Shown piece by piece: positions 1-64,000 of a stretch of 64,000 nt of DNA. The DNA is taken from contig NZ_SOHJ01000011.1 in NCBI RefSeq assembly GCF_004403185.1, positions 62,001-126,000 of the forward strand. The letters run 5' to 3'. Position numbers and translations under genes: made by a program. The DNA is from Cryobacterium suzukii. GTDB taxonomy: Bacteria; Actinomycetota; Actinomycetes; Actinomycetales; Microbacteriaceae. Numbering within the stretch: the first letter of the stretch is position 1; every line of letters begins with the position of its first letter. Under the pieces are notes generated by a model. That model had not been told where the DNA came from. It ran no database searches and saw only the letters and a list, made by a program, of their open reading frames with translations.

Positions 1-1077
1 CGGCAGGACGCAATCTTTGCGCTCCAGGGGGTGCATCTCCACCGTGTCCTCCCAGTGCTGCAGGAACACATTGCCGTTTGCATCCACCGTGCCGCCGGAA
101 CGCGGGAGCACCTTTCCGTTGATGGCGACGGTCCAGACGTGATTGCCGTGAAAGTGGAGCTGATGAATGGCGATGCCGGTATTAACGGCGCGCATGAGTT
201 GCCCGGTGCGTCCGGCACCGGCCGTGACACCCTGGCTGAAATCGCGCACGTCGACCTGGCGGGCGGATCCGCTCATCAGCGTCTCCTCCTCCCTGATGTG
301 GTTGGCCGACAGGTCGGTAGAGATTCCGAGGGATTGATACCCGCTACGCCCGTTTAAGGTGAAGTAGCGCGGATACGCCGGGGTTACTTTCGGGTCGACG
401 GTGTCGCCCCGCGACGCGATCCGTGCCCACGCCGGGTCGACGTCGTGGAGTATCCACAGCCATTGCCGCTCGAATTCCGGACCCGATGGAGCCGATTGCC
501 ATTTGTTCGTCGTGTTCGTCACCAGCAAGGCACCAGCCAGACCCAGCGTGCGCTCGACCGGATCCGCGGCCGGGTCATCCGGACGTTTCCCCGGGTCACA
601 GAAGACGTAGCTGCCGGGAGGTGGTGCCGGGAATTCGAGCAGCACCGACCGGCCGGGCCGGATCTTGCCGGTACTTCGGTGCTTGCCGCCGGAACCGGCG
701 CCGACGAACATGAGCTCGTGTTCCTGTGCGAGATTGTTGTGCACACGCACGCTCACGACGCTACCGGCCTCGGCGATCAGGGTGCGTTCTGGGAAATAGC
801 TCGCCCAGTACTTGCGGCGAACCAGATAATGCCCCGGGTTCGCGGGATCCGTGAAGGCGGGCGTCGGTCGCCCGAGCGGCGGCAGGGGCGCTCCCAGCGG
901 ATAGCTGCGACTCGGAACCAGGCGCCCTGCGGCGGTGAAAACCTGCGGGCTGAGGGTGAGACTCGGAGCCGGGTCTTTCACCGAGGTCGCACGGTTCCCG
1001 AAGCCGCGGTGATAGACCAGGGCCCCGTCCACCATCGGCAGGAAACCCTCATTTATATAAACATTCAGGGTTGTCAT
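1..1077 (-). CDS. Multicopper-oxidase-like (cupredoxin) protein, C-terminus outside the window
   Basis: The frame is open from an ATG at 1077 to the window edge (359 residues seen). A cupredoxin domain around residues 90-200 ends in a stretch that resembles the first MCO domain (GSYVFCDPGKR, then LGLAGALLV), but the usual HxH copper ligands there are absent. Near residue 305 is a clear His-rich copper motif (IHQLHFHGNHVW), followed near 348 by MHPLERKD. The C-terminal HCH cluster, if present, lies outside the window. The start overlaps the stop of the upstream Tat-signal gene by ATGA, so the two are translationally coupled. No export signal is visible here; export could depend on the partner. 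Family call is good, substrate unknown. Confidence 0.75.
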   Translation of the reverse strand, partial: MTTLNVYINEGFLPMVDGALVYHRGFGNRATSVKDPAPSLTLSPQVFTAAGRLVPSRSYPLGAPLPPLGRPTPAFTDPANPGHYLVRRKYWASYFPERTLIAEAGSVVSVRVHNNLAQEHELMFVGAGSGGKHRSTGKIRPGRSVLLEFPAPPPGSYVFCDPGKRPDDPAADPVERTLGLAGALLVTNTTNKWQSAPSGPEFERQWLWILHDVDPAWARIASRGDTVDPKVTPAYPRYFTLNGRSGYQSLGISTDLSANHIREEETLMSGSARQVDVRDFSQGVTAGAGRTGQLMRAVNTGIAIHQLHFHGNHVWTVAINGKVLPRSGGTVDANGNVFLQHWEDTVEMHPLERKDCVLP

Positions 1078-1853
1078 GATTGCGCCGCAGCCGGGAATTG
1101 AGGCACCGTCAGGGTGTGCTGTGCGTCGTGCGGCGCATCCGTGAACTCAACGAAAAATTCGGTTGCATCCGAGGGCGCCAGATAACTGACCCACAGCCTT
1201 TCGACTTCTCCTGCTCGGATCGGTCCCGGATCGCGACTGGCGTCGTTGGGTGTGATGGTCGGGCCGTTCACGAGTCGCAGCCGCAACTGGCCGGGCGAAA
1301 ACAGCATCGGCAGCGCCGTGCCGTTGAGCACCTCGACTTCGAGAACCACAACGCCGCCCCAGGTGAGATTTGCCGGCTGTGGAAACGGCGACGCCGGGGA
1401 GACGCCCCCGTCGCTAGGCCCACTGCCGGAGTGGCCGTCGGAATGGCCGCCATCTGACTGGCCACCGAGGGTGGACTCGCCCAGCACTGCTATCGGAACA
1501 CCGTCCGAAATTGCCGCCGGTCCAGCGGCCAAGGACGGCGCTGCCGGGGCACCCAGGAGTTCCACCGCAGACAGGGTGGCAAACGCCTCCGGTCCAGCGA
1601 CTGAACGCAATGAGGACAGTCCGTCCGTGCTTAGGCGCGGACCGCGCCCGGCTCGGACGACTCGAACCGTCCACGGGAGCGCGGGCTCGAGCAGACCCGG
1701 CGCGCGTTCGGCAGCCGACAAGCCGTAGCCGGCCGCCGTGATGACAGCGGCGCTGCCACCGACGACCACAATGAACTGCCTGCGCGAAAATACCGGCCCA
1801 GCTCGGTCGGGTGCGGCGCCGTTGGCTGCCGCGTCCACTCCTTGTTCGAACAT
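1074..1853 (-). CDS. Tat-signal secreted or anchored protein of unknown function, partner of the multicopper-oxidase-like gene
   Basis: 259 residues. Residues 23-27 (SRRQF) followed by a hydrophobic stretch (IVVVGGSAAVITAAGYGL) form a twin-arginine signal. A Gly/Ser/His-rich linker lies near residues 130-155 (GGQSDGGHSDGHSGSG). The C-terminal 90 residues look beta-rich and resemble a small extracellular domain. It overlaps the downstream multicopper-oxidase-like gene by 4 bp. I do not recognise a named family. Since the oxidase-like protein lacks a visible signal, this protein may be its periplasmic or cell-surface partner; that is inference. Confidence 0.7.
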   Translation of the reverse strand: MFEQGVDAAANGAAPDRAGPVFSRRQFIVVVGGSAAVITAAGYGLSAAERAPGLLEPALPWTVRVVRAGRGPRLSTDGLSSLRSVAGPEAFATLSAVELLGAPAAPSLAAGPAAISDGVPIAVLGESTLGGQSDGGHSDGHSGSGPSDGGVSPASPFPQPANLTWGGVVVLEVEVLNGTALPMLFSPGQLRLRLVNGPTITPNDASRDPGPIRAGEVERLWVSYLAPSDATEFFVEFTDAPHDAQHTLTVPQFPAAAQS

Positions 1854-1870
1854 TCGTTGCCCCTGCCTGC

Positions 1871-1887
1871 CTGAACCGTGCGTTCAG
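1871..1887. promoter_or_regulatory. Inverted repeat upstream of the Tat/multicopper operon
   Basis: CTGAAC-N5-GTTCAG, a perfect 6-bp-arm inverted repeat starting 18 bp upstream of the Tat-signal gene start. Its size and position suit a repressor operator, perhaps TetR type. No regulator gene is adjacent. Confidence 0.35.
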
Positions 1888-1929
1888 ACTGGTCAGGCGA
1901 CCTTGGGAAAACCTTGGGGACTCGCGCAG

Positions 1930-2673
1930 TTACGGCGAAACCCGGCCGTTTTTGTTGAAGGCTTCGTACGTGAGGGGCATGAGCTTTTTAAAGTGGATTT
2001 CCATCTGCTCGGCGCACATTTCGATCTCGCGCTGGGGGAACGACGGAAATGACGAGCCCTCGCGCTTGGTACGCAGGCTAAGAAAGTTCATCAGTGAGCG
2101 CGCGTTGAGCGTGACGTACATCGAGGAGTAGATGTTCAGCGGCAGCACGATCCGGGCGACTTCGCGCGCGACGCCGGCTTCGAGCATCCGCTGGTAGGCC
2201 TCGTAGGCGTGGATCGCGGCGGCGCGGGTCTGCTGTTGCACCAGCGCGATCTGCTCGGCCGTGCCGGGCAGAAAGTCGTAGGCTCCCGGCTTGCCGACCT
2301 GCACCAGGTTGCGTTCGGCGGACGGCACATAAAATACCGGGCCCAGCTCCCGGTAGCGGCCCGACTCTTCGTTGTAGCTGGCGATGCGGTGCCGCATGAA
2401 CTCGCGGAACACGAAAATGGGCGCGCGCACGTAGAACGTCATTGAGTTGTGTTCGAACGGCGAGCCGTGCCGGTCGCGCATGAGGTAGTTGATCAGCCCT
2501 CGGTCGCGCTTCTCGTCGACCTCGCTCTCTGAACCGTCGAGCTGACTCTGTTCCAGGGTCTGCTCCCCCAGGGTCGACACCCTGGCAGCAAACAGCACAT
2601 CGGAGTCGTGGGCGCTCGCGCGCACCAACTCCACGGTCATTTCAGATCGAAACTCAATTTCAGACACTGACAC
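1930..2673 (-). CDS. thyX: Flavin-dependent thymidylate synthase ThyX
   Basis: 247 residues. Makes dTMP from dUMP using FAD, NADPH and methylenetetrahydrofolate. The ThyX signature RHRX7S is present (RHRIASYNEES), along with the flanking region FEHNSMTFYVRAPIFVFREFMRH. Length fits the family. The start chosen is GTG at 2673 because the residues before the internal ATG (2640, residue 12) look like the usual ThyX N-terminus; neither start has a strong ribosome binding site. It is not next to dapA or rnj, with which it often travels in actinobacteria. Confidence 0.95.
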   Translation of the reverse strand: MSVSEIEFRSEMTVELVRASAHDSDVLFAARVSTLGEQTLEQSQLDGSESEVDEKRDRGLINYLMRDRHGSPFEHNSMTFYVRAPIFVFREFMRHRIASYNEESGRYRELGPVFYVPSAERNLVQVGKPGAYDFLPGTAEQIALVQQQTRAAAIHAYEAYQRMLEAGVAREVARIVLPLNIYSSMYVTLNARSLMNFLSLRTKREGSSFPSFPQREIEMCAEQMEIHFKKLMPLTYEAFNKNGRVSP

Positions 2674-2768
2674 AGGCTAGCCGGTCTGTCGGGCGGCGCG
2701 CCCGCGCGCAGTCGTAATGTCTCGTCACAGTCCCCCGAACGGGACTGCGCGCACGTACCGTTGACATT

Positions 2769-3218
2769 ATGAACCCACTCGAAGCGATCGGACTCCTGTT
2801 CGCCCTGTTGGCTGCCACGACCGTTCTTGGCCTTGTTTGGCGAGCCCGTCAAGGACGAGTGGCTCGTTTTTCCGGCGACGTCATCATTGCAGCGGATGTT
2901 GCCGCCACGGTCGCCTTCGGCCCTGCCGCCACCCTGCTGCAGTTTTCGACCGAATTGTGCGCTCGCTGCCCGGGTACCCGCCGTCTGCTGGGCGCTATCG
3001 CCGAGCAACGCCCGGGGGTGGTTCACGTGGAAGTGGATCTCACCCACCGCCCCGATCTCGCCAACCGGTACGCCGTTCTGCAAACCCCGACGACCCTGAT
3101 TCTGGACGGGTCCGGTCGGGTGCGGGCCCGCGTGGGCGGCGCTCCCACTCGGGCCGACGTTGGCGCGACCCTTGATTCGATCACGCAGAACACCACACTC
3201 GGGAGCTCTCATGTCTAA
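2769..3218 (+). CDS. Membrane-anchored thioredoxin-like protein with CARC active site
   Basis: 149 residues. An N-terminal transmembrane segment (residues 4-24) is followed by a thioredoxin fold with LLQFSTELCARCPGTR near residue 60 as the redox motif (CxxC, with A-R in the middle) and the cis-Pro region LQTPTTLIL. The next gene starts within its last codons (8-bp overlap) and encodes DUF4395, which often neighbours such thioredoxins. Likely handles thiol-disulfide exchange at the membrane; its partner protein is not known. Confidence 0.85.
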   Translation: MNPLEAIGLLFALLAATTVLGLVWRARQGRVARFSGDVIIAADVAATVAFGPAATLLQFSTELCARCPGTRRLLGAIAEQRPGVVHVEVDLTHRPDLANRYAVLQTPTTLILDGSGRVRARVGGAPTRADVGATLDSITQNTTLGSSHV

Positions 3219-3690
3219 GACACCTCGCGCCCGGCTCGATCCGCGCGGACCCCGATTCGGGGCAGGTCTGACGGCCGTGCTGTTGCTCATGGTGGTGTTC
3301 CTATCGCTTACCGGGGCATCCGCTGCCGCGCTGGTACTGCTAGCAGCAATAACCGCGTTATTCGCGTGGGGTGCATTGGCCGGCGCCGGTCGGCATCCGT
3401 ACGGCGCCCTGTTCAAGAAATTCGTGCGGCCGCGCCTCGCCCCGCCGACTGAACTCGAAGACGCGGCCCCGCCCACTTTCGCGCAGGGCGTTGGCCTGGC
3501 CGTGACCTTGGTCGGACTCATTCTGGGCTTGGCCGGTGTACCGGGCGCTGTCGGAATCGCTGCGGCCGCGGCGTTCGTCGCTGCCTTTCTGAATGCGGTC
3601 TTCGACTACTGCCTCGGCTGCCAGATCTACCTGTTTCTTCTTCGATCCGGCGTGCTCAACCGCGGTGGTCGAACCGTCGAGAACGTCTGA
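3211..3690 (+). CDS. DUF4395 integral membrane protein
   Basis: 159 residues from ATG 3211. The N-terminus DPRGPRFGAGLTAVLL and the C-terminal FDYCLGCQIYLFLLR are typical of DUF4395. About four membrane segments are visible. The conserved CLGC dithiol near the C-terminal helix suggests a redox role. It overlaps the upstream thioredoxin by 8 bp, so the two probably work together, for example passing electrons to or from the membrane domain. The function of the family is not established. Confidence 0.85.
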   Translation: MSKTPRARLDPRGPRFGAGLTAVLLLMVVFLSLTGASAAALVLLAAITALFAWGALAGAGRHPYGALFKKFVRPRLAPPTELEDAAPPTFAQGVGLAVTLVGLILGLAGVPGAVGIAAAAAFVAAFLNAVFDYCLGCQIYLFLLRSGVLNRGGRTVENV

Positions 3691-3833
3691 TCAGCTCTCT
3701 CCGACCCGACCGGCAGATCCGATCTCGCGCTGCCTTCACGTGTCGGCTGGCTCTCAGGCATTTCCCAGACGGGAGGTGTTCGCGGTGCAGGTCGGCCAGT
3801 TAGGGTGGAAGCCAATCACCTGGAGGTAACACC

Positions 3834-4265
3834 ATGCCCACGACGCTCACGAGTGAAGCAACCTCAGTATGGACCGGCGATCTTTCGACCGGCACCGGCA
3901 CCGTCACCCTCGACTCCTCGCACGCCGCCGAATTCTCGGTGAACTGGAAGGCCCGCGCTGAGGGAGTGTCGAAGACGACTAACCCGGAGGAACTGCTCGG
4001 CGCCGCCCACGCCGCCTGCTTCTCCATGGCACTCGCCAACGCCCTCGCTTCGGCCGGCCACACTCCGGAGAGCATCCAGGCCACCGCCGCCGTGACTTTT
4101 GCGGCCGGCACCGGGGTTATCGGAAGCCACCTGCTGGTCAGCGCCAAGATTCCCGGCCTGACCGAAGCTGAGTTCGAGGTGTTCGCCCAAGACGCCAAGG
4201 ACAACTGCCCGATCTCTAAAGCACTCGCGGGCATCCCCATCACCATCGAGGCAGAACTGGCCTAG
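3834..4265 (+). CDS. OsmC-family peroxiredoxin
   Basis: 143 residues. OsmC/Ohr proteins reduce organic hydroperoxides using two cysteines. Both are here: AAHAACFSMAL near residue 62 and KDNCPISKAL near 123. The segment EGVSKTTNPEELLGAAHAACFS is typical of the OsmC branch rather than Ohr. A strong ribosome binding site (GGAGGT) precedes the ATG. It lies 9 bp before the next gene and may be cotranscribed. Confidence 0.93.
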   Translation: MPTTLTSEATSVWTGDLSTGTGTVTLDSSHAAEFSVNWKARAEGVSKTTNPEELLGAAHAACFSMALANALASAGHTPESIQATAAVTFAAGTGVIGSHLLVSAKIPGLTEAEFEVFAQDAKDNCPISKALAGIPITIEAELA

Positions 4266-4274
4266 GGCACCGAC

Positions 4275-5165
4275 GTGCGCGTTCTGATCGCCGGAGCGTC
4301 CGGCCTCATCGGCCGGGAACTCAGCCGGCAGCTGGCCGCGGCCGGCCACACTCCCGTGCGATTGGTACGGCGGGAGGCCCTTGGCAAGAACGAGATTCGG
4401 TGGGACCCGGCTGCCCATGCCCTGGACGCTCACGTTCTGGATGACATCGATGCTGTCGTCAACCTGTCGGGCGCGTCACTGGCGCGACTGCCGTGGACGT
4501 CGGGCTATCGCAAGGAAATCCTGAGCTCGCGCCTTGCCGCCACCCGCACGATCACCGACGCGCTCAGGCAGGCCGCCACTCCCCCGACTGTTTTGCTCAA
4601 CGGTTCCGCCGTGGGCGTGTACGGCAATCGCCCCGGGGAGATCCTGAGCGAGACGTCCACGGTCGGGACCGATTTTCTGGCCGATGTCGTCAACCAATGG
4701 GAGGCTGCAGCCCGGCTCGCTCCGGAACCGACCCGGGTTGTCACGTTACGCACCGGCCTCGTACTCGCCAAGGGCGGCGCACTGAAACCGCTGCTGCCCC
4801 TGGCCAAACTCGGTCTCGCGGGACCACTCGGCGGCGGGAATCAGCATTGGGCCTGGGTGAGCCTGCACGACGAGGCTGCGGCCATCCTTCATCTGCTCAC
4901 CTCGACGCTCTCCGGCCCGGTCAACCTCGTCGGGCCATCCGCGGCTACGTCGAACGACATCATCAAGGCGCTCACCACGGCGCTGCACCGACCGTTTTTC
5001 CTGCCGGTGCCCGAGCAGGTCTTGACACTACTGCTCCAGGACGCCGCCCGCCAACTGCTACTCGCCGACCAGCAGGTGAGTGCCCAGAAACTTTTGGACG
5101 ACGGGTTCGAGTTTGCTCACCGTACGCCAGCTACCGCGATCGCCTGGATGCTCCGGCAGCCGTAG
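4275..5165 (+). CDS. TIGR01777-family NAD(P)-dependent sugar epimerase-like protein
   Basis: 296 residues, GTG start. The N-terminal Rossmann motif MRVLIAGASGLIGREL and the stretch LLNGSAVGVYG are hallmarks of the YfcH/TIGR01777 group of atypical SDRs. DUF1731-like C-terminal residues (LLADQQVSAQKLLDDGFEFAHRT) complete the family layout. The physiological substrate of the family is unknown. It ends 7 bp before the convergent end of the TPR gene. Confidence 0.88.
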   Translation: MRVLIAGASGLIGRELSRQLAAAGHTPVRLVRREALGKNEIRWDPAAHALDAHVLDDIDAVVNLSGASLARLPWTSGYRKEILSSRLAATRTITDALRQAATPPTVLLNGSAVGVYGNRPGEILSETSTVGTDFLADVVNQWEAAARLAPEPTRVVTLRTGLVLAKGGALKPLLPLAKLGLAGPLGGGNQHWAWVSLHDEAAAILHLLTSTLSGPVNLVGPSAATSNDIIKALTTALHRPFFLPVPEQVLTLLLQDAARQLLLADQQVSAQKLLDDGFEFAHRTPATAIAWMLRQP

Positions 5166-5172
5166 CCCGCGG

Positions 5173-5616
5173 CTACTTCGGGTTGCGCTCGAGGCTGATC
5201 GCGGTGCGGATCGCCCCGCGAGCGCGCTTGCGATCGCCGGAGGCGTCGTAGGCGAGGCCGAGGCGGAGCCAGGCGTGCCAGTTCTCTGGCTCGGCTTCTA
5301 CCGCGGCCTGCGCCGCCGGGAACTGCTCGTCGGCAGCGTCCCGGTATGGCCGGCCGCTCGGTCGCACCGGCACGTCGGCGGCGGGCAGGCCGCCCTGCTC
5401 ATCGAGCTCACGTACCAGGCGTTCCGAGCGGATGCCGAAAGCCACTTCGCGCGCCAGCGCCCAGAAACCGATCAGCGGCAGGAGGAGAAGGGCAAGGCCG
5501 ATGGCGATGCCGACCGGTTCCCCGCTCTGAATGAAGAGCACCGCTCGTACGCCGACCAACACCAGGTAGAAGACGAGCAGAGCCGCCATGACAACGACAG
5601 CGATCTTGCCCTTCAC
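5173..5616 (-). CDS. Membrane protein with C-terminal TPR-like repeat
   Basis: 147 residues. Two transmembrane segments lie at about residues 5-27 and 36-55, then a cytoplasmic region with a TPR-like unit (AEPENWHAWLRLGLAYDASGDRKRARGAIRTAISLE) at 105-144. Its ATG overlaps the dapB stop by 4 bp, so it is coupled to dapB. A small protein of this type downstream of dapB is common in related actinobacteria; function unknown. Confidence 0.8.
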   Translation of the reverse strand: MKGKIAVVVMAALLVFYLVLVGVRAVLFIQSGEPVGIAIGLALLLLPLIGFWALAREVAFGIRSERLVRELDEQGGLPAADVPVRPSGRPYRDAADEQFPAAQAAVEAEPENWHAWLRLGLAYDASGDRKRARGAIRTAISLERNPK

Positions 5617-6377
5617 TTGGAGGCTCCTTCGCTGGCAGCCGTAACGAATCCCAGGTCGACGATCTGGTCGAGGCCGACCGTCACACCTCTAATGGTTCGT
5701 GCGGCCTCGAGTGCGAGCAGGATGCCACTCTCATAGGCGCTCGGTGACAGGGTGTTGTGGCTGATCGTGAGGGTTTCGCCCGTGCCGCCGAGAAGGACGT
5801 CTTGCCGGGCAAGTAGGCCGGACAGGCGCAGGCTGTGCACGGGAACGCTCGCGACCTGCTGGCCGCGGGCACGCTGATCCGTGTGCGGCGCGGAGACCGG
5901 TCCGAGTGCAGCGCGCGCCCGGCCGATCAGTTCGGCGGTTCGCACCGCCGTGCCCGATGGTGAATCAACCTTCGACGGCTGATGAGCTTCGACAATCTCG
6001 ATGGAGTCGTAGAACCGCGCAGCCAGGGCGGCGAAGGCCGTGGCGAGCACCGATCCGATCGAGAAATTCGGAATGATGATCACGCCGGTGTCGTCCCGGC
6101 CGGCGAGGCGTCGGGCGAGAGAATCGATATCTTCCTGGGTCCAGCCCGAAGTGCCGACGAGCACCCGCAAACCGTGCTCGGTCGCAAAATCGACGACGCT
6201 ACGGCTCACGTCGGGCCGGGTCAGGTCGATGGCGACCTGCGCCCCAAGCATCTCGTTCAGCTCACTGTGGGAATCGAGGCGGGCAACAACCTCGAAGCCC
6301 TCGGTTCGGTCGATCAGGTCGGAAACCAGACGGCCCATCTTGCCCGTCGCTCCAATAATGGCCACCGTCGTTGTCAT
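5613..6377 (-). CDS. dapB: 4-hydroxy-tetrahydrodipicolinate reductase
   Basis: 254 residues. Reduces the cyclic intermediate of the lysine/diaminopimelate pathway with NAD(P)H, supplying peptidoglycan cross-bridge and lysine. The N-terminal nucleotide motif is VAIIGATGKMG. The active-site region reads EAHQPSKVDSPSGTA: the catalytic His and Lys positions (E. coli H159/K163 equivalents) are kept, while the second His of the usual EAHH is Gln. Coupled by ATGA overlap to the TPR gene. No dapA is seen nearby. Confidence 0.95.
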   Translation of the reverse strand: MTTTVAIIGATGKMGRLVSDLIDRTEGFEVVARLDSHSELNEMLGAQVAIDLTRPDVSRSVVDFATEHGLRVLVGTSGWTQEDIDSLARRLAGRDDTGVIIIPNFSIGSVLATAFAALAARFYDSIEIVEAHQPSKVDSPSGTAVRTAELIGRARAALGPVSAPHTDQRARGQQVASVPVHSLRLSGLLARQDVLLGGTGETLTISHNTLSPSAYESGILLALEAARTIRGVTVGLDQIVDLGFVTAASEGASK

Positions 6378-6433
6378 AAAACCAATCTACCAATTGATCG
6401 CGTCAGCACGTGCCCGCGCAATAACCTAGGCAG

Positions 6434-6937
6434 ATGCCCCAGTTTCACGCCGTCTCGGTAGCGGACGCCGCCGCCCTCGCCCTGCTGACCGAATACTTCC
6501 GCAGCCCCGAGCTGTCGTTTCGACAGTCCCACGGCAGTTACCACCCGACCTATCCAGTCGCGGAGCAATTCGTGCCGCCGCGGGGCGTGTTCCTCGTGGT
6601 ACTCGATGGCCAGGCCGGAGATGACTCTGGCGGCGCGTATGTCGGGTGCGGAGGCATCCGGCGATTGGAGAACGCCGAGAGCGAACCGGTCTGCTTCGAG
6701 GTCAAACATTTGTGGATCCAGCCGCGCGCCCGCGGGCGCGGCTGGGGGCGAATGTTGTTGGCCGAGCTCGAGAGCCGGGCGCGCGACCTGGGCGCCGCCG
6801 AAATGGTGCTCGACACGAACGCGAGCCTGTCCACGGCCGGGGCGCTCTATCACAGCACCGGGTATGAGAGCACTCCCTCGTATAACGACAACCCCAATGC
6901 GACACACTGGTATCGCAAACGGCTCAGCACGAACTAA
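6434..6937 (+). CDS. GNAT-family N-acetyltransferase
   Basis: 167 residues. The acetyl-CoA binding motif A is visible as LWIQPRARGRGWGRMLLAELESRARDLG, and the C-terminal ALYHSTGYE fits motif B. The acceptor substrate cannot be read from sequence. It is divergent from dapB and convergent with the phosphatase gene. A 10-bp direct repeat (AACTAACTAC) lies around its stop codon. Confidence 0.88.
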   Translation: MPQFHAVSVADAAALALLTEYFRSPELSFRQSHGSYHPTYPVAEQFVPPRGVFLVVLDGQAGDDSGGAYVGCGGIRRLENAESEPVCFEVKHLWIQPRARGRGWGRMLLAELESRARDLGAAEMVLDTNASLSTAGALYHSTGYESTPSYNDNPNATHWYRKRLSTN

Positions 6938-6974
6938 CTACAGCGCAAACTAACTACTGCCCGCTCGTGAGGCT

Positions 6975-7580
6975 TTAGAACATCAGCGGTTCCGGCAGCC
7001 CGGTACGCAGCTCGACCGGCAAGTGGCCGAGGTCGTTGTGGGTGACGAGCGTCCACGGTCGGCCTGGTTTTTGCTGCAGCACGGTGAGACCACAATTGGC
7101 CTGATTGATTCCGACCCAGCGCCAGTCGGGAGCTCCGAGCACCTCCCGAACAAACCACGCGATTACGAAATTGTGGGTGATCAGCAGGTCGTGCCGCTGG
7201 CTGCGGCGCGGTTGCAGAAATTCAGCGACGGCGTCTTCCATCTGTGCACGTCCCGCCGCGATCTCGTCTTCGGTGACCGAACCGAAAAACGGGTCGTAGG
7301 CCGACGGTGTCTCGGCCGCCCGGCCAGAGGGAATGCAGTCGAACAGCAGTGCCGACGGCTCGCTGTGCAGCGCTGGAAGGCGTTCCGCCATAATGGTGGC
7401 GGTTTCGGCGGCCCGCTGCAGCGGCGAGTGCCAGGCGCCTGTGAACGGAACCCCACTCAGACGATCGGCGATCAGCAGCGCCTGGCGTTTGCCGCGCGGC
7501 GATAAGGGGCCGTCGTGCAGGCCGTGTTCGGCATCCTGTTGTTCGCCGTGGCGTACCAGGTAGATGTACTGGGGCATCAT
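6975..7580 (-). CDS. Histidine phosphatase family protein (phosphoglycerate mutase-like)
   Basis: 201 residues. The catalytic RHG box is at residues 8-13 (LVRHGEQ) and the expected second His lies in LLITHNFVIAWFV. ADRLSGVPFTGAWHSPLQRAAETA provides the phosphate-pocket Arg. Such proteins act on varied small phosphates; the substrate is not evident. A second start (ATG 7577) is possible one codon in. Confidence 0.9.
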   Translation of the reverse strand: MMPQYIYLVRHGEQQDAEHGLHDGPLSPRGKRQALLIADRLSGVPFTGAWHSPLQRAAETATIMAERLPALHSEPSALLFDCIPSGRAAETPSAYDPFFGSVTEDEIAAGRAQMEDAVAEFLQPRRSQRHDLLITHNFVIAWFVREVLGAPDWRWVGINQANCGLTVLQQKPGRPWTLVTHNDLGHLPVELRTGLPEPLMF

Positions 7581-7641
7581 CGTCCATTTCGAAGTTCGGA
7601 ACCCGGCCAGGCGGGATGGTGCAGAAGCGAATAACGGCCGG

Positions 7642-8985
7642 TCAGCCCGGAAGGATGGCCGCGAACGCGTCGTCTTCCAAGGCTCCGACCGCTGAGATCG
7701 ACACCGAGCCGCTCGCCAGTTCCGCTGCCAGTTCCTGCACGTCTGTCGCGGTAACCAGCGCGAGGCGGCGCAGCGCTTCGTCGAGATCGGCGAACTCGCC
7801 GAGGGTTATCTCGGACCGACCCAGCCGAGACATTCGGGTGTCCGAGTCTTCCAAAGCGAGGGCCGACGCTCCACTCAGCTGGCCAGACGCCCGCCGCATC
7901 TCGTCGTCGGTGACACCGCCATCGGCGAGGCGGTGCAGCTCGCTGAGCATGAGTTCGGCGACCTGGCCGGCCTTGGCCGGCGTGCATCCGGCATACATAC
8001 CGAACAGTCCCGCATCCGAGTAGCCGGGCGCGAATGAGTAGACCGAATAGGCCAGTCCGCGCTTCTCCCGCACTTCATGAAAAAGCCGGCTCGACATTCC
8101 CCCGCCAAATATCGACGTGAGCACGCTCATCGTGACGCGGCGGTCGTCGGTCGCCAGCAGGCCGGGCATACCGAGCAGCAGGTTCGCCTGTTCCAGCGGG
8201 CGTTTGACGATGGTCAGGGCTCGGCCCTGGTGGATCTCGGCTGGTACGCCGCCCCGACGGCTGACCGGGGTTTGGGGAATACTGAGGTCCCAGCCGGAAC
8301 GTTCGAGGGCTCGGGTAACGGCGGCGACCAGCGAGTCGTGGTCGACGGCGCCGGCGACCGTGACGACGAGGTCTTGCGGGCGATAGTTGGCCTGGTAGTG
8401 CTCCCACACTGCCGTGCGGGACGCACCACGAATGTCGTCGGCGCTGCCGCCGATGGGACGGCCGAGCGGATGCTTCCCCAGGACCGCTTCGAAGAATCGC
8501 TCATTGGCGACGTCTGCCGGGTCGTCGTCAGCCATGGCGAGTTCCTCGAGAATGACGCCGCGCTCGGTTTCGAATTCACCGGCATCCAGTTTTGAGGAGG
8601 TCAGCATGTCGGTGAGAACATCAATGGCCATACCGAGGTCGCGGTCTTGCACCTTGGCGTAGTAGCAGGTGTATTCCTTTGCGGTCATAGCGTTGTGCTC
8701 GCCGCCCACCGCGTCAAAAGAGATGGCAATGTCGAGAGCGGATCGCGTCGGCGTGCCCTTGAACAACAGGTGCTCGAGAAAGTGAGTGGAGCCGAAGTGA
8801 CCCGGTTGTTCGTCGCGGGAACCGACGGCGACCCAGTAGCCGATGGTGAGGCTGCGGGCACCCGGCACCTGCTCACTCAGGATGCGCACGCCGCTCGGCA
8901 GAACGGTGCGACGCACCAGGGCATCACCGGCGGCCCGAAACGAGAGTTCGGCCTGGTCTAGGGGAAAGTCGACGGCACCGTTCAT
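7642..8985 (-). CDS. M16-family zinc metallopeptidase (insulinase/processing-peptidase type)
   Basis: 447 residues from ATG 8985; an upstream in-frame ATG at 9033 exists but the AAGGTT ribosome binding site and the N-terminus (PLDQAELSFRAAGDALVRR) favour 8985. The inverted zinc motif HxxEH is seen in STHFLEHLLFKGT, with the downstream Glu region VILEELAMADDDP. The C-terminal half is the second M16 domain. In actinobacteria this gene usually follows pnp; here it is about 28 kb away. Likely a cytosolic peptidase. Confidence 0.93.
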   Translation of the reverse strand: MNGAVDFPLDQAELSFRAAGDALVRRTVLPSGVRILSEQVPGARSLTIGYWVAVGSRDEQPGHFGSTHFLEHLLFKGTPTRSALDIAISFDAVGGEHNAMTAKEYTCYYAKVQDRDLGMAIDVLTDMLTSSKLDAGEFETERGVILEELAMADDDPADVANERFFEAVLGKHPLGRPIGGSADDIRGASRTAVWEHYQANYRPQDLVVTVAGAVDHDSLVAAVTRALERSGWDLSIPQTPVSRRGGVPAEIHQGRALTIVKRPLEQANLLLGMPGLLATDDRRVTMSVLTSIFGGGMSSRLFHEVREKRGLAYSVYSFAPGYSDAGLFGMYAGCTPAKAGQVAELMLSELHRLADGGVTDDEMRRASGQLSGASALALEDSDTRMSRLGRSEITLGEFADLDEALRRLALVTATDVQELAAELASGSVSISAVGALEDDAFAAILPG

Positions 8986-9088
8986 ATCATCAACAACCTT
9001 ACAAGACACGATCGGAGCTACCGGCTCCCGCATTCGAACTCGCCAAGCTACCCCCAGTTTGGCCGGAACGGTCCGTGCGGTCGATTAC

Positions 9089-9102
9089 ACCAGACTGGTC
9101 TG
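9089..9102. promoter_or_regulatory. Candidate TetR operator upstream of the TetR gene
   Basis: ACCAG-A-CTGGT (9089-9099) is a perfect 5-bp-arm palindrome, overlapped by CAGAC-TG-GTCTG (9091-9102). It lies about 95 bp before the TetR start, between it and the M16 gene. Autoregulation is plausible but unproven. Confidence 0.35.
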
Positions 9103-9196
9103 TCTACGGTGTGTTACAGTCTGGAAGCCGACCGGGAAAACACCGGATTTGCGTTCATGCGGGACCGCTCGCGGACCCTCAACAAAGGAGTGACGC

Positions 9197-9787
9197 ATGA
9201 CTACGCTGACAGTTGACGCCGTTCGACCGGCGACGCACGCCAAGCTGCGTATCCTCGCCACTGCCGACCGTTTGTTCTATACCGAGGGCGTACACACCGT
9301 AGGTGTGGACCGCATTATCAGCGAGTCGAAGGTCACCAAGGCAACCTTCTACAAGTACTACCGTTCGAAGGACGCCCTCATCGTTGTGTACCTTCAGAGC
9401 CGGGACCGTTTGGCGCGCGATTTTCTCGCCAGCCTCGACTCGCATTGTGACACCCCGGAACAGCGGCTGCGCGGCGTCGTCAATGAGATCTCCGCCCAGG
9501 TCATTCGCGGAGGCTTCCACGGCTGCCCGTTTATCAACGCCGCCGCACAGTTCACCGACCCGGCCCACCCAGTGCGCCAGGCCGTCTCTGCACATCGCGA
9601 CTGGTACGGTCGATCGATCGAGGACATGTTCCGCGGGATGGGCCATGCCCGGCCCGGAGACGCCGCCGACGATTTTTTTCTGGCCCGCGATGGTGCCTTT
9701 GCCGGTGCAAATCTCGGCGACCCGATCGGCGCCCACACTGCCCTGTTGCGCGCTATCCAGCGCGTGCTCGGCGAATCCGGCGCCTAA
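9197..9787 (+). CDS. TetR/AcrR-family transcriptional regulator
   Basis: 196 residues with an AAAGGAG ribosome binding site. The N-terminal helix-turn-helix is clear: ILATADRLFYTEGVHTVGVDRIISESKVTKATFYKYYRSKDAL. The C-terminal ligand domain contains GGFHGCPFINAAAQF, typical of regulators that sit beside small oxidoreductases. It is convergent (7 bp apart) with the aldo/keto reductase gene. The regulated genes and ligand are unknown. Confidence 0.93.
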   Translation: MTTLTVDAVRPATHAKLRILATADRLFYTEGVHTVGVDRIISESKVTKATFYKYYRSKDALIVVYLQSRDRLARDFLASLDSHCDTPEQRLRGVVNEISAQVIRGGFHGCPFINAAAQFTDPAHPVRQAVSAHRDWYGRSIEDMFRGMGHARPGDAADDFFLARDGAFAGANLGDPIGAHTALLRAIQRVLGESGA

Positions 9788-9794
9788 CCAACTT

Positions 9795-10814
9795 TTAGTC
9801 GGCCGACACCCGGTCGAGATCGAGCAGGTCATTGCGGCCGAGGCGGATGCTCGCCGCCGCGACCAGAGACTGCACCTGATCGGCCTCGCCTGCGCCGGCG
9901 ACCGGCGCCACCACGTCGGGCCGGGCCAGCAGCCAGGCCAGGGCGATCGACGCCGGCGCTACGCCCTGTGCGGCGGCGATACGGTCGACCACGGCCAGTA
10001 CCCGCAGCGAACGACGATTGAGGTACACCTTGGCGAGTTGTCCGCGGGCGGTGCCGGCGACATCCGCCTTGGTACGAAAAGCACCGGCCAGAAAACCGTG
10101 GGCCAGGGCAAAGCCGGGCATCAGCGCCAGATTCTGGGCGCGGGCCACGACCGCGACGTCTTTTTCGAGTTCGGCGCGATGCACGAGGTTGTACGGCGTT
10201 TCGGCGGCGACGAACTTGGGCAGGCCGAGGGCGGACAGCACCCTGGCTTCCATAAGGCGTTCCGCGGTGAAGTTGCTTGCCCCGAGATAACGCACCTTGC
10301 CGGCGCGCATGAGGACGTCCACGGCAACGAGGCTCTCTTCGAGGGCGACGGTTTTGTCGTCGAAGTGAAAGTAGAGCAGGTCAAGGTAGTCGGTGCCGAG
10401 CCGAATGAGGCTGGCTTCGACGGCGGCGACAATACTGCGCTGGGTCAGTCCGGGATTGTCGAGATTCCGGCCGATTTTGGTGGCCAGAACAGTCTCGGCC
10501 CGAGCACCTCGAGAACGCAGCCACGAACCGATAATTACTTCGCTGCGCCCGGCCGCGAAGCTGTCAGCGGTGTCGAGAAAGTTGCCGCCGCAGTCGCGGT
10601 GCGCGTCGAGAATGGCTTTGGACGCTTCACCCGTGGCCGTCCAGCCGAAGGCGTTGCAGCCGAGGGCCAGTGGATGCACGCGCAGCTCGGTTCCCGCAAT
10701 CTGCCGGAGAACCGGGCTCGCACCGACCGTGGTCTCGGCCTGGTCGGTTTCGGCCAGCCGCGAACGGTCGACCGACATCGCATCGAGCGAAGACGAGACC
10801 ACCTGTCGGGGCAT
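9795..10814 (-). CDS. Aldo/keto reductase with Phe in place of the catalytic Tyr
   Basis: 339 residues from ATG 10814, chosen for its GGAGGAGG ribosome binding site; the open frame upstream is antisense to prfC. An (alpha/beta)8 oxidoreductase that would use NADPH. Three of the four usual catalytic residues are present: Asp81 (DTADSF), Lys113 (LATKIGR), His150 (LYFHFDD). The Tyr position is Phe86 (codon TTC), which should weaken or change carbonyl reduction. The C-terminus GAGEADQVQSLVAA gives the cofactor site. Confidence 0.9.
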   Translation of the reverse strand: MPRQVVSSSLDAMSVDRSRLAETDQAETTVGASPVLRQIAGTELRVHPLALGCNAFGWTATGEASKAILDAHRDCGGNFLDTADSFAAGRSEVIIGSWLRSRGARAETVLATKIGRNLDNPGLTQRSIVAAVEASLIRLGTDYLDLLYFHFDDKTVALEESLVAVDVLMRAGKVRYLGASNFTAERLMEARVLSALGLPKFVAAETPYNLVHRAELEKDVAVVARAQNLALMPGFALAHGFLAGAFRTKADVAGTARGQLAKVYLNRRSLRVLAVVDRIAAAQGVAPASIALAWLLARPDVVAPVAGAGEADQVQSLVAAASIRLGRNDLLDLDRVSAD

Positions 10815-11141
10815 TGCGTCCTCCTCCAGGGGTGCTCGCCGGACCATTCGTTTCTGCCGGGTTTTCTCTTGGTAAATTGCTCTTGGCCCGACCTTAGGCG
10901 AGGCCACCGACATTTCGCGGCGGCACGCTAAACCGTTACCAAAATGTACGTCCGTGGCGGCCAAATAGGAGGCAGTAGCTGTCGGCTGCCAGTTGACACG
11001 TTCTTGATTTGTTAGACTGGTAGTTGCGCGAAAACTGGGCTGCCTGTGCGGGTGCACATCCGCCCTGGGCCGCCTGCCATCGAATAGAAAATCGGTCGGT
11101 CGGCGAGGTATCCTGCCCGAATCAGCCGCAGGAAAGCAGCC
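10815..11141. other. Intergenic region between the reductase gene and prfC
   Basis: 327 bp, divergent promoters expected. A consensus -35 (TTGACA, 10993-10998) lies on the plus strand ahead of prfC, but no convincing -10 follows at 16-18 bp; TTAGACTGGTAG (11012-11023) is near. I saw no RNA gene or repeat. Confidence 0.4.
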
Positions 11142-12755
11142 ATGACCACCGTCGCCGACGTGCCAAACCCCCAGGTTCCCCGCGAGGCTCTGCGTCGCCG
11201 CACCTTCGCCGTGATCTCCCACCCCGACGCCGGCAAGTCCACCCTGACCGAAGCCCTGCTGCTGCACGCCCGCGCGATCACCTCGGCCGGCGCCACGCAC
11301 GGCAAGGCCGGTCGCAGCGGCACCGTCTCGGACTGGATGGAGATGGAGAAGGCCCGTGGTATTTCGGTGACGAGCGCCGCGATCCAGTTCGAATACCACG
11401 ACGCCGTGATCAATCTGGTTGACACCCCCGGTCACGCCGACTTCTCCGAGGACACCTTTCGGGTGCTCTCCGCGGTGGATGCCGCGGTCATGCTCGTCGA
11501 CGCCGCCAAGGGCCTCGAGCCCCAGACCATGAAGCTGTTCGCCGTCTGTAAACAGCGCGGGCTCCCGGTGATTACCGTCATCAATAAGTGGGACCGCCCT
11601 GGCGACACTCCCCTGGCCCTGATGGACGAGATCCAAACCCGCACCGGCCTGCTACCGACCCCGCTGAACTGGCCGGTCGGCGAAGCCGGCGACCTGCGCG
11701 GCGTACTCGATCGTCGTTCCGGTGATTTTCTGCGCTACACCCGCACCGCGGGCGGCGCGACCGTGGCCGAATCGGTGCGGTTGGATGCGGCCGACGCGGC
11801 GATCGAGGAAGGCCCGGCCTGGGCATCCGCTGTCGAAGAGTCGGAGCTGCTCGACGCGGAATCCCAAAATCACGACTCCGAACTGTTTCTCGACGGCCAG
11901 ACCACACCCGTGCTGTTCTGCGCCGCAGTGGCGAACTTCGGGGTGCAGCAGTTGCTCGACACCCTGGTGGAATTCGCGCCACCCGCTGAAGCCCGCATCG
12001 ATATCGACGGCAACCCGCGCAAGGTCACCTCGCCGTTCTCCGGGTTCGTCTTCAAGGTGCAGTCCGGCATGAACTCGGCGCACCGCGACCACGTGGCTTT
12101 CGTGCGCGTGTGCTCTGGCGAATTTCGCCGCGGCATGGTCGTCACCCATGCGGCGACCGGCCGGCCCTTTGCGACCAAGTACGCCCAACAGTTGTTCGGC
12201 AAGGAACGCACCGTGACCGACCAGGCCTGGCCTGGCGACATCGTCGGGCTCGTGAACGCGTCGGCGCTGCGGGTGGGCGACTCGATCTTCGAAGACGAAC
12301 GCGTAGAGTTTCCGCCCCTGCCGTTGTTCTCCCCCGAACATTTTCGGGCGATTCGCCCGGTCGACAGCAGCAAGCACAAGCAGTTTCGTCGCGGTATCGA
12401 CCAGCTCGACCATGAGGGCATCATCCAGGTGATGCGCTCCGAGGTGCGCGGCGAACAGGCACCCGTGCTCGGAGCTGTCGGGCCGATGCAGTTCGAGGTC
12501 GTCGAAGACCGCATGGTGCACGATTTTCACGCCGACATTCGCATGGAAGCACTCCCATACCAGGTGGCCCGCAAGACCGACAAAGAAAGCGCGCTCGTGC
12601 TCGCCGGCACCCGCCAGGTGGAAGTGTTCACCCGCTCCGACGGCACACTGCTCGCCCTGTTCAGCACACCGTGGCGCCTGCAGGCGATTATCAAGGAGAA
12701 CCCGAAGCTCGTGCTGATCGACATCGCAAACGCCACGGCCGACGACTTCATGTAA
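11142..12755 (+). CDS. prfC: Peptide chain release factor 3
   Basis: 537 residues. The GTPase recycles RF1/RF2 from the ribosome. Motifs: G1 SHPDAGKST (residues 27-35), G2 region GISVTSAAIQF, G3 DTPGHADF, G4 NKWD. The C-terminal domain III residues (FEVVEDRM) fit RF3. Length matches the family. A ribosome binding site (AGGAAAG) precedes the ATG. Followed by a strong terminator shared with rnj. Confidence 0.96.
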   Translation: MTTVADVPNPQVPREALRRRTFAVISHPDAGKSTLTEALLLHARAITSAGATHGKAGRSGTVSDWMEMEKARGISVTSAAIQFEYHDAVINLVDTPGHADFSEDTFRVLSAVDAAVMLVDAAKGLEPQTMKLFAVCKQRGLPVITVINKWDRPGDTPLALMDEIQTRTGLLPTPLNWPVGEAGDLRGVLDRRSGDFLRYTRTAGGATVAESVRLDAADAAIEEGPAWASAVEESELLDAESQNHDSELFLDGQTTPVLFCAAVANFGVQQLLDTLVEFAPPAEARIDIDGNPRKVTSPFSGFVFKVQSGMNSAHRDHVAFVRVCSGEFRRGMVVTHAATGRPFATKYAQQLFGKERTVTDQAWPGDIVGLVNASALRVGDSIFEDERVEFPPLPLFSPEHFRAIRPVDSSKHKQFRRGIDQLDHEGIIQVMRSEVRGEQAPVLGAVGPMQFEVVEDRMVHDFHADIRMEALPYQVARKTDKESALVLAGTRQVEVFTRSDGTLLALFSTPWRLQAIIKENPKLVLIDIANATADDFM

Positions 12756-12767
12756 CTTCTTCGATGA

Positions 12768-12810
12768 ACAAGAAAGGCCGCATCCTCATGGAGGATGCGG
12801 CCTTTCTTGT
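12768..12810. terminator. Bidirectional terminator between prfC and rnj
   Basis: A perfect 20-bp stem (ACAAGAAAGGCCGCATCCTC and its complement) closes on a 3-nt loop. The stem base gives T-rich tails on both strands (CTTTCTTGT), so it can end both convergent genes. Confidence 0.93.
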
Positions 12811-12825
12811 GTCTGTCGGTGCTGG

Positions 12826-14511
12826 TTACGCGTCGACGACCACGGAGGTGATGACCGGGCTGCGACGGTACTTGCGGTTCATCCAGCGGCTCACCGACTG
12901 CGTGAACAGGTCTTCGAGCTCGGCACCGTCGACGATCTTGATGCGGTTCGCGGCCTTCATGGCCTCATCGATGACCTTGGTCGCACCCTTAACCCACTCG
13001 TCATCGTGCACGAATCCGCGCGCCAGGAATTCGACGGGCTCGGAGAGCGTGCCGGTCTTGGCGTTGAGGATTCCGAGGATGGTGATGGTGCCGTCTTCGG
13101 CGAGCTTGCGACGGTCTTCCATCGCGGCAGTGGATGCGCCACCGACGGTCATCCCGTCGACGAAGATGTAGTCGGCGACGACCCGGCCGGTGACCTTGGC
13201 CTGGCCGTCGATGAGGTCCACGACGACGCCGTCTTCGACGACGATGACGTTGTCGGAAGGGACGCCGGTCGCGATAGCGAGATCGGCGTTGGCCGTCAGG
13301 TGACGCCATTCACCGTGGATCGGCATGACGTTGACCGGCTTGACGATGTTGTAGCAGTAGACGAGCTCGCCGGCACTGGCGTGGCCGGAAACGTGCACCT
13401 TGGCGTTGCCCTTGTGCACGACGTTGGCGCCCCAACGGATCAGGCCGTTGATGACGCGGTAGATGGAGTTCTCGTTGCCGGGGATCAGCGAGCTCGCGAG
13501 CAGCACGGTGTCGCCCTCGCCGATCTTGATGACGTGCTCGCGGTTCGCCATGCGCGAGAGGGCGGCCATCGGCTCGCCCTGCGAACCGGTGCAGATGAGA
13601 ACGACCTTGTCGTCCTTCATGCGCTCGAGCGCCTTCATGTCGACGAGCAGACCCTTGGGAATGTTCAGGTAGCCGAGTTCACTCGCGATGCCCATGTTGC
13701 GCACCATGGAGCGGCCGACGAAGGCCACCTTGCGGTTGTGTTTGACGGCAGCGTCGATGACCTGCTGGATACGGTGCACGTGGCTTGCGAAGCTCGACAC
13801 GATGATGCGGCGCGGGGAGGTGCGGAACACGGTGTCGATCGCCGGTCCGATGTCCTTCTCGGCGGTGGTGAAGCCGGGGACCTCGGCGTTGGTCGAGTCC
13901 GTCATGAACAGGTCGACGCCCTCTTCGGCCAGGCGTGCGAAGGCGCCGAGGTCGGTGAGGCGCTTGTCGAGCGGGAACTGGTCCATCTTGAAGTCACCGG
14001 TGGCGAGCACGAGGCCGGCTTCGGTGCGGATGGCGATGGCCAGGCCGTCGGGGATGGAGTGGTTGACGGCGATGAATTCGAGGTCGAACTGGCCAATGGT
14101 GCGACGCTCGCCCTCCTTCACTTCGATGAAGTTCTGGCTGAGGCGGTGCTCCTGCAGCTTGGCGGCGAGGAAGGCCAGGGTGAGCTTGGAGCCGACGACG
14201 GGAATGTCGCCGCGTTCCTTGAGCAGGTAGGGGACGGCTCCGATGTGGTCTTCGTGCCCGTGGGTGAGCACGATGGCCTCGATGTCCTGCAGGCGGTCCC
14301 GGATGGCCGTGAAGTCGGGCAGGATCACGTTGATGCCGGGCTGGTTGTCTTCGGGGAAGAGAACGCCGCAGTCGATGATGAGCAGCTTTCCCTTGTGTTC
14401 GAAGACGGTCATGTTGCGGCCGATCTCGCCGAGACCTCCGAGCGGGATGATGCGCATGCCGCGAGCCGGCAGTGCCGGCGGAGTGCTCAGGTCGAGGTAG
14501 TGGTTATTCAT
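12826..14511 (-). CDS. rnj: Ribonuclease J
   Basis: 561 residues from ATG 14511. The open frame extends upstream to 14691, but homology-like sequence begins at RGMRIIPLGGLGEIGRN. The metallo-beta-lactamase metal motif is LTHGHEDHIGAVP, and the beta-CASP region contains ICTGSQGEP and HVSGHAS. It performs 5'-exonuclease/endonuclease RNA processing. In related genomes it usually follows dapA; here it stands alone, with a 72-aa gene upstream separated by a terminator. Confidence 0.96.
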   Translation of the reverse strand: MNNHYLDLSTPPALPARGMRIIPLGGLGEIGRNMTVFEHKGKLLIIDCGVLFPEDNQPGINVILPDFTAIRDRLQDIEAIVLTHGHEDHIGAVPYLLKERGDIPVVGSKLTLAFLAAKLQEHRLSQNFIEVKEGERRTIGQFDLEFIAVNHSIPDGLAIAIRTEAGLVLATGDFKMDQFPLDKRLTDLGAFARLAEEGVDLFMTDSTNAEVPGFTTAEKDIGPAIDTVFRTSPRRIIVSSFASHVHRIQQVIDAAVKHNRKVAFVGRSMVRNMGIASELGYLNIPKGLLVDMKALERMKDDKVVLICTGSQGEPMAALSRMANREHVIKIGEGDTVLLASSLIPGNENSIYRVINGLIRWGANVVHKGNAKVHVSGHASAGELVYCYNIVKPVNVMPIHGEWRHLTANADLAIATGVPSDNVIVVEDGVVVDLIDGQAKVTGRVVADYIFVDGMTVGGASTAAMEDRRKLAEDGTITILGILNAKTGTLSEPVEFLARGFVHDDEWVKGATKVIDEAMKAANRIKIVDGAELEDLFTQSVSRWMNRKYRRSPVITSVVVDA

Positions 14512-14723
14512 GAATCTCATTTCGTTGTCTGCGGTACTGCATGTCCAGGTGTGTGGGGACCGAGCTCGGGCATACGGAAAGCCGGCGTTGAGGGGCTTTT
14601 GCGCGTACGCGTACCTCGTGTCGTGTCGGGCGGGCAAGCAAAATACCGGCCAGGCACGTCTGTAGTCTACCGGCGCGTCGACGATCAGCATTTCGATGCC
14701 ACCGGGCCGTTGTCGAATACGAC

Positions 14724-14758
14724 AAAAAAGGGACTCCGCTTGGCGGAGTCCCTTTTTT
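14724..14758 (-). terminator. Terminator of the small 72-aa gene
   Basis: A-run, stem GGGACTCCGC / GCGGAGTCCC, 3-nt loop, then a T-run on either strand. It lies 30 bp past the stop of the small minus-strand gene and upstream of rnj, so it isolates that gene as its own transcript. Confidence 0.9.
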
Positions 14759-14788
14759 CGATTTCGGCAGTAGCCGAACCGAGGCGCG

Positions 14789-15007
14789 TTACGCTGCCGC
14801 GGCCAAGTGCCTGCTGCCGGCCATCTCGGGCTGTACAGCGCGGACCGGCACGGTCACGGTGCGGTGCGATACGTACTCGCCGGCGTCACGGTGCTGCGCG
14901 GTTCCGCTGACGTACCCGCTGCCCGTGACCACTCGACTAATGCTCTGAGAAATGTATTCGTTGGGACGGATGGTGCTTTCGCTGGTGTGCGAGACGTAAG
15001 AATTCAT
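14789..15007 (-). CDS. Small 72-aa protein with a four-fold Tyr-Val/Ile-Ser repeat
   Basis: Not a named family to me. An AGGAG ribosome binding site sits 6 bp before the ATG and a strong terminator follows the stop, so it is a real monocistronic gene. The protein shows Y4-V-S, Y18-I-S, Y32-V-S and Y45-V-S, spaced 14, 14 and 13 residues, each followed by H, Q or G. It has no membrane segment, no Cys and an Ala-rich end. A repeat of this kind could form a small beta structure or be a phosphorylation or binding array; that is speculation. Confidence 0.75.
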   Translation of the reverse strand: MNSYVSHTSESTIRPNEYISQSISRVVTGSGYVSGTAQHRDAGEYVSHRTVTVPVRAVQPEMAGSRHLAAAA

Positions 15008-15204
15008 GATGCTCCTGGTGCGATCTACTGACGGATGCCGACTGGGATCCAGAGCAATGACTAGTCACAGATCACTCCAATTCGTTCTGGGGAACTGGTT
15101 CGAGTGAAGCTGGGGTGTTGGCCCGTTCGGCGGGAAGTATGCGCTGCGCCGCGCGAGCTGAGAAGTCCGGGTCCGCTAATGGACCGCCATGACTTCTAAG
15201 GTGA

Positions 15205-15228
15205 TATAAGACTACGTGACCGTGTCAC
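15205..15228 (+). promoter_or_regulatory. Candidate -10 element and inverted repeat upstream of glutathione peroxidase
   Basis: TATAAG (15205-15210) is followed at once by GTGAC-CGT-GTCAC (15216-15228), a 5-bp-arm inverted repeat that would cover the transcription start, about 75 bp before the ATG. A regulator could act here; none is adjacent. Confidence 0.35.
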
Positions 15229-15301
15229 CCGTTGGGGGAAACGCACGATCTACACAGGGACTGTGCAGGCAGCTTGGATTCAGCATCGATACTGTTTTCG
15301 A

Positions 15302-15805
15302 ATGACTTCTTCTGCGCTGTACGACATCCCCCTCACCCTCATCGATGGAACGGATACCACCTTCGGCGCCTTTGAAGGTAAAACGGTTCTTGTCGTCAAC
15401 GTCGCATCAAAGTGTGGCTTCACCCCGCAGTACGCCGGTTTGGAAGCCCTCTATCAGCGCTACGCGGACGACGGGCTGGTCGTGCTGGGATTACCGAGCA
15501 ATCAGTTCATGGGCCAGGAACCCGGCACTGAAACAGACATTGCCCAGTTCTGCGGCATGACCTACGGGGTGACCTTTCCGATGACGGCCAAGGTTGATGT
15601 GCGGGGCAAGCAGCAGCATCCGCTCTATGCGGAGCTGACAAAATTTAAGCGGGGCCTGCTGCCCGGACTGATCAAGTGGAACTTCGAGAAGTTTCTGGTG
15701 ACACCGACCGGCGAGATCGTGGACCGCTTCGCCTCCGCAGTGGAGCCGGAGTCGACCGAAATCGTCGGCGCCATCGAAAAGGTGCTGGCAGCCAAGGCCG
15801 CCTGA
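15302..15805 (+). CDS. Glutathione peroxidase family protein (Cys type)
   Basis: 167 residues from ATG 15302; the 13 upstream in-frame codons have no family match. Reduces peroxides, in actinobacteria probably with thioredoxin. The catalytic triad is present: Cys in ASKCGFTPQ, Gln in LPSNQFMGQEPG, Trp in KWNFEKFLV. Length is standard. Followed by GC-rich palindromes and a convergent gene. Confidence 0.95.
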   Translation: MTSSALYDIPLTLIDGTDTTFGAFEGKTVLVVNVASKCGFTPQYAGLEALYQRYADDGLVVLGLPSNQFMGQEPGTETDIAQFCGMTYGVTFPMTAKVDVRGKQQHPLYAELTKFKRGLLPGLIKWNFEKFLVTPTGEIVDRFASAVEPESTEIVGAIEKVLAAKAA

Positions 15806-15819
15806 CCTCACATTTTTTT

Positions 15820-15886
15820 GGACGGGGCCCTGGCCCCGTCCCCGGGCCCAGTTTGTAAACTGGGCCCACGTTCATAGCATGGGCCC
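15820..15886. repeat. Two adjacent perfect GC-rich palindromes with a third GGGCCC copy
   Basis: First hairpin: GGACGGGGCC / GGCCCCGTCC (15820-15841). Second: GGGCCCAGTTT / AAACTGGGCCC (15844-15867), 2-bp centre. GGGCCC occurs a third time at 15881. Between convergent gpx and citE. The T-run (15813-15819) precedes rather than follows the stem on the plus strand, so this is not a textbook terminator, though it probably acts as one. Confidence 0.7.
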
Positions 15887-15894
15887 AGAGAATT

Positions 15895-16818
15895 TCAGCG
15901 TGCGGCCCGGCGCAGCACGGCCTCGGCGTGGCGCAGCACAGGGCCGTCGATCATGCGACCTTCATGCTGGAAGACACCCCGGGCACTCGCGGCGGCCTCG
16001 AGCAGTCCGAGGGCATAGTCCACTTCGGCGGCGGTCGGCTGGTAGGCGGCGCGAATGACCTCAACCTGGCTGGGGTGGATGCAGGCGGTGGCGGTAAAGC
16101 CGCTCGCGACGGCATCCGCTGCCTCGTTTTTGAGGCCGGCCGTGTCGGTGATATCGAGATGTACGGCGTCGATCGCGGCCTTGTCGTGGGCCCGAGCGGC
16201 CAACAACACCTGGGAGCGGGCGTAGCGGGCGACGTCACGGTAGTTTCCATCGGCGAACCGGCTAGAGGTACCACCGAGCGAGGCGACGAGATCTTCGGCC
16301 CCCCACATGAGCGCGACAACGTTACGTGCGGCGGCGATTTCCGTCGCTGAGACGACGCCGGCTGCGGTTTCGCACAGGGCGATCACGCGGTAGTCCGCCA
16401 GGCGTCCGACTTGGCCGGCGCTGACAGTTTTAGCGAGCATGACGTCGCGGTACTCTGTGCGCTCAAGCGCGGCCAGGTCGAGTGCGAAATCGGTCGTGTC
16501 AGCCGAATTGATGCGCACGATCGTGCGCGCTGCCTCAAGCGGATGCTCGATCAGCGCGCGCCGCGCAGCGGCCCGGGCCTCGGGCGCGACGGCGTCCTCC
16601 AGATCGAGGATGACGGCGTCTGCACGCTCGGCCGCCTTCGAATAGCGCTCGGGCCGGTCGGCCGGGCAGAACAGCAGAGCCGGGCCAAGCGTGAACGGTG
16701 CCGGGGTGAAGGGACTGAGCCCGGCAGGACTGTCGTCGAACGGATCGGGGCCGGCCGGGTCAAAGTCCGAGTCGAACGCTTCCCCACCGAACGGGTCGCC
16801 GTCGAACGGGCCGCTCAT
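15895..16818 (-). CDS. citE: HpcH/HpaI-family CoA ester lyase (CitE-like) of the leucine operon
   Basis: 307 residues from ATG 16818, overlapping the maoC stop by ATGA. An acidic, Asp/Pro-rich stretch of about 40 residues precedes the TIM-barrel domain, which starts at LLFCPADRPERY. Metal and CoA residues appear in ILDLEDAVAPEAR and INSADTTDFALDL. In M. tuberculosis the syntenic Rv2498c is a beta-hydroxyacyl-CoA lyase acting in leucine and itaconate breakdown. Here it probably cleaves HMG-CoA to acetoacetate and acetyl-CoA at the end of leucine catabolism; inferred from synteny. Confidence 0.88.
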   Translation of the reverse strand: MSGPFDGDPFGGEAFDSDFDPAGPDPFDDSPAGLSPFTPAPFTLGPALLFCPADRPERYSKAAERADAVILDLEDAVAPEARAAARRALIEHPLEAARTIVRINSADTTDFALDLAALERTEYRDVMLAKTVSAGQVGRLADYRVIALCETAAGVVSATEIAAARNVVALMWGAEDLVASLGGTSSRFADGNYRDVARYARSQVLLAARAHDKAAIDAVHLDITDTAGLKNEAADAVASGFTATACIHPSQVEVIRAAYQPTAAEVDYALGLLEAAASARGVFQHEGRMIDGPVLRHAEAVLRRAAR

Positions 16819-17312
16819 TGCGCGGCATCCCTGCACCAGACCAGCACGGTGCGCACGGCCGTACCCACCACAACGCCGTCCTGGTTGCGTCCCCTGTGCT
16901 CGAGCGTGATGATGCCCTGACCCGGGCGGCTCTTCGACAGGCGTTTGTCGGTGACGATGCTCTCCGAGTACAGGGTGTCACCGTGGTGCAGCGGATGCGG
17001 AAACGTTACGTCCGAAAATCCCAGGTTCGCCACGATCGTTCCCTGGGTCAATTGCGCGACCGAGCTGCCGACCATGGTCGAGAGGGTGAACATGGAATTC
17101 ACCAGGCGTTCGCCGAACGGCTGCGTGGCCGACCAGGCCGCGTCGAGATGCAACGCCTGCGTGTTCATGGTCATCGTCGTGAACAGCACGTTGTCGGATT
17201 CGGTCACGGTGCGACCGGGGCGGTGCTGATAGAGCGCATCGAGATCAAACTCCTCGAAGTAGAGGCCGCGCTGCTGCACCGGGTGGCGTTCCGGGGTACC
17301 GGGGTCGGTCAT
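16815..17312 (-). CDS. MaoC-family dehydratase of the leucine operon
   Basis: 165 residues. ATG 17312 is chosen for its GAGGAG ribosome binding site; an ATG six codons upstream is weaker. Hotdog fold with MaoC-like features (YFEEFDLDALYQHRPGRTVTESDN, LHLDAAW, and the C-terminal HGDTLYSESIV). The expected step is hydration of 3-methylglutaconyl-CoA to HMG-CoA. It sits between citE and the acyl-CoA dehydrogenase in the same order as M. tuberculosis Rv2499c. Activity is inferred. Confidence 0.85.
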   Translation of the reverse strand: MTDPGTPERHPVQQRGLYFEEFDLDALYQHRPGRTVTESDNVLFTTMTMNTQALHLDAAWSATQPFGERLVNSMFTLSTMVGSSVAQLTQGTIVANLGFSDVTFPHPLHHGDTLYSESIVTDKRLSKSRPGQGIITLEHRGRNQDGVVVGTAVRTVLVWCRDAAQ

Positions 17313-17332
17313 CCGCTTCTCCTCAATCACTG

Positions 17333-18499
17333 TCAGCTGGCGAATCCCAGGGCCCGTGAGATGACCATGAGCTGCACCTCGGTTGTGCCCTCGCCAAGCT
17401 CGAGCACCTTGGAATCACGATAGTGCCGCGCGACCGGATTCTCGTTCATGAAGCCGTATCCGCCGAAAATCTGCGTGGCGTCGCGGGCATTGTCCATAGC
17501 TGCTTCACTGCCGACCATCTTGGCGATCGAGGCCTCCATCTTGAAGGATTTACCGTTGATCATTTTCAGCGCAGCGTCGTAGTAGGCGAGGCGCGCGGTG
17601 TGAACGCGCGCCTGCATCCGTGCAATTTTGAACGCGATGTGCTGATTGGAGCCGATCGAACGGCCGAAGACATTGCGGCTGTTCGCATAGCGGATCGACT
17701 CTTCGAGGCAGCCCTGCGCTGCGCCGGTGCACAGCGCGGCAAAGGCGACGCGGCCCTCGTCGAGGGTCTGCACGAAGTTGGCGAAGCCGCGGCCGCGTTC
17801 GCCGAGCAGATTGGCCTCCGGCACGCGCACGTTGTCGAACACGAGCGGATGGGTGTCTGAGGTGTGCCAGCCGACCTTGTCGTACGGCGGGAGTGCAGTG
17901 AAACCGGGGGTCGGTGTCGGAACCAGAATGGCGGTGAGTTCCTTCTTGATCGAACCGTCGGCGCGAGAGGACTCCCCCGTGACCGCGGTCACCGTCACGA
18001 GGCGGGTAATGTCCGACCCGGAGTTGGTGATGAACTGCTTCGTGCCGTTGATCACCCATTCGCCGCCCGTGAGCTCTGCGGTGGTCTTGGTGCCCGCGGC
18101 GTCTGAGCCGGCATCCGCTTCGGTGAGGCCGAACGCGGCGAGCGCCGAGCCACTCGCGAGCCGAGGTACCCACTCCTGCTTCTGCGCCTCCGTGCCGCTG
18201 CGGAACACCGGCATGATGCCGAGGCCGACTCCGGCTTCGAGTGTGACGGCGATGCTCTGGTCGGCGCGGGCGAGCTGCTCCACGGCGAGGCAGAGCGCGA
18301 AGTAGTCCTTGCCCTGGCCGCCGTACTCCACGGGGAACGGCAGTCCGAACAAGCCCATCTCCCCCATCTGGGCGATGATGCCGTATGGCAGGCGGCGCAG
18401 GGTGTCGTACTCATAGGCGGCCGGGGCGACAACGGTGTCGGCGAAGTCGCGAACCGTGTCGCTGAGGGCTTGGTATTCGGGGGTGAGTTCGTAGGTCAT
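17333..18499 (-). CDS. Acyl-CoA dehydrogenase, probable isovaleryl-CoA dehydrogenase
   Basis: 388 residues. FAD flavoprotein converting isovaleryl-CoA to 3-methylcrotonyl-CoA. Signature regions: AFGLTEADAGSDAAGTKTTAEL (FAD and substrate loop), QIFGGYGFMNENPVARHYRDSKVLELGEGTTEVQLMVI (C-terminal signatures). The start overlaps the accA1 stop by ATGA. Equivalent to fadE19 in M. tuberculosis. Substrate assignment rests on the operon. Confidence 0.92.
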   Translation of the reverse strand: MTYELTPEYQALSDTVRDFADTVVAPAAYEYDTLRRLPYGIIAQMGEMGLFGLPFPVEYGGQGKDYFALCLAVEQLARADQSIAVTLEAGVGLGIMPVFRSGTEAQKQEWVPRLASGSALAAFGLTEADAGSDAAGTKTTAELTGGEWVINGTKQFITNSGSDITRLVTVTAVTGESSRADGSIKKELTAILVPTPTPGFTALPPYDKVGWHTSDTHPLVFDNVRVPEANLLGERGRGFANFVQTLDEGRVAFAALCTGAAQGCLEESIRYANSRNVFGRSIGSNQHIAFKIARMQARVHTARLAYYDAALKMINGKSFKMEASIAKMVGSEAAMDNARDATQIFGGYGFMNENPVARHYRDSKVLELGEGTTEVQLMVISRALGFAS

Positions 18500-20541
18500 T
18501 CTGAGTCTTCCTTGTCTGCGATGGTTTCGGGGGTGCTGATCGTCGCAACGATCTGGTCTAGTGCCACGAGGTCGCCGGTCTTGAGGTTCACCGTGACCCG
18601 GCCGGCCGTTGCGGCCACGAGTTTGTGCTCCATCTTCATGGCCTCGACCACGAGGATGGTTTGGCCCGCCGTGACCACGTCGCCGGTGGCGGCGTGCACC
18701 GCGATGACGGTGCCGGGCATGGGCGAGCGCACGTCTGGGCTGACCGCCCCTGGCTCGCGGCCTCTGCCCGCGAGGTGTTCCGCGAGCTGCTCGGCCCGTG
18801 ATCGGTGTCGCAGGTCAAACGAGAAGCCGTCGGAGCCGATATACACCCGCGCTCCGGACTGCTCGACGGCGAACACCCGGGTTTCGCCGTCGTAATCGAC
18901 GCGAAACGCGCCTTGGCGACCGGCGATCGGCGTGAGGCCGGCTGGTACGGCCGGGCGCTCACCGATTGAAACGGATGCCGCCCCCGGCTCCCCGACAACC
19001 CGCACCTCCACGGATTCGGTCGCGCTCACCCCCAGCGAATACAGCACCGGACGCGGCGAACCCACCCGCCACCCGCTCGGCCGCGTCCACACACCGTTCG
19101 CGCCGGTCAGATCGGACCCAGCAAGCGCGCGCCCGTGTAGGAACAGCGCCGCAGCGGCGAGGACGTGTCCGTCTGCTCCGCGAAAGGTGAGGTTGGGAAG
19201 CTTGCGTTCGATCAATCCGGTGTCGAGGCGGCCGGCGCGCACGTCGGCATCCGCTAGCAGCAGCCGAAGGTATTCGGTGTTGGTGTGCACTCCGAGCACG
19301 ACGGTGTCGGCGAGCGCCCGGTCGAGACGGGTCAAGGCCTCAAGCCGGGTAGGGGCCCAGGCGATCACCTTGGCGAGCATCGGATCGTAGTGCGAGGCGA
19401 TCGTGAGGCCCGAGGTCAGCGAGCTGTCAACCCGCACCCCCTCGCCCGTGGCCTCGTGCAGCTGCAGCACGGTGCCGGTGGTCGGCAAGAAGCCGCGCTC
19501 GGGGTTCTCCGCATAGAGCCGCGCCTCGATCGCATGCCCCGTGAGGCATATATCAGACTGGGTGACCGTGAGCGGCTCTCCCGCCGCAATGCGCAACTGC
19601 CAGTCCACCAGATCGAGGCCGGTAACCAGCTCGGTGACCGGGTGTTCAACCTGCAGGCGGGTGTTCATCTCCATGAAGAAGAATTCGTCGGGAGCGGCTG
19701 CGGAGACTAAAAATTCCACGGTTCCAGCGCCGCTGTAGCCCACGCTGCGAGCCGCAGCGCAAGCCGCCTCGCCGATGCGCGCGCGAGTCGCCGCGTCGAG
19801 AAGGGGGGAGGGCGCCTCCTCGATCACCTTCTGGTGCCGACGCTGCAGCGAGCACTCGCGCTCGCCGAGGTGTATGACAGCGCCGTGATTGTCGGCGAGC
19901 ACCTGCACCTCAATGTGCCGCGGGGTGGCAACGAGCCGTTCGAGCAGCAGGGTGTCGTCGCCGAAGGCGCTCTGCGCCACGCGCCGTGCGGTCTCGAGGG
20001 TGGAGGGCAGGTCTTCAGAGCGTTCCACCACGTGCATGCCCTTGCCGCCGCCACCGGCCGAGGGCTTGATCAGCATCGGGTACCCCACGTCGACGGCTGC
20101 CGCGATGAGCTCCTCGTTGCTGAGGCCCGGCTGAGCCACCCCGGGGATAATCGGCACGCCGTAACCGGCCACGTGGTTCTTCGAGCGGATCTTGTCGCCC
20201 ATCGTGTTCAGCGCGTGCACGCTTGGCCCGATGAACACGATTCCGGCGTCGGCGCAGGCCTGCGCGAAGGCCTGATTCTCGCTGAGAAATCCGTAGCCGG
20301 GGTGAATCGCCTGGGCACCGGTTCGGGCAGCAGCGGCCAGAACGGCCTGAACGTTCAGGTAGCTGTCGGCCGGCGCGGCGCCGCCGAGGCGCACCGCGGC
20401 ATCCGCTAGCGACACGTGCCGAGCGTCGCGGTCTGCGTCGCTGTACACGGCGATAGAGCGGATGCCCCGCTCGCGCAGCGTGCGGATGATACGGCAGGCG
20501 ATTTCGCCGCGATTGGCGACCAGAACGGTGTCAAATGTCAT
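18496..20541 (-). CDS. accA1: Acyl-CoA (3-methylcrotonyl-CoA type) carboxylase alpha subunit: biotin carboxylase plus BCCP
   Basis: 681 residues from ATG 20541 (TFDTVLVANRGEIACRI); the long upstream open frame is antisense to accD1. Biotin carboxylase domain at residues 1-450 with the ATP-grasp KPSAGGGGKGM loop and FMEMNTRLQVEH, then the biotinyl domain with AMKM at the lysine site (VVEAMKMEHK) near residue 650. Pairs with accD1, 15 bp upstream. With isovaleryl-CoA dehydrogenase next, 3-methylcrotonyl-CoA is the likely substrate. Confidence 0.95.
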   Translation of the reverse strand: MTFDTVLVANRGEIACRIIRTLRERGIRSIAVYSDADRDARHVSLADAAVRLGGAAPADSYLNVQAVLAAAARTGAQAIHPGYGFLSENQAFAQACADAGIVFIGPSVHALNTMGDKIRSKNHVAGYGVPIIPGVAQPGLSNEELIAAAVDVGYPMLIKPSAGGGGKGMHVVERSEDLPSTLETARRVAQSAFGDDTLLLERLVATPRHIEVQVLADNHGAVIHLGERECSLQRRHQKVIEEAPSPLLDAATRARIGEAACAAARSVGYSGAGTVEFLVSAAAPDEFFFMEMNTRLQVEHPVTELVTGLDLVDWQLRIAAGEPLTVTQSDICLTGHAIEARLYAENPERGFLPTTGTVLQLHEATGEGVRVDSSLTSGLTIASHYDPMLAKVIAWAPTRLEALTRLDRALADTVVLGVHTNTEYLRLLLADADVRAGRLDTGLIERKLPNLTFRGADGHVLAAAALFLHGRALAGSDLTGANGVWTRPSGWRVGSPRPVLYSLGVSATESVEVRVVGEPGAASVSIGERPAVPAGLTPIAGRQGAFRVDYDGETRVFAVEQSGARVYIGSDGFSFDLRHRSRAEQLAEHLAGRGREPGAVSPDVRSPMPGTVIAVHAATGDVVTAGQTILVVEAMKMEHKLVAATAGRVTVNLKTGDLVALDQIVATISTPETIADKEDSE

Positions 20542-20555
20542 GGAAATCGTCTCAC

Positions 20556-22169
20556 TCACATTCGGAAGAGGCCGAAGGCGGACTCGCCGAGCGGCGCGGA
20601 GGCACATAGGGCGAGGGCGAGACCGAGAATTGTGCGGGTGTCGGCGGGGTCGATGACACCGTCGTCCCACAGCCGGGCGGTCGAATAGTAGGGGCTGCCC
20701 TGCTGCTCGTACTTTTCGAGGATCGGGTCCTTGAAGGCGGTCTCGGCCTCGGCCGACCAGGTGTCTCCGCCGCCCTCGATCTGCTCGCGCTTGACGGTGG
20801 CGAGCACGGAGGACGCCTGCGGGCCGCCCATCACGGAGATGCGGCTGCCCGGCCACATCCAGAGGAAGCGGGGTGAGTAGGCGCGGCCGCACATGGAGTA
20901 GTTGCCGGCGCCGAAGGAGCCGCCGATCACGACGGTGAGCTTGGGCACGCGGGCGGTGGCGACCGCGGTGACCATCTTGGCACCGTGCTTGGCGATGCCG
21001 CCAGCCTCAGCTGCCTGGCCCACCATGAAACCGGAGATGTTCTGCAGAAAGACGAGCGGAATTGCGCGCTGGTCACAGAGCTCGATGAAGTGGGCGCCTT
21101 TCTGCGCAGATTCGGCGAACAGGATGCCGTTGTTGGCGACGATTCCCACCGGGTGGCCGTGGATGTGCGCGAACCCGGTCACGAGCGTGGTGGCGTATTC
21201 GCGCTTGAATTCGTGGAATTCGCTGCCGTCGACGATGCGCGCGATCACCTCGTGCACGTCGTACTGGCCCTGCACGTCGACGGGGACGGCTCCGTAGAGT
21301 TCGCCCTCGTCGGCGACCGGGGGGACAGACGGGATCACACTCCACGCCGGGGCCTGGGCACGAGGAAGGGTCGAGACGATGTCGCGCACGATCTGAAGGG
21401 CGTGCTCATCGTTTTCGGCGAGGTGGTCGGTGACGCCGGAGACGCGGGCGTGCAGGTCACCGCCGCCGAGTTCCTCGGCGGTGACGATTTCGCCGATCGC
21501 GGCCTTCACGAGGGGCGGTCCGCCGAGGAAAATGGTGCCCTGGCCGCGGACGATCACGGTCTCATCGCTCATGGCGGGAACGTAGGCGCCGCCGGCGGTG
21601 CACGATCCCATCACCGAGGCGATCTGCGGGATCTTGGCCGCGGACATCCGTGCCTGGTTGTAAAAGATGCGGCCGAAGTGGTCGCGGTCGGGAAAGACTT
21701 CGTCCTGCAGGGGCAGGAAGGCTCCCCCGGAGTCGACGAGGTACACGCAGGGGAGGCGGTTCTCGAGGGCGATCTCCTGGGCTCGCAAGTGCTTTTTCAC
21801 CGTCATCGGGTAATAGGTACCGCCTTTGACGGTGGCGTCGTTGGAGATCACGAGCACATAGCGGCCGTGCACGAGGCCGATGCCGGCGATGACGCCCGCT
21901 CCCGGACTGTCGTCATTGTAGAGACCGGTCGCGGCCAGCGGCGCGATCTCGAGAAACGGGCTGCCGTCGTCGAGCAATCGGTCGATGCGCTCGCGGGGCA
22001 GCAGCTTGCCACGGGCGAGGTGGCGCTGCCGGGACTTCTCCGGCCCGCCGAGCGCGGCCGTAGCAAGGCGCTGCTTCAGGTCGGCGACGAGCTGTCGCTG
22101 GGCAGCGTCATTGCTACGGAACGTCTGAGCAGAGGAGTCGAGCCGACTCGCGAGTGTCTCCATCGACAT
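20556..22169 (-). CDS. accD1: Acyl-CoA (3-methylcrotonyl-CoA type) carboxylase beta subunit (carboxyltransferase)
   Basis: 537 residues. Crotonase-fold carboxyltransferase. Family stretches include [53 protein letters not shown], close to MccB, plus [24 protein letters not shown] and [14 protein letters not shown]. First gene of the operon, 38 bp from the operator palindrome. The specific match to the MCC branch is better than to propionyl-CoA carboxylase. Confidence 0.94.
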
Positions 22170-22207
22170 CTTCCCTTTGGCGATGCCGGGCGACCCGGTA
22201 TCGAGTA

Positions 22208-22227
22208 CAGTTAGTGTTCACTAACTG
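22208..22227. promoter_or_regulatory. Operator palindrome of the leucine operon and its TetR regulator
   Basis: CAGTTAGTG-TT-CACTAACTG, perfect 9-bp arms around TT, in the divergent intergenic region between accD1 and the TetR gene. A second, weaker half-pair (CAGGTTAG ... TTAACTG) lies at 22233-22252. The spacing allows one repressor to control both directions. Confidence 0.75.
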
Positions 22228-22274
22228 AAGTTCAGGTTAGTCAGGATTAACTGAAATGTCCAGTGGAGGCTCAC

Positions 22275-22874
22275 ATGAGCGCGCCGATCGAGACCACGTC
22301 ACGGAGTCGAGCCAAGGCTGAACGACGCGCGGCCCTGCTTAGCGCCGCAGGTACGCTCTTTGCCCAGTCCGGATTCAACAAAGTCTCGATCGAAGACCTT
22401 GGCGCGGCCGTTGGGGTGAGCGGGCCGGCGGTCTACCGCCACTTCAACGGCAAACAGGCCGTGCTCGCCGCGCTGCTCATCGATGTGAGCGAGGATCTGG
22501 TCGCTGGCGGTGATGCTGTTGTTTCAGCTACAACGGATGCCGCGGGCGCCCTGCAGGGTCTCGTGCGCTTTCACGTGCAGTTCGCGCTCTCCAATCCCGA
22601 CGTGATCCGGGTGCAGGACCGTGACCTGGACAGCCTCGCGGAGGCTGCCCGCCATCGGGTGCGCCTGCTGCAGCGCGAGTATGTGGAACTATGGGTGCAC
22701 GTGCTCAAGCGAGTGCACCCCGAGGTCGACCTGGCACTGCTCCGCATTCGGGCCCACGCCACCTTCGGGTTGCTCAACTCAACGCCGCACAGCGCTCGTG
22801 CGTCCTCGAAGGCCGCCGTGCGCGCCCTGCTCGAGGAGATGGCCCTCGCCGCTCTCGGCCTGCCTGGCGCGTAA
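22275..22874 (+). CDS. TetR-family repressor of the leucine catabolic operon
   Basis: 199 residues from ATG 22275 with GGAGG 5 bp upstream; a GTG four codons earlier is less likely. HTH: LFAQSGFNKVSIEDLGAAVGVSGPAVYRHFNGKQAVLAAL. It is divergent from accD1 with the 20-bp palindrome between them, like Rv2506 upstream of its locus. Probably senses an acyl-CoA intermediate. Ends 17 bp before the convergent pterin dehydratase gene. Confidence 0.9.
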   Translation: MSAPIETTSRSRAKAERRAALLSAAGTLFAQSGFNKVSIEDLGAAVGVSGPAVYRHFNGKQAVLAALLIDVSEDLVAGGDAVVSATTDAAGALQGLVRFHVQFALSNPDVIRVQDRDLDSLAEAARHRVRLLQREYVELWVHVLKRVHPEVDLALLRIRAHATFGLLNSTPHSARASSKAAVRALLEEMALAALGLPGA

Positions 22875-22891
22875 CGGCCCGCACGAACCGG

Positions 22892-23554
22892 TCAGAACGC
22901 GGCGGTGCAGACGCACAGCTCGTTGCCCTCGACGTCGGCGAGCACCCACCAGTCGGGGGCGTGCTCGTCGCTCAGCAGCATACCGCCGACTGCGAGAACG
23001 GCCGCGACCCGGTCTTCGGCGTCATCGCTCGGGACGTAGACGTCCATATGAATACGGTTACGGTCGGTGCGGGCGATCTCCATGTGCTGGAACCACACCT
23101 TGGGGGCGAGGCCGCGCGGGTCGACCAGTTCCACTCCGTCGGCGCCGGTGACCTCGGTGTAGCCGAGGCCGACCTGCCAGAACGGGCGCACGGCATCCGC
23201 GTCGGTGCAGTCGATCGCGATGTCGTAGCGGGTCGGGCGCGTCGGATGCGCGTTGGCACCTAGGGTGTCGGCGATCTGCTGTACCCGGGCCGCGAGCTCG
23301 AGATCGCGCGCGGTGACTCCCCCGGCATCGTGCGTTGTCAGCACGAGCGACACCGAGCCGTAGCCGAGGCGCACGTCGGGATGATGGTTCAGCGCCTCGG
23401 CGGCCTCACCGACCCGATTGACCAGTTCGAGGGCGGATAGGAAGTCTGTGGTGCCAAACGTGGCGTGCAGGCATCCGTCGAGATGCACGAAAGCGGTGCC
23501 CGCCAGCTGTTTCTTCGTCGCAAAGGGGGCGAGGAGTGCGCCTTGAGGGTTCAT
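22892..23554 (-). CDS. Fusion of pterin-4a-carbinolamine dehydratase-like and VOC (glyoxalase-like) domains
   Basis: 220 residues. Residues 40-95 carry the pterin dehydratase pattern EALNHHPDVRLGYGSVSLVLTTHDAGGVTARDLELA, including the HHP and TTH motifs. Residues 105-220 are a VOC domain (YDIAIDCTDADAVRPFWQVGLGYTEV ... IHMDVYVPSDDAEDRV). Function of the fusion is unknown; it could link pterin cofactor recycling to a VOC enzyme. No phenylalanine hydroxylase is nearby. Confidence 0.85.
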   Translation of the reverse strand: MNPQGALLAPFATKKQLAGTAFVHLDGCLHATFGTTDFLSALELVNRVGEAAEALNHHPDVRLGYGSVSLVLTTHDAGGVTARDLELAARVQQIADTLGANAHPTRPTRYDIAIDCTDADAVRPFWQVGLGYTEVTGADGVELVDPRGLAPKVWFQHMEIARTDRNRIHMDVYVPSDDAEDRVAAVLAVGGMLLSDEHAPDWWVLADVEGNELCVCTAAF

Positions 23555-23765
23555 GCCTCCACTCTGCTACGCCTCCGCACCCCGGTCAATCGCTTATCTG
23601 GTGCACACCTCCTGCAATCTGCAGAGCCGAATTCTGGCTGCTTCGGAATTCCGCGGAACTTTTCGGTCGGTCGTATGAATTGCAGGAGTTATGCGCAAGA
23701 GAGGGGCCCGGACGACTGGTACTGGCCTGGTGGCAGACCCGTGGTCTTGGGGAGGGTGGAAGGAG

Positions 23766-25172
23766 CTAGACCATGGTCAGCACGCGCGCCGGGTCGGCGA
23801 GGATCGTGCCGATGTCGGCGAGAAAGCGGGAACCCTGCTCGCCGTCGACCAGTCGGTGGTCGAACGACAGGCTGAGCGTGAGCACCTTGCGCAACGCGAC
23901 CTCGCCGCGATACTCCCACGGCCGAGAGCGGATGGCGCCCATCGCGAGAATCGCCGCCTCCCCGGGATTCAAAATAGGCGTGCCAGCGTCGATGCCGAAC
24001 ACTCCGATATTGGTGATCGTGATGGTGCCACCGGACAGAGCCGCCGGAGTCGTCGTGCCGGCCCGGGCTGCCGTCGTGAGCTCGGCGAGCGCCGCAGCGA
24101 GGCCGCGCAGGTCGAGCCGTTCAGCGTCGCCGATGTTCGGCACGAGCAGTCCGCGCGGTGTTGCGGCAGCGACACCGAGGTTCACGTAGTGGTACTGCAC
24201 GATCTCACCGGCCGGCTCATCCCACCGGGTGTTCAGCGACGGCGTGCGGGCCACGGCCAGGCAGAGCGCCTTAGCTACCACTGCCAGAATGCCGATCCCC
24301 GCATCGGCGAACTGCCGGTCGGCGCGCAGGGAATCGAGCAGCTCGACGGTCGGGGTGACGTCGATGGTGAGAAACTCGGTTACGTGTGGCGCGGTGAACG
24401 CGCTCTGCACCATGGCGGCCGCCGTGAGTTTGCGCAGGCTCTTGATCGGTGAGCGGGACTCGCGCACGTCGTCGCCGAGGCTCGTGGCCGGCTGGGCAGC
24501 CGTCGCCCCGGGCTCGGCCCCGTGCAGGTCGGGGGCCGGCAACGACTCGGTAATACGGGCGCGAACGTCATCCCGCGTGATCAGGCCGTCCTTTCCGGTT
24601 CCAGTGACCATATTGAGGTCAATTCCGAGGTCACGGGCCAGGGCGCGCACCGGCGGCGTCGAGCGAGGTCTCTCCCGAGCGGGTGCCGCGACGGGCGGTT
24701 CGACGGATGCTGGGGCGGGTGCTGCAGCGGGTGGCGCCACGGATGCCGCGGCGGGCGGTTCGACGGATGCGGCGGGCACCGACGCATCCCCGGCGCCCGT
24801 TCGGGTACGACGCTGGGGGTGTCCGCCGCGCTCGACGGCGGGGCCATAGCCGACCAGATTGGCCTCACGCTGCTCGACCGGAGCCGGAGCCACAGCATCC
24901 GTTTTCAGCGTCGAATCTGTGGGCTCATCGGCCCCGCCGATGTCGAAGGAGACGATCGGTTCGCCGACATGCACGACCACCCCGGCCGGCTGGTGCAACA
25001 CGCGCACGACTCCGGCAAACGGGCTTGGCAGTTCGACGACAGCTTTGGCCGTTTCCACGTCGGCGATGTGCTGGTTGAGCGTGACCGCATCGCCCGGCGC
25101 GACGAGCCAGGCCACAATCTCGCTCTCGGTGAGACCCTCACCGAGATCGGGCAGCTTGAATACCTTGATCAT
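23766..25172 (-). CDS. bkdC: Branched-chain 2-oxo acid dehydrogenase E2 (dihydrolipoyl acyltransferase)
   Basis: 468 residues. Lipoyl domain 1-77 with the lipoyl Lys in DVETAKAVVELP; an Ala/Pro-rich flexible linker with repeated SVEPP/AAAP units near 125-170; an E1/E3-binding domain (VRALARDLGIDLNMVTGTGKDGLITRDDV) near 175; and the CoA acyltransferase core ending in SFDHRLVDGEQGSRF with the catalytic His and Asp. Coupled to bkdB by ATGA overlap. The E3 gene is not in the window. Confidence 0.95.
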   Translation of the reverse strand: MIKVFKLPDLGEGLTESEIVAWLVAPGDAVTLNQHIADVETAKAVVELPSPFAGVVRVLHQPAGVVVHVGEPIVSFDIGGADEPTDSTLKTDAVAPAPVEQREANLVGYGPAVERGGHPQRRTRTGAGDASVPAASVEPPAAASVAPPAAAPAPASVEPPVAAPARERPRSTPPVRALARDLGIDLNMVTGTGKDGLITRDDVRARITESLPAPDLHGAEPGATAAQPATSLGDDVRESRSPIKSLRKLTAAAMVQSAFTAPHVTEFLTIDVTPTVELLDSLRADRQFADAGIGILAVVAKALCLAVARTPSLNTRWDEPAGEIVQYHYVNLGVAAATPRGLLVPNIGDAERLDLRGLAAALAELTTAARAGTTTPAALSGGTITITNIGVFGIDAGTPILNPGEAAILAMGAIRSRPWEYRGEVALRKVLTLSLSFDHRLVDGEQGSRFLADIGTILADPARVLTMV

Positions 25173-26227
25173 CGGCGCCCCATAACCCGGTCGACACCGT
25201 CGAGAATGCGGTCAAGATCGGGCAGGTGGTGGCTTTCCAACTTGGCTGGCGGGTACGGCACGTCGAAGCCGGTGACCCGCACCGGCGCGGATTCCAGAAA
25301 GCTGAAGCAGCGTTCGGTGATGGTCGCGATGATTTCCCCGCCGAGACCGCCCGACTGCGCCGCCTCGTGGGTCACAACGAGCCGCCCGGTCTTCCGAACG
25401 GATGCCTCCACGACCGCATAATCCACCGGTGACAGCGACCGCAGGTCGATGACCTCGATCGAGATGCCCTCGTCGTCGGCGGCGAGCGCCGCGTCCCGCG
25501 CGGTCGTCACGAGCGCTCCATAGGCGAGGAGTGTGACATCCGTTCCGGGGCGCACGATGACGGCCTGCTCCATCGGGAGCCCGAGCTCTGGCACGACCTC
25601 GCCTTTCACGTGGTAGCGGCGCTTGGGCTCGAAGTAGAGCACCGGGTCGTCGCTCGCGATGGCCTGCCGAATAAGACTGTAGGCATCCTGGGCGTTGGAG
25701 ACGGCGATCACTCGAAGGCCGGAGGTGTGGGTGAAGTAGGCCTCTGGCGATTCGGAGTGGTGTTCGGCCGCTCCGATTCCGCCGCCGAACGGCACCCGGA
25801 TGGTGATCGGCATGCGCACGGCGCCCTGGGTACGGTAGTGGAACTTGGCGACCTGGCTGACGATCTGGTCGAAGCCGGGAAAGATGAAGCCGTCGAACTG
25901 AATCTCGCAGACCGGGCGATAACCGCGATAGGCCAGGCCGACGGCGGTGCCGATGATCGCGGATTCGGCGAGCGGGGTGTCGATGACCCGGCGAGCCCCG
26001 AACTGGGCGAGCAGGTCGCTCGTCACCCGAAAGACTCCGCCGAGGGCTCCGATATCCTCGCCGAGCAGCACCACCTTGGGGTCGTCGAGCATGGCCTGCC
26101 GCAGACCCTCGTTGATGGCTTTGCCCATGGTGAGGGTTTTGGTCTCGCTCAGCGGGGTTGGTTGCGGCGCGTTGAGGCCGGGAACCGTTGACACGGTTGC
26201 CGGGGTCATCAGTGGGGTCATGGTCAT
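25169..26227 (-). CDS. bkdB: Branched-chain 2-oxo acid dehydrogenase E1 beta subunit
   Basis: 352 residues from ATG 26227, whose first base is the last base of the bkdA stop (TGATG); a GTG just upstream (26230) is the alternative. TPP-binding half of the heterotetramer with GEDIGALGGVFRVTSDL, PLAESAIIGTAVGLAYRGYRPVCEIQF and VPFGGGIGAAEHHSESPE. Part of the bkdABC operon. Confidence 0.95.
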   Translation of the reverse strand: MTMTPLMTPATVSTVPGLNAPQPTPLSETKTLTMGKAINEGLRQAMLDDPKVVLLGEDIGALGGVFRVTSDLLAQFGARRVIDTPLAESAIIGTAVGLAYRGYRPVCEIQFDGFIFPGFDQIVSQVAKFHYRTQGAVRMPITIRVPFGGGIGAAEHHSESPEAYFTHTSGLRVIAVSNAQDAYSLIRQAIASDDPVLYFEPKRRYHVKGEVVPELGLPMEQAVIVRPGTDVTLLAYGALVTTARDAALAADDEGISIEVIDLRSLSPVDYAVVEASVRKTGRLVVTHEAAQSGGLGGEIIATITERCFSFLESAPVRVTGFDVPYPPAKLESHHLPDLDRILDGVDRVMGRR

Positions 26228-27339
26228 CACGCCTTTCCGTTCTGTTCGGCAATATCGTGTTCCGCACTAAAACTTGTGAGGTACCCGGCGTAGTCGGCGC
26301 GCTGGCGCTCGAGGGTGGCGTTGGGGGTGGTGTAGACGTGGTCGAACACGCTCAGCGGTTCGGGGTCGGGCATGCCGATGCAGCCAGCGCGTAGTTCGGC
26401 GGCTGCGGCATCGGCCAGCGCCGCAGTGGCCGCCTCCACCTCGGGTGTGATTTCACCGAGGCTGGTCAGCAGCCGGTGCAGACGCAACAGGGGGTCGCGC
26501 GTCTTCCACTCGGCCAGTTCCGCCGGGTCTCGGTAGCGGGTGGGGTCATCCGCTGTGGTGTGCGGTCCCATACGGTAGGTGACCGCTTCGATGAAGGTTG
26601 GGCCGCCGCCGGTGCGAGCCCGGTCGAGGGCCATGCGGGTCGCGGCCGTGACCGCGATCACGTCGTTTCCGTCGATGCGCAGGCTGGGGATGCCGAAGCC
26701 CGGCGCGCGATCGGCGATGTTGCGGTGTGCCTGCACCCCGACCGGCTCGGAAATGGCCCACTGGTTGTTTTGGCAGAAGAAGACCACCGGGGCCTGGAAG
26801 CTCGCCGCGAAGACCATGGCCTCGTTCACGTCGCCCTCGCTCGTGGCACCGTCACCGAAGTAGGTGATGGCGACGGAGTCGACATCGTCGCGCTGGGCAC
26901 CGAGCGCCCAACCGGTGGCGTGCAGGGTTTGCGCGCCAATAATGATGGCCGGGGTGGCCATATTGACCGTGTACGGGTCCCAGCCCGACAGAGCGTTGCC
27001 GCGCCAGACCTTGACAATGTCGGTGACATTCACGCCACGGCAGTACGCGACGGCGTTCTCGCGGTAGCTCGGAAAGATGAAGTCGTCACTGCGCAGGGCC
27101 CGGGCCGAGCCGATCTGGGCGGCTTCCTGGCCGAGCAGCGGCGGCCACAGACCGAGTTCACCCTGGCGCTGCAGGGCTGTCGCCTCGGTGTCGATGCGAC
27201 GCACCACGACCATATCTCTGTAGAGCGCCAGGAGGGCCGCGCCGTCGAGATCTTCAACCCACGAGTCGAAATCGCCGCGGGGTATTCGCTCGCCGTCAAT
27301 CGAGAGAAGCTGCACGAGCTGAGGGGAAAAATCAATCAT
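26227..27339 (-). CDS. bkdA: Branched-chain 2-oxo acid dehydrogenase E1 alpha subunit
   Basis: 370 residues. The thiamine diphosphate motif GDGATSEGDVNEAMVFAASFQAPVVFFCQNNQWAIS is complete. Decarboxylates the 2-oxo acids of Val, Leu and Ile, feeding isovaleryl-CoA to the neighbouring leucine operon. GGAG lies 6 bp before the ATG. The upstream region holds TTGACA on the minus strand but no clear -10. Divergent from the Lrp-type gene. Confidence 0.95.
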   Translation of the reverse strand: MIDFSPQLVQLLSIDGERIPRGDFDSWVEDLDGAALLALYRDMVVVRRIDTEATALQRQGELGLWPPLLGQEAAQIGSARALRSDDFIFPSYRENAVAYCRGVNVTDIVKVWRGNALSGWDPYTVNMATPAIIIGAQTLHATGWALGAQRDDVDSVAITYFGDGATSEGDVNEAMVFAASFQAPVVFFCQNNQWAISEPVGVQAHRNIADRAPGFGIPSLRIDGNDVIAVTAATRMALDRARTGGGPTFIEAVTYRMGPHTTADDPTRYRDPAELAEWKTRDPLLRLHRLLTSLGEITPEVEAATAALADAAAAELRAGCIGMPDPEPLSVFDHVYTTPNATLERQRADYAGYLTSFSAEHDIAEQNGKA

Positions 27340-27456
27340 GGGGAGCTCCGAGCGTCATTGCTAAAGTTGTCGTGAGCCTATGTCGACCCGACAGGGAGCA
27401 CAACCACTGTCAAAAAAAGTGAGCAGAGTGCCCTATTCAGGCTCGCCAGAGCGTGT

Positions 27457-27470
27457 TAATATTTTGCACT
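27457..27470 (+). promoter_or_regulatory. -10 element placing transcription start at the Lrp gene ATG
   Basis: TAATAT (27457-27462) ends 8 bp before the ATG, with no Shine-Dalgarno between them, which fits a leaderless mRNA. No clear -35 is visible. Confidence 0.5.
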
Positions 27471-27935
27471 ATGTACAGCCTTGACAAGACCGACACAAAG
27501 CTCCTCCAAGCACTCTCCGACGACCCGCGCAGTACTTTCGTTGCGCTCGCCGACACGCTGGGACTTTCTCGCAATACCGTGCAGGCGCGCATGAAGCGAT
27601 TGGAAGACTCTGGTGCCTTTCTCGGCTTCGATCGGCGCATCAATCCAGCCACCCTCGGCTACCCGCTGACCGCGTTCATCGAGGTGCACGTGCAGCAGAA
27701 GCGGCTCGCCCAGATCGTGATCGACCTGGCCCTGATCCCGGAAATCGTGCAGGCGCACGGCATGAGCGGTCAGGCCGACTTACTCGTGCGGGTGGTCTGC
27801 ACGGATGCCGCCGATCTGTTTCGCATTGACGGTACGATTCTCGCCTGCGACGGCGTGGAGCGCACTGAGACATCGCTCGCGATGGGCGAAGTCATCCCCT
27901 ATCGCCTCACACCGCTGCTCGACCGCCGCGGGTAA
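27471..27935 (+). CDS. Lrp/AsnC-family regulator of the bkd operon
   Basis: 154 residues from ATG 27471. Winged HTH: DKTDTKLLQALSDDPRSTFVALADTLGLSRNTVQARMKRLEDSGAF; then a RAM effector domain (TAFIEVHVQQKRLAQIVIDLALIPEIVQAHGMSGQADLLVRVVC). It is divergent from bkdA, an arrangement seen for BkdR-type regulators that sense branched-chain amino or oxo acids. The bkd link is inferred. Confidence 0.9.
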   Translation: MYSLDKTDTKLLQALSDDPRSTFVALADTLGLSRNTVQARMKRLEDSGAFLGFDRRINPATLGYPLTAFIEVHVQQKRLAQIVIDLALIPEIVQAHGMSGQADLLVRVVCTDAADLFRIDGTILACDGVERTETSLAMGEVIPYRLTPLLDRRG

Positions 27936-27960
27936 GCGGTCCCCGCCCGCCACGATCTAT

Positions 27961-27989
27961 TTGCTAAATTCTCCATATAGTTATATAAA
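27961..27989 (+). promoter_or_regulatory. Promoter of the hydrogenase-like operon with an inverted repeat over the -10
   Basis: TTGCTA (27961-27966), 17-bp spacer, TATAAA (27984-27989), inside an AT-rich island unlike its surroundings. ATATA-GT-TATAT (27975-27986) overlaps the -10 and is a candidate repressor site. Start expected near 27996, leaving a leader of about 137 nt before the first gene. Confidence 0.6.
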
Positions 27990-28132
27990 GAAGTAATGAA
28001 GTTAACTGCGCTGGTAGACTTGTGCTCAACCAGACGCACCGCAGAATCCGTCGCCTGCCCAACACCTTCGACTTTCGCGTTCCCCAGAGAAGGCACCAGT
28101 GTCGTGAACATGCATGCACACCGGGGACTTGT

Positions 28133-28618
28133 ATGAGTTTCCTGCGATTGGCCACCCTCATTCGGCACGGCTCCCGCATTGCCGAACCGGCGCCGCCTGC
28201 CCCGCCGCTGTTTGCAGGGGCTGAGGCGTTTGGTGGCAGCGTGCAGGTGCGGTTCATCAATGCCGGTGGCTGCAACGATTGCGCGCTCGAGGTGGCCGCC
28301 GCATTCGGTCCCGTCTACGACGTGGAACGCTATGGCGTGCGCCTGGTTCCCTCGCCGCGGCACGCCGACGTGCTGCTCATCGTCGGCAGCGTGACCCGCA
28401 ATATGGCCCAGCCGATGCTGCGCACCATCGAGGCCACTCCCACTCCCCGGTTCGTGATCGCGGTCGGTGATTGCGCCCTGCACGGCGGCGCCTTCCGCGA
28501 GGGCTACGGCATCATCGGGCCTGTTTCCGATTTTGTGCACGTGGATATCGAGGTGCCGGGCAGCCCGCCAGAGCCGACCGATATTGTGCGGGCCTTGCGC
28601 CGGATGACCGGCCGATGA
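28133..28618 (+). CDS. NuoB/HycG-like small subunit lacking the fourth cluster cysteine
   Basis: 161 residues from ATG 28133, with GGGGA upstream. Corresponds to M. tuberculosis Rv0082. In complex I and group 4 hydrogenases four Cys bind the N2-type [4Fe-4S] cluster. Here Cys47 and Cys50 (GGCNDC) and Cys113 (GDCALHGGAF) are kept, but the position of the last Cys is Ser144 (VPGSPPEP). Other family landmarks (GSVTRNM) remain. The cluster may be Ser-ligated, altered or absent. Overlaps the next gene by ATGA. Confidence 0.88.
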   Translation: MSFLRLATLIRHGSRIAEPAPPAPPLFAGAEAFGGSVQVRFINAGGCNDCALEVAAAFGPVYDVERYGVRLVPSPRHADVLLIVGSVTRNMAQPMLRTIEATPTPRFVIAVGDCALHGGAFREGYGIIGPVSDFVHVDIEVPGSPPEPTDIVRALRRMTGR

Positions 28619-30627
28619 CCGGCATTGAAGCAGGATTGCTCCTGCAACTCGGCCTCGGCGCACTGGCCGTGGTGACCGCCCTGACGGCAGCACCGTCTCT
28701 GCGGTCGCGGGCGGTCGGCATCCTCTGCACCCTGATTGCGGTGACCGGCTTTCTGACCGGTCTCGGGGCCATGCTCGGCGCCACCGGTGGACTGCGCATT
28801 TCCATGGCCCTGCCGATGGACCCGCTCGTACTGGCCCCCGACCGCCTCGGCGGCCTGTTCATGCTGATCGTCTCGGGTGTGGGCATTCTCGTGTCGCTCT
28901 ACTCGATGAGTTCCACCCGCGGACCCGACGCGAGCCGCACCGCCTGGGTCGCCATGCCGATGTTCCTCGTTGGCATGCAGCTGGTGCCGGCCGCGACGGA
29001 TTCGGTTTCATTTCTGCTGGCCTGGGAAGTCATGACCCTCGGCTCGACCATGCTGCTGCTGGCTGACCATGCCAGCCGCGCGACGGTCGCCTCGGCGGGA
29101 ATCTGGTACTCAGCGATGTCGCAGCTGAGCTTCTTCTTCATCCTCGCTGGCTTCGCCGTGCTCGCCGCCGCGTCGGGCGGTACGAGCTTCAGCAACCTGC
29201 AGGCGATCGAACCCGGGCCCGCGAACGTAGCGTTCGTGCTGCTTTTGCTCGGTTTCGGCGGCAAGGCCGAACTCGTGCCGCTGCACGTTTGGGTGCCCCG
29301 AGTGCTCCCCGAAGCTCCCAGCCACGTCTCGGCCGCGATGAGCGGCGCCATGGTCAAGATCGGCGTCTACGGCGGCCTGCTGGTGTGCGTTCGGCTGCTG
29401 CCAGACGGCCCCGCCTGGTGGGGCATCGCGATCATGGGGGTGGGCGGTGCATCCGCCCTCTACGGCATTCTGCAGGCTTCCGTGTCCAGCGATCTCAAGG
29501 TACTGCTGGCCTACTCGACGACCGAAAACATGGGCCTGGTCTTTCTCGGACTCGGCGCGAGCATGCTGCTGCGCGGTTACGACGCGCAAGCGGCAGCGGA
29601 TGCCGCGCTCGTGGCCGCCCTGCTCCTCGCCGTCAGCCACGCGGCGTTCAAATCGACGCTGTTCCTCGGCGCCGGGGCCATCATCCACGCCACCGGGGAA
29701 CGCAACCTCGACCGGCTCGGCGGGCTCGGCGCCCGCATGCCCGTCACGGCCGCGGCGTTCGGCATCGCCAGCCTCGGCGCCGCCGCGATCCCAATCACGA
29801 GCGGTTTCGTCGCCGAGTGGATGCTGCTGCAATCACTCATTCACGGCGGTCGCCTCGACGGGGCGGTCGTCTCGGTCGCGGCATCCGTTGCCATGCCCCT
29901 CGCTGTCGCTGTCGTCGCCCTCACCGCCGGCCTGGCCCTGCTCACCTTCGTCAAGGCCTACGGCATCGCATTTCTGGCCCGACCGCGCAGTATCGAAGCA
30001 GCGGATGCCCGTGAGGTGCCGCCGCTCATGCAACTCTCGCTCGCCCTCGGCGCCCTCTTCGTGCTCGCCCTCGGGCTACTCCCCGGACCGATTGCCGCGC
30101 TCGTCGCGCACACCGTCAGCTCAAACCCGGGCGCCGCCGTGCAGTCCGTCGGCCTCGGCGGCGTCTCGCTGCCGGGTATCGGAGCGGTGCTCGACCCGAT
30201 CATGCTCGTTGTGCTGTCGGCGCTGGTCGCCATCCCGGTGATCGTCTCGATCATCGTGTCGGCCCGTCGGTATCCACATCGCACGGTCGACCTGCCCTGG
30301 GGCGGCGGCGGCTCCCGGGCGAGGCCGCGTATGCAGTACACCGCGACCTCCTACGCCGAGCCACTCGTGCGAGTCTTCGACGACGTGCTCAAACCGTCGC
30401 GCGACGTGCAGGTCACCCACGTGGCCGAGTCCCGATATCTGGTGGAACGGGTGCGAGTGGAACAGCGCGTCTCTGACGTCTTCGAAACCCGGCTGTATCG
30501 ACCGGTGCTCAACCTGGTCCAGCGCTACGGAATCGTCGTGCGCCACGTCGCCAACGGCAGCATCCACCGCTACCTGTCCTATTCTTTCGTTGCTCTTCTC
30601 ATCGTGCTGATTGTGGTCTCGCTATGA
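28615..30627 (+). CDS. HyfB/NuoL-like proton-translocating membrane subunit
   Basis: 670 residues, ATG 28615. Mrp-antiporter-type subunit with about 15 membrane segments. The proton channel family core is seen at LLLLGFGGKAELVPLHVWVPRVLPEAPSHVSAAMSGAMVKIGVYG (ion-channel Lys and His) and in LLAVSHAAFKSTLFLGAGAII. A soluble tail of about 80 residues ends in a final helix. Equivalent to Rv0083. Overlaps both neighbours by ATGA. Confidence 0.92.
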   Translation: MTGIEAGLLLQLGLGALAVVTALTAAPSLRSRAVGILCTLIAVTGFLTGLGAMLGATGGLRISMALPMDPLVLAPDRLGGLFMLIVSGVGILVSLYSMSSTRGPDASRTAWVAMPMFLVGMQLVPAATDSVSFLLAWEVMTLGSTMLLLADHASRATVASAGIWYSAMSQLSFFFILAGFAVLAAASGGTSFSNLQAIEPGPANVAFVLLLLGFGGKAELVPLHVWVPRVLPEAPSHVSAAMSGAMVKIGVYGGLLVCVRLLPDGPAWWGIAIMGVGGASALYGILQASVSSDLKVLLAYSTTENMGLVFLGLGASMLLRGYDAQAAADAALVAALLLAVSHAAFKSTLFLGAGAIIHATGERNLDRLGGLGARMPVTAAAFGIASLGAAAIPITSGFVAEWMLLQSLIHGGRLDGAVVSVAASVAMPLAVAVVALTAGLALLTFVKAYGIAFLARPRSIEAADAREVPPLMQLSLALGALFVLALGLLPGPIAALVAHTVSSNPGAAVQSVGLGGVSLPGIGAVLDPIMLVVLSALVAIPVIVSIIVSARRYPHRTVDLPWGGGGSRARPRMQYTATSYAEPLVRVFDDVLKPSRDVQVTHVAESRYLVERVRVEQRVSDVFETRLYRPVLNLVQRYGIVVRHVANGSIHRYLSYSFVALLIVLIVVSL

Positions 30628-31565
30628 ACGCCATCATCATCGCCGTAGTGCAGGTCGTGCTGTTCGTCTTCCTCGCCCCGGTATTGATCGGGGTAATCCG
30701 ACAGGTGCGGGCCACGATCGAAGGCCGAGCCGGAGTCGGAATCTGGCAGCCATGGCGCGACGTGCGCAAGTTGCTGGCAAAAAACCCGGTGCGAGCCACC
30801 GACAGCAGCTGGATGCTGAGGGCAGGCCCGGTCGCCCTGGTCGTGTCCAGCCTGCTGCTGTGCGTGCTGCTCCCGTTGGTGGGCACCATTCCCTTGGCTC
30901 TAGTTCCCAGCGACCTGTTCGTCATCGTCTCCGTCATGCTGATCGGCGTCGTGGCCCTCGCGCTCGTCGGCCTGGACGGCGGAACCGCCTTCGGCGGCAT
31001 GGGCTCCAGCCGGCACATGACCGTCGCGGCGCTTGTTGAACCAACCCTGCTGCTCTCGATTTACGCATTTTCGATCCCGGCCGGAACCAGCACCCTGTCG
31101 GTCATCGTTGAAACCCGGCTGCTCTCCCCCGAGCTAATCATCTCGCCGGTCAGTGTGCTGGCCCTCGTCGCCCTGTCGATCGCGATCATGGCCGAGACCG
31201 CCCGTCTTCCCATCGATAATCCAGGCACCCACCTTGAGGTGACCATGCTGCACGAAGCGATGATCCTCGAAGCGAGCGGGCGTGACCTGGCCTGGCTCGA
31301 AGTCGGCTCCTGGCTGAAGCTGGCGGTCCTGCTCGGCCTGGTCAGCAACCTGGCGGTGCCGTGGGGCGTAGTGACGGATTTCAGCGCCCTCGGCCTACTG
31401 ATCGGCGTCGTCAGCATCGTCGTGAAGGTACTCCTACTCGGCGTGTTGTTGAGTGTCGGCGAGATTTTTCTGGCCAAGGTGCGTCTGTTCCAAGTGCCGG
31501 AGCTGCTCGCCGGCTCGTTCGCCCTCGCCTTCCTCGCCGTCACCGCCTCCTACCTGGTCGCCTGA
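30624..31565 (+). CDS. hycD: HycD/NuoH-like membrane subunit
   Basis: 313 residues, about 8 membrane segments. NuoH-type anchor that connects the soluble arm to the pump modules. The cytoplasmic loop AETARLPIDNPGTHLEVTMLHEAMILEASGRDLAWLEVGSWLK, with its acidic residues that form the quinone-pocket entry in complex I, is intact. Equivalent to Rv0084. Nine bp before the next gene. Confidence 0.93.
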   Translation: MNAIIIAVVQVVLFVFLAPVLIGVIRQVRATIEGRAGVGIWQPWRDVRKLLAKNPVRATDSSWMLRAGPVALVVSSLLLCVLLPLVGTIPLALVPSDLFVIVSVMLIGVVALALVGLDGGTAFGGMGSSRHMTVAALVEPTLLLSIYAFSIPAGTSTLSVIVETRLLSPELIISPVSVLALVALSIAIMAETARLPIDNPGTHLEVTMLHEAMILEASGRDLAWLEVGSWLKLAVLLGLVSNLAVPWGVVTDFSALGLLIGVVSIVVKVLLLGVLLSVGEIFLAKVRLFQVPELLAGSFALAFLAVTASYLVA

Positions 31566-31574
31566 GGAGCATCC

Positions 31575-32234
31575 GTGTTTGAGAACATCTACCCCCAACT
31601 CATCGGTCTGTGCGCCGGCGCCCTTCTACTCACGAGCGCGCTCATGGTCTGGCGACACTCCCTGCTCGCATCGATTCGACTACTCGCGCTGCAAGGCATA
31701 GCCCTCGCCGCTCTCGTGGCGGTCATTGGGATCGCCGAGGGCGAGTCTGAACTGGTAATCGTGTCGCTGCTCATTCTCTCGGTCAAGGGCATCGGCCTTC
31801 CCTGGGTCCTCGCCCACCAATCCAAGGCATCCATCAAGCAAATTCAGGAATCGCCCCGGCTCAACCCGACCGCTGCGCTCCTGACGGTCACCGTGTTAAC
31901 CATCCTCAGCTATATCGTCGTCAGTCGTGTCTTCGGTCTCGGCGACAGCAGCACCGGTCATGCCGCCCCGATCGGCCTCGCCATGGTGCTCATCGGGTTT
32001 CTGCTGCTCATCAGCCGGCGCCGTGCCCGATCGCAGCTCATCGGTTTTCTGGTGCTCGACAACGGCATCGCCACCATTACGTTTCTTACCAGCGGAGGGG
32101 TGCCGATTCTGCTTGAATTCGCGTTCTCCCTCGATGTTTTGCTGGTGGTGCTTATTCTGCATGTATTCGCGGGCCGCATGCGCACCAAGTTCGGCGGCAC
32201 GGCCGTCGATCAGCTCAGGGAGTTGCACGATTGA
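31575..32234 (+). CDS. hycP: HyfE/HycP-like membrane subunit
   Basis: 219 residues, GTG start preceded by GAGGAG. About six membrane segments with a NuoK-like core (LGLAMVLIGFLLLISRRRARSQLIGFLVLDNGIATITFLTS). Equivalent to Rv0085. Its TGA stop overlaps the next ATG by one base (TGATG). Confidence 0.88.
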   Translation: MFENIYPQLIGLCAGALLLTSALMVWRHSLLASIRLLALQGIALAALVAVIGIAEGESELVIVSLLILSVKGIGLPWVLAHQSKASIKQIQESPRLNPTAALLTVTVLTILSYIVVSRVFGLGDSSTGHAAPIGLAMVLIGFLLLISRRRARSQLIGFLVLDNGIATITFLTSGGVPILLEFAFSLDVLLVVLILHVFAGRMRTKFGGTAVDQLRELHD

Positions 32235-33682
32235 TGTCGTTAATATTGTGGATTCCGTTAGTCGGCCCGCTCGCCCTCGCCGGGCTCAGCCTGCTACTGG
32301 GCACCTCGGCGCTCCGCCGTTTCGTCGGCGTCGCTGCGTCGAGCGCTGTCTTGATCTCCGGCCTGCTGCTGGTTAGTGCCGTGCTAAACGGTGCCGTGCC
32401 CGAAAGCGGTGGCGGCATGCTGCGCGCCGATGCCCTCTCGGCCTACATGATCAGCGTCGTTGGAGCGGTCGGCCTCATTTCAACCTGGGGCGGGCTCAGC
32501 AGCGCCGCATCGAGCCGCACAAAAGATGCCGCGAGCTACGAGGCCCTCATCGCCCTGTTCCTGGCTGCGATGTCCCTCGCCGTTCTCGCCGACAGCATCG
32601 GTCTGATGTGGGCCGCTGTCGAGGCCACCACCATCGCCACCGCTTTCCTCGTGGGTCACCACCGCACCGGTCGCTCCCTCGAGGCGGCGTGGAAGTACGT
32701 CATCCTCGGATCGGTCGGCGTGGCCATCGCGCTGCTGGGCATCGGCTTTATCTACGCCGCGTCCGTCAGCACCGACACCCCCACGCTGTCCTGGCTACTG
32801 CTCAGTCAGTCAGACCTCGGCCTCGACCCGGCGCTCATCACCGCCGGCGGCGCCCTCGCGGTGCTCGGTTTCGCGACCAAGGCCGGCCTAGCTCCAATGC
32901 ACAGCTGGCTGCCGGACGCCCACAGCCAGGCACCCGCGCCGGTCTCCGGCCTCATGTCGGGCGTGCTGCTCTCGGTCGCTCTTTACGCCATCCTGCGCAT
33001 CCAGTCGATCACCAACCTCGTGATCGGCCCGGAGTTTCTGCGCATCATGCTCAGCGTCGGCGGCCTGCTCTCCCTGCTCGTGGCCGCGTCGCTGCTCATT
33101 CGCCAACGCGACTACAAGCGGATGCTTGCCTATTCCAGCATCGAACACATGGGCCTCATGGCCATCGGGGTTGCAATCGGCCCGGCCGCGCTCCCCTCGG
33201 TGCTGTTGTACGTTCTGGGCCACGGCCTGATCAAGGCAACCCTGTTCGTGATCTCCGGGCGCATCCTCAAGGTCGAGGGCACCCCGGTGATCTCGGACGT
33301 GCGCGCCCTGCTGGTGCGACGGCCCGGCCTCGCCGTGCCGTGGCTCATCGCGATGGCAGCCATCGTCGGTTTTCCGCCGTTCAGCATCTTCTTCTCCGAG
33401 GTCGGCATTATCATGGCCGGCTGGTCGGTGGGCCTCGGCGGCGTCGTCGGAGCGGCCCTCGTGCTGCTGCTCGTGATCTTCGCCGCGTTTACCCGTTTGA
33501 CCGTTCAGATGACACTCGGCGCTCCCCCCGTTGGCCTTGCGTTCACTCCCGACTACTCGGCCCATGGCCCGCGCCTGCCGATCTTTTTGGCCCTGGCGAC
33601 GACGGCGACGGTCGCGTTCGTCGCCGAACCGGTCGGCACTCTTCTGCTGCAGGCCACAGCCGTTCTGGGAGGTACCAACTGA
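32234..33682 (+). CDS. hycQ: HyfF/HycQ-like proton-translocating membrane subunit
   Basis: 482 residues; ATG 32234 overlaps the previous stop. NuoN/M-type antiporter subunit with about 14 membrane segments. Channel residues are in LGFATKAGLAPMHSWLPDAHSQAPAPVSGLMSGVLLSVALYAI and RDYKRMLAYSSIEHMGLM. Equivalent to Rv0086. The next gene again starts at TGATG. Confidence 0.93.
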   Translation: MSLILWIPLVGPLALAGLSLLLGTSALRRFVGVAASSAVLISGLLLVSAVLNGAVPESGGGMLRADALSAYMISVVGAVGLISTWGGLSSAASSRTKDAASYEALIALFLAAMSLAVLADSIGLMWAAVEATTIATAFLVGHHRTGRSLEAAWKYVILGSVGVAIALLGIGFIYAASVSTDTPTLSWLLLSQSDLGLDPALITAGGALAVLGFATKAGLAPMHSWLPDAHSQAPAPVSGLMSGVLLSVALYAILRIQSITNLVIGPEFLRIMLSVGGLLSLLVAASLLIRQRDYKRMLAYSSIEHMGLMAIGVAIGPAALPSVLLYVLGHGLIKATLFVISGRILKVEGTPVISDVRALLVRRPGLAVPWLIAMAAIVGFPPFSIFFSEVGIIMAGWSVGLGGVVGAALVLLLVIFAAFTRLTVQMTLGAPPVGLAFTPDYSAHGPRLPIFLALATTATVAFVAEPVGTLLLQATAVLGGTN

Positions 33683-35211
33683 TGCGTGATGAACGAACGC
33701 CGCAAGACCTGGCCGCCGATAACCTGGCTGCTGATGGAACCGAACTGCGAGCCCTGGACCGCTCCCAACTACCGAGCGCCGCCGGCGCACTGCTGGATGC
33801 CGGTAGCCGCCTGGCCCTGGTCGCCTGCCACGAGGACGACGACGACTTTCGCATCGTTTACTCCTTCGTCGGAGCCACCCCGTCACTGCGCGCAGACCTC
33901 TCGGTCAGAGTGCCGCGGAACGACGCCTGGATTCCCAGCCTCGCCGAAATATCCCTGTCAGCAGGCAACTTCGAGCGCGAAATTCGGGACCTGTACGGTG
34001 TCGTTCCCCGCAATCACCCGCAGCCCCATCGTCTCGTGCGCCACGGTCACTGGCCACGCGGCTGGTACCCGATGCTGCGCGCTAGCGCCGTCGTGCCCGA
34101 GTTCGAGCCTGACGTTGAGTCATTTCCGTTCGTGCCGGTGGAAGGCCCCGGTGTCTACGAGATCGCGGTCGGCCCGATCCACGCCGGCATCATCGAGCCC
34201 GGTCACTTTCGGTTCTCGGTGGTCGGTGAGACCATCGTGCGAATGGAAGCCCGCCAGTGGTACCTGCACCGCGGTGTCGAGAAGGTCTTCGAGGGCAAGA
34301 CCGCTGCCGAGGGCGTGCTTTTGGCCGAACAGATCAGCGGTGACACCGCCGTCGGCCACTCCCTCGCCTTTGTCATGGCGGTCGAGCAGGCAGGCGGAAT
34401 TGAGGTCTCCGAACCAGACCGGCTACTGCGTGCCCTGCTGCTCGAGCTCGAACGCCTCTACAACCACGTGACCGATCTCGGCTCGCTCGCCAATGACGTC
34501 GGCTTCGGCATCATCGACGCGCACGCGCAGGGCCTGCGTGAGCGGCTGATGCGCATCAACAAGTCGGTCACCGGGCATCGTCTGCTGCGCGGTGCCCTCA
34601 GCGTCGGCGGCACGCGCGTGACCACGCTCCCCGACGCAGCCGAGCTCACCAGCGTGAGCGCAGCCATGGCCGAACTGGTCGGCATCACGCTGGGCCACGC
34701 CATCGTGCGCGGTCGCTTCACCGGAACAGCCCGGTTGCCCAAAGCCCAGGCGACCACGATTGGAACACTCGGCTACGTCGCCCGCGCATCCGGTATTGCT
34801 TCCGATGCGCGCTCCGAGCATCCGTTCGTCAACCTCGGTGAGGGTTTTCATGTTGTCACCGAAGAGGGCGGCGACGTTCTCGCCCGGTATACCGTGCGCG
34901 CACGCGAACTCGAGGTGTCGACCGCCGTCGTGCTCGACCTGCTGCTACGTCTGCGGGGTCATACCGGGACGGCGTTCAGCGTGAACCCAGCCTCGACCGG
35001 CACCGGCCTGGCCCTCGTGGAGGCCTGGCGGGGTACGACGACACACCGCGTCGAACTCGCCGCCGACGGCAGACTCAGCCGGGTTAAAATCGTCGACCCG
35101 TCGTTTCTGAACTGGCCCGCCGTGCCGCACGCCCTGTCGGAGACGATCGTTCCCGACTTTCCGCTCGCAAACAAGAGTTTCAACCTCTCCTACGCCGGAA
35201 ACGATCTGTAG
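33682..35211 (+). CDS. hycE: HycE-like (NuoC-NuoD fused) large subunit without Ni-Fe ligands
   Basis: 509 residues. N-terminal NuoC-like domain (to about 130, NFEREIRDLYGV), then a NuoD/hydrogenase large-subunit domain with GPIHAGIIEPGHFRF (163-177) and WYLHRGVEKVFEGK (193-206). The two CxxC motifs that hold Ni-Fe are gone: residues 218-226 read ISGDTAVGH (Cys positions S219, T222) and 472-478 read DPSFLNW (S474, N477). So it cannot bind a standard Ni-Fe centre. Equivalent to Rv0087. Ends 15 bp before the convergent ArsR gene. Confidence 0.92.
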   Translation: MRDERTPQDLAADNLAADGTELRALDRSQLPSAAGALLDAGSRLALVACHEDDDDFRIVYSFVGATPSLRADLSVRVPRNDAWIPSLAEISLSAGNFEREIRDLYGVVPRNHPQPHRLVRHGHWPRGWYPMLRASAVVPEFEPDVESFPFVPVEGPGVYEIAVGPIHAGIIEPGHFRFSVVGETIVRMEARQWYLHRGVEKVFEGKTAAEGVLLAEQISGDTAVGHSLAFVMAVEQAGGIEVSEPDRLLRALLLELERLYNHVTDLGSLANDVGFGIIDAHAQGLRERLMRINKSVTGHRLLRGALSVGGTRVTTLPDAAELTSVSAAMAELVGITLGHAIVRGRFTGTARLPKAQATTIGTLGYVARASGIASDARSEHPFVNLGEGFHVVTEEGGDVLARYTVRARELEVSTAVVLDLLLRLRGHTGTAFSVNPASTGTGLALVEAWRGTTTHRVELAADGRLSRVKIVDPSFLNWPAVPHALSETIVPDFPLANKSFNLSYAGNDL

Positions 35212-35226
35212 ACAGGCTGACAGCGC

Positions 35227-35583
35227 CTAGCCAGCTGTCGTCGAGGACTCTTCCGTTTCGAGGTGGCGGAGCAGAGCGTGCGAGTCGGTCAGGTTGGCCA
35301 GCACCATGCGCTTGGCTGCGGCCAGCAGCTCAATCGAGCTCGCATCTCGCAGGGCATAGAAGATGGAGTTGCCCTCCCGGCGCGTCACCACCACACCGGC
35401 GCGACGCAGAACGCCGAGCTGCTGGGACAGATTGGACAGCTCGCAACCGAGCGCCTCGGCTAAACTGCCGACCGAGCGTTCACCGGAAACGAGCTGTTCC
35501 AGAACCTGCACGCGCAACGGATGTCCGAGGGACTTGAACAAGTCAGACTTCAATTGGGCGACGGATAGACCAGAGGAGAGCAC
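35227..35583 (-). CDS. ArsR-family regulator (Rv0081-like)
   Basis: 118 residues, GTG start. Winged HTH: LFKSLGHPLRVQVLEQLVSGERSVGSLAEALGCELSNLSQQLGVLRRAGVVVTRREGNSIFYALRD. The metal box of classical ArsR (ELCVCDL) is replaced by ALGCELSNL, so a non-metal signal is likely. Rv0081 lies next to the same gene set in M. tuberculosis and responds to hypoxia; here the gene is convergent with it rather than leading it. Transcript appears leaderless. Confidence 0.88.
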   Translation of the reverse strand: MLSSGLSVAQLKSDLFKSLGHPLRVQVLEQLVSGERSVGSLAEALGCELSNLSQQLGVLRRAGVVVTRREGNSIFYALRDASSIELLAAAKRMVLANLTDSHALLRHLETEESSTTAG

Positions 35584-35589
35584 CGGTTT

Positions 35590-35618
35590 AGTATATCGCT
35601 ACCTTATGATTCTTTCAA
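35590..35618 (-). promoter_or_regulatory. Near-consensus promoter of the ArsR gene, leaderless
   Basis: On the minus strand: TTGAAA (35618-35613), 17-bp spacer, TATACT (35595-35590), then 6 bp to the GTG start. The start codon falls where transcription should begin and no Shine-Dalgarno is present. Confidence 0.7.
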
Positions 35619-35643
35619 CTAGATAGCGTGTGACGCGTCGCGC

Positions 35644-36498
35644 TTACCGGCGCAGCAGCCCATCGTTGAGGAGGGCACGCGCGTAGCCGAGACTGTTCCC
35701 TAGCGCGTTCGGGTGAAAATTGGCCAGCGCAAACGGATTCAGCGCATCAAACGCGAAGAACGGTAAGCGTGACCCGATGCCGTGGCCGGCGAATTCCTGC
35801 GACGCATCAACAAAGCGGATACGTGGGGTGCCCATCGCCTCGACCGAGCCCTTGATAACGAGGTTCAGCGCGTCGGTGGCGCCATTGAGCACGTCGCCCA
35901 GCGGGGAGAATCCCGGCTTGAACTGCCGCGGATAACTCAACACCGCTATCTTCGCCTGCGGCAACGTCGCCGCCACGAGCCCATAGGTCCCGACGAGCTT
36001 GGGGGCCAACATGCTCAACTGAGCAACGCTGTTGTGGATGGCGCCGCGGCAGCCATCGCTGGCCGGGTTCGGCGCACAGGCCGCCAGGACGATGTTGGAG
36101 CCAGCGTCAATTCCGCCGACGGTCAACGTGACCAGGGCAGTACTCGGGCTGACCCCGGCAAGCTGAAGGGGGATTTCCGCCGTGCTAGCGCCGGAACACG
36201 CATTGTTCGACTTGAGCTTAAAGGGGCTGACCAGAGACGTGAAAATCGGGTAACTGGCCCGTTTGGAGCGCAGGCACGCGGTACCGTCGAGAACGTATGG
36301 CGGGGCACCCTGGCCGGAGGTGAACGAGTCACCGAGGGCGACGTATCCGGCAGCGGATGCGGCAGCCGGGGCTGAGCGAGCCGTGTCCGTCTGTGCGAGT
36401 GCCGGAGCGCTCACTGCCCCCGCCAGCAGGGCAGAAGCGACCAGAGCGACCGCGCCGATGCGTGGCAGGAATCCTGAAACTATCCGTTTATTTGTCAT
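35644..36498 (-). CDS. Secreted SGNH/GDSL hydrolase
   Basis: 284 residues from ATG 36498; the longer open frame upstream crosses the pnp terminator and is antisense noise. Signal peptide 1-36 (LVASALLAGAVSAPALA). Block I is ALGDSFTSGQGAPPY with the nucleophile Ser; block V is ANFHPNALG with the His. Block III reads TVGGIDAGS, where the usual Asn of GGND is Ile, so the oxyanion hole may be altered. Probably an extracellular esterase or lipase. Confidence 0.88.
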   Translation of the reverse strand: MTNKRIVSGFLPRIGAVALVASALLAGAVSAPALAQTDTARSAPAAASAAGYVALGDSFTSGQGAPPYVLDGTACLRSKRASYPIFTSLVSPFKLKSNNACSGASTAEIPLQLAGVSPSTALVTLTVGGIDAGSNIVLAACAPNPASDGCRGAIHNSVAQLSMLAPKLVGTYGLVAATLPQAKIAVLSYPRQFKPGFSPLGDVLNGATDALNLVIKGSVEAMGTPRIRFVDASQEFAGHGIGSRLPFFAFDALNPFALANFHPNALGNSLGYARALLNDGLLRR

Positions 36499-36570
36499 GC
36501 CGCGAACGTAGCCCCGGACATCGGGCACGACAAGGCGCGCACACGCTGTAATTCGGGCTCCGGACGCGAA

Positions 36571-36600
36571 AAGGCCCGCACTGCAAGCAGTGCGGGCCTT
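36571..36600 (-). terminator. pnp terminator
   Basis: Stem AAGGCCCGCACTGC / GCAGTGCGGGCCTT, 2-bp centre. On the minus strand it ends in TTTT and lies 67 bp past the pnp stop, upstream of the SGNH hydrolase. Confidence 0.88.
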
Positions 36601-36667
36601 CCGTCTACCCGACCGACCTGGCGAGAGGTGATCGGGAGATCTATTGGGGCAAGTTGTCCGTCTAGTA

Positions 36668-38956
36668 CTAGACCTCGATCGAAGCGTCTGCGCTGTCGGA
36701 AGCCGCGGCGCGGCCTTCGGTGTCAGCTGCCTCCTCGAGAACCGGGGCGAGTGACAGCTTGCCACGGTCATCGATCTTCGTGATTTCCACGAGAACCTTC
36801 TGGCCGACGCCGAGTACGTCCTCGACGTTCTCAACGCGCTTGCCACCAGCAAGTTTACGCACCTCGGAGATGTGCAGCAAACCATCCTTGCCAGGGAGCA
36901 GCGAGACGAAGGCACCGAACGCGGCGATCTTGACGACGGTTCCGAGGAACTGTTCGCCAACCTCGGGGTTGGTCGGGTTCGCGATGGCGTTGACCTGGGC
37001 GCGAGCTGCCTCGGCCGACGGTCCGTCAACGGCGCCGATATACACGGTACCGTCTTCCTCGATCGAGATATCGGCACCGGTGGTGTCCTGGATCGAGTTG
37101 ATCGTCTTGCCCTTCGGGCCGATCAGCTCGCCGATCTTGTCGACGGGAATCTGCACGCTGATGACGCGGGGCGCTGTGGGCGCCATCTCGTCTGGAGCGT
37201 CGATCGCGGCGTTGAGCACGGAGAGGATCGTGGTGCGGGCATCCTTCGCCTGTGTCAGCGCGCCAGCCAAAACCGAGGCGGGGATGCCGTCGAGCTTGGT
37301 GTCGAGCTGGATCGCGGTGATGAATTCGCTCGTGCCGGCCACCTTGAAGTCCATGTCGCCGAGAGCGTCTTCGGCGCCGAGGATGTCGGTGAGGGCGGCG
37401 TAGCGGGTCTGGCCGTCAACGGTGTCGCTGATCAGGCCCATGGCGATGCCGGCGACCGGGGCGCGCAGCGGCACTCCGGCGTTCAGCAGCGACAGGGTGG
37501 ACGCGCAGACGGAACCCATCGAGGTAGATCCGTTGGAGCTGAGCGCCTCGGAGACCTGACGGATTGCGTACGGGAACTCCTCACGCGTCGGCAGCACGGG
37601 AACCAGGGCGCGCTCAGCGAGCGCTCCGTGGCCGATCTCGCGGCGCTTCGGCGTTCCGACCCGGCCAGTTTCACCGGTCGAGTAGGGCGGGAAGTTGTAG
37701 TTGTGCATGTAGCGCTTTTTGGTGACCGGGTTCAGCGAGTCGATCGACTGCTCGAGCTTGAGCATGTTCAGGGTGGTGACCCCCAGGATCTGGGTTTCGC
37801 CGCGCTGGAAGATGGCCGAGCCGTGCACGCGCGGGATGACCGCGACCTCGGCGTCGAGCGGACGAATGTCGGCCAGCCCGCGACCGTCGATACGGATGCC
37901 CTCGTCGAGAACGCGTGAGCGCACGACGAGCTTGGTGACCGACTTGTATGCCGCGTTGACCTGGTTGTTGGCGCTCGCGTCGAGCTCACCGGCTTCGACC
38001 TTGGCCGCGATGGCGGTCTTGACGGATGCCTTGAGCGCGTCGTCGGCGTTCTGACGTTCGACCTTGTCGGCGATCGTGTAGACCGTCTTGAGCTGGTCAT
38101 AGGACAGCGCGGCGACAGCGTCGTAGGTGGCCGGCTGGTATGGCGGGAACAGGGCGAAGTCGGCGGTCGGCTTGGCGGCAGCGTCGGCTACCTGCTGCTG
38201 CGCAAAGACGAGCTGCTTGATGAACGGCTTGGAAGCCTCAATGCCCTGGGCAACGACGGCTTCGTTCGGCGCGATGGCGCCACCCTTGATCAGGTTCCAG
38301 GCGGCGTCGGTGGCTTCGGCTTCGATCATCATGATCGCGACGTCCTGGGCGCCGGCGGCATCCGTGACAACGCGGCCGGCGACGACCATGCTGAACACGG
38401 CGTCGTCCAACTGCGAGTGCTTCGGGAAGGCAACCCACTGGCCGCCACCGTTCTCGTCGGGGATGAGAGCGACGCGAACGCCACCGATCGGTCCGGAGAA
38501 CGGAAGGCCGGCGAGCTGGGTCGACATTGAGGCCGCGTTGATGGCGAGCACGTCGTAGAGTTCATCGGGCTCGATCGCCAGGACGGTGATGACTACCTGG
38601 ATCTCGTTGCGGAGTCCGTCGACGAACGACGGACGCAGTGGCCGGTCGATCAGGCGGCAGGTGAGGATCGCATCGGTCGAGGGACGACCTTCGCGACGGA
38701 AGAAGCTGCCCGGAATGCGGCCGGCAGCATACATGCGCTCTTCGACGTCAATGGTCAGCGGAAAGAAGTCGAAGTTGTCCTTCGGCTGCTTGCTGACGCT
38801 CGTGGCGGAGAGCAGCATCGTCTCTTCGTCAATGTATGCGGCGGCAGATCCCTGTGCCTGCTGGGCGAGACGCCCGGTTTCGAAACGGATGGTGCGCTTG
38901 CCGTACTTGCCGTTATCGATAACGGTTTCGGCGAACGTGATTTCTGGACCCTCCAT
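36668..38956 (-). CDS. pnp: Polyribonucleotide nucleotidyltransferase (PNPase)
   Basis: 762 residues from ATG 38956 (AAAGGAG upstream at 12 bp). 3'-5' phosphorolytic RNA degradation. Two RNase PH domains; the catalytic second one includes [28 protein letters not shown] and [21 protein letters not shown], with [21 protein letters not shown] domain [26 protein letters not shown]1 domain [26 protein letters not shown]. Not adjacent to rpsO. Confidence 0.97.
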
Positions 38957-39345
38957 GTGGGGGTTTTCTCCTTTAAGTTTGCTTCTCGCCATTCTGGCGA
39001 CGAAGGCTCGCATGCCCATATGGCAGGCGAGTGGGACAGGGAGCAGTGTCAGACGGCGTTTTCGCTGGCCGTCAGAAGAAACTCACCACCACGCGCAGGC
39101 CGTGTTGGAAAATCACCACCGACAACCAACGTTTGACCGGGTTGCTCCAGATAACTGGCCAATCCCGAGACTGACCTCTTCAATTCTAACAGACCCTTAG
39201 AAACCGTCCGTCGCCGCACGGAAGCACGGAACGCGGCTGCCCTGGCTGGACGGTTCAGCAATTTCCACCCCGAACTGGTGCCATGACGTTGCCCCCCAGA
39301 GAAGGTACTCCGGGCAGACTGTGTACTAATCGAAGTGAGAGCAGC
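38957..39345. other. Intergenic region between pnp and the SGNH-like/GAF gene
   Basis: 389 bp. A TAGAAT -10-like element on the minus strand (39188-39183) could drive pnp with a leader of about 220 nt, but no good -35 matches. TACTAA (39324-39329) on the plus strand is a weak -10 candidate for the next gene. No RNA gene recognised; the long pnp leader could be a regulatory site. Confidence 0.35.
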
Positions 39346-40815
39346 ATGGTTCACGGACTTGGTCGGCTAGCCGGCGCTCCCGTTATGCGCGTTTGGTCGC
39401 GTCTGATCAGGCAGGGTCATTCAACCGTCCCTCGCCCAGCAGATGCCCCCCGTGGGCACGCACCCGGGCTAAACAGTGATCGGGTTCTTATTTTTAGCAA
39501 CGGTGTTGCCTCCGGTTGGGGTGTCAGTAGTCACGACCTTGCTCTTCCCGGCTCGCTGGCGCGCGCACTATCGGCCCAGACCGGACGAGGTGCGGACGTC
39601 AATCTCGTGGCCACACCAATGGGGTTCATCAGTGCCGCACTTGACCAACTCAACGACGTCGACCTACGGCGGTTCAACGCGATCGTGGTCATTCTCGGCG
39701 CCGACGATGCCCTCAATTTCATCTCAGAGACAACGTGGCAGGCCGAGATATCGCGCATCGTGAACGTGCTCGAACGGGAAACCCCCGACACGACGTCGAT
39801 CTTTGTGCTGGGGATCCCCTCGCTCCGTACCATTCCCAGCCTGGACAGCCCTCTGGGCATGGTTGCCAACGTTCACGCCCGAGCTTTGAATTCCCTGACA
39901 GGAGACGTTTGCCGCGGCGCGACCCGCGCGACCTTTGTCCCAATGGCGGATGTCCCGTTCATGGTGCGCGGTCGAAACCGCAATTCGTCGGACTATCAGG
40001 CGTGGGGGAATTTCCTCGCCAAACGTATGAGTGCACAGCTTGACCTGGCCCAATGCCCAATCGAAACGGCGGATCCAATTTTCGCTGAACCCCGCCGTAC
40101 CGACCGCCAGCGGGTCATCGAAGACCTTCGTCTGGTCGACGCCAGGAGGGAGGACCGGTTGGATCACATTTTGTCCCTGACCCAACAGTCCTTCGGAACC
40201 CAGTCCGCGATGTTCGCCGTGCAGGATGCTGACCGCCTGTGGGTCAGATCGAGTGTCGGCCCCATACCGAATGGAATTCCGTGGCAAGACGGATTGTCGG
40301 CGGTGACCGTTCGCGGACACGGCGCCGTCGTGGTGGGTGACACCTGGAACGACGAGCGATTTCGCCACAGGTCGTACGTGCAGGGCGCACCATACGTTCG
40401 TTTCTACGCCGGCTTTCCCATCGAATCCTCTGCCGGCGAGAGAATAGGAGCCCTGTGCGTCTTCGATCCAGCGGCACGGTGCGAGAAGACCGTCGACAGA
40501 GTGTTGCTGCGCCAACTCGCCCTCATGGTGCAGAACGAATTGTCCTTTGGCACGACCGAAGCTGGCCCAACGCAGCGGCCACTGTCCGATGCGCCCCTGC
40601 CACCGGTATTACCGCTGAGCGACCGGCGCTTTCGCGCTCTCCTCGAGGGCAGCAGCACGCTGTTTGATGCCGAGCACGGAGTGGCGGCGTCCGTAGGCAA
40701 AATAGACGATGAAGCCGACGGCCAGCCAGACCGCGAACCGCACCCAGGTGAGGGTCGTGAGGTTCAGCATCAGCCAGATGCAGAGGCCGGCCGAGAGTAT
40801 TGGGAGCACCGGTGA
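39346..40815 (+). CDS. SGNH-like plus GAF domain protein with an antisense-derived C-terminal tail
   Basis: 489 residues from ATG 39346. Residues 45-230 look like an SGNH fold, but the catalytic blocks are weak (SNGVASGWG for block I, ILGADDAL for block III, no clear block V His). Residues 255-400 are a GAF domain (LDHILSLTQQSFGTQSAMFAVQD ... GERIGALCVFD). Codons 422-489 lie opposite the 3' end of the permease gene and look like noise, so the natural C-terminus was probably near residue 421. Signal sensed and output are unknown. Confidence 0.7.
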   Translation: MVHGLGRLAGAPVMRVWSRLIRQGHSTVPRPADAPRGHAPGLNSDRVLIFSNGVASGWGVSSHDLALPGSLARALSAQTGRGADVNLVATPMGFISAALDQLNDVDLRRFNAIVVILGADDALNFISETTWQAEISRIVNVLERETPDTTSIFVLGIPSLRTIPSLDSPLGMVANVHARALNSLTGDVCRGATRATFVPMADVPFMVRGRNRNSSDYQAWGNFLAKRMSAQLDLAQCPIETADPIFAEPRRTDRQRVIEDLRLVDARREDRLDHILSLTQQSFGTQSAMFAVQDADRLWVRSSVGPIPNGIPWQDGLSAVTVRGHGAVVVGDTWNDERFRHRSYVQGAPYVRFYAGFPIESSAGERIGALCVFDPAARCEKTVDRVLLRQLALMVQNELSFGTTEAGPTQRPLSDAPLPPVLPLSDRRFRALLEGSSTLFDAEHGVAASVGKIDDEADGQPDREPHPGEGREVQHQPDAEAGREYWEHR

Positions 40816-42126
40816 AAACGGCACTTTGAAGGCGCGCGGCAGATCGGGACGCTTCTTACGGAGCACGACGACGGCGATACTGACCAACACGAAGGCCGAC
40901 AGCGTGCCAATGTTAATCATTTCTTCGAGCACCCCGACATCGGTCAGGCCCGCGATCAGCGCAACGGCAGCACCAGAAATGATCTGGATCCGGGCCGGAG
41001 TGCGGCGCTTCTCACTCGTGACACTCAGCCACCGCGGCAGGAGGCCGTCGCGGCTCATGGCGAACAAGACCCGGGAAAGGCCAAGCAACAACACCATGAT
41101 CACGGTCGTGAGGCCGACCAGAATTCCGATCGAGATAACCTGCGCCGCCCACCCGGCGCCGACGGCAACAAATGCGGTCGCGAGGGAGGCGTTGGGGTCA
41201 TCGGCCAGCACCGTGTACGGCACCATGCCGGTGAGCACCAGGCTCACGCCGAGGTAAAGCACGGTGACGATCGCGAGCCCGGCAAAGATGCCACGCGGCA
41301 GGGTTTTTTGCGGGTTTTTCACCTCTTCGGCGCTCGTGGCGACGACGTCGAAGCCGATGAACGCGAAGAACACCAGAGAAGCACCGGCCAGCAGGCCAAA
41401 CAGGCCGTACTGGGCGGGAGCCGCACCGGTCATGAAGGAGAACAGCGACTGCATCCAGACATCGCCGTCGCCGCCCGTCGTGGGAACTTCGGCGGGGATG
41501 AATGGGGTGTAGTTTTTCGGGTTGATGAAGAAGGCGCCGACAATGATAACGAAGACGACGATGGCGACTTTGATGATGGTGAAGACGCTCGCCACTCGCG
41601 CGGACAGCTGGGTGCCGAGCACGAGGAGCGCGGTGAAAATGGCCACGATAACGAAGGCCCCCCAGCTCACGTCGAGGCCGAGCACGGGAATGGTGGAAGG
41701 AACGTTCCAGCCGGCCAGGTCGAACACGGTGCTGAGGTAGATGCCCCAATACTTAGCGATAACGGCGGCGGCGGTGAGCATTTCGAGGATGAGATCCCAG
41801 CCGATGATCCACGCGAGCAACTCTCCGAGCGTGGCATACGTGAAGGTGTACGCGGAGCCAGCGACCGGCACCGCCGAAGCGAACTCGGCATAACACATGA
41901 TGGCGAGGGCGCAGGTGAATGCGGCCAGTAAGAAGGCCAGCGTGACGGAAGGGCCGGCGTAGCTGCCAGCGGCCTTGGCGCCGACCGAAAAGATTCCCGC
42001 GCCGACGGCTACGGCAACACCCATGATCATGAGGTCCCAGGTGCCGAGGGTGCGTTTAAGGCTGTGGCCCTTTTCGAGCGAGTCTGCTATTGAATCTTCA
42101 ATACTCTTGGTGCGCCAGAGACTCAT
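40609..42126 (-). CDS. APC-superfamily amino acid permease (cationic amino acid transporter-like)
   Basis: 505 residues, about 12 membrane segments. The first helix carries the substrate-binding GVAVAVGAGIFSVGAKAAG; FDVVATSAEEVKNPQKTLPRGI is typical of the CAT/YfnA branch. The C-terminal LGIKQRAAALEESAKAP is cytosolic. Its 3' 207 bp overlap the plus-strand GAF gene tail-to-tail. It lies downstream of rpsO behind a terminator, with no recognisable riboswitch in its leader. Confidence 0.93.
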   Translation of the reverse strand: MSLWRTKSIEDSIADSLEKGHSLKRTLGTWDLMIMGVAVAVGAGIFSVGAKAAGSYAGPSVTLAFLLAAFTCALAIMCYAEFASAVPVAGSAYTFTYATLGELLAWIIGWDLILEMLTAAAVIAKYWGIYLSTVFDLAGWNVPSTIPVLGLDVSWGAFVIVAIFTALLVLGTQLSARVASVFTIIKVAIVVFVIIVGAFFINPKNYTPFIPAEVPTTGGDGDVWMQSLFSFMTGAAPAQYGLFGLLAGASLVFFAFIGFDVVATSAEEVKNPQKTLPRGIFAGLAIVTVLYLGVSLVLTGMVPYTVLADDPNASLATAFVAVGAGWAAQVISIGILVGLTTVIMVLLLGLSRVLFAMSRDGLLPRWLSVTSEKRRTPARIQIISGAAVALIAGLTDVGVLEEMINIGTLSAFVLVSIAVVVLRKKRPDLPRAFKVPFSPVLPILSAGLCIWLMLNLTTLTWVRFAVWLAVGFIVYFAYGRRHSVLGIKQRAAALEESAKAPVAQR

Positions 42127-42218
42127 GCGTGGTGGTATCCGTTCATTATTGCCAACCCCTCATGTTAGCAACCCCGTTCTCGCCCATTCGCTGCCTGCCC
42201 AAAGATGACCCGGTACGC

Positions 42219-42255
42219 AAAACGGGCCGCCACCTAGGAGGTGACGGCCCGTTTT
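42219..42255 (-). terminator. rpsO terminator
   Basis: Stem AAAACGGGCCG / CGGCCCGTTTT with an inner CACCT/AGGTG pairing, giving TTTT on the minus strand. It lies 58 bp past the rpsO stop and before the permease. Confidence 0.88.
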
Positions 42256-42312
42256 GAAGAAGTTCGCGTTATCAACGCTGCCTTCGCTACGCGCAGTTAA
42301 GCTGCACGCTAA

Positions 42313-42582
42313 TTAGCGACGCAGGCCGAGGCTGCCGATCAGTGTGCGGTATCGAGTGATGTCGATGTCCGACAGGTAACCGAGCAGACGGCGACGCTGA
42401 CCAACCATGAGAAGCAGGCCACGACGTGAGTGGTGGTCGTGCTTGTGCTCTTTCAGGTGCTCCGTGAGGTCGAGAATGCGCTGCGTGAGCATTGCAATCT
42501 GAACTTCCGGGGACCCGGTGTCGCCTGGGTGGGTAGCGTACTTTTCGATGATCGCCTTCTTAGCATCTGGTTCGAGTGCCAT
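42313..42582 (-). CDS. rpsO: 30S ribosomal protein S15
   Basis: 89 residues from ATG 42582; GGGGA lies upstream and the extra 8 in-frame codons are not part of S15. [19 protein letters not shown] and [25 protein letters not shown] are unmistakable. Binds 16S rRNA and S6/S18. In most bacteria it leads directly into pnp; here two genes separate them. Confidence 0.98.
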
Positions 42583-42787
42583 AAAGTGGGATCCCCTTTC
42601 TCTCACTGCGCGGTGCCCTTGGCCAATTGCCTGAGCTCTCTTTATCCGCGGCCGTTAAACGGCAACCTACTTACTTTAGCAGAGTGGGCGGCCGGCGCGG
42701 TCACCCCGCGGGAATTGGCGGGAACGAGCCGCTCTACCCGCGCCCCGGATACCGCTAAAGTGGTGGAATAATCGAGGAGGTGCACCT

Positions 42788-43120
42788 ATGGGTTCATTGC
42801 TTTACGGCAATCCGGGCATCGTGATCACCTTCGACGATCGTGCCCTCATGCACCTGCAGATCGTCATCAGCACCAAGCTACGTCGACGCGAAAGTTTCGT
42901 CTTCACCTGGACCGATTCTGTCGGTGAGGGCAGCGGTCGCAGTGCCATCTGGCTCGACCCGACGAGCACACTGTACTTTCGATATTTCGGCAGCCGAATG
43001 CCGTCGATCAATCGTGAGTGGATCGAAGCGCTCATGCTTTCGGCCAACAGTGCCGGCGGCCTGGTCTTCATTGTCGAACCCGAGCCAACGGCGCTCACCC
43101 CCGCGAAAACGCGTCGCTAG
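42788..43120 (+). CDS. Small conserved actinobacterial protein (DUF7882-like)
   Basis: 110 residues with a GAGGAGGT ribosome binding site. MGSLLYGNPGIVITFDDRALMHLQIVIST and FRYFGSRMPSINREWIEALMLSANSAGGLVF match a small Microbacteriaceae family often labelled ATP-dependent DNA ligase in databases; nothing here resembles a ligase, and the DUF7882 link is from memory. Function unknown. A candidate -10 (TAAAGT) is at 42756. Convergent with the next gene, 1 bp apart. Confidence 0.75.
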   Translation: MGSLLYGNPGIVITFDDRALMHLQIVISTKLRRRESFVFTWTDSVGEGSGRSAIWLDPTSTLYFRYFGSRMPSINREWIEALMLSANSAGGLVFIVEPEPTALTPAKTRR

Positions 43121-43121
43121 A

Positions 43122-46007
43122 TCAAAGAGTGAGCTCGCCGAGCACCTCGCCGAGGGCGTGCAAAAAATGGTCGGCGCTGGCTACGCTGAGGCAGAGCGGC
43201 GGCTTGATCTTGAGCACGTTTTTGTAGTCGCCGGTAGGCTGCACGATGATGCCGCGCAGTAGGAGTTCGTCACAGAGTCGGGCCGTCGCCGCGGTTGCCC
43301 GCGTGAACTTCGCCCGGTCGCTGACCAGCTCGACGCCGAGATAGAGCCCCATACCGTAGACCGCACCGATCAGGTCGAACCGTTCGCCGAGCCGTTCCAG
43401 CCCCTGCTTGAGGTGTCGCCCGACGACCTCGGCATTGCCTTGCAGGTCCTCGTCACGCATAATGTCGAGCACCGTCAGGCCGATGCGACAGCTGAGCGGG
43501 CTGCCACCGGCAGAGGAGAAGAACGGTCCATCGTCGGCAAATCGTTCGGCCACGTCACGGCGGGTGATCACCGCGCCAAGCGGATGCCCATTGCCCATCG
43601 CCTTGGCAATGGTGATGATGTCGGGAACCACGTTCTGCTGCTCCGTACCCCAGAAGTGTCGGCCGAGGCGCGCGTAGCTCACCTGCACCTCGTCGGCGAT
43701 GCAGAGCCCACCGCGGGCGCGCACCCTTTCGTAGACTCCGGTCAGGTAACCGTCAGGCAGCAGCACGCCGCCGGCATTGCCGAACACCGGTTCGGCGATA
43801 AAAGCAGCGACCGTACGCTCGTCGTCCTGGAGAGCTTGCAGGTCACCATCGAGATCATTGAGGTATCGCGGCGCAGAATGCATGCCCCGGTATTTGCCGC
43901 GCACGGCGTTCGGAGCCTCGACCAGGCGCACCCAGTCCGGCCGGGTGTCGAGCGCCCGTGGGTTGTCGGCGACCGAGGAGGAGACGGCATCCGCTGCCAT
44001 CGACCAGCCGTGATAGGACTCTCGCACGGACAGGACGGTGTCATGGCCGGTGTAGCGGAAAGCAAGGCGCAGGGCGAGGTCGACGGCCTCGGTGCCGCTA
44101 TTGACCAGAAAGACCGTGTCGAGCGGGTCGGGCGCGAGTTCGACGAGGCGTTCGGTGAACCGCACGAGCTCTTCGTAGTGAAAACGGGAGTTGGTGTTCA
44201 GCAGCGCCCACTGGCTGCGGGCGGCCTCGGCAATGCGCGGGTGTCCGTGCCCGACTGTGGTGACGTTGTTGACCATATCAACGTAGCTCTGCCCGTAGAT
44301 ATCGATCAAGTGGTGTTTCCAGCCTCGTTCGATCTGCGGCGGGGCCGCGTAATAGTGCTCCTGCACACGGGCGAACGACGCATCACGGCGCTGCAGCACG
44401 GCGGCCGGATCGGCGGGTGGGCTGGCAGTGTTGAGCCCAAACAGGGCGGAGGGGTCAGGGCAGACCCTCTGCCAGAGCGCCGCACCAGAGGGCGCCATGA
44501 AAAACGGCGGGCGAATGCCGCGCAGTCGGCTGGTCTGTACGGTCAGACGGGCAGTGGCCGTGCCGAGGGCGGTTCCGGCCCGCAAGAACTGGCCGTCGAC
44601 GACAGCCAGGTCAATCCCGGTCAGCCACAGGTCGAAGTGGTCGCCCTCGAGCCGCACCGTGGCGGTATCGATCACCGCGACGGTACCGTCCGTCGGCGCC
44701 GTGACCACAGTCCCGGTGGGCAGGTACAGCTCCACGCCGAGGGCCAGGGTGAGCGATTCTTCGGCGGTGTCGATTCGTGTCTGCGACAAGCGATACTCAC
44801 CGTAGCGGGTGACGGCGTGGCCGAGGCGAGCGGCGATATCCGCTGCTACCTGCTCGTCAATTCCGGGTTTGAGCCAGCTGCCGGCGTCGAACGCGGCGCT
44901 CGTGACCGACAAATCGAGGAGGGCTGCTGGGTCGAGCGGGCCAGCCAGAGGGTGCTCGGTGGAAATGATGGGCGTCTTCTCGCCGGTCACGGCGAAGCGG
45001 ATCAGGGCTTCGAGTTCGGCGGCGTCCTGGTCTGCCGCCGTGTCGAAGGCGAGCCACTCGCGGGCACGATTGGCGTCGGCGTAGTCGTTGTCACCGTCAA
45101 GGTGCACTTGTTTTTCGCCGCTCACTACGAGCACCGCCGTGCGCAGTACGATCAGCGGCCAGAGGGCGGTGAGTTCGGCGTCGGTGAGCGGCACCTGCGC
45201 GGCGAAGGCCTCGATCGTGTCGAGGATGGCGAGCGGATGCCGGGGGCTGCGGTACAGCACGCAGGCGCAGGTCGCAGCGAGCTCGGCGATGAGCCAGCCC
45301 TGGGCTACATCGCCGAAGTCGATCACTCCAGAGATCGTCTCGACCGAGTCAGCACGACTCACCACGTTGTCGTCGGTCAGGTCACCGTGGATCGTCTGCA
45401 CCCTCAGGTTTGACGCGACCCGGTCGACGTGCTGCCGGGCGGCGTCGGTGACGATGCGCAGCCGCTCCCGGCGCGCCTCGTCGTCGAGGTACGGCAGGAG
45501 CGCGTCGATGACGTCGCCGCCGCGTCGCAGGTCCCACTGCAGAAAGCGGTCGGTTCCCGGGTGCTCGAAATCGACGAGGCCAAGAACGATGCGACCGGCC
45601 ACGTTGCCGAGCTCGCGAAGCTGCCCGACCGACAGGCGCAGGGAGTCGGTCAGCGGAACTCCCTCGACGTAGGTCAGCAGGCGCAGGTCGAGGCTCTGCG
45701 CGTCGATCGTGACGCGCTGTATCTGCGCACCGTCCTTTCCGGCGATCGCAGCCGGCAGGTCGAGGCCCAGGTTGCGCAGGTGCGCCAGGGCCGCGTTCTG
45801 GGCCTCCAGCTCCACAGTGGCGACGGCCGGATTGGAGACCTTCAGCACGACCGAGCCGGCAGCCGTTTCAATACGAAAGTTGCGGTCCTGGTTACTGCCG
45901 AGCTCGATGCCGGTACCGGTGACGCCGAACCGGATGCTGGCAAACTCGATCGCCTGTTCAAGGGTCAGCTGCGGGCGCGGCAGGTGAAATGGACTCTGCT
46001 CGGTCAT
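43122..46007 (-). CDS. Three-domain protein: APH-type kinase, M23-like domain, class III aminotransferase-fold (probable amino-alcohol kinase/phospho-lyase)
   Basis: 961 residues from ATG 46007 (GGAGA upstream). Residues 15-330: aminoglycoside phosphotransferase-like kinase with VQTIHGDLTDDNVV and GVIDFGDVAQGW. Residues 340-530: M23/lipoyl-like beta region without the usual zinc ligands. Residues 545-961: PLP enzyme with NSGTEAVDLALRLA, CIADEVQVSY and the Lys in TIAKAMGNGHPLG. The closest known logic is hydroxylysine kinase paired with phospho-lyases of the AGXT2L type, which phosphorylate then eliminate phosphate. Substrate (ethanolamine, hydroxylysine or another amino alcohol) is unknown. 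Confidence 0.85.
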   Translation of the reverse strand: MTEQSPFHLPRPQLTLEQAIEFASIRFGVTGTGIELGSNQDRNFRIETAAGSVVLKVSNPAVATVELEAQNAALAHLRNLGLDLPAAIAGKDGAQIQRVTIDAQSLDLRLLTYVEGVPLTDSLRLSVGQLRELGNVAGRIVLGLVDFEHPGTDRFLQWDLRRGGDVIDALLPYLDDEARRERLRIVTDAARQHVDRVASNLRVQTIHGDLTDDNVVSRADSVETISGVIDFGDVAQGWLIAELAATCACVLYRSPRHPLAILDTIEAFAAQVPLTDAELTALWPLIVLRTAVLVVSGEKQVHLDGDNDYADANRAREWLAFDTAADQDAAELEALIRFAVTGEKTPIISTEHPLAGPLDPAALLDLSVTSAAFDAGSWLKPGIDEQVAADIAARLGHAVTRYGEYRLSQTRIDTAEESLTLALGVELYLPTGTVVTAPTDGTVAVIDTATVRLEGDHFDLWLTGIDLAVVDGQFLRAGTALGTATARLTVQTSRLRGIRPPFFMAPSGAALWQRVCPDPSALFGLNTASPPADPAAVLQRRDASFARVQEHYYAAPPQIERGWKHHLIDIYGQSYVDMVNNVTTVGHGHPRIAEAARSQWALLNTNSRFHYEELVRFTERLVELAPDPLDTVFLVNSGTEAVDLALRLAFRYTGHDTVLSVRESYHGWSMAADAVSSSVADNPRALDTRPDWVRLVEAPNAVRGKYRGMHSAPRYLNDLDGDLQALQDDERTVAAFIAEPVFGNAGGVLLPDGYLTGVYERVRARGGLCIADEVQVSYARLGRHFWGTEQQNVVPDIITIAKAMGNGHPLGAVITRRDVAERFADDGPFFSSAGGSPLSCRIGLTVLDIMRDEDLQGNAEVVGRHLKQGLERLGERFDLIGAVYGMGLYLGVELVSDRAKFTRATAATARLCDELLLRGIIVQPTGDYKNVLKIKPPLCLSVASADHFLHALGEVLGELTL

Positions 46008-46053
46008 GGTTCTCCAGTCACGCAAGTGGCAGCGGCGGCACGAGCAGATCGGT

Positions 46054-47175
46054 TCAGCGCTTGCGAACGCGACGCTTCGACTGGTTCACCGCGGCAACCG
46101 GGCGCGGAACATCCGCGGTGTGCCAGGCCTTGGCGATGGCCCACGCGACGGCCGCGATCGGCACCGACAATACGGCACCGACAATGCCGCCCAGGATGGT
46201 TCCGGCGGTCAAGCCCACCAGAATGACGAGCGGATGCAGCTTGAGCGACTGAGCCATGACAACCGGCTGCAGAAAATTGCCCTCGAGCTGGTTGACCGCG
46301 ATCACGATGATGATGACGATGAGCGCGACGCCCGGGCCACTCGCGACGAGGGCCACCAGGGCTGCGAGCACACCGGCCGCGGTCGCGCCGATCAGCGGGA
46401 TGAACGCTCCGAGGAACACGATCACCGCCAGCGGCAGGGCAAGCGGCACCTGCAGAACGGCCAGGCCGACGCCGATCGCGGTGGCGTCGACGGCGGCGAC
46501 GATCGCCGTGCCGCGTACGTAACCGCCGAGCACTCGCAGTGAGGTGTGGCCGATGCGGCGCCCGCGGGCGAGGCGCTCGCCCTTGAACGGCGTCAGGAAA
46601 AAGTTCCAGATCTGGTCGCCGTCCTTGAGAAAGAAGAACAGAATGACCACGAGCAGCACGGCCCCGGTGACCAGCTCGAACACCACCGACGCTCCGGCGA
46701 GCGCTCCGGTGCCGAACTGGCTGCTGGTGAGGAAGTCGACCACCGCGGTGCGCGCGTCGTCGATCTGCTCCTCGTCAACCTGGATCGGCCCCTCGATGAG
46801 AAACTGTTGCAGACGATCTATGCCCTGGGAGGCCGAGGAGAATAGCTCGTCCCACTGGTCCCGCACCGCAAAGACGATGAGGGTGATAATGCCGCCGAAA
46901 AACGCAATGCCACCGAGCAGGGTGATCCAGGTGGCCAGAATCGCAGCGACGCCGCGCCGGCGCAGGCCGTTGATGACCGGGCTCAGTGCCGCGGCGAGGA
47001 TGATGGCGATCAGCACGGGAATAACGACGAGCTTGAGCTGCACCAACCCGAAGATGACCACGGCGGAGAGGAGGATGACGAGCAGAATCTGTCCGCTACG
47101 CAACCCGAGCCAGCCGAGTCGGTCGTTCAGCGGGGTGCGAGGAACCAGGGGCGTGGGGTCGTCTTGTGCGCGCAT
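46054..47175 (-). CDS. AI-2E-family (PerM-like) transporter
   Basis: 373 residues. Eight or so membrane segments with the family pattern: VIPVLIAIILAAALSPVINGLRRRGVAAILA near the N-terminus, and AFIPLIGATAAGVLAALVALVASGP and NQLEGNFLQPVVMAQSLKLHPLVILVGLTAGTILGG at the C-terminal end. Substrates in this family vary and AI-2 export should not be assumed. The C-terminus is rich in Arg/Lys. Confidence 0.92.
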   Translation of the reverse strand: MRAQDDPTPLVPRTPLNDRLGWLGLRSGQILLVILLSAVVIFGLVQLKLVVIPVLIAIILAAALSPVINGLRRRGVAAILATWITLLGGIAFFGGIITLIVFAVRDQWDELFSSASQGIDRLQQFLIEGPIQVDEEQIDDARTAVVDFLTSSQFGTGALAGASVVFELVTGAVLLVVILFFFLKDGDQIWNFFLTPFKGERLARGRRIGHTSLRVLGGYVRGTAIVAAVDATAIGVGLAVLQVPLALPLAVIVFLGAFIPLIGATAAGVLAALVALVASGPGVALIVIIIVIAVNQLEGNFLQPVVMAQSLKLHPLVILVGLTAGTILGGIVGAVLSVPIAAVAWAIAKAWHTADVPRPVAAVNQSKRRVRKR

Positions 47176-47234
47176 GCACCCAGCCTAGACATCCGCTGCG
47201 CAGAAACCTCGATCGACCGGCCTCTTTGGCCGAT

Positions 47235-48125
47235 TCACTTGAGGGCGGCCGCGACCGTGTCGAGGATCGACTCGTCGCCGGCGTAGATTCCACTCTCGCG
47301 CGGCCAATGGCTGATCACGTCGGTGAAGCCGAGCTCGGCGGCCCGGCCGACGGAATCCTCAAACGCATTCATGCTCTGCAGGGAATATGTGCCACCGCTG
47401 TCGAGCGAGAGATAACGGTCGATCGTGGCGGGGTCGCGGCCGCCACCGCTGACAACGTCGTCGAGCCGGTGGGTGAGATCGCGCACGCTGGACCACCAAC
47501 TCTCCCCCGCCGCACCGTCCTGCCCGGTAGTCACCCAACCCTGCCCGAAACGGCTCACCAGCCCGAGGCCCTTCGGCCCGTTGGCGGCGATCAGGAACGG
47601 AACTCGCTGGCGCGCCGAGCCGCTGGCAGGGTAGGTCACCATGCGCGCGTTGTTGGCGGTGTACCACTCGCCAGCGAAGCTGATGCCGTCGGTGGTTCCG
47701 GGTTCTTCGCCGCGCAGCAGCACGTCAAGGTCGGTGACGAATTCGGCGAACCGGGAGTGCCGCTGCCGGGGCGTGTACTCCGGCTGGCCGAGAACGCTCG
47801 CGTCAAAACCGGTGCCGCCCGATCCGATACCCAGTAGAAACCGCCCGGCCGACACATCGTCGACCGTCGCGACATCCTTGGCGAACGGAACCGGATGCCG
47901 AAAGTTCGGCGACGAGACAAAAGTTCCGAGCATGATGCGTTCGGTCACGGCCGCAGCAGCGGTCAAGGTGGGGATGGTCGCGTTCCACGGTTCATCGGCG
48001 AGCGAGCGCCAGGACAGGTGGTCGTAGGTGAAGGCGTGGTCGAAACCGTACTGCTCGGCTCCGAGCCATTTTCTGCACGCAACCGACCACGGGTCCTGGG
48101 GAAGGATGACGATTCCAAAGCGCAT
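47235..48125 (-). CDS. Luciferase-like (LLM class) flavin or F420-dependent oxidoreductase
   Basis: 296 residues. Start region MRFGIVILPQDPWSVACRKWLGAEQYGFDHAFTYDHLSWRS matches the LLM family, as does RFLLGIGSGG and the later GWVTTGQDG. Many actinobacterial members use F420. The substrate is not evident. Divergent from the M4 protease. Confidence 0.9.
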   Translation of the reverse strand: MRFGIVILPQDPWSVACRKWLGAEQYGFDHAFTYDHLSWRSLADEPWNATIPTLTAAAAVTERIMLGTFVSSPNFRHPVPFAKDVATVDDVSAGRFLLGIGSGGTGFDASVLGQPEYTPRQRHSRFAEFVTDLDVLLRGEEPGTTDGISFAGEWYTANNARMVTYPASGSARQRVPFLIAANGPKGLGLVSRFGQGWVTTGQDGAAGESWWSSVRDLTHRLDDVVSGGGRDPATIDRYLSLDSGGTYSLQSMNAFEDSVGRAAELGFTDVISHWPRESGIYAGDESILDTVAAALK

Positions 48126-48194
48126 GCGCCGAGTCTATTCAGTCCCGTCAGAACGTGGAGTTGCAATGTCGGCGGCCGGTGCCAGACTCTGCAC

Positions 48195-49340
48195 ATGGAC
48201 ACTCCCGAGCTCCACACCAGGTGCACGATCGTTCCGCCCTACCTGTTGGTCAGGCTGGCGAAACTTGACGAACCCCGATTCGCGCAGGCCGCCGCCGCCG
48301 CACGGGCGTCATTGCTGCGGGACTCGCAGATTCGGCAATTGCGCGGCGGGGTGCATCCGTTTGCTTATTCCGGGGCTCGCACCCTGCCGGCGCGTACTCC
48401 CGGAGACTCAGACCGCACAATTTCGGATGCCGATGGTCAGGAACGACTGCCCGGTCGGCAAGTGCGCGCCGAGGGCCATCCTGCCGGCGTCGACCCGGCC
48501 GTAAATGAGGCCTACGACGGTCTCGGCGCCACGCAGACGCTCTTCTGGACGCAGTTCGGGCGGGACAGCATCGACGGAAATGGACTTCCCATGGACGCGA
48601 CCGTGCACTACGGCAAACAATACGACAACGCCTTCTGGGACGGCGAACGCATGGTGTTCGGTGATGGTGACGGGCAAATCTTCAACCGCTTCACAATTTC
48701 GCCCAGTGTGATCGGTCACGAGCTCACGCACGGGGTCACCCAATTTACGGCCAATCTTCAGTACCAGGGCCAGCCGGGGGCCCTCAACGAGTCCATCTCC
48801 GACGTGTTCGGTGCCCTGGTCGAGCAGCACACCAAGAATCAATCGACGGCAGAAGCCAGTTGGCTGATCGGCGAGGGCCTGTTCACGGTCCAGGTCGAGG
48901 GCGTTGCCCTGCGCTCGATGAAAGCGCCTGGCACCGCATTCAACGACGATGTGCTCGGCAAAGATCCGCAGCCCGGCGATATGGCGGGCTACATCGAAAC
49001 CGACGACGACAACGGCGGAGTGCACCTCAATTCCGGCATTCCCAACCGCGCGTTCTACCTGGTTGCCGACACTCTCGGCGGCAACGCCTGGGAGACCCCT
49101 GGCCACATTTGGTACGACACACTCATCGGCACCGGGCTAAACCGTCAGAGTGACTTTGCTGCTTTCGCCGCGGCGACGGCCGACACCGCGGCGCGACTGT
49201 ACGGCATCGGAGGCGCCGCCCACAACGCGGTGCTACAAGCATGGGCGACGGTGGGCGTGGTGGCGGCGAGTTCCGCCCCTGTTCCCCCCGCCCGGCCAGC
49301 ACCGCCAACACCGCCAGTTGCACCGCTGCCACCGGAGTAA
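48195..49340 (+). CDS. M4-family (protealysin-like) metalloprotease
   Basis: 381 residues from ATG 48195. No signal peptide: the protein starts with a short propeptide bearing IVPPYLLVRLA (residues 12-22), the protealysin-type motif. The zinc site is complete: HELTH near residue 178 and the ESISDVFGALVEQHTKN Glu. AWEAPGHIWYD-like TPGHIWYDTL and GIGGAAHNAVLQAWATVGV close the catalytic domain; a Pro/Ala-rich tail ends the protein. The inhibitor gene follows 9 bp later. Confidence 0.94.
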   Translation: MDTPELHTRCTIVPPYLLVRLAKLDEPRFAQAAAAARASLLRDSQIRQLRGGVHPFAYSGARTLPARTPGDSDRTISDADGQERLPGRQVRAEGHPAGVDPAVNEAYDGLGATQTLFWTQFGRDSIDGNGLPMDATVHYGKQYDNAFWDGERMVFGDGDGQIFNRFTISPSVIGHELTHGVTQFTANLQYQGQPGALNESISDVFGALVEQHTKNQSTAEASWLIGEGLFTVQVEGVALRSMKAPGTAFNDDVLGKDPQPGDMAGYIETDDDNGGVHLNSGIPNRAFYLVADTLGGNAWETPGHIWYDTLIGTGLNRQSDFAAFAAATADTAARLYGIGGAAHNAVLQAWATVGVVAASSAPVPPARPAPPTPPVAPLPPE

Positions 49341-49349
49341 CATCACGGT

Positions 49350-49616
49350 ATGAAAGTCATCGTCTCGCGCAGCGGCGGGATGGCGGGGATCCGCCTCACC
49401 TGGGAAGTTCGGGTCGAAGAACAGCCCGACCCAAGCACCTGGACGGAGTTCTTAAATTCTTTGCCTTGGGATGACGTCACCGACAGCGAGGCCACGCCAG
49501 ATAGGTTCGCCTACCGCATTCGGTGTGCCCCGCATGAGGTGGTACTCGCCGAACCCCAGGTGAACGGTCCGTGGCGTGATTTGGTCAATCGGGTCAGGGC
49601 CGCCAACGGCATGTAG
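49350..49616 (+). CDS. Emfourin-like inhibitor of the M4 protease
   Basis: 88 residues. MKVIVSRSGGMAGIRLTWEVRV and the C-terminal ANGM fit the emfourin family, small cytosolic inhibitors encoded beside protealysin-like proteases. Lies 9 bp downstream of the M4 gene, so cotranscribed. The pair would keep the intracellular protease controlled. Inhibition itself is inferred from family. Confidence 0.85.
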   Translation: MKVIVSRSGGMAGIRLTWEVRVEEQPDPSTWTEFLNSLPWDDVTDSEATPDRFAYRIRCAPHEVVLAEPQVNGPWRDLVNRVRAANGM

Positions 49617-49636
49617 CGGCCCGACCCATTTAGACG

Positions 49637-51388
49637 TTAGTTCTTTTGACGACGGCCCCAGCGTGGCCGACGGTCCGGATCGTCGGTCAGGGCCGCTTCG
49701 ATGTGCCCGTCGACCTGCTCACCGAAGTGGTCGTCGAAGTTCTCCTCGAGGTGCGCCGTGACACTCTTGCCGATGCGACGAGCCATCTCTTCACGCCGCT
49801 GGCGCCGCTCGGCAGCCACCAGAACCTCGTGTTCGATGCGGAAGGCCCGGTAGGTGGCGATACACATACCGACCATGACGACGCTCACCGGAATGGCGGT
49901 CAAAATGGCCCCCGTCTGTAGGGCGGCCAGTCCGCCGGCCAGCAGCAGGGCAATGGCGACGAGCCCGCCGAGCCCGGCCCACATGATGCGGCTCCACTTG
50001 GGAGGGTTGGTGTCTCCCCCGGAGGCGAGCATGTCGATCACGAGCGATCCGGAGTCCGCGGAAGTGATGAAGAAGATCGCGATGACGATGACCGCGATCA
50101 CCGAGAGGATCACACCGAAGGGCAGGGTACCCAGCAGGTTGAACAGCACGTTCTCGGGCACGATGCCGACTTCGGGGTCGAAAAGACCGCCGCCGTCGCC
50201 TTCCCAGGCCTGACGGATGGCGCTGCCGCCCATCACGGCGAACCAGATGAAGGTCACGAACGTGGGAACGAGGAGCACTCCGGCGATGAACTGTCGAACA
50301 GTGCGGCCACGCGAGATACGTGCGATGAACACGCCCACGAACGGGGCCCAGGAAATCCACCAGCCCCAGTAGAAGACGGTCCAGCCGCCCTGCCAGTCGA
50401 GACCGCCCTGACCGGTGTATGCGCTGGTTGCGAAGGTGAGACCGACGACATCCTGGAAGTAACCGCCGAGGGACTGCACGAGAACGCGCAGCAGGTACAT
50501 CGTCGGGCCAAGCAGCAGCACGGCGACGAGCAGCAGCCCGGCCATGCTGAGGTTGATGTTGGAGAGCCACTTGATGCCCTTGCCGACACCGCTGACGACC
50601 GAGGCCGTCGCGATGATGGTGATGACAACGATGAGGATCACCAGCAGCGTGTTGGTGACGTCGCCGACGACTCCGAGATAGCTCAGGCCTGCGGCGATCT
50701 GCTGCACACCGAGGCCGAGCGAGGTCGCGACACCGAACAGGGTTCCGACGATGGCGATCACGTCGATCACGTCGCCGAGTCGTCCCTTCACCCGGCGGGT
50801 GCCGAGCAGCGGCTCGAGCGCCCAGCGGATGGAGACCGGGCGGCCCTTACGGTGGATCGAGTAGGCCAACGAGAGACCGACGACGGCGTAAATCGCCCAG
50901 GCGTGGAATCCCCAGTGCAGGAAGGTCTGCGACATGGCCGCGGAGGCGAGCTCGGCACTGTCGCCCTCGACGCCCGGCTTCGGGTTGGTGAAGAAGGTCA
51001 GCGGCTCGGAAGCACCCCAGAAGACGAGGCCGATTCCCATGCCGGCGGCGAAGAGCATCGCGAACCAGCTCATGATGCCGAACTCGGGTTCGTCGTCGTC
51101 CTTGCCGAGCTTGATGTCGCCGAAGCGGCTGAGGCCCATCCAGATGGCGAACACGACGAAGGTCGCCACGATGATGACGTAGTACGGGCCGAGGCCGGCG
51201 ACGACCCAGCCCTGGAGCAGGGCGAGCACGCTGCCGGTGCGAACCGGAAAGGCGATGGCGATCACGACGACGGCGAGAATGATGCCGAGCGCCGGATAGA
51301 ACACCCGAGGTGCTGCAACAGCGAAGCGACGGGTTTTGGGAGGACTGCTGCTCGGCGTTTTCGCCGGTACTTCGGGTAGTGCACTCAC
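49637..51388 (-). CDS. BCCT-family (betaine/choline/carnitine) transporter
   Basis: 583 residues; GTG 51388 is chosen for the GAGAGGG ribosome binding site (a longer frame to 51427 exists). Twelve membrane segments with FGIMSWFAMLFAAGMGIGLVFWGASEPL and the signature YWGWWISWAPFVGVFIARISRGRTVR. The charged C-terminal tail (EENFDDHFGEQVDGHIEAAL) is a likely osmosensory domain. Imports compatible solutes; the exact one is unclear. Confidence 0.94.
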   Translation of the reverse strand: MSALPEVPAKTPSSSPPKTRRFAVAAPRVFYPALGIILAVVVIAIAFPVRTGSVLALLQGWVVAGLGPYYVIIVATFVVFAIWMGLSRFGDIKLGKDDDEPEFGIMSWFAMLFAAGMGIGLVFWGASEPLTFFTNPKPGVEGDSAELASAAMSQTFLHWGFHAWAIYAVVGLSLAYSIHRKGRPVSIRWALEPLLGTRRVKGRLGDVIDVIAIVGTLFGVATSLGLGVQQIAAGLSYLGVVGDVTNTLLVILIVVITIIATASVVSGVGKGIKWLSNINLSMAGLLLVAVLLLGPTMYLLRVLVQSLGGYFQDVVGLTFATSAYTGQGGLDWQGGWTVFYWGWWISWAPFVGVFIARISRGRTVRQFIAGVLLVPTFVTFIWFAVMGGSAIRQAWEGDGGGLFDPEVGIVPENVLFNLLGTLPFGVILSVIAVIVIAIFFITSADSGSLVIDMLASGGDTNPPKWSRIMWAGLGGLVAIALLLAGGLAALQTGAILTAIPVSVVMVGMCIATYRAFRIEHEVLVAAERRQRREEMARRIGKSVTAHLEENFDDHFGEQVDGHIEAALTDDPDRRPRWGRRQKN

Positions 51389-51608
51389 GGTGGAACCCTC
51401 TCTGAAATAGATTGCGACGCGCGACAAGACCCTTCAGGTCAAACCGCCTGTGCACCGCTAGGTGCCTGCCCCGCCGGGCAAAACTCCAGTTTACAGGTAT
51501 AGAACCCCGTATGGGGGACAAAATATTTTTCGGCGTCAAATTGCCCGTTGCGGTACGAAACACGCCGCCCAGGCTCGTCCTGAGGCTCGGGGCGTGTGAC
51601 GATGGACC

Positions 51609-52052
51609 ATGACTTTCAACGATGTGAACGAGGCTGCATCGGCAGTGCAGAATCTCAGCGAAGAGGAATGCTGGAACGCCTTGCTGTCGGCCAGTCTGGG
51701 CCGCCTGGCCGTGGCCGTCGGAGGCCTACCCGACATTTTTCCGGTCAATTTTGTGGCCGCCGACCGGCGCCTGCTGTTCCGCACCGCATCGGGCACCAAA
51801 CTGATCGAACTCACGGTCAACAACCGGGTCGCTTTTGAAACGGATGGCGTGGGTCGCGATGACGCGTGGAGTGTCGTCGTGCATGGAACGGCCCGGGCAC
51901 TCGATACCCAGCGTGAGATCGATGACGCCGCAGAGTTGCCGTTGCATCCGTTGATTCCCACGGTCAAGCCGGTCTTCGTTGAGATCGTGCCGGAGTCGAT
52001 CACCGGGCGGCGGTTCACACTCGGCCCGGAACCAACGGCGACCCTGATCTAA
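51609..52052 (+). CDS. Pyridoxamine 5'-phosphate oxidase-family flavin-binding protein
   Basis: 147 residues. Split-barrel fold: LLSASLGRLAVAVGGLPDIFPVNFVAADRRLLFRTASGTKL, then AWSVVVHGTARALD. Resembles actinobacterial FMN- or F420-binding proteins of this fold rather than true PNPOx. Function unknown. Confidence 0.85.
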   Translation: MTFNDVNEAASAVQNLSEEECWNALLSASLGRLAVAVGGLPDIFPVNFVAADRRLLFRTASGTKLIELTVNNRVAFETDGVGRDDAWSVVVHGTARALDTQREIDDAAELPLHPLIPTVKPVFVEIVPESITGRRFTLGPEPTATLI

Positions 52053-52082
52053 TCGTCGCTGATCAGGTCCGCGTGCAGACAA

Positions 52083-52112
52083 AACGGGATACAGCTGCAG
52101 CCGTATCCCGTT
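52083..52112. terminator. Terminator between convergent genes 51609-52052 and FKBP
   Basis: Stem AACGGGATAC / GTATCCCGTT with a 10-nt loop, followed on the minus strand by TTTTG. Serves FKBP and possibly the plus-strand gene as well. Confidence 0.8.
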
Positions 52113-52133
52113 CAGTGTATTTCTGCGCCGGGG

Positions 52134-52505
52134 TTAGCTCACGCCGAGCAGGTCGATCACGAAAATCAGGGTCTGGCCGGAGAGTCGGTGGCCAGAGCCG
52201 GCCGGTCCGTAGGCGAGGTGCGGGGGCACAACGAGCTTACGACGGCCGCCGACCTTCATGCCGGGGATGCCTTCCTGCCAGCCCGCGATGAGTGAGCGCA
52301 GCGGAAAGTTAATCGACTGGCCGCGGTTCCAGGACGAGTCGAACTCGTCACCGGAATCGAACTCGACGCCGAGGTAGTGCACGTCGACGGTCGCTCCTGC
52401 GGTCGCCTCGTCGCCGTCGCCGACGACGACATCGGTGATCTCGAGCTGTTCGGGCGCAGCGCCCTCTGGAAAGTCAATTTCGGGCTTGGAATTCAAATCA
52501 GTCAT
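52134..52505 (-). CDS. FKBP-type peptidyl-prolyl isomerase
   Basis: 123 residues from ATG 52505; the longer open frame upstream is not part of the protein. Single FKBP domain: VDVHYLGVEFDSGDEFDSSWNRGQSINFPL, WQEGIPGMKVGGRRKLVVPPHLAYGPAG, LIFVIDLLGV. Cytoplasmic, no signal. Folding helper. Confidence 0.95.
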   Translation of the reverse strand: MTDLNSKPEIDFPEGAAPEQLEITDVVVGDGDEATAGATVDVHYLGVEFDSGDEFDSSWNRGQSINFPLRSLIAGWQEGIPGMKVGGRRKLVVPPHLAYGPAGSGHRLSGQTLIFVIDLLGVS

Positions 52506-52719
52506 AGTCCCATCAAACCGGATTCCGTGCCGGAATGCACGCCGAGCGTGCCTCAGAAAATAATGCTTGCGTCCGGCCGCGAGTGGGTGCACTCTAGGTA
52601 CACACCAACTCGTCGCATCGGGAGAGTCGTCGGCACTGCCACACCACCGAGGCGGCGAGTTTCTGTTGCCGCTGCCCGGTCGCGCAGCCCCGGCGCTCGT
52701 GCTGTGCCGCTGGCGCCGA

Positions 52720-53931
52720 TCACGGCAGCGCCTGCCCGAGCACATCGGCCCGATGGCGCATCAGCCGGTTTAGCAGTTCCGCCTCACGGTCGTTCACTGC
52801 CGGGGACCTCTGGCCGCGCACGAGCTGATCGCGCACGAAGGCGAGGCGCGTTGCATCCGCTATGAAAAGTCGCATGGCGAGCTGCTTCGAACGCGGTTGA
52901 CGCGCGCCCCAGGCCAGGGCCTGCCGGCGTCCGGAATCGGTACCGAGCATGGAGACCTCGGCCGCGGTGAACCAGCCGGCCATGGAGTATTCGTGCAGCC
53001 GCCGCAGGGTCATTCGGGCCTCCTGGCGGCGCAGGAACACGACTACGAGAATCGCGACGATGAACAGCGGCACCTGCACGACGACGTAGTAAAAGAGAAC
53101 GGACGCGTCCCCGGCCAGCAGAAAAGTGGCGCCGTTCCACAGCGCGTGCAGTCCGATCGCCGGCACGAGGCCGAGCAGGAAGAAGGCGACCGCGCCGCTC
53201 CTGGTAACGCTGCGCCGGGCGGCCAGGCCGAGGGCGAGTCCGGTGCAGATCGTGAAGGTCACGTGCGCGAACGGTGAGAAGACCCCGCGCAGGAGAAAGG
53301 TGATGCCGAGGGTCTGGGCGTTGCCCTCGGTCATGGCCAGGCCGAAATACTGAATGTTCTCGGAGAACGCGAATCCGGCCGCGATCGTTGCGGCGTAGAC
53401 GACGCCGTCGAGTGGGCCGTGGAAGTGCCGGCGTACCGCCCAGAACAGCACCAGCACGCCGAAGCCCTTGGCGACTTCTTCGACGATGGGGGCCTGGACG
53501 ACAGCGGACGCGAAATCGCTTCCGGCCAGCGCGCCCGAGCTGGCCGCAATCGTGATCTGTACCCCGAGGTCGACGATGAGGGCGCTGACGATGGAGATCC
53601 CGGCACCCCAGAGCAATGCGAAGATGAGCGCCGGGCGCGGCTCCGGATCCCAGCGATCGATCCAGCGCACCGACAGCAGTACGACCGCGAGCGGCAACAG
53701 GGCCAGGAGCAGCCCGACCAGCAATGCCCCCGTGCCGAGAAAAGTCGCCAGGTAGACAAACACGGCGAGCAAGGCCAGCCCGGCGAGCACGATTCCGACA
53801 ATACCGAGCATGATCGGGCCGGTGCGGGAGGGGCGCACCTGGCCGCTCCAGACCGGTTCCACTGCGGTGGGGCTCGCCTGCACGGGCAACTGCTGATGCG
53901 GCGGCTGGCCTGACGGCTGGTCGAGACTCAT
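52720..53931 (-). CDS. PrsW-family intramembrane metalloprotease
   Basis: 403 residues, eight or so membrane segments, preceded by a Pro/Gln-rich N-terminal tail. The catalytic motifs are visible: EEVAKGFG (EExxK), GFAFSENIQYF, and FSPFAHVTFTICTG. In Bacillus PrsW cleaves an anti-sigma factor; here there is no adjacent anti-sigma gene. The long C-terminal tail (340-403) is cytosolic. Confidence 0.92.
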   Translation of the reverse strand: MSLDQPSGQPPHQQLPVQASPTAVEPVWSGQVRPSRTGPIMLGIVGIVLAGLALLAVFVYLATFLGTGALLVGLLLALLPLAVVLLSVRWIDRWDPEPRPALIFALLWGAGISIVSALIVDLGVQITIAASSGALAGSDFASAVVQAPIVEEVAKGFGVLVLFWAVRRHFHGPLDGVVYAATIAAGFAFSENIQYFGLAMTEGNAQTLGITFLLRGVFSPFAHVTFTICTGLALGLAARRSVTRSGAVAFFLLGLVPAIGLHALWNGATFLLAGDASVLFYYVVVQVPLFIVAILVVVFLRRQEARMTLRRLHEYSMAGWFTAAEVSMLGTDSGRRQALAWGARQPRSKQLAMRLFIADATRLAFVRDQLVRGQRSPAVNDREAELLNRLMRHRADVLGQALP

Positions 53932-53968
53932 TCCTCGAGAATACCGGCCGGTACCGGGAGCGTTTGTC

Positions 53969-55360
53969 TCAGGCAGCGAACATGATGCCCGGGTTCAGGA
54001 TGCCCAGCGGATCGAACACCGCCTTGAGTTGGCGTTGCAGGTCGAGGCTGGTGTCGCCGATCTCATCCCGCAACCAGCGGCGCTTGAGCACGCCGACGCC
54101 GTGCTCGCCGGTGAGGGTGCCACCGAGAGCAAGGGCTGCCCGGAACATTTCGTCCGCCGCCGCCCAGATGTTGTCTGGTACCGGCGCATCCGCTGCCTCA
54201 CCGCGCCGGCGGGCGATCACGAAGTTGGGATGCAGGTTGCCGTCGCCGGCGTGGGCGACGGTGGGAATGGGAATTCCGGTTCGCGCACTGATCTCGGCGA
54301 TCGCTGCGAACATCTCGGCCATGCGCGAGCGCGGCACCGACACGTCTTCGATGAGCACCTGGCCCAGCTGCTCGAGGGCCGGGTGCATGGCCCGGCGGAT
54401 GGCCAGCAGACGGTCGCCGGAGGCGGCATCCGTCGAGAGGGTGGCTTCACCGCCCGCCGCACGCAGCACGATGAGGGCGGCCTCGGCCTCGGCGAGGGCG
54501 GCCGGACCGTCGGTCTGCACGAGCAGGAACGCGCCGCCGCGAAGGGGCAGCCCGGCCGACCCCTCAGGGCCGAGGTAGGTCGCAACATGGCCAAGGGCGA
54601 TCGGGTCGATCAGTTCCATGACGGCGGGACGGATGCGGGCGGCCGTGATGGCAGCGCTGGCTCGGGCCGCTGCCGTGACCGTGTCAAAAACCGCACCAAT
54701 CGTGGCGACCGTACCGGGGGTCAGTGCGCGGACCCGCACCGTGGCCTCGACAATGACGCCGAGCGTGCCCTCTGACCCGGTCAGCAGGGCGGTGAGGTCG
54801 TACCCGGTGACCCCCTTGACCGTGCGATGGCCGGTGCGCAGCAGGCTGCCGTCGGCGAGAACGACGCTCAGACCGAGGACGGCCTCACGGGTGACACCGT
54901 ACTTGGCACAGAGCAGACCGCCAGCGTTAGTGGCAATATTGCCGCCGATCGTCGAGATGGCTTTGCTTGCCGGATCGGGCGCAAACCACAGGTTGTGGTC
55001 GACGAGCGCGTCATTGAGGTGTTGGTTGATCACTCCGGCTTCGACGACGGCGAGTTCGTCGTCGGGGTTGATTTCGATAATGCGGGACAGTCCAGCCACG
55101 CTCAGCACGATGGATCCGTCGGTGCCGCAGGCTCCGCCCGACAGGCCGGTTCCCGCGCCACGCGTGACCACCGGTACCCGAAATTCGGTGGCAATGCGCA
55201 GCGTCGCTTGAACGTGATCTACCGTCGTAGCGCGCACGATGGCCAGCGGCGTGCCGCCTGCTACCCAGCCGGATTTGTCAGTGCGGTTGGCCGCAAGGTC
55301 GAGGGGGTCGACGGTGACGATTGCGCCGAGCTCGGACTGGAGGCGCAGCAGTGCGTTCAT
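53969..55360 (-). CDS. GlcD-like FAD-linked oxidase (D-2-hydroxyacid/glycolate dehydrogenase)
   Basis: 463 residues. FAD domain: VPVVTRGAGTGLSGGACGTDGSIVL and STIGGNIATNAGGLLCAKYGVTREAVLGL. C-terminal catalytic domain: VAHAGDGNLHPNFV and GGTLTGEHGVGVLKRRWL. Oxidises lactate, glycolate or similar 2-hydroxyacids. No GlcE/GlcF genes follow, so it is likely a stand-alone enzyme. Confidence 0.93.
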   Translation of the reverse strand: MNALLRLQSELGAIVTVDPLDLAANRTDKSGWVAGGTPLAIVRATTVDHVQATLRIATEFRVPVVTRGAGTGLSGGACGTDGSIVLSVAGLSRIIEINPDDELAVVEAGVINQHLNDALVDHNLWFAPDPASKAISTIGGNIATNAGGLLCAKYGVTREAVLGLSVVLADGSLLRTGHRTVKGVTGYDLTALLTGSEGTLGVIVEATVRVRALTPGTVATIGAVFDTVTAAARASAAITAARIRPAVMELIDPIALGHVATYLGPEGSAGLPLRGGAFLLVQTDGPAALAEAEAALIVLRAAGGEATLSTDAASGDRLLAIRRAMHPALEQLGQVLIEDVSVPRSRMAEMFAAIAEISARTGIPIPTVAHAGDGNLHPNFVIARRRGEAADAPVPDNIWAAADEMFRAALALGGTLTGEHGVGVLKRRWLRDEIGDTSLDLQRQLKAVFDPLGILNPGIMFAA

Positions 55361-55434
55361 CGACCCAGCCTATCGAGCCGCTCCAGGTCTGATTTCCGCT
55401 ACCGGCTCGTTGCGAGCCGTGACAGGCTGAAGGG

Positions 55435-56949
55435 GTGACCACTTCGCAATCCACCGACCCGGATTTCGCCGAGCGCTATCGCATCATGTGCTCGCGGGAC
55501 ACCCGCTTCGACGGGCAGTTCATCACCGGCGTGCACACCACCGGCATTTACTGCCGTCCGAGCTGTCCGGCTACAACCCCCCGGCCAGGCAACGTCTCGT
55601 TCTATCTTACCGCCGCAGCCGCGCACGAGGCCGGGCTGCGTGCGTGCAAACGCTGCCTGCCCGATGCTGTGCCAGGCTCTCCCGCCTGGAACATGCGTGA
55701 CGACCTCGCCGCCCGGGCCATGCGCCTGATCGGTGACGGCGTCGTCGAACGCGACGGCGTGCAGGGGCTGGCCGCCAGACTCGGCTACACCCCGCGCCAC
55801 CTGTCCCGTGTGCTCGTCGCCGAGCTCGGCGCCGGGCCGCTCGCCCTGGCGCGGGCACACCGCGCGCAGACGGCCCGCCTGCTGCTGTTGAACACCGAGC
55901 TGCCGATCACCGATGTGGCCTTCGCTGCGGGCTTTGGAAGCGTGCGGCAGTTCAACGACACCGTGGCGGCCGTCTACGAGCGCACCCCCTCGGAGGTGCG
56001 CAGCGCCCGGCGCACACCGCCAGCGCACCCACACCCGAGCCTCGATCTCGCCGAGACCAGGATCACTCTGCAGCTGCCGGCGCGGGCGCCGTTCGACGGC
56101 ATCGGAGTGCTGCGCTTTCTCGGCACCAGGGCGCTGCCCGGCGTCGAAACGGCCACCGATACGAGCTACGAGCGCACCGTGCGACTGCCGCACGGCACGG
56201 CGACGGTGCTGGTGACCCTGTCGGGGACGGATGCTGCCCCGTCCCTGGCCTGCAGCATTCGTCTCGCGCAGCTCACAGACCTGGCACCGCTGGTCGGCCG
56301 AATCCGTCGATTATTTGATCTCGATGCGGATGCCCAGGCCATCGACCGCCACCTGGCCGCGGACCCGGCGCTGGCCGCCTCGGTCGCGCAGACCCCCGGC
56401 ATCCGCGTACCGGGCAGCATGGACGCCGAAGAAACGCTGTTTCGGGCCCTGATCGGGCAGCAGATCTCGGTCGCCGCAGCCCGCACCGCGCTGACCAGGC
56501 TGGCCGACGCGCTCGGCGACCGCCTGCCGGGCCGCGAGCTGCGGCTGCTCTTTCCCACCCCGGCGCAGATTGCTGCGGGCGGTCGCGCAGTCTTGCGGGG
56601 GCCGGGCGCGCGCATCGAGACCATTCTGCGGGTGGCGCAGGCGCTGGCATCGGGCGATCTGGCGCCGTCTTTCGGGCAGACGCGGGCCGAGCTGGAGGCG
56701 AGCCTGGTGGCGCTGCCGGGAATCGGGCCGTGGACGGCCGGGTACGTGGCCATGCGGGTGCTCGGCAGCCCGGACATTTTACTCACGAGCGACTTAGCTC
56801 TTCGGCAGGGTGCCGGCCGCCTTGGGCTTTCGGTCGAACCCCGCGCACTCGCTGCCCGCGGAGCTGACTGGGCTCCGTGGCGCAGCTACGCCGGAATGCA
56901 TCTGTGGCGAGCTGCTGCTTGCCCGGTATCCTCCAAGCGGACAGCTTGA
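55435..56949 (+). CDS. Ada-AraC-AlkA fusion: DNA-3-methyladenine glycosylase with methyl-sensing regulator
   Basis: 504 residues, GTG start with AAGGGG. Residues 12-80: Ada metal-binding domain with four Cys ([20 protein letters not shown]). Residues 85-180: AraC HTH ([40 protein letters not shown]). Residues 200-500: AlkA N-domain and HhH-GPD glycosylase ([35 protein letters not shown], then [15 protein letters not shown] with the catalytic Asp). Senses alkylation and excises 3-methyladenine. Residue counts are rough. Confidence 0.93.
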
Positions 56950-57002
56950 GGGTTGGAGTACCCCACAGGGCCACCCAAGCCACGGCCAGCTAGCCTAGAA
57001 GA

Positions 57003-57878
57003 GTGAAATTTGCGCATCTGAGAGTTGACGGCTCCTCCGTTCCCCGATTGGCCGTGGTCTTCGACGATGCGGCGTTGTTCCTGGACGACGTCATGGATGA
57101 CGCCCCCCGCGACCTGCAAGACCTGCTCGAACAGGGCGACTCCGGGTACGAACGCATCCGCGCGATCAGTCTCGACGCCGTCTCCAACGGCGCCGTACTG
57201 ACCCCGGTCGACGAACTGCGGCACTCGTCCGCGGTGCTCCGACCGCCGCAGATCATCGCGATCGGCGCCAATTACGCGGCCCATTCCTCCGAGCTGAGCC
57301 TGCGCCTCGAAACCTCGGCGACCGTGTTCTCCCTCTGGCCAAACTCGCTCACCGGGCACGGCTCCACCATCACCTGGCCGCGTGACCTCACCACACAGGT
57401 CGACTACGAGGCGGAACTCGGCGTCATCATCGGCCGCCCGGCCCGCAACGTGTCGGTCGCCAACGCCCTGGACTATGTCTTCGGTTACACGGTCGTCAAC
57501 GACATCACCGCTCGCGACCTGCAGTTCTCCGAGGCCCAGTGGTCTCGCTGCAAGTCCTTTGACGGTTTCACTCCGACCGGCCCCCTTGTGGTCACCGCCG
57601 ATGAGATTGGCGACCCACAGGACCTGTGGCTGACCACCCACGTTGACGGTCGCATTCTGCAGGATGCTTCGAGCGGCGACATGGTGCGCACGGTGGCCGA
57701 GATCATCTCCTACCTGTCGAAGACGTCGACGCTGCTACCCGGCACCCTCATTTCCACTGGGAGCCCGGGCGGCGCCGGCTACAGCCGCAAGCCTCCGATC
57801 TTTCTGGGCGACGGGTCGACCGTGACCATTTCGATCGACAAGATCGGCATGCTCACCACGCACTGCCGCGAAATCTAG
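57003..57878 (+). CDS. Fumarylacetoacetate hydrolase-family enzyme
   Basis: 291 residues, GTG start. The metal site and catalytic region read DYEAELGVIIGRPARNVS, with YVFGYTVVNDITARDLQ and GTLISTGSPGGAG. Members act as acylpyruvate hydrolases, isomerases or decarboxylases on diketo acids; the substrate here is unknown. Confidence 0.92.
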   Translation: MKFAHLRVDGSSVPRLAVVFDDAALFLDDVMDDAPRDLQDLLEQGDSGYERIRAISLDAVSNGAVLTPVDELRHSSAVLRPPQIIAIGANYAAHSSELSLRLETSATVFSLWPNSLTGHGSTITWPRDLTTQVDYEAELGVIIGRPARNVSVANALDYVFGYTVVNDITARDLQFSEAQWSRCKSFDGFTPTGPLVVTADEIGDPQDLWLTTHVDGRILQDASSGDMVRTVAEIISYLSKTSTLLPGTLISTGSPGGAGYSRKPPIFLGDGSTVTISIDKIGMLTTHCREI

Positions 57879-57907
57879 CTGGTAGATTCATTCAGGTAGG
57901 AGCACTC

Positions 57908-58139
57908 ATGACCGACGGTGCACAACGGACGTCTGCGCAGGGCGTCCCCTCCTGGATCGACACGGTATAGCCCGATCCCGTCGCGGTCAGCTAGTTCTAC
58001 GGTGCACTCTCGGCTGGACCTTTGCGAACGCGGTACCGGCTCAAGACCGTGGACTCCCCCGTGCCGCGATGGCGCGCATCCGCGACCCCGGGGCGCCGAG
58101 TTCACCGGGAGCGAGTTCCGGCCGCCGGCCTATCCCTGG
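57908..58139 (+). pseudogene. Decayed VOC-family (glyoxalase-like) gene, truncated at the operon end
   Basis: From ATG 57908 the frame reads TDGAQRTSAQGVPSWIDTV, then TAG (57968-57970), PDPVAVS, TAG (57992-57994), FYGAL; after a -1/+2 shift it reads LGWTFANAVPAQDRGLPRAAMARIRDPG. This matches the usual VOC start (PSWxDxxTPDPxAxxxFYGxLFGWTF). It has two nonsense codons and one frameshift and stops abruptly at the end of the next gene. An intact ribosome binding site (TAGGAG) remains. Confidence 0.75.
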
Positions 58140-59288
58140 CTAGTCGTGCCGCAGGCCGATCTGCGTTGCCGGGTTCAGAGCTACCAGCTCCCCCAATCGC
58201 TGCCGGTGCGCTCCCGCGGTGCCGAAGGCGATCTGGTCAGCCTTGGCGCGCTTCAGATAGAGATGTGCCGGGTATTCCCAGGTCATCCCGATGCCGCCGT
58301 GCAGCTGCACGCACTCCTCGGCGGCCTTCACCGCGACCTCTGAGCAGAAGGCCTGCGCCAGCGACGCCGCCACCTCCCGATCCGGGTCGCCGTCGGCCGC
58401 CGTCGCCGCGGCATAGCGCGCCGCCGCACGCGCCGACTCGACCAGGACGTACAGGTCGGCCAATCGGTGCTTTATCGCCTGGAGCCCGCCAACCGGGCGT
58501 CCGAACTGCTTGCGGTCAACCAGATACGAAACGAGGCGGTCCAGGCACCACTGCGCGACGCCCAACTGCTCAGAGGCCAGCAGCGCAGCCCCAACCTCGA
58601 GGGCCTCGCGAACCGCCGCGTCACCGGCATCCGCACCCACCACGAGGGTCGAGTCGGCCCCGGTGAAAACAATGTCGGCGAGCTGTCTGGTCATGTCCAG
58701 GGACGTGACCGTCTCGACAGTGACCCCCACCCCATCGACGTCAACCAGATGCAGCTCGACGCCCGCGCCGCTTCGAACCGGCACCACGAGCACGTCGGCG
58801 TCCAAGGCGCCAGCCACGCTTGTCACCGCACCGTGGAGCCTCCCCTCGCCGTCCATCCGAACGGCAGCCCGAAAGCCGAATGCGCTGAGGTGGAGCGGCA
58901 CCGTCAGCGCTGCGGTGCGCTGCCCCGCGCCAAGGCCGTCCAGAATCTCGTGGTTGGTGCCGCGGAGCGCGGTCGTTGCGACCACGGCGCTGGTCAGGAA
59001 CGAGACTGGCGCGACAAATCGGCCCAGCTCCTCCATGACGACCGCGGCCTCTCGGGCGGAAGCGCCGGCTCCACCGCGCTCCTCGGGCACCAGCAGCCCG
59101 GCCAGGCCGAGGTCCACGGAGAGCTCGCGCCACAGACTGGGCTGGAGGTCCCCCTCGCCGTCATACATGGCGATGACTCTGGCGGGGGTACATCGCACGG
59201 TGAGCAGATCGCGGAGATTCTGCCGCAGCGAGTCCTCGACCTCGCTATACAGCAGGTTGACACCCGTGCTGGTTGATGGAGGGGTCAT
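58140..59288 (-). CDS. Acyl-CoA dehydrogenase family protein, probable non-catalytic beta subunit
   Basis: 382 residues. ACAD fold, with ECVQLHGGIGMTWEYPAHLYLKRAKADQIAFGTAGAHRQRL near the C-terminus. The catalytic Glu of normal ACADs (EGTxxI) is missing here; the segment is FGTAGAH. The neighbouring ACAD, coupled by ATGA, keeps its Glu. This matches alpha2-beta2 dehydrogenases of the FadE28/29 kind. Its 3' end abuts the VOC pseudogene. Confidence 0.85.
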   Translation of the reverse strand: MTPPSTSTGVNLLYSEVEDSLRQNLRDLLTVRCTPARVIAMYDGEGDLQPSLWRELSVDLGLAGLLVPEERGGAGASAREAAVVMEELGRFVAPVSFLTSAVVATTALRGTNHEILDGLGAGQRTAALTVPLHLSAFGFRAAVRMDGEGRLHGAVTSVAGALDADVLVVPVRSGAGVELHLVDVDGVGVTVETVTSLDMTRQLADIVFTGADSTLVVGADAGDAAVREALEVGAALLASEQLGVAQWCLDRLVSYLVDRKQFGRPVGGLQAIKHRLADLYVLVESARAAARYAAATAADGDPDREVAASLAQAFCSEVAVKAAEECVQLHGGIGMTWEYPAHLYLKRAKADQIAFGTAGAHRQRLGELVALNPATQIGLRHD

Positions 59289-60523
59289 CGGGGCAGGTCC
59301 TTCCAGGCGAGGTGCTTGTCGGTTCTCGGTTCGCTCGGCAGCCCGAGTACGCGCTCGGCCACAATGTTGCGCAGGATCTCCGACGTCCCGCCCTCGATCG
59401 AGTTACCTTTGGCCCGCAGGTAGCGGTAGCCGGCGTCACGGCCGGTGAACTCGACGATGTCCGGTCTGACCATCGTCCAACTGCTGTAACGCAGACCGTC
59501 CTCACCGAGCAGCTCGATCTCGAGACCGCTGAGCTGCTGGGCGAGCCGTGCAAAGCTCAGCTTCATCGCCGAGCCCTCCGGTCCTGGCTGACCGTGTATG
59601 ACCTTCTGGCTAAGCCGCTGACCGGTGAGCCTGGCGACCTCAGCTTCCACCCACAAGGTCATCAGTCGGTCGTGAAGTTCCGGCGTGCGCAGCTCGGGTC
59701 GATTGCGCCAGGTCTCGGCCACGACGCCGACCATGCCGCTCTCGCGGGGTGCCGCCTGACCGCCGATGGCGACACGCTCGTTCATCAAGGTCGCGTTGGC
59801 GACCTGCCAGCCCGCGCCTTCGTCGCCGAGCCGGTAGGAGTCGGGGATGCGTACCTCGGAGAGGAAGACTTCATTAAACTCTGCCTCCCCGGTCAGCTGG
59901 CGAAGCGGCCGCACGTCGACCCCTGGATCGGTCATGTCACACAAGAAATAGCTCAGGCCGGCGTGTTTGGGGACATCCGGATCGGTGCGAGCCAGCAGGA
60001 TCGCGAACCTGGCCGTATGCGCACTCGACGTCCACACCTTCTGCCCGTTGACCACCCAGGTGTCACCGTCCCGCACCGCGCGAGTGGCGACCGCGGCGAG
60101 GTCTGAGCCGGCGCCGGGTTCGCTGAACAACTGGCACCACACCTCCTCGCCGGTCCACAACGGTTTGAGGAAGCGCCGCTTCTGTTCCTCGGTCCCGAAC
60201 GCGAGGATGGTGGGTGCGGCCATTCCAAGGCCGATCCCGTTGCGACGTGGGTCGTTGTCCGGCGCTCCGGCGGCCTCGAGAAGATCGTCGACGAACGGCT
60301 GAAAGTCGCGGGGCAGGTCCCTTCCGCCGAGCCCTTCGGGAAAGTGCACCCACGCCAGACCAGCATCGAAGCGGGCACGCAGGAAGTCGAGCCGGTCCGT
60401 GGTTGCCGGGTCGTGTGCGTCGAGCAGCCTCTCGACTCGTCGGCTCAGCTTCGCGAGCGCGGTCTCGTCGGCAGTCAGGACGTCACCGTCGAGGACGTCT
60501 TCGGTCATGATGACAGCACCCAT
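59285..60523 (-). CDS. Acyl-CoA dehydrogenase, probable catalytic alpha subunit
   Basis: 412 residues from ATG 60523, chosen because GGAGAG lies 5 bp before it; ATG 60508 (ATGA overlap with the previous gene) is the alternative. Signatures [43 protein letters not shown] and the catalytic Glu in [20 protein letters not shown]. Pairs with the next gene. Likely acts on a bulky or branched acyl-CoA; substrate unknown. Confidence 0.9.
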
Positions 60524-61752
60524 GATGCTCTCCGTACTGCTGCCCGACGCTTGAGCTCGTTGCGGGCGAGCGCGTTCTTGTGCACCTCGTCTGGACCGTC
60601 GGCGAACCGCAGCGTGCGGATTCCGGCGAACGCGGATGCCAGCGGGAAGTCCTGGCTGAGACCTCCGGCGCCGTGCACCTGGATCGCCTTGTCCAGAATC
60701 CACTCGACGGCCTTGGGCGTGGCGATTTTGATAGCCTGAATCTCGGTGTGGGCACCCTCGTTGCCGACGGTGTCCATCAACCAGGCGGTCTTAAGGACCA
60801 GCAGCCGCAGCTGCTCGACGCGCACCCGCGACTCGGCGATCCAGTCGCGGACCACTCCCTGTTCGGCGATTGGCTTACCGAACGCGACCCGGTCGGAGGC
60901 ACGGTCGCACATCAGCTCGATCGCGCGCTCAGCAACCCCAATCGACCGCATGCAGTGGTGGATGCGGCCAGGGCCGAGGCGGGCCTGGGCGATCGCGAAC
61001 CCGTCCCCTTCGCCGCCGATCAGGTTGGTGGCCGGCACCCGCACGTCGGTGAACTCCAGTTCGGCGTGGCCACCGTGGTCGCGGTCGTCGTAACCAAACA
61101 CCTGCATGTGGCGTTTGATGACCACGCCGGGGGTGTCACGGGGCACGAGAATCTGGCTCTGCTGGCGATGCCGGTCGGCGGACGGGTCGGTCTTGCCCAT
61201 CACGATGAGAATCTTCGCGTCGGGGTTCATGGCACCGGTGATCCACCACTTGCGACCATTGATGACGTAATCGTCGCCGTCACGTTCGATGCGCGTACTG
61301 ATATTTGTCGCGTCGGAGGAAGCGACATCCGGCTCCGTCATCGCAAAGGATGACCGGATTTCACCGGCGAGCAACGGCTCAAGCCACCGCAGCTTCTGCT
61401 CCTCCGTGCCGAACATCGCCAGCACCTCCATGTTTCCGGTGTCGGGAGCAGAGCAGTTCAGCGCCGCAGGGGCGAGGTGCCCGCTGCGTCCGGTGATCTC
61501 CGCCAGCGGCGCGTACTGGAGGTTCGTAAAGCCCGCGCCGTGCTCGCCGGGAAGGAAGAGGTTCCACAGACCACGCGCCCTGGCCTCGACCTTGAGTTCC
61601 TCGAGCACCGGTACCCGAGTCCAGGCCCACGGGTTCTTCAGGGCCTGGAATTGTTCTTCAAAGATGGCTTCGGCGGGGTAGATCTTCTCGTCCATGAAGG
61701 TCTGCAGCTTCTCGCGCAGCTCCTGGGTCGTTGTGTCGTAGGCAAAGTCCAT
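60505..61752 (-). CDS. Acyl-CoA dehydrogenase of the ACAD10/11 type
   Basis: 415 residues. [55 protein letters not shown] and the C-terminal [23 protein letters not shown] place it in the ACAD10/11 group; the catalytic Glu position is Asp in GPDE-type members. Start overlaps the kinase stop at TGATG. In animals this dehydrogenase domain is fused to an APH-like kinase domain, exactly the gene upstream here. Confidence 0.88.
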
Positions 61753-62822
61753 CAGTTTTGCTCCTTCATCGATGTGAGACCAGCGGCAATCAAGGGTTCG
61801 ACCATCGCGCCGACGGTGTCGAACCCGGCCCCCACCGTCTGGCCATGGATGTAGCGGTAGTGGATGCCCTCGAGGATCACGGCGAGCTTGAAGTGGGCCA
61901 GTCCGAGGTAGAACCCGATCGCCGACAGGTCGCGCGCGCTCTTGTCGGCATACCGGTTGAGCATCTCCGCATCGGTGAGGAATCCCGGCGCCGTGGAGGC
62001 ATTCGTGACGGCGGAAGCCGTGCCGGGAACCGCCATCCGCTGGTAGACCAGCAACAAGGCCACGTCGGTGAGGGGGTCGCCGACGGTGGCCATCTCCCAG
62101 TCGATCACCGCGGCCACCTCATTGCCTTCGACCAGCAAGTTGTCGAGGCGGAAGTCCCCGTGCACCACGGCCGGCACGCCCTCGACCGGCAGCCTGGCCG
62201 CCAGGCTCTCGTGCAGCTCGTCGGCCCCCGCAAGTTCTCTGCTGCGTGAGGCGTCGAGCTGTTTCTGCCACCGCCGCACCTGGCGCGCCAGGAACCCCTC
62301 GGGTCGGCCGTACTCACTCAGCCCGACCGCCACGGGGTCGACCCGATGCAGGGTGGCCAGGGTGTCCACCATCCGCGCGGAGATCGCGGCCGTCTGCTCC
62401 GGCCCAAGCCGTTCCAGCTCGGCGGCATGACGGTACGCTGTGCCTTCCACCCGCTCCATCACGTAGAACGGGGCCCCGATCACGTCAGGGTCGTCGCACA
62501 GGGCATACGTTGCCGGCACCGGGACATCCGTGGCATGCAGCGCGGCCATCACGCGGTGTTCGCGCGACATGTCATGGGCGGTCGCCAGCACGTGTCCGAG
62601 TGGCGGTCGCCGTACGATCCAGCTGTTCTGGCTGTCGGCGACCTCGTACGTCAGGTTTGACTTGCCGCCCTCGATCAAGCGCGCACGAAGCGGTCCGTCG
62701 ACGACCCCAGGACATGCTCGCTCAAAGAAGTCGCGGAACCGGTCCAGATCCAACCCGGGTACGTCGGTGTGGCCGATCCGATCGGCCGGTGAGTCGACGT
62801 CGTGTTTGTCCGGCCCCGACAC
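61752..62822 (-). CDS. APH-type phosphotransferase (ACAD10/11-associated kinase)
   Basis: 356 residues from GTG 62822, one base past the MaoC stop; the longer frame upstream is antisense-like. Kinase motifs: [14 protein letters not shown] and [19 protein letters not shown], with [13 protein letters not shown] at the nucleotide loop. The lva pathway kinase of Pseudomonas and human ACAD10/11 phosphorylate 4-hydroxyacyl-CoAs; the same role is proposed here. Overlaps the ACAD10/11-type gene. Confidence 0.88.
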
Positions 62823-62823
62823 G

Positions 62824-63276
62824 TCAGGCCACCAACAGGGAGAGGGTCTCGGTGACACAGGCTGGCTTGTCTCCGCCCTCGCGTTCGATCGTGACCCGGA
62901 CCGTGGCCTGCGCGCCCTGCGGCCCCCGGCTGAGTTCGAGCAGCTCAGCACCGGCCCGGAGCTTTGACCCCACCGGAACCGGAGCAGGAAAACGCACCCT
63001 ATTGGATCCGTAGTTCACGCCCATGCGTACGCCCGCAACAGTGTAGATCTGCCAGACCAGCTTGGGGACCAGCGACAGGGTCAGGTACCCGTGGGCGACC
63101 GTCGTACCGTACGGCCCGATGGCCGCCTTCTCCGGATCCACATGGATCCATTGGTGGTCGCCGGTTGCTTCCGCAAAGAGGTCGATCTGTGCCTGGGTGA
63201 TCGTGTGCCACTCGCTGTAGCCGAGGTGCGTGCCGACCGCTTGCTCAAACTCGTCGAGCCCATTAAACGTCTTCAC
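62824..63276 (-). CDS. MaoC-like (R)-specific enoyl-CoA hydratase
   Basis: 150 residues. Hotdog fold with FAEATGDHQWIHVDPEKA and GTTVAHGYLTLSLVPKLVWQIY, which carry the catalytic Asp and His. Interacts with the dehydrogenase products in the same operon. Lies between the SDR and the kinase. Confidence 0.92.
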   Translation of the reverse strand: MKTFNGLDEFEQAVGTHLGYSEWHTITQAQIDLFAEATGDHQWIHVDPEKAAIGPYGTTVAHGYLTLSLVPKLVWQIYTVAGVRMGVNYGSNRVRFPAPVPVGSKLRAGAELLELSRGPQGAQATVRVTIEREGGDKPACVTETLSLLVA

Positions 63277-63303
63277 TGCTATCTCCTTTGCTGTCGACGG
63301 CCG

Positions 63304-64000
63304 CTATGCGCGCGGGCCGCCGGCGACGTAAATAACCTGCCCCGACACGAATGAGGCGTCCTCACGGGCGAAGAACGAAACCGTGGCGGCGATGTCCTCT
63401 GGTTGGCCCACGCGAGCCACCGGGATCTCCTTCGCGGCGGCGGTTTTGAAATCCTCGAATGACACGCCCATCCGCCTGGCCGTGTTGGCGGTCATCTCGG
63501 TCGCGATGAATCCGGGCGCGATGGCGTTCACCGTGACGCCGAACTTGCCGAGCTCGATCGCCAGGGTCTTGGTGAAACCTTGGAGGCCGGCCTTGGCGGC
63601 CGCGTAGTTGGCCTGCCCGCGATTGCCGAGCGCGGACACGCTGGAGAGGTTGACGATCCGGCCCCAGCCAGCCTGGGTCATGTGCTTCTGCGTGGCCTTG
63701 CTCATCAAGAACGCGCCACGCAGATGCACGCCCATCACGGCATCCCAATCGTCTGCGGTCATCTTGAACAAGAGGTTGTCACGCGTGATGCCGGCGTTGT
63801 TCACCAACACCGTAGGGGCGCCGAGTTCGCTCGCTACCCGGGCCACCGCGGTCTCCACCGCCTGCTCGTCTGCCACGTCAACGCCGACGGCCAGCGCCGT
63901 GCCCCCGCCGGCCTCGATTTCCGCCACGACCGGTGTGCAGGCATTCTGATCGAGGTCGAGGATGGCGACGGCGAAGCCGTCCTGACTCAACCGTTTGGCG
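63304..64000 (-). CDS. SDR family oxidoreductase (FabG-like), 5' end beyond the window
   Basis: The frame is open to the window edge (AKRLSQDGFAVAI continues upstream of the apparent TTG), so the N-terminal TGxxxGIG nucleotide motif lies outside. Visible: VLVNNAGITRDNLLF, the Ser-Tyr-Lys catalytic set in LSSVSALGNRGQANYAAAKAGLQGF, and GFIATEMTAN. C-terminus GQVIYVAGGPRA. Probably a 3-hydroxyacyl-CoA or 4-oxoacyl reductase in this operon. Confidence 0.9.
   Translation of the reverse strand, partial: AKRLSQDGFAVAILDLDQNACTPVVAEIEAGGGTALAVGVDVADEQAVETAVARVASELGAPTVLVNNAGITRDNLLFKMTADDWDAVMGVHLRGAFLMSKATQKHMTQAGWGRIVNLSSVSALGNRGQANYAAAKAGLQGFTKTLAIELGKFGVTVNAIAPGFIATEMTANTARRMGVSFEDFKTAAAKEIPVARVGQPEDIAATVSFFAREDASFVSGQVIYVAGGPRA

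Follow-up and report, generated by a model that had tools for sequence, protein, structure and literature searches.

The six genes at 28133-35211 of the window (the whole analyzed stretch of 64,000 nucleotides from Cryobacterium suzukii) encode, as homology shows, an energy-converting hydrogenase-related (Ehr) complex, which is complex I-like and of common stock with the group 4 [NiFe] hydrogenases. New here is the loss of cluster ligands in the small subunit, a feature that the first-pass annotation had passed over, not the missing Ni-Fe ligands of the large subunit. With about even confidence we propose that this Ehr complex translocates ions and that its redox input has been weakened in Cryobacterium and probably lost in relatives. 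Ehr complexes occur in many phyla, with mycobacteria among their carriers, and the result bears on their function.

Operon organization and class assignment

The operon consists of six closely coupled plus-strand genes in the order S-B-C-E-F-G, all intact; the reading frames of S and B overlap by four bases. Reading of the open frames bore out the six coupled genes of the first-pass annotation, and the family and profile matches of the subunits did the same for its proposed homology to group 4 hydrogenases and complex I.

28133..28618, plus strand, small subunit S (HycG/NuoB-like, 161 aa; PF01058, E 3.1e-26; family profile matches 7z0s_G and 6cfw_J)
28615..30627, plus strand, HyfB-like antiporter-type membrane subunit B (670 aa; PF00361; PRK06521 below cut-off)
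30624..31565, plus strand, HyfC/NuoH-like membrane subunit C (313 aa; PF00146)
31575..32234, plus strand, HyfE-like membrane subunit E (219 aa; PRK11492, E 8.3e-17, below cut-off; no Pfam match)
32231..33682, plus strand, HyfF-like antiporter-type membrane subunit F (483 aa from TTG, with an ATG at 32234; PF00361; PRK06458 below cut-off)
33682..35211, plus strand, large subunit G (HycE/HyfG-like, NuoCD-like, 509 aa; family profile match to HycE, 7z0s_E, E 6.2e-80)
35227..35583, minus strand, ArsR/SmtB-family regulator (NF033788, E 8.4e-23)

The operon combines a group 4-type large subunit devoid of Ni/Fe ligands with a small subunit, as in the definition of Ehr given in PMC6349859 and PMC10284858, and antiporter-like membrane subunits are encoded alongside them. 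The annotation had seen an undescribed energy-coupling system here; this is not so, as Ehr complexes without Ni/Fe ligands are described in PMC6349859, PMC7304191 and PMC10284858, and HydDB (PMC5037454) handles Ehr as homologues not metabolizing H2. Since the absence of these ligands is known for the Ehr kind, it is a class feature and not a discovery. Our trees, which contain no published Ehr reference sequences, set the complex apart from five (one tree) or four (another tree) real hydrogenases.

The proposed correspondence to the gene order of M. tuberculosis Rv0082-Rv0087 (regulator Rv0081) was judged from the table of PMC6901956, where the gene names and their order fit. The published passages on the Rv0081-Rv0087 locus already place it in Ehr and call it no functional hydrogenase. 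The operon of Mycobacterium persicum (L062) shares with the window the order S-B-C-E-F-G, the ArsR neighbour and the lack of Ni-Fe ligands. An ArsR-family match was found at 35 of 49 actinobacterial loci, at 34 of these within 300 bases of the operon; in the window this gene is convergent and lies at the 3' end of the operon, which differs from the mycobacterial locus. A second difference is that five mycobacterial loci (L062, L065, L066, L067, L074) possess all four cluster cysteines, whereas the window has S144. With respiratory complex I the operon shares homologues of NuoB, NuoCD, NuoH and the NuoL/M/N-type subunits, together with conserved charged residues of the membrane arm, but genes for NADH or ferredoxin input (NuoE/F/G and the ferredoxin-type NuoI) are absent from it. 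G is the sole 49-kDa homologue found in the genome.

Loss of cluster ligands in the small subunit

In the six proteins no Fe-S site was found other than the proximal cluster site of S. The alignment of S places its ligand positions as follows:

28271..28282, plus strand, codons of C47 to C50, the first two cluster ligands, retained
28472..28474, plus strand, codon of C114, the third cluster ligand, retained
28562..28564, plus strand, codon AGC of S144, replacing the fourth cluster cysteine

All 38 readable Cryobacterium sequences of S, and L223 as well, still have C47, C50 and C114; in each of the 38 the fourth cysteine is gone (Ser in 23, Asn in 12, Thr in 3). As the residue at site 144 varies in this way, no single replacement ligand has become fixed there, and the idea of a fixed serine ligand was given up in view of the Asn and Thr of sister species. 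In our tree 63 Ehr rows have all four cysteines (CCCC), compared to CCCS in the window.

The related Microbacteriaceae operons L055 and L221 have one of the four cysteines left, and the loss in this family seemingly went stepwise, from four to three to one. A clade of 13 operons, mostly from Patescibacteria but with the second copy of one Cryobacterium genome among them, keeps at most one; its ligands are replaced by Asp, Thr, Glu and others, and no other cysteine column is common to 70% of its S rows. The Microbacteriaceae and the Patescibacteria-type losses arose independently (AU p 1.2e-66). Cryobacterium probably has an altered cluster, either [3Fe-4S] or [4Fe-4S] with an open iron; L055, L221 and the Patescibacteria-type clade probably have none.

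To locate the changes we counted invariant family columns as lost if the residue is left in at most 20% of the rows of the Microbacteriaceae group (12 rows, L201 left out). Losses are concentrated on the small subunit, with 6 of 43 columns compared to 3 of 292 in the other five subunits together (Fisher p 2.0e-4), G among these with 0 of 89. Every four-Cys Ehr row has E51 of S, as do 13/13 rows of the other clade; in 12/12 Microbacteriaceae it is Ala or Pro.

Some of the cluster-less S rows carry cysteines elsewhere, up to three in all, and S of L201 has two, each two residues ahead of a ligand position. A rokubacterial operon (L090) scored PCCC was rejected as a ligand loss: it has cysteines at 49 and 50, which may form a tandem pair like that of complex I, and still sits in the three-Cys group of the tree.

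Ion path and electron supply

The claim of a retained membrane arm stands, as the antiporter-like and NuoH-like subunits are full length. At all 19 proposed ion-path sites that we examined in subunits B, F and C, 12/12 Microbacteriaceae rows keep the residue; in the other clade 17 of them are kept in 13/13 rows, and H224 of F and E216 of C in 12/13. The pocket of the large subunit, too, has hardly changed in either lineage. The membrane arm is not wholly unaltered, since H327 of F is Tyr in 12/12 Microbacteriaceae rows and Y100 of B is replaced in 11/12.

In the complex we propose, the working part would be ion translocation by subunits C, B, E and F, the gate would be ligand binding or a conformational change in the G/S pocket, and electron flow through the S cluster would not be essential to translocation. 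A similar mode is found in Mrp cation/proton antiporters, whose antiporter-like subunits function without redox cofactors. To our knowledge Mrp has no S and G subunits; its MnhE gene forms a separate locus in the same genome. MnhE is present in 39/39 Ehr carriers and in 14/18 non-carriers of the genus, so no complementarity between Ehr and Mrp emerged; with Mrp in all carriers, no antiporter gap is being filled.

Several observations count against the proposed complex. Three of the four cysteines persist throughout the readable Cryobacterium sequences and in L223, as if the cluster were still made, and a molybdenum oxidoreductase match in every carrier leaves room for a diffusible or unlinked donor. 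The presence of Mrp in all carriers, the changes at H327 of F and Y100 of B, the cysteines elsewhere in some cluster-less S rows, the neighbour clusters without annotation and the short-chain dehydrogenase cluster of some flanks weigh on the same side. The main rival, to which we give somewhat less than an even chance, is a redox pump: a three-Cys cluster in S ([3Fe-4S] or a [4Fe-4S] with one iron site free) would shuttle electrons between a soluble carrier and a substrate in the old pocket and thereby drive ions, the cluster-less relatives having a separate, changed function. Clusters with three cysteines are found elsewhere, in the medial [3Fe-4S] cluster of [NiFe] hydrogenases and in aconitase, which provides a precedent for such a pump. 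Molybdenum oxidoreductases, which could feed an electron carrier, are matched in 39/39 Ehr carriers; with hardly any contrast to the non-carriers (16/18), a dependence of Ehr on such an enzyme did not show. The close relatives L055 and L221 argue against the pump by keeping the operon without two of the three cysteines, as does the replacement of E51 across the Microbacteriaceae.

The neighbourhood of the operon likewise offers no recognized partner gene. Among the neighbours common to at least five loci, no gene for an electron carrier or a formate dehydrogenase was recognized; two actinobacterial neighbour clusters and two of the other set are without annotation. At 8 of 49 loci the flanking genes include a short-chain dehydrogenase cluster. 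A neighbour cluster of 764 aa was dismissed as a linked electron donor, since ArsR read in antisense and a PEPCK gene are mixed in it. The annotated absence of a formate dehydrogenase is not tenable genome-wide: of the five molybdenum oxidoreductase matches in the genome three were identified, one FdhF/YdeP-family protein and two NarG, all outside the window.

A wider proposal, which we hold more tentatively than either the redox-weakened complex or the redox pump, is that Ehr complexes move ions as full complex I-like assemblies free of electron transfer, or can turn into such machines, the cluster having been lost at least twice (Microbacteriaceae, Patescibacteria-type) with pocket and ion paths fixed, and Cryobacterium being an intermediate. 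How electron transfer is coupled over a long range to ion movement is an old question of complex I. A series of homologues with the coupling arm and the pocket but without the last redox centre could make the two halves testable apart.

Selection on the operon

A decaying Ehr relic in the course of being lost from the genus is improbable. In its favour, the S match is absent from 18 of 57 Cryobacterium genomes, and one genome (G401, 83% complete) has split genes. Against this, dN/dS values of 0.045-0.28 over 17 Cryobacterium operons indicate purifying selection, every subunit reaches at least 85% of the length of its window counterpart in 22 of 23 ordinary-type operon-scale loci (the exception being L171), and a general decay does not agree with losses concentrated on the small subunit.

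The former Ni-Fe pocket of the large subunit

The annotation had all four Ni-Fe cysteines replaced, which still holds after one correction. S219 and T222 were rightly assigned to the first pair; the second pair was misplaced at S474/N477 and lies at S503/G506 near the C-terminus.

34336..34347, plus strand, codons of S219-G220-D221-T222, the former first Ni-Fe CxxC (profile alignment)
35101..35112, plus strand, codons 474-477, earlier taken as the second pair, corresponding to "TYAN" of HycE (HycE alignment)
35188..35199, plus strand, codons of S503-Y504-A505-G506, the true former second Ni-Fe CxxC, close before the stop (HycE alignment)

When G is aligned by profile with E. coli HycE (7z0s_E), the rejected stretch DPSFLNW falls on "aatyanW", and the Ni-Fe motif DPCYSCTD aligns with the C-terminal NLSYAGND of G. 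The five real group 4 hydrogenases of the comparison set have Cys at both corrected positions. Cys is absent from the four positions in 96 of the 101 G rows aligned (window counted), two of these 96 (L055, L089) being cut before the second pair. The pocket motifs SGDT and SYAGND are conserved. D272 and D472 were dropped as Ehr-specific pocket acids, because the MBH row has D and E there, which leaves D221 alone. A difference from complex I shows when T. thermophilus Nqo4 is aligned with G: the Tyr of its RMDYLHSF comes to lie opposite G220, and the second His of its GPQHPSTH has no counterpart. Both residues of Nqo4 have a role with quinone.

The large, small and membrane subunits are homologous to those of group 4 [NiFe] hydrogenases (HycE/HycG of E. 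coli FHL, Pyrococcus MBH), from which the window differs by the four replaced cysteines, the new D221, three instead of four cysteines in S, and the lack of a ferredoxin-type subunit and of HypD. HypD matched in 0/57 genomes of the genus, its own included, with the control positive in 4/14, and no ORF anywhere in the window contains a ferredoxin-type CxxCxxCxxxC motif; the absences of Hyp and of a ferredoxin subunit had thus been read correctly. A Fer4 subunit or domain occurs in 0/25 other three-Cys operons (L090 still among them), compared to 6/8 hydrogenase operons. With all four ligands and HypD absent, a standard hydrogenase is excluded, as annotated, and it follows that the complex does not turn over H2. 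A [NiFe] hydrogenase with unusual ligands could appeal to the clear homology to HycE; given the ligand-free rows, the missing HypD and the missing Fer4-type motif we consider it very improbable. Least credible of all is a removal of Cys codons by sequencing error or mis-assembly: the AGC of S144 is one base from a Cys codon, but site 144 is again non-Cys in 38 genomes of the genus and SGDT is kept in 21/21 operons compared at first.

Operon and identity of the complex

The six coupled genes that the first-pass annotation claimed at 28133-35211 are all encoded on the + strand and overlap or almost touch one another. Family search assigned them, and a seventh gene, as follows:

28133-28618, +, S gene (small subunit), NuoB/HycG homology
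28615-30627, +, B gene, HyfB homology
30624-31565, +, C gene, NuoH homology
31575-32234, +, E gene, HyfE homology
32231-33682, +, F gene, HyfF homology
33682-35211, +, G gene (large subunit), HycE/NuoCD homology
35227-35583, convergent on the operon 3' end, ArsR-family gene

The genome carrying the window comprises 3.46 Mb in 15 contigs. It is close to certain that the operon encodes an energy-converting hydrogenase-related (Ehr) complex. The founding papers on Ehr are said to be those of Coppi and of Marreiros and colleagues (2013). That Ehr complexes lack the Ni/Fe ligands is stated in PMC6349859 and PMC10284858, the latter terming their function unknown; PMC7304191 reports that the metal-binding Cys are missing from CPR sequences, PMC5037454 that HydDB leaves out Ehr, as not metabolizing H2, and PMC6728331 that the Rv0081-Rv0087 locus is related to EHR complexes. 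The family is widespread. G matches with E 1e-80 or better occur in 33 out of 394 genomes of the class (counted by match, with G114 and G201 included at 38-39% identity), and a contig scan confirmed at least 579 G-type stretches, 80 of which were kept for comparison. Sequence resemblance points to Cryobacterium as the genus of the window: its G is matched at 85% in C. levicorallinum (L053) and at 87% in C. glaciale (L054), whose S rows are similar to those of the window's genus group.

The lost Ni-Fe site

A G profile built from 14 sequences matched E. coli HycE (7z0s_E) with E 6.2e-80. In the profile alignment to HycE the first Ni-Fe Cys pair corresponds to S219 and T222, and the second, where the C-terminal NLSYAGND is aligned to DPCYSCTD, to S503 and G506. 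The earlier claim that all four Cys are replaced thus stands, as does its first pair; S474 and N477, named as the second, belong to another stretch. Among 101 aligned G sequences (window, 20 loci and the 80 from the contig scan) five possess all four Cys (L110, L121, L126, L127, L132), and the remaining rows have none at these positions, L055 and L089 ending before the second pair. Next to the missing ligands stands D221, an acid new to this site, which is present in 97% of the 63 Ehr rows with four S cluster Cys and in all rows of both low-Cys groups described below; the position is V or A in the five hydrogenases and I in HycE and MbhL. HypD has a match in 0 out of 57 genomes of the genus (control positive in 4 out of 14).

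Cluster ligands of the small subunit

The six window proteins contain eight Cys in total (S 3, B 2, C 1, E 1, G 1), and S alone has a cluster site, with C, C, C, S at ligand positions 47, 50, 114 and 144. An S match was found in 39 out of 57 genomes of the genus, one of them (G401) frame-split; all 38 readable sequences retain Cys at 47, 50 and 114, whereas 144 is occupied by Ser (23 sequences), Asn (12) or Thr (3). Within the family, 12 out of 398 genomes, from 4 genera, have a G-type match (E 1e-60). Of the Microbacteriaceae loci, L223 has CCCS and L221 GCAS, L222 has no S, and L224 (ACAS), whose contig is as long as that of L055, was excluded from the tree because it probably duplicates that locus.

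The Patescibacteria yielded 13 matches in 285 genomes: three hydrogenases with four Cys, two fragments without S, and eight Ehr operons whose readable S retains at most one of the four Cys in every case. In L201, one of these eight, a Cys precedes each of positions 114 and 144 by two residues. A second six-subunit operon of this type (D, T, D, D) occurs in the Cryobacterium genome G429, where it shares a contig with the ordinary operon, the S genes lying 18 kb apart, and looks like a horizontal transfer. This second operon is L172 (G429:C95:97000-105600), with which L204 and L205 are listed. The S of L107, L111, L114, L118, L124, L125 and L196-L201 have the ligand positions filled by Asp, Thr, Ser, Glu or other residues, and most of them share the motifs GSxNAxExEL, GDDAxxGG and GDPP. 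The S of a Rokubacteria Ehr (L090) has its first two Cys at 49 and 50, not at 47 and 50, and these may form a tandem pair like that of complex I. A search of mostly open-access literature listings and excerpts, queried in wider terms than the ligands themselves, turned up no account of Ehr small subunits losing cluster ligands.

The low-Cys and Microbacteriaceae groups were compared in trees (INDEPENDENCE). The first tree used the C, F and G columns of 94 rows having S, B, C, F and G, after manual removal of 18 rows that were partial or near-duplicates. The 13 low-Cys rows and the 12 Microbacteriaceae rows fall into two separate starred clades. Joining both was rejected with an AU p of 1.2e-66 (43 rows of the first tree, mixture model), a value that is indicative only, because compositional differences affect many rows and the naming of the groups followed inspection of the first tree. 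The second tree omits L201, whose branch is very long.

Constraint and a possible function

Compared with 17 Cryobacterium operons, the window genes have dN/dS values of 0.045-0.28 (F of L168 being too short to score). We regarded a column as conserved if it reached at least 95% in the 63 four-Cys Ehr rows, and as lost if the residue was left in at most 20% of the group rows. The Microbacteriaceae lost 6 out of 43 columns in S (V42, D43, S46, E51, V83, C144), 2 out of 82 in B, 1 out of 50 in F and none in C (58), E (13) or G (89), so that losses are concentrated in S (Fisher p 2.0e-4). The 13-row clade lost 4 out of 43 in S (C47, P60, C114, C144) versus 4 out of 292 elsewhere (p 0.011).

The candidate ion-carrying charged residues, whose role we assume from complex I, are:

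B: E138, K217, H224, K295, H342, K346
F: E131, K217, H224, H331, K335
C: E139, E191, R194, D198, E205, E211, E216, E280

Every one is retained in 12 out of 12 Microbacteriaceae rows. In the other clade F H224 and C E216 are each retained in 12 out of 13 rows, and all the remaining residues in 13 out of 13. At F His327, found in 97% of the four-Cys Ehr, all 12 Microbacteriaceae rows have Tyr, and B Tyr100 is replaced in 11 of them.

In an electron-driven machine pocket and arm should escape selection once the last cluster is gone, yet both are still constrained in two lineages, which favors an ion-moving function independent of the cluster. On these sequence grounds we give about an even chance to the Ehr complex moving ions without needing the S cluster; we move from lost ligands to function by inference. 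The three Cys retained in Cryobacterium S fit an altered cluster and count against this reading; a three-Cys redox pump is a tentative alternative, to which we incline somewhat less than halfway. A published view also stands against cluster-independent ion movement: PMC7894505 reports a higher abundance of Ehr subunits in Geobacter on formate than under hydrogen-containing conditions, from which its authors suggest that Ehr is linked to formate dehydrogenase and to the formation of hydrogen.

Gene neighborhood

As the first-pass annotation had noted, there is no ferredoxin subunit, a Fer4-type motif being present in 0 ORFs of the window. Within 4 kb of the operon, and grouped by S Cys count, such motifs occur near 6 out of 8 hydrogenase operons, 8 out of 69 four-Cys Ehr operons (five of these ORFs having 120 aa or less), 0 out of 25 three-Cys, 0 out of 1 two-Cys, 1 out of 10 one-Cys and 1 out of 6 zero-Cys operons, and 0 out of 18 Ehr operons with unread S.

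An ArsR match is found at 35 out of 49 actinobacterial loci, in 34 at most 300 bases from the operon. Ten neighbor clusters recur in five or more actinobacterial loci; eight were put to Pfam annotation, and three of the ten have no Pfam match. Besides ArsR and S, those annotated include a PEPCK at six loci (partial at one of them) and, at 8 loci each, an ABC transporter and a short-chain dehydrogenase, the last a very large family. Of the other 47 loci, 16 have a sigma-54 response regulator.

Several actinobacteria (L050, L051, L057, L059, L064 and L084) have a gene for a GTP-dependent PEP carboxykinase in the Ehr flanks. The ArsR-family regulator of the window (35227-35583) is convergent to the operon, whereas many relatives have it upstream and in the operon's orientation. 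By eye, the genes adjoining the window operon at 23766-27339 (−) look like those of a 2-oxoacid dehydrogenase (E1 alpha, E1 beta and E2), and a gene divergent from them next to the operon (27453-27935, +) like one for an Lrp/AsnC-like regulator.
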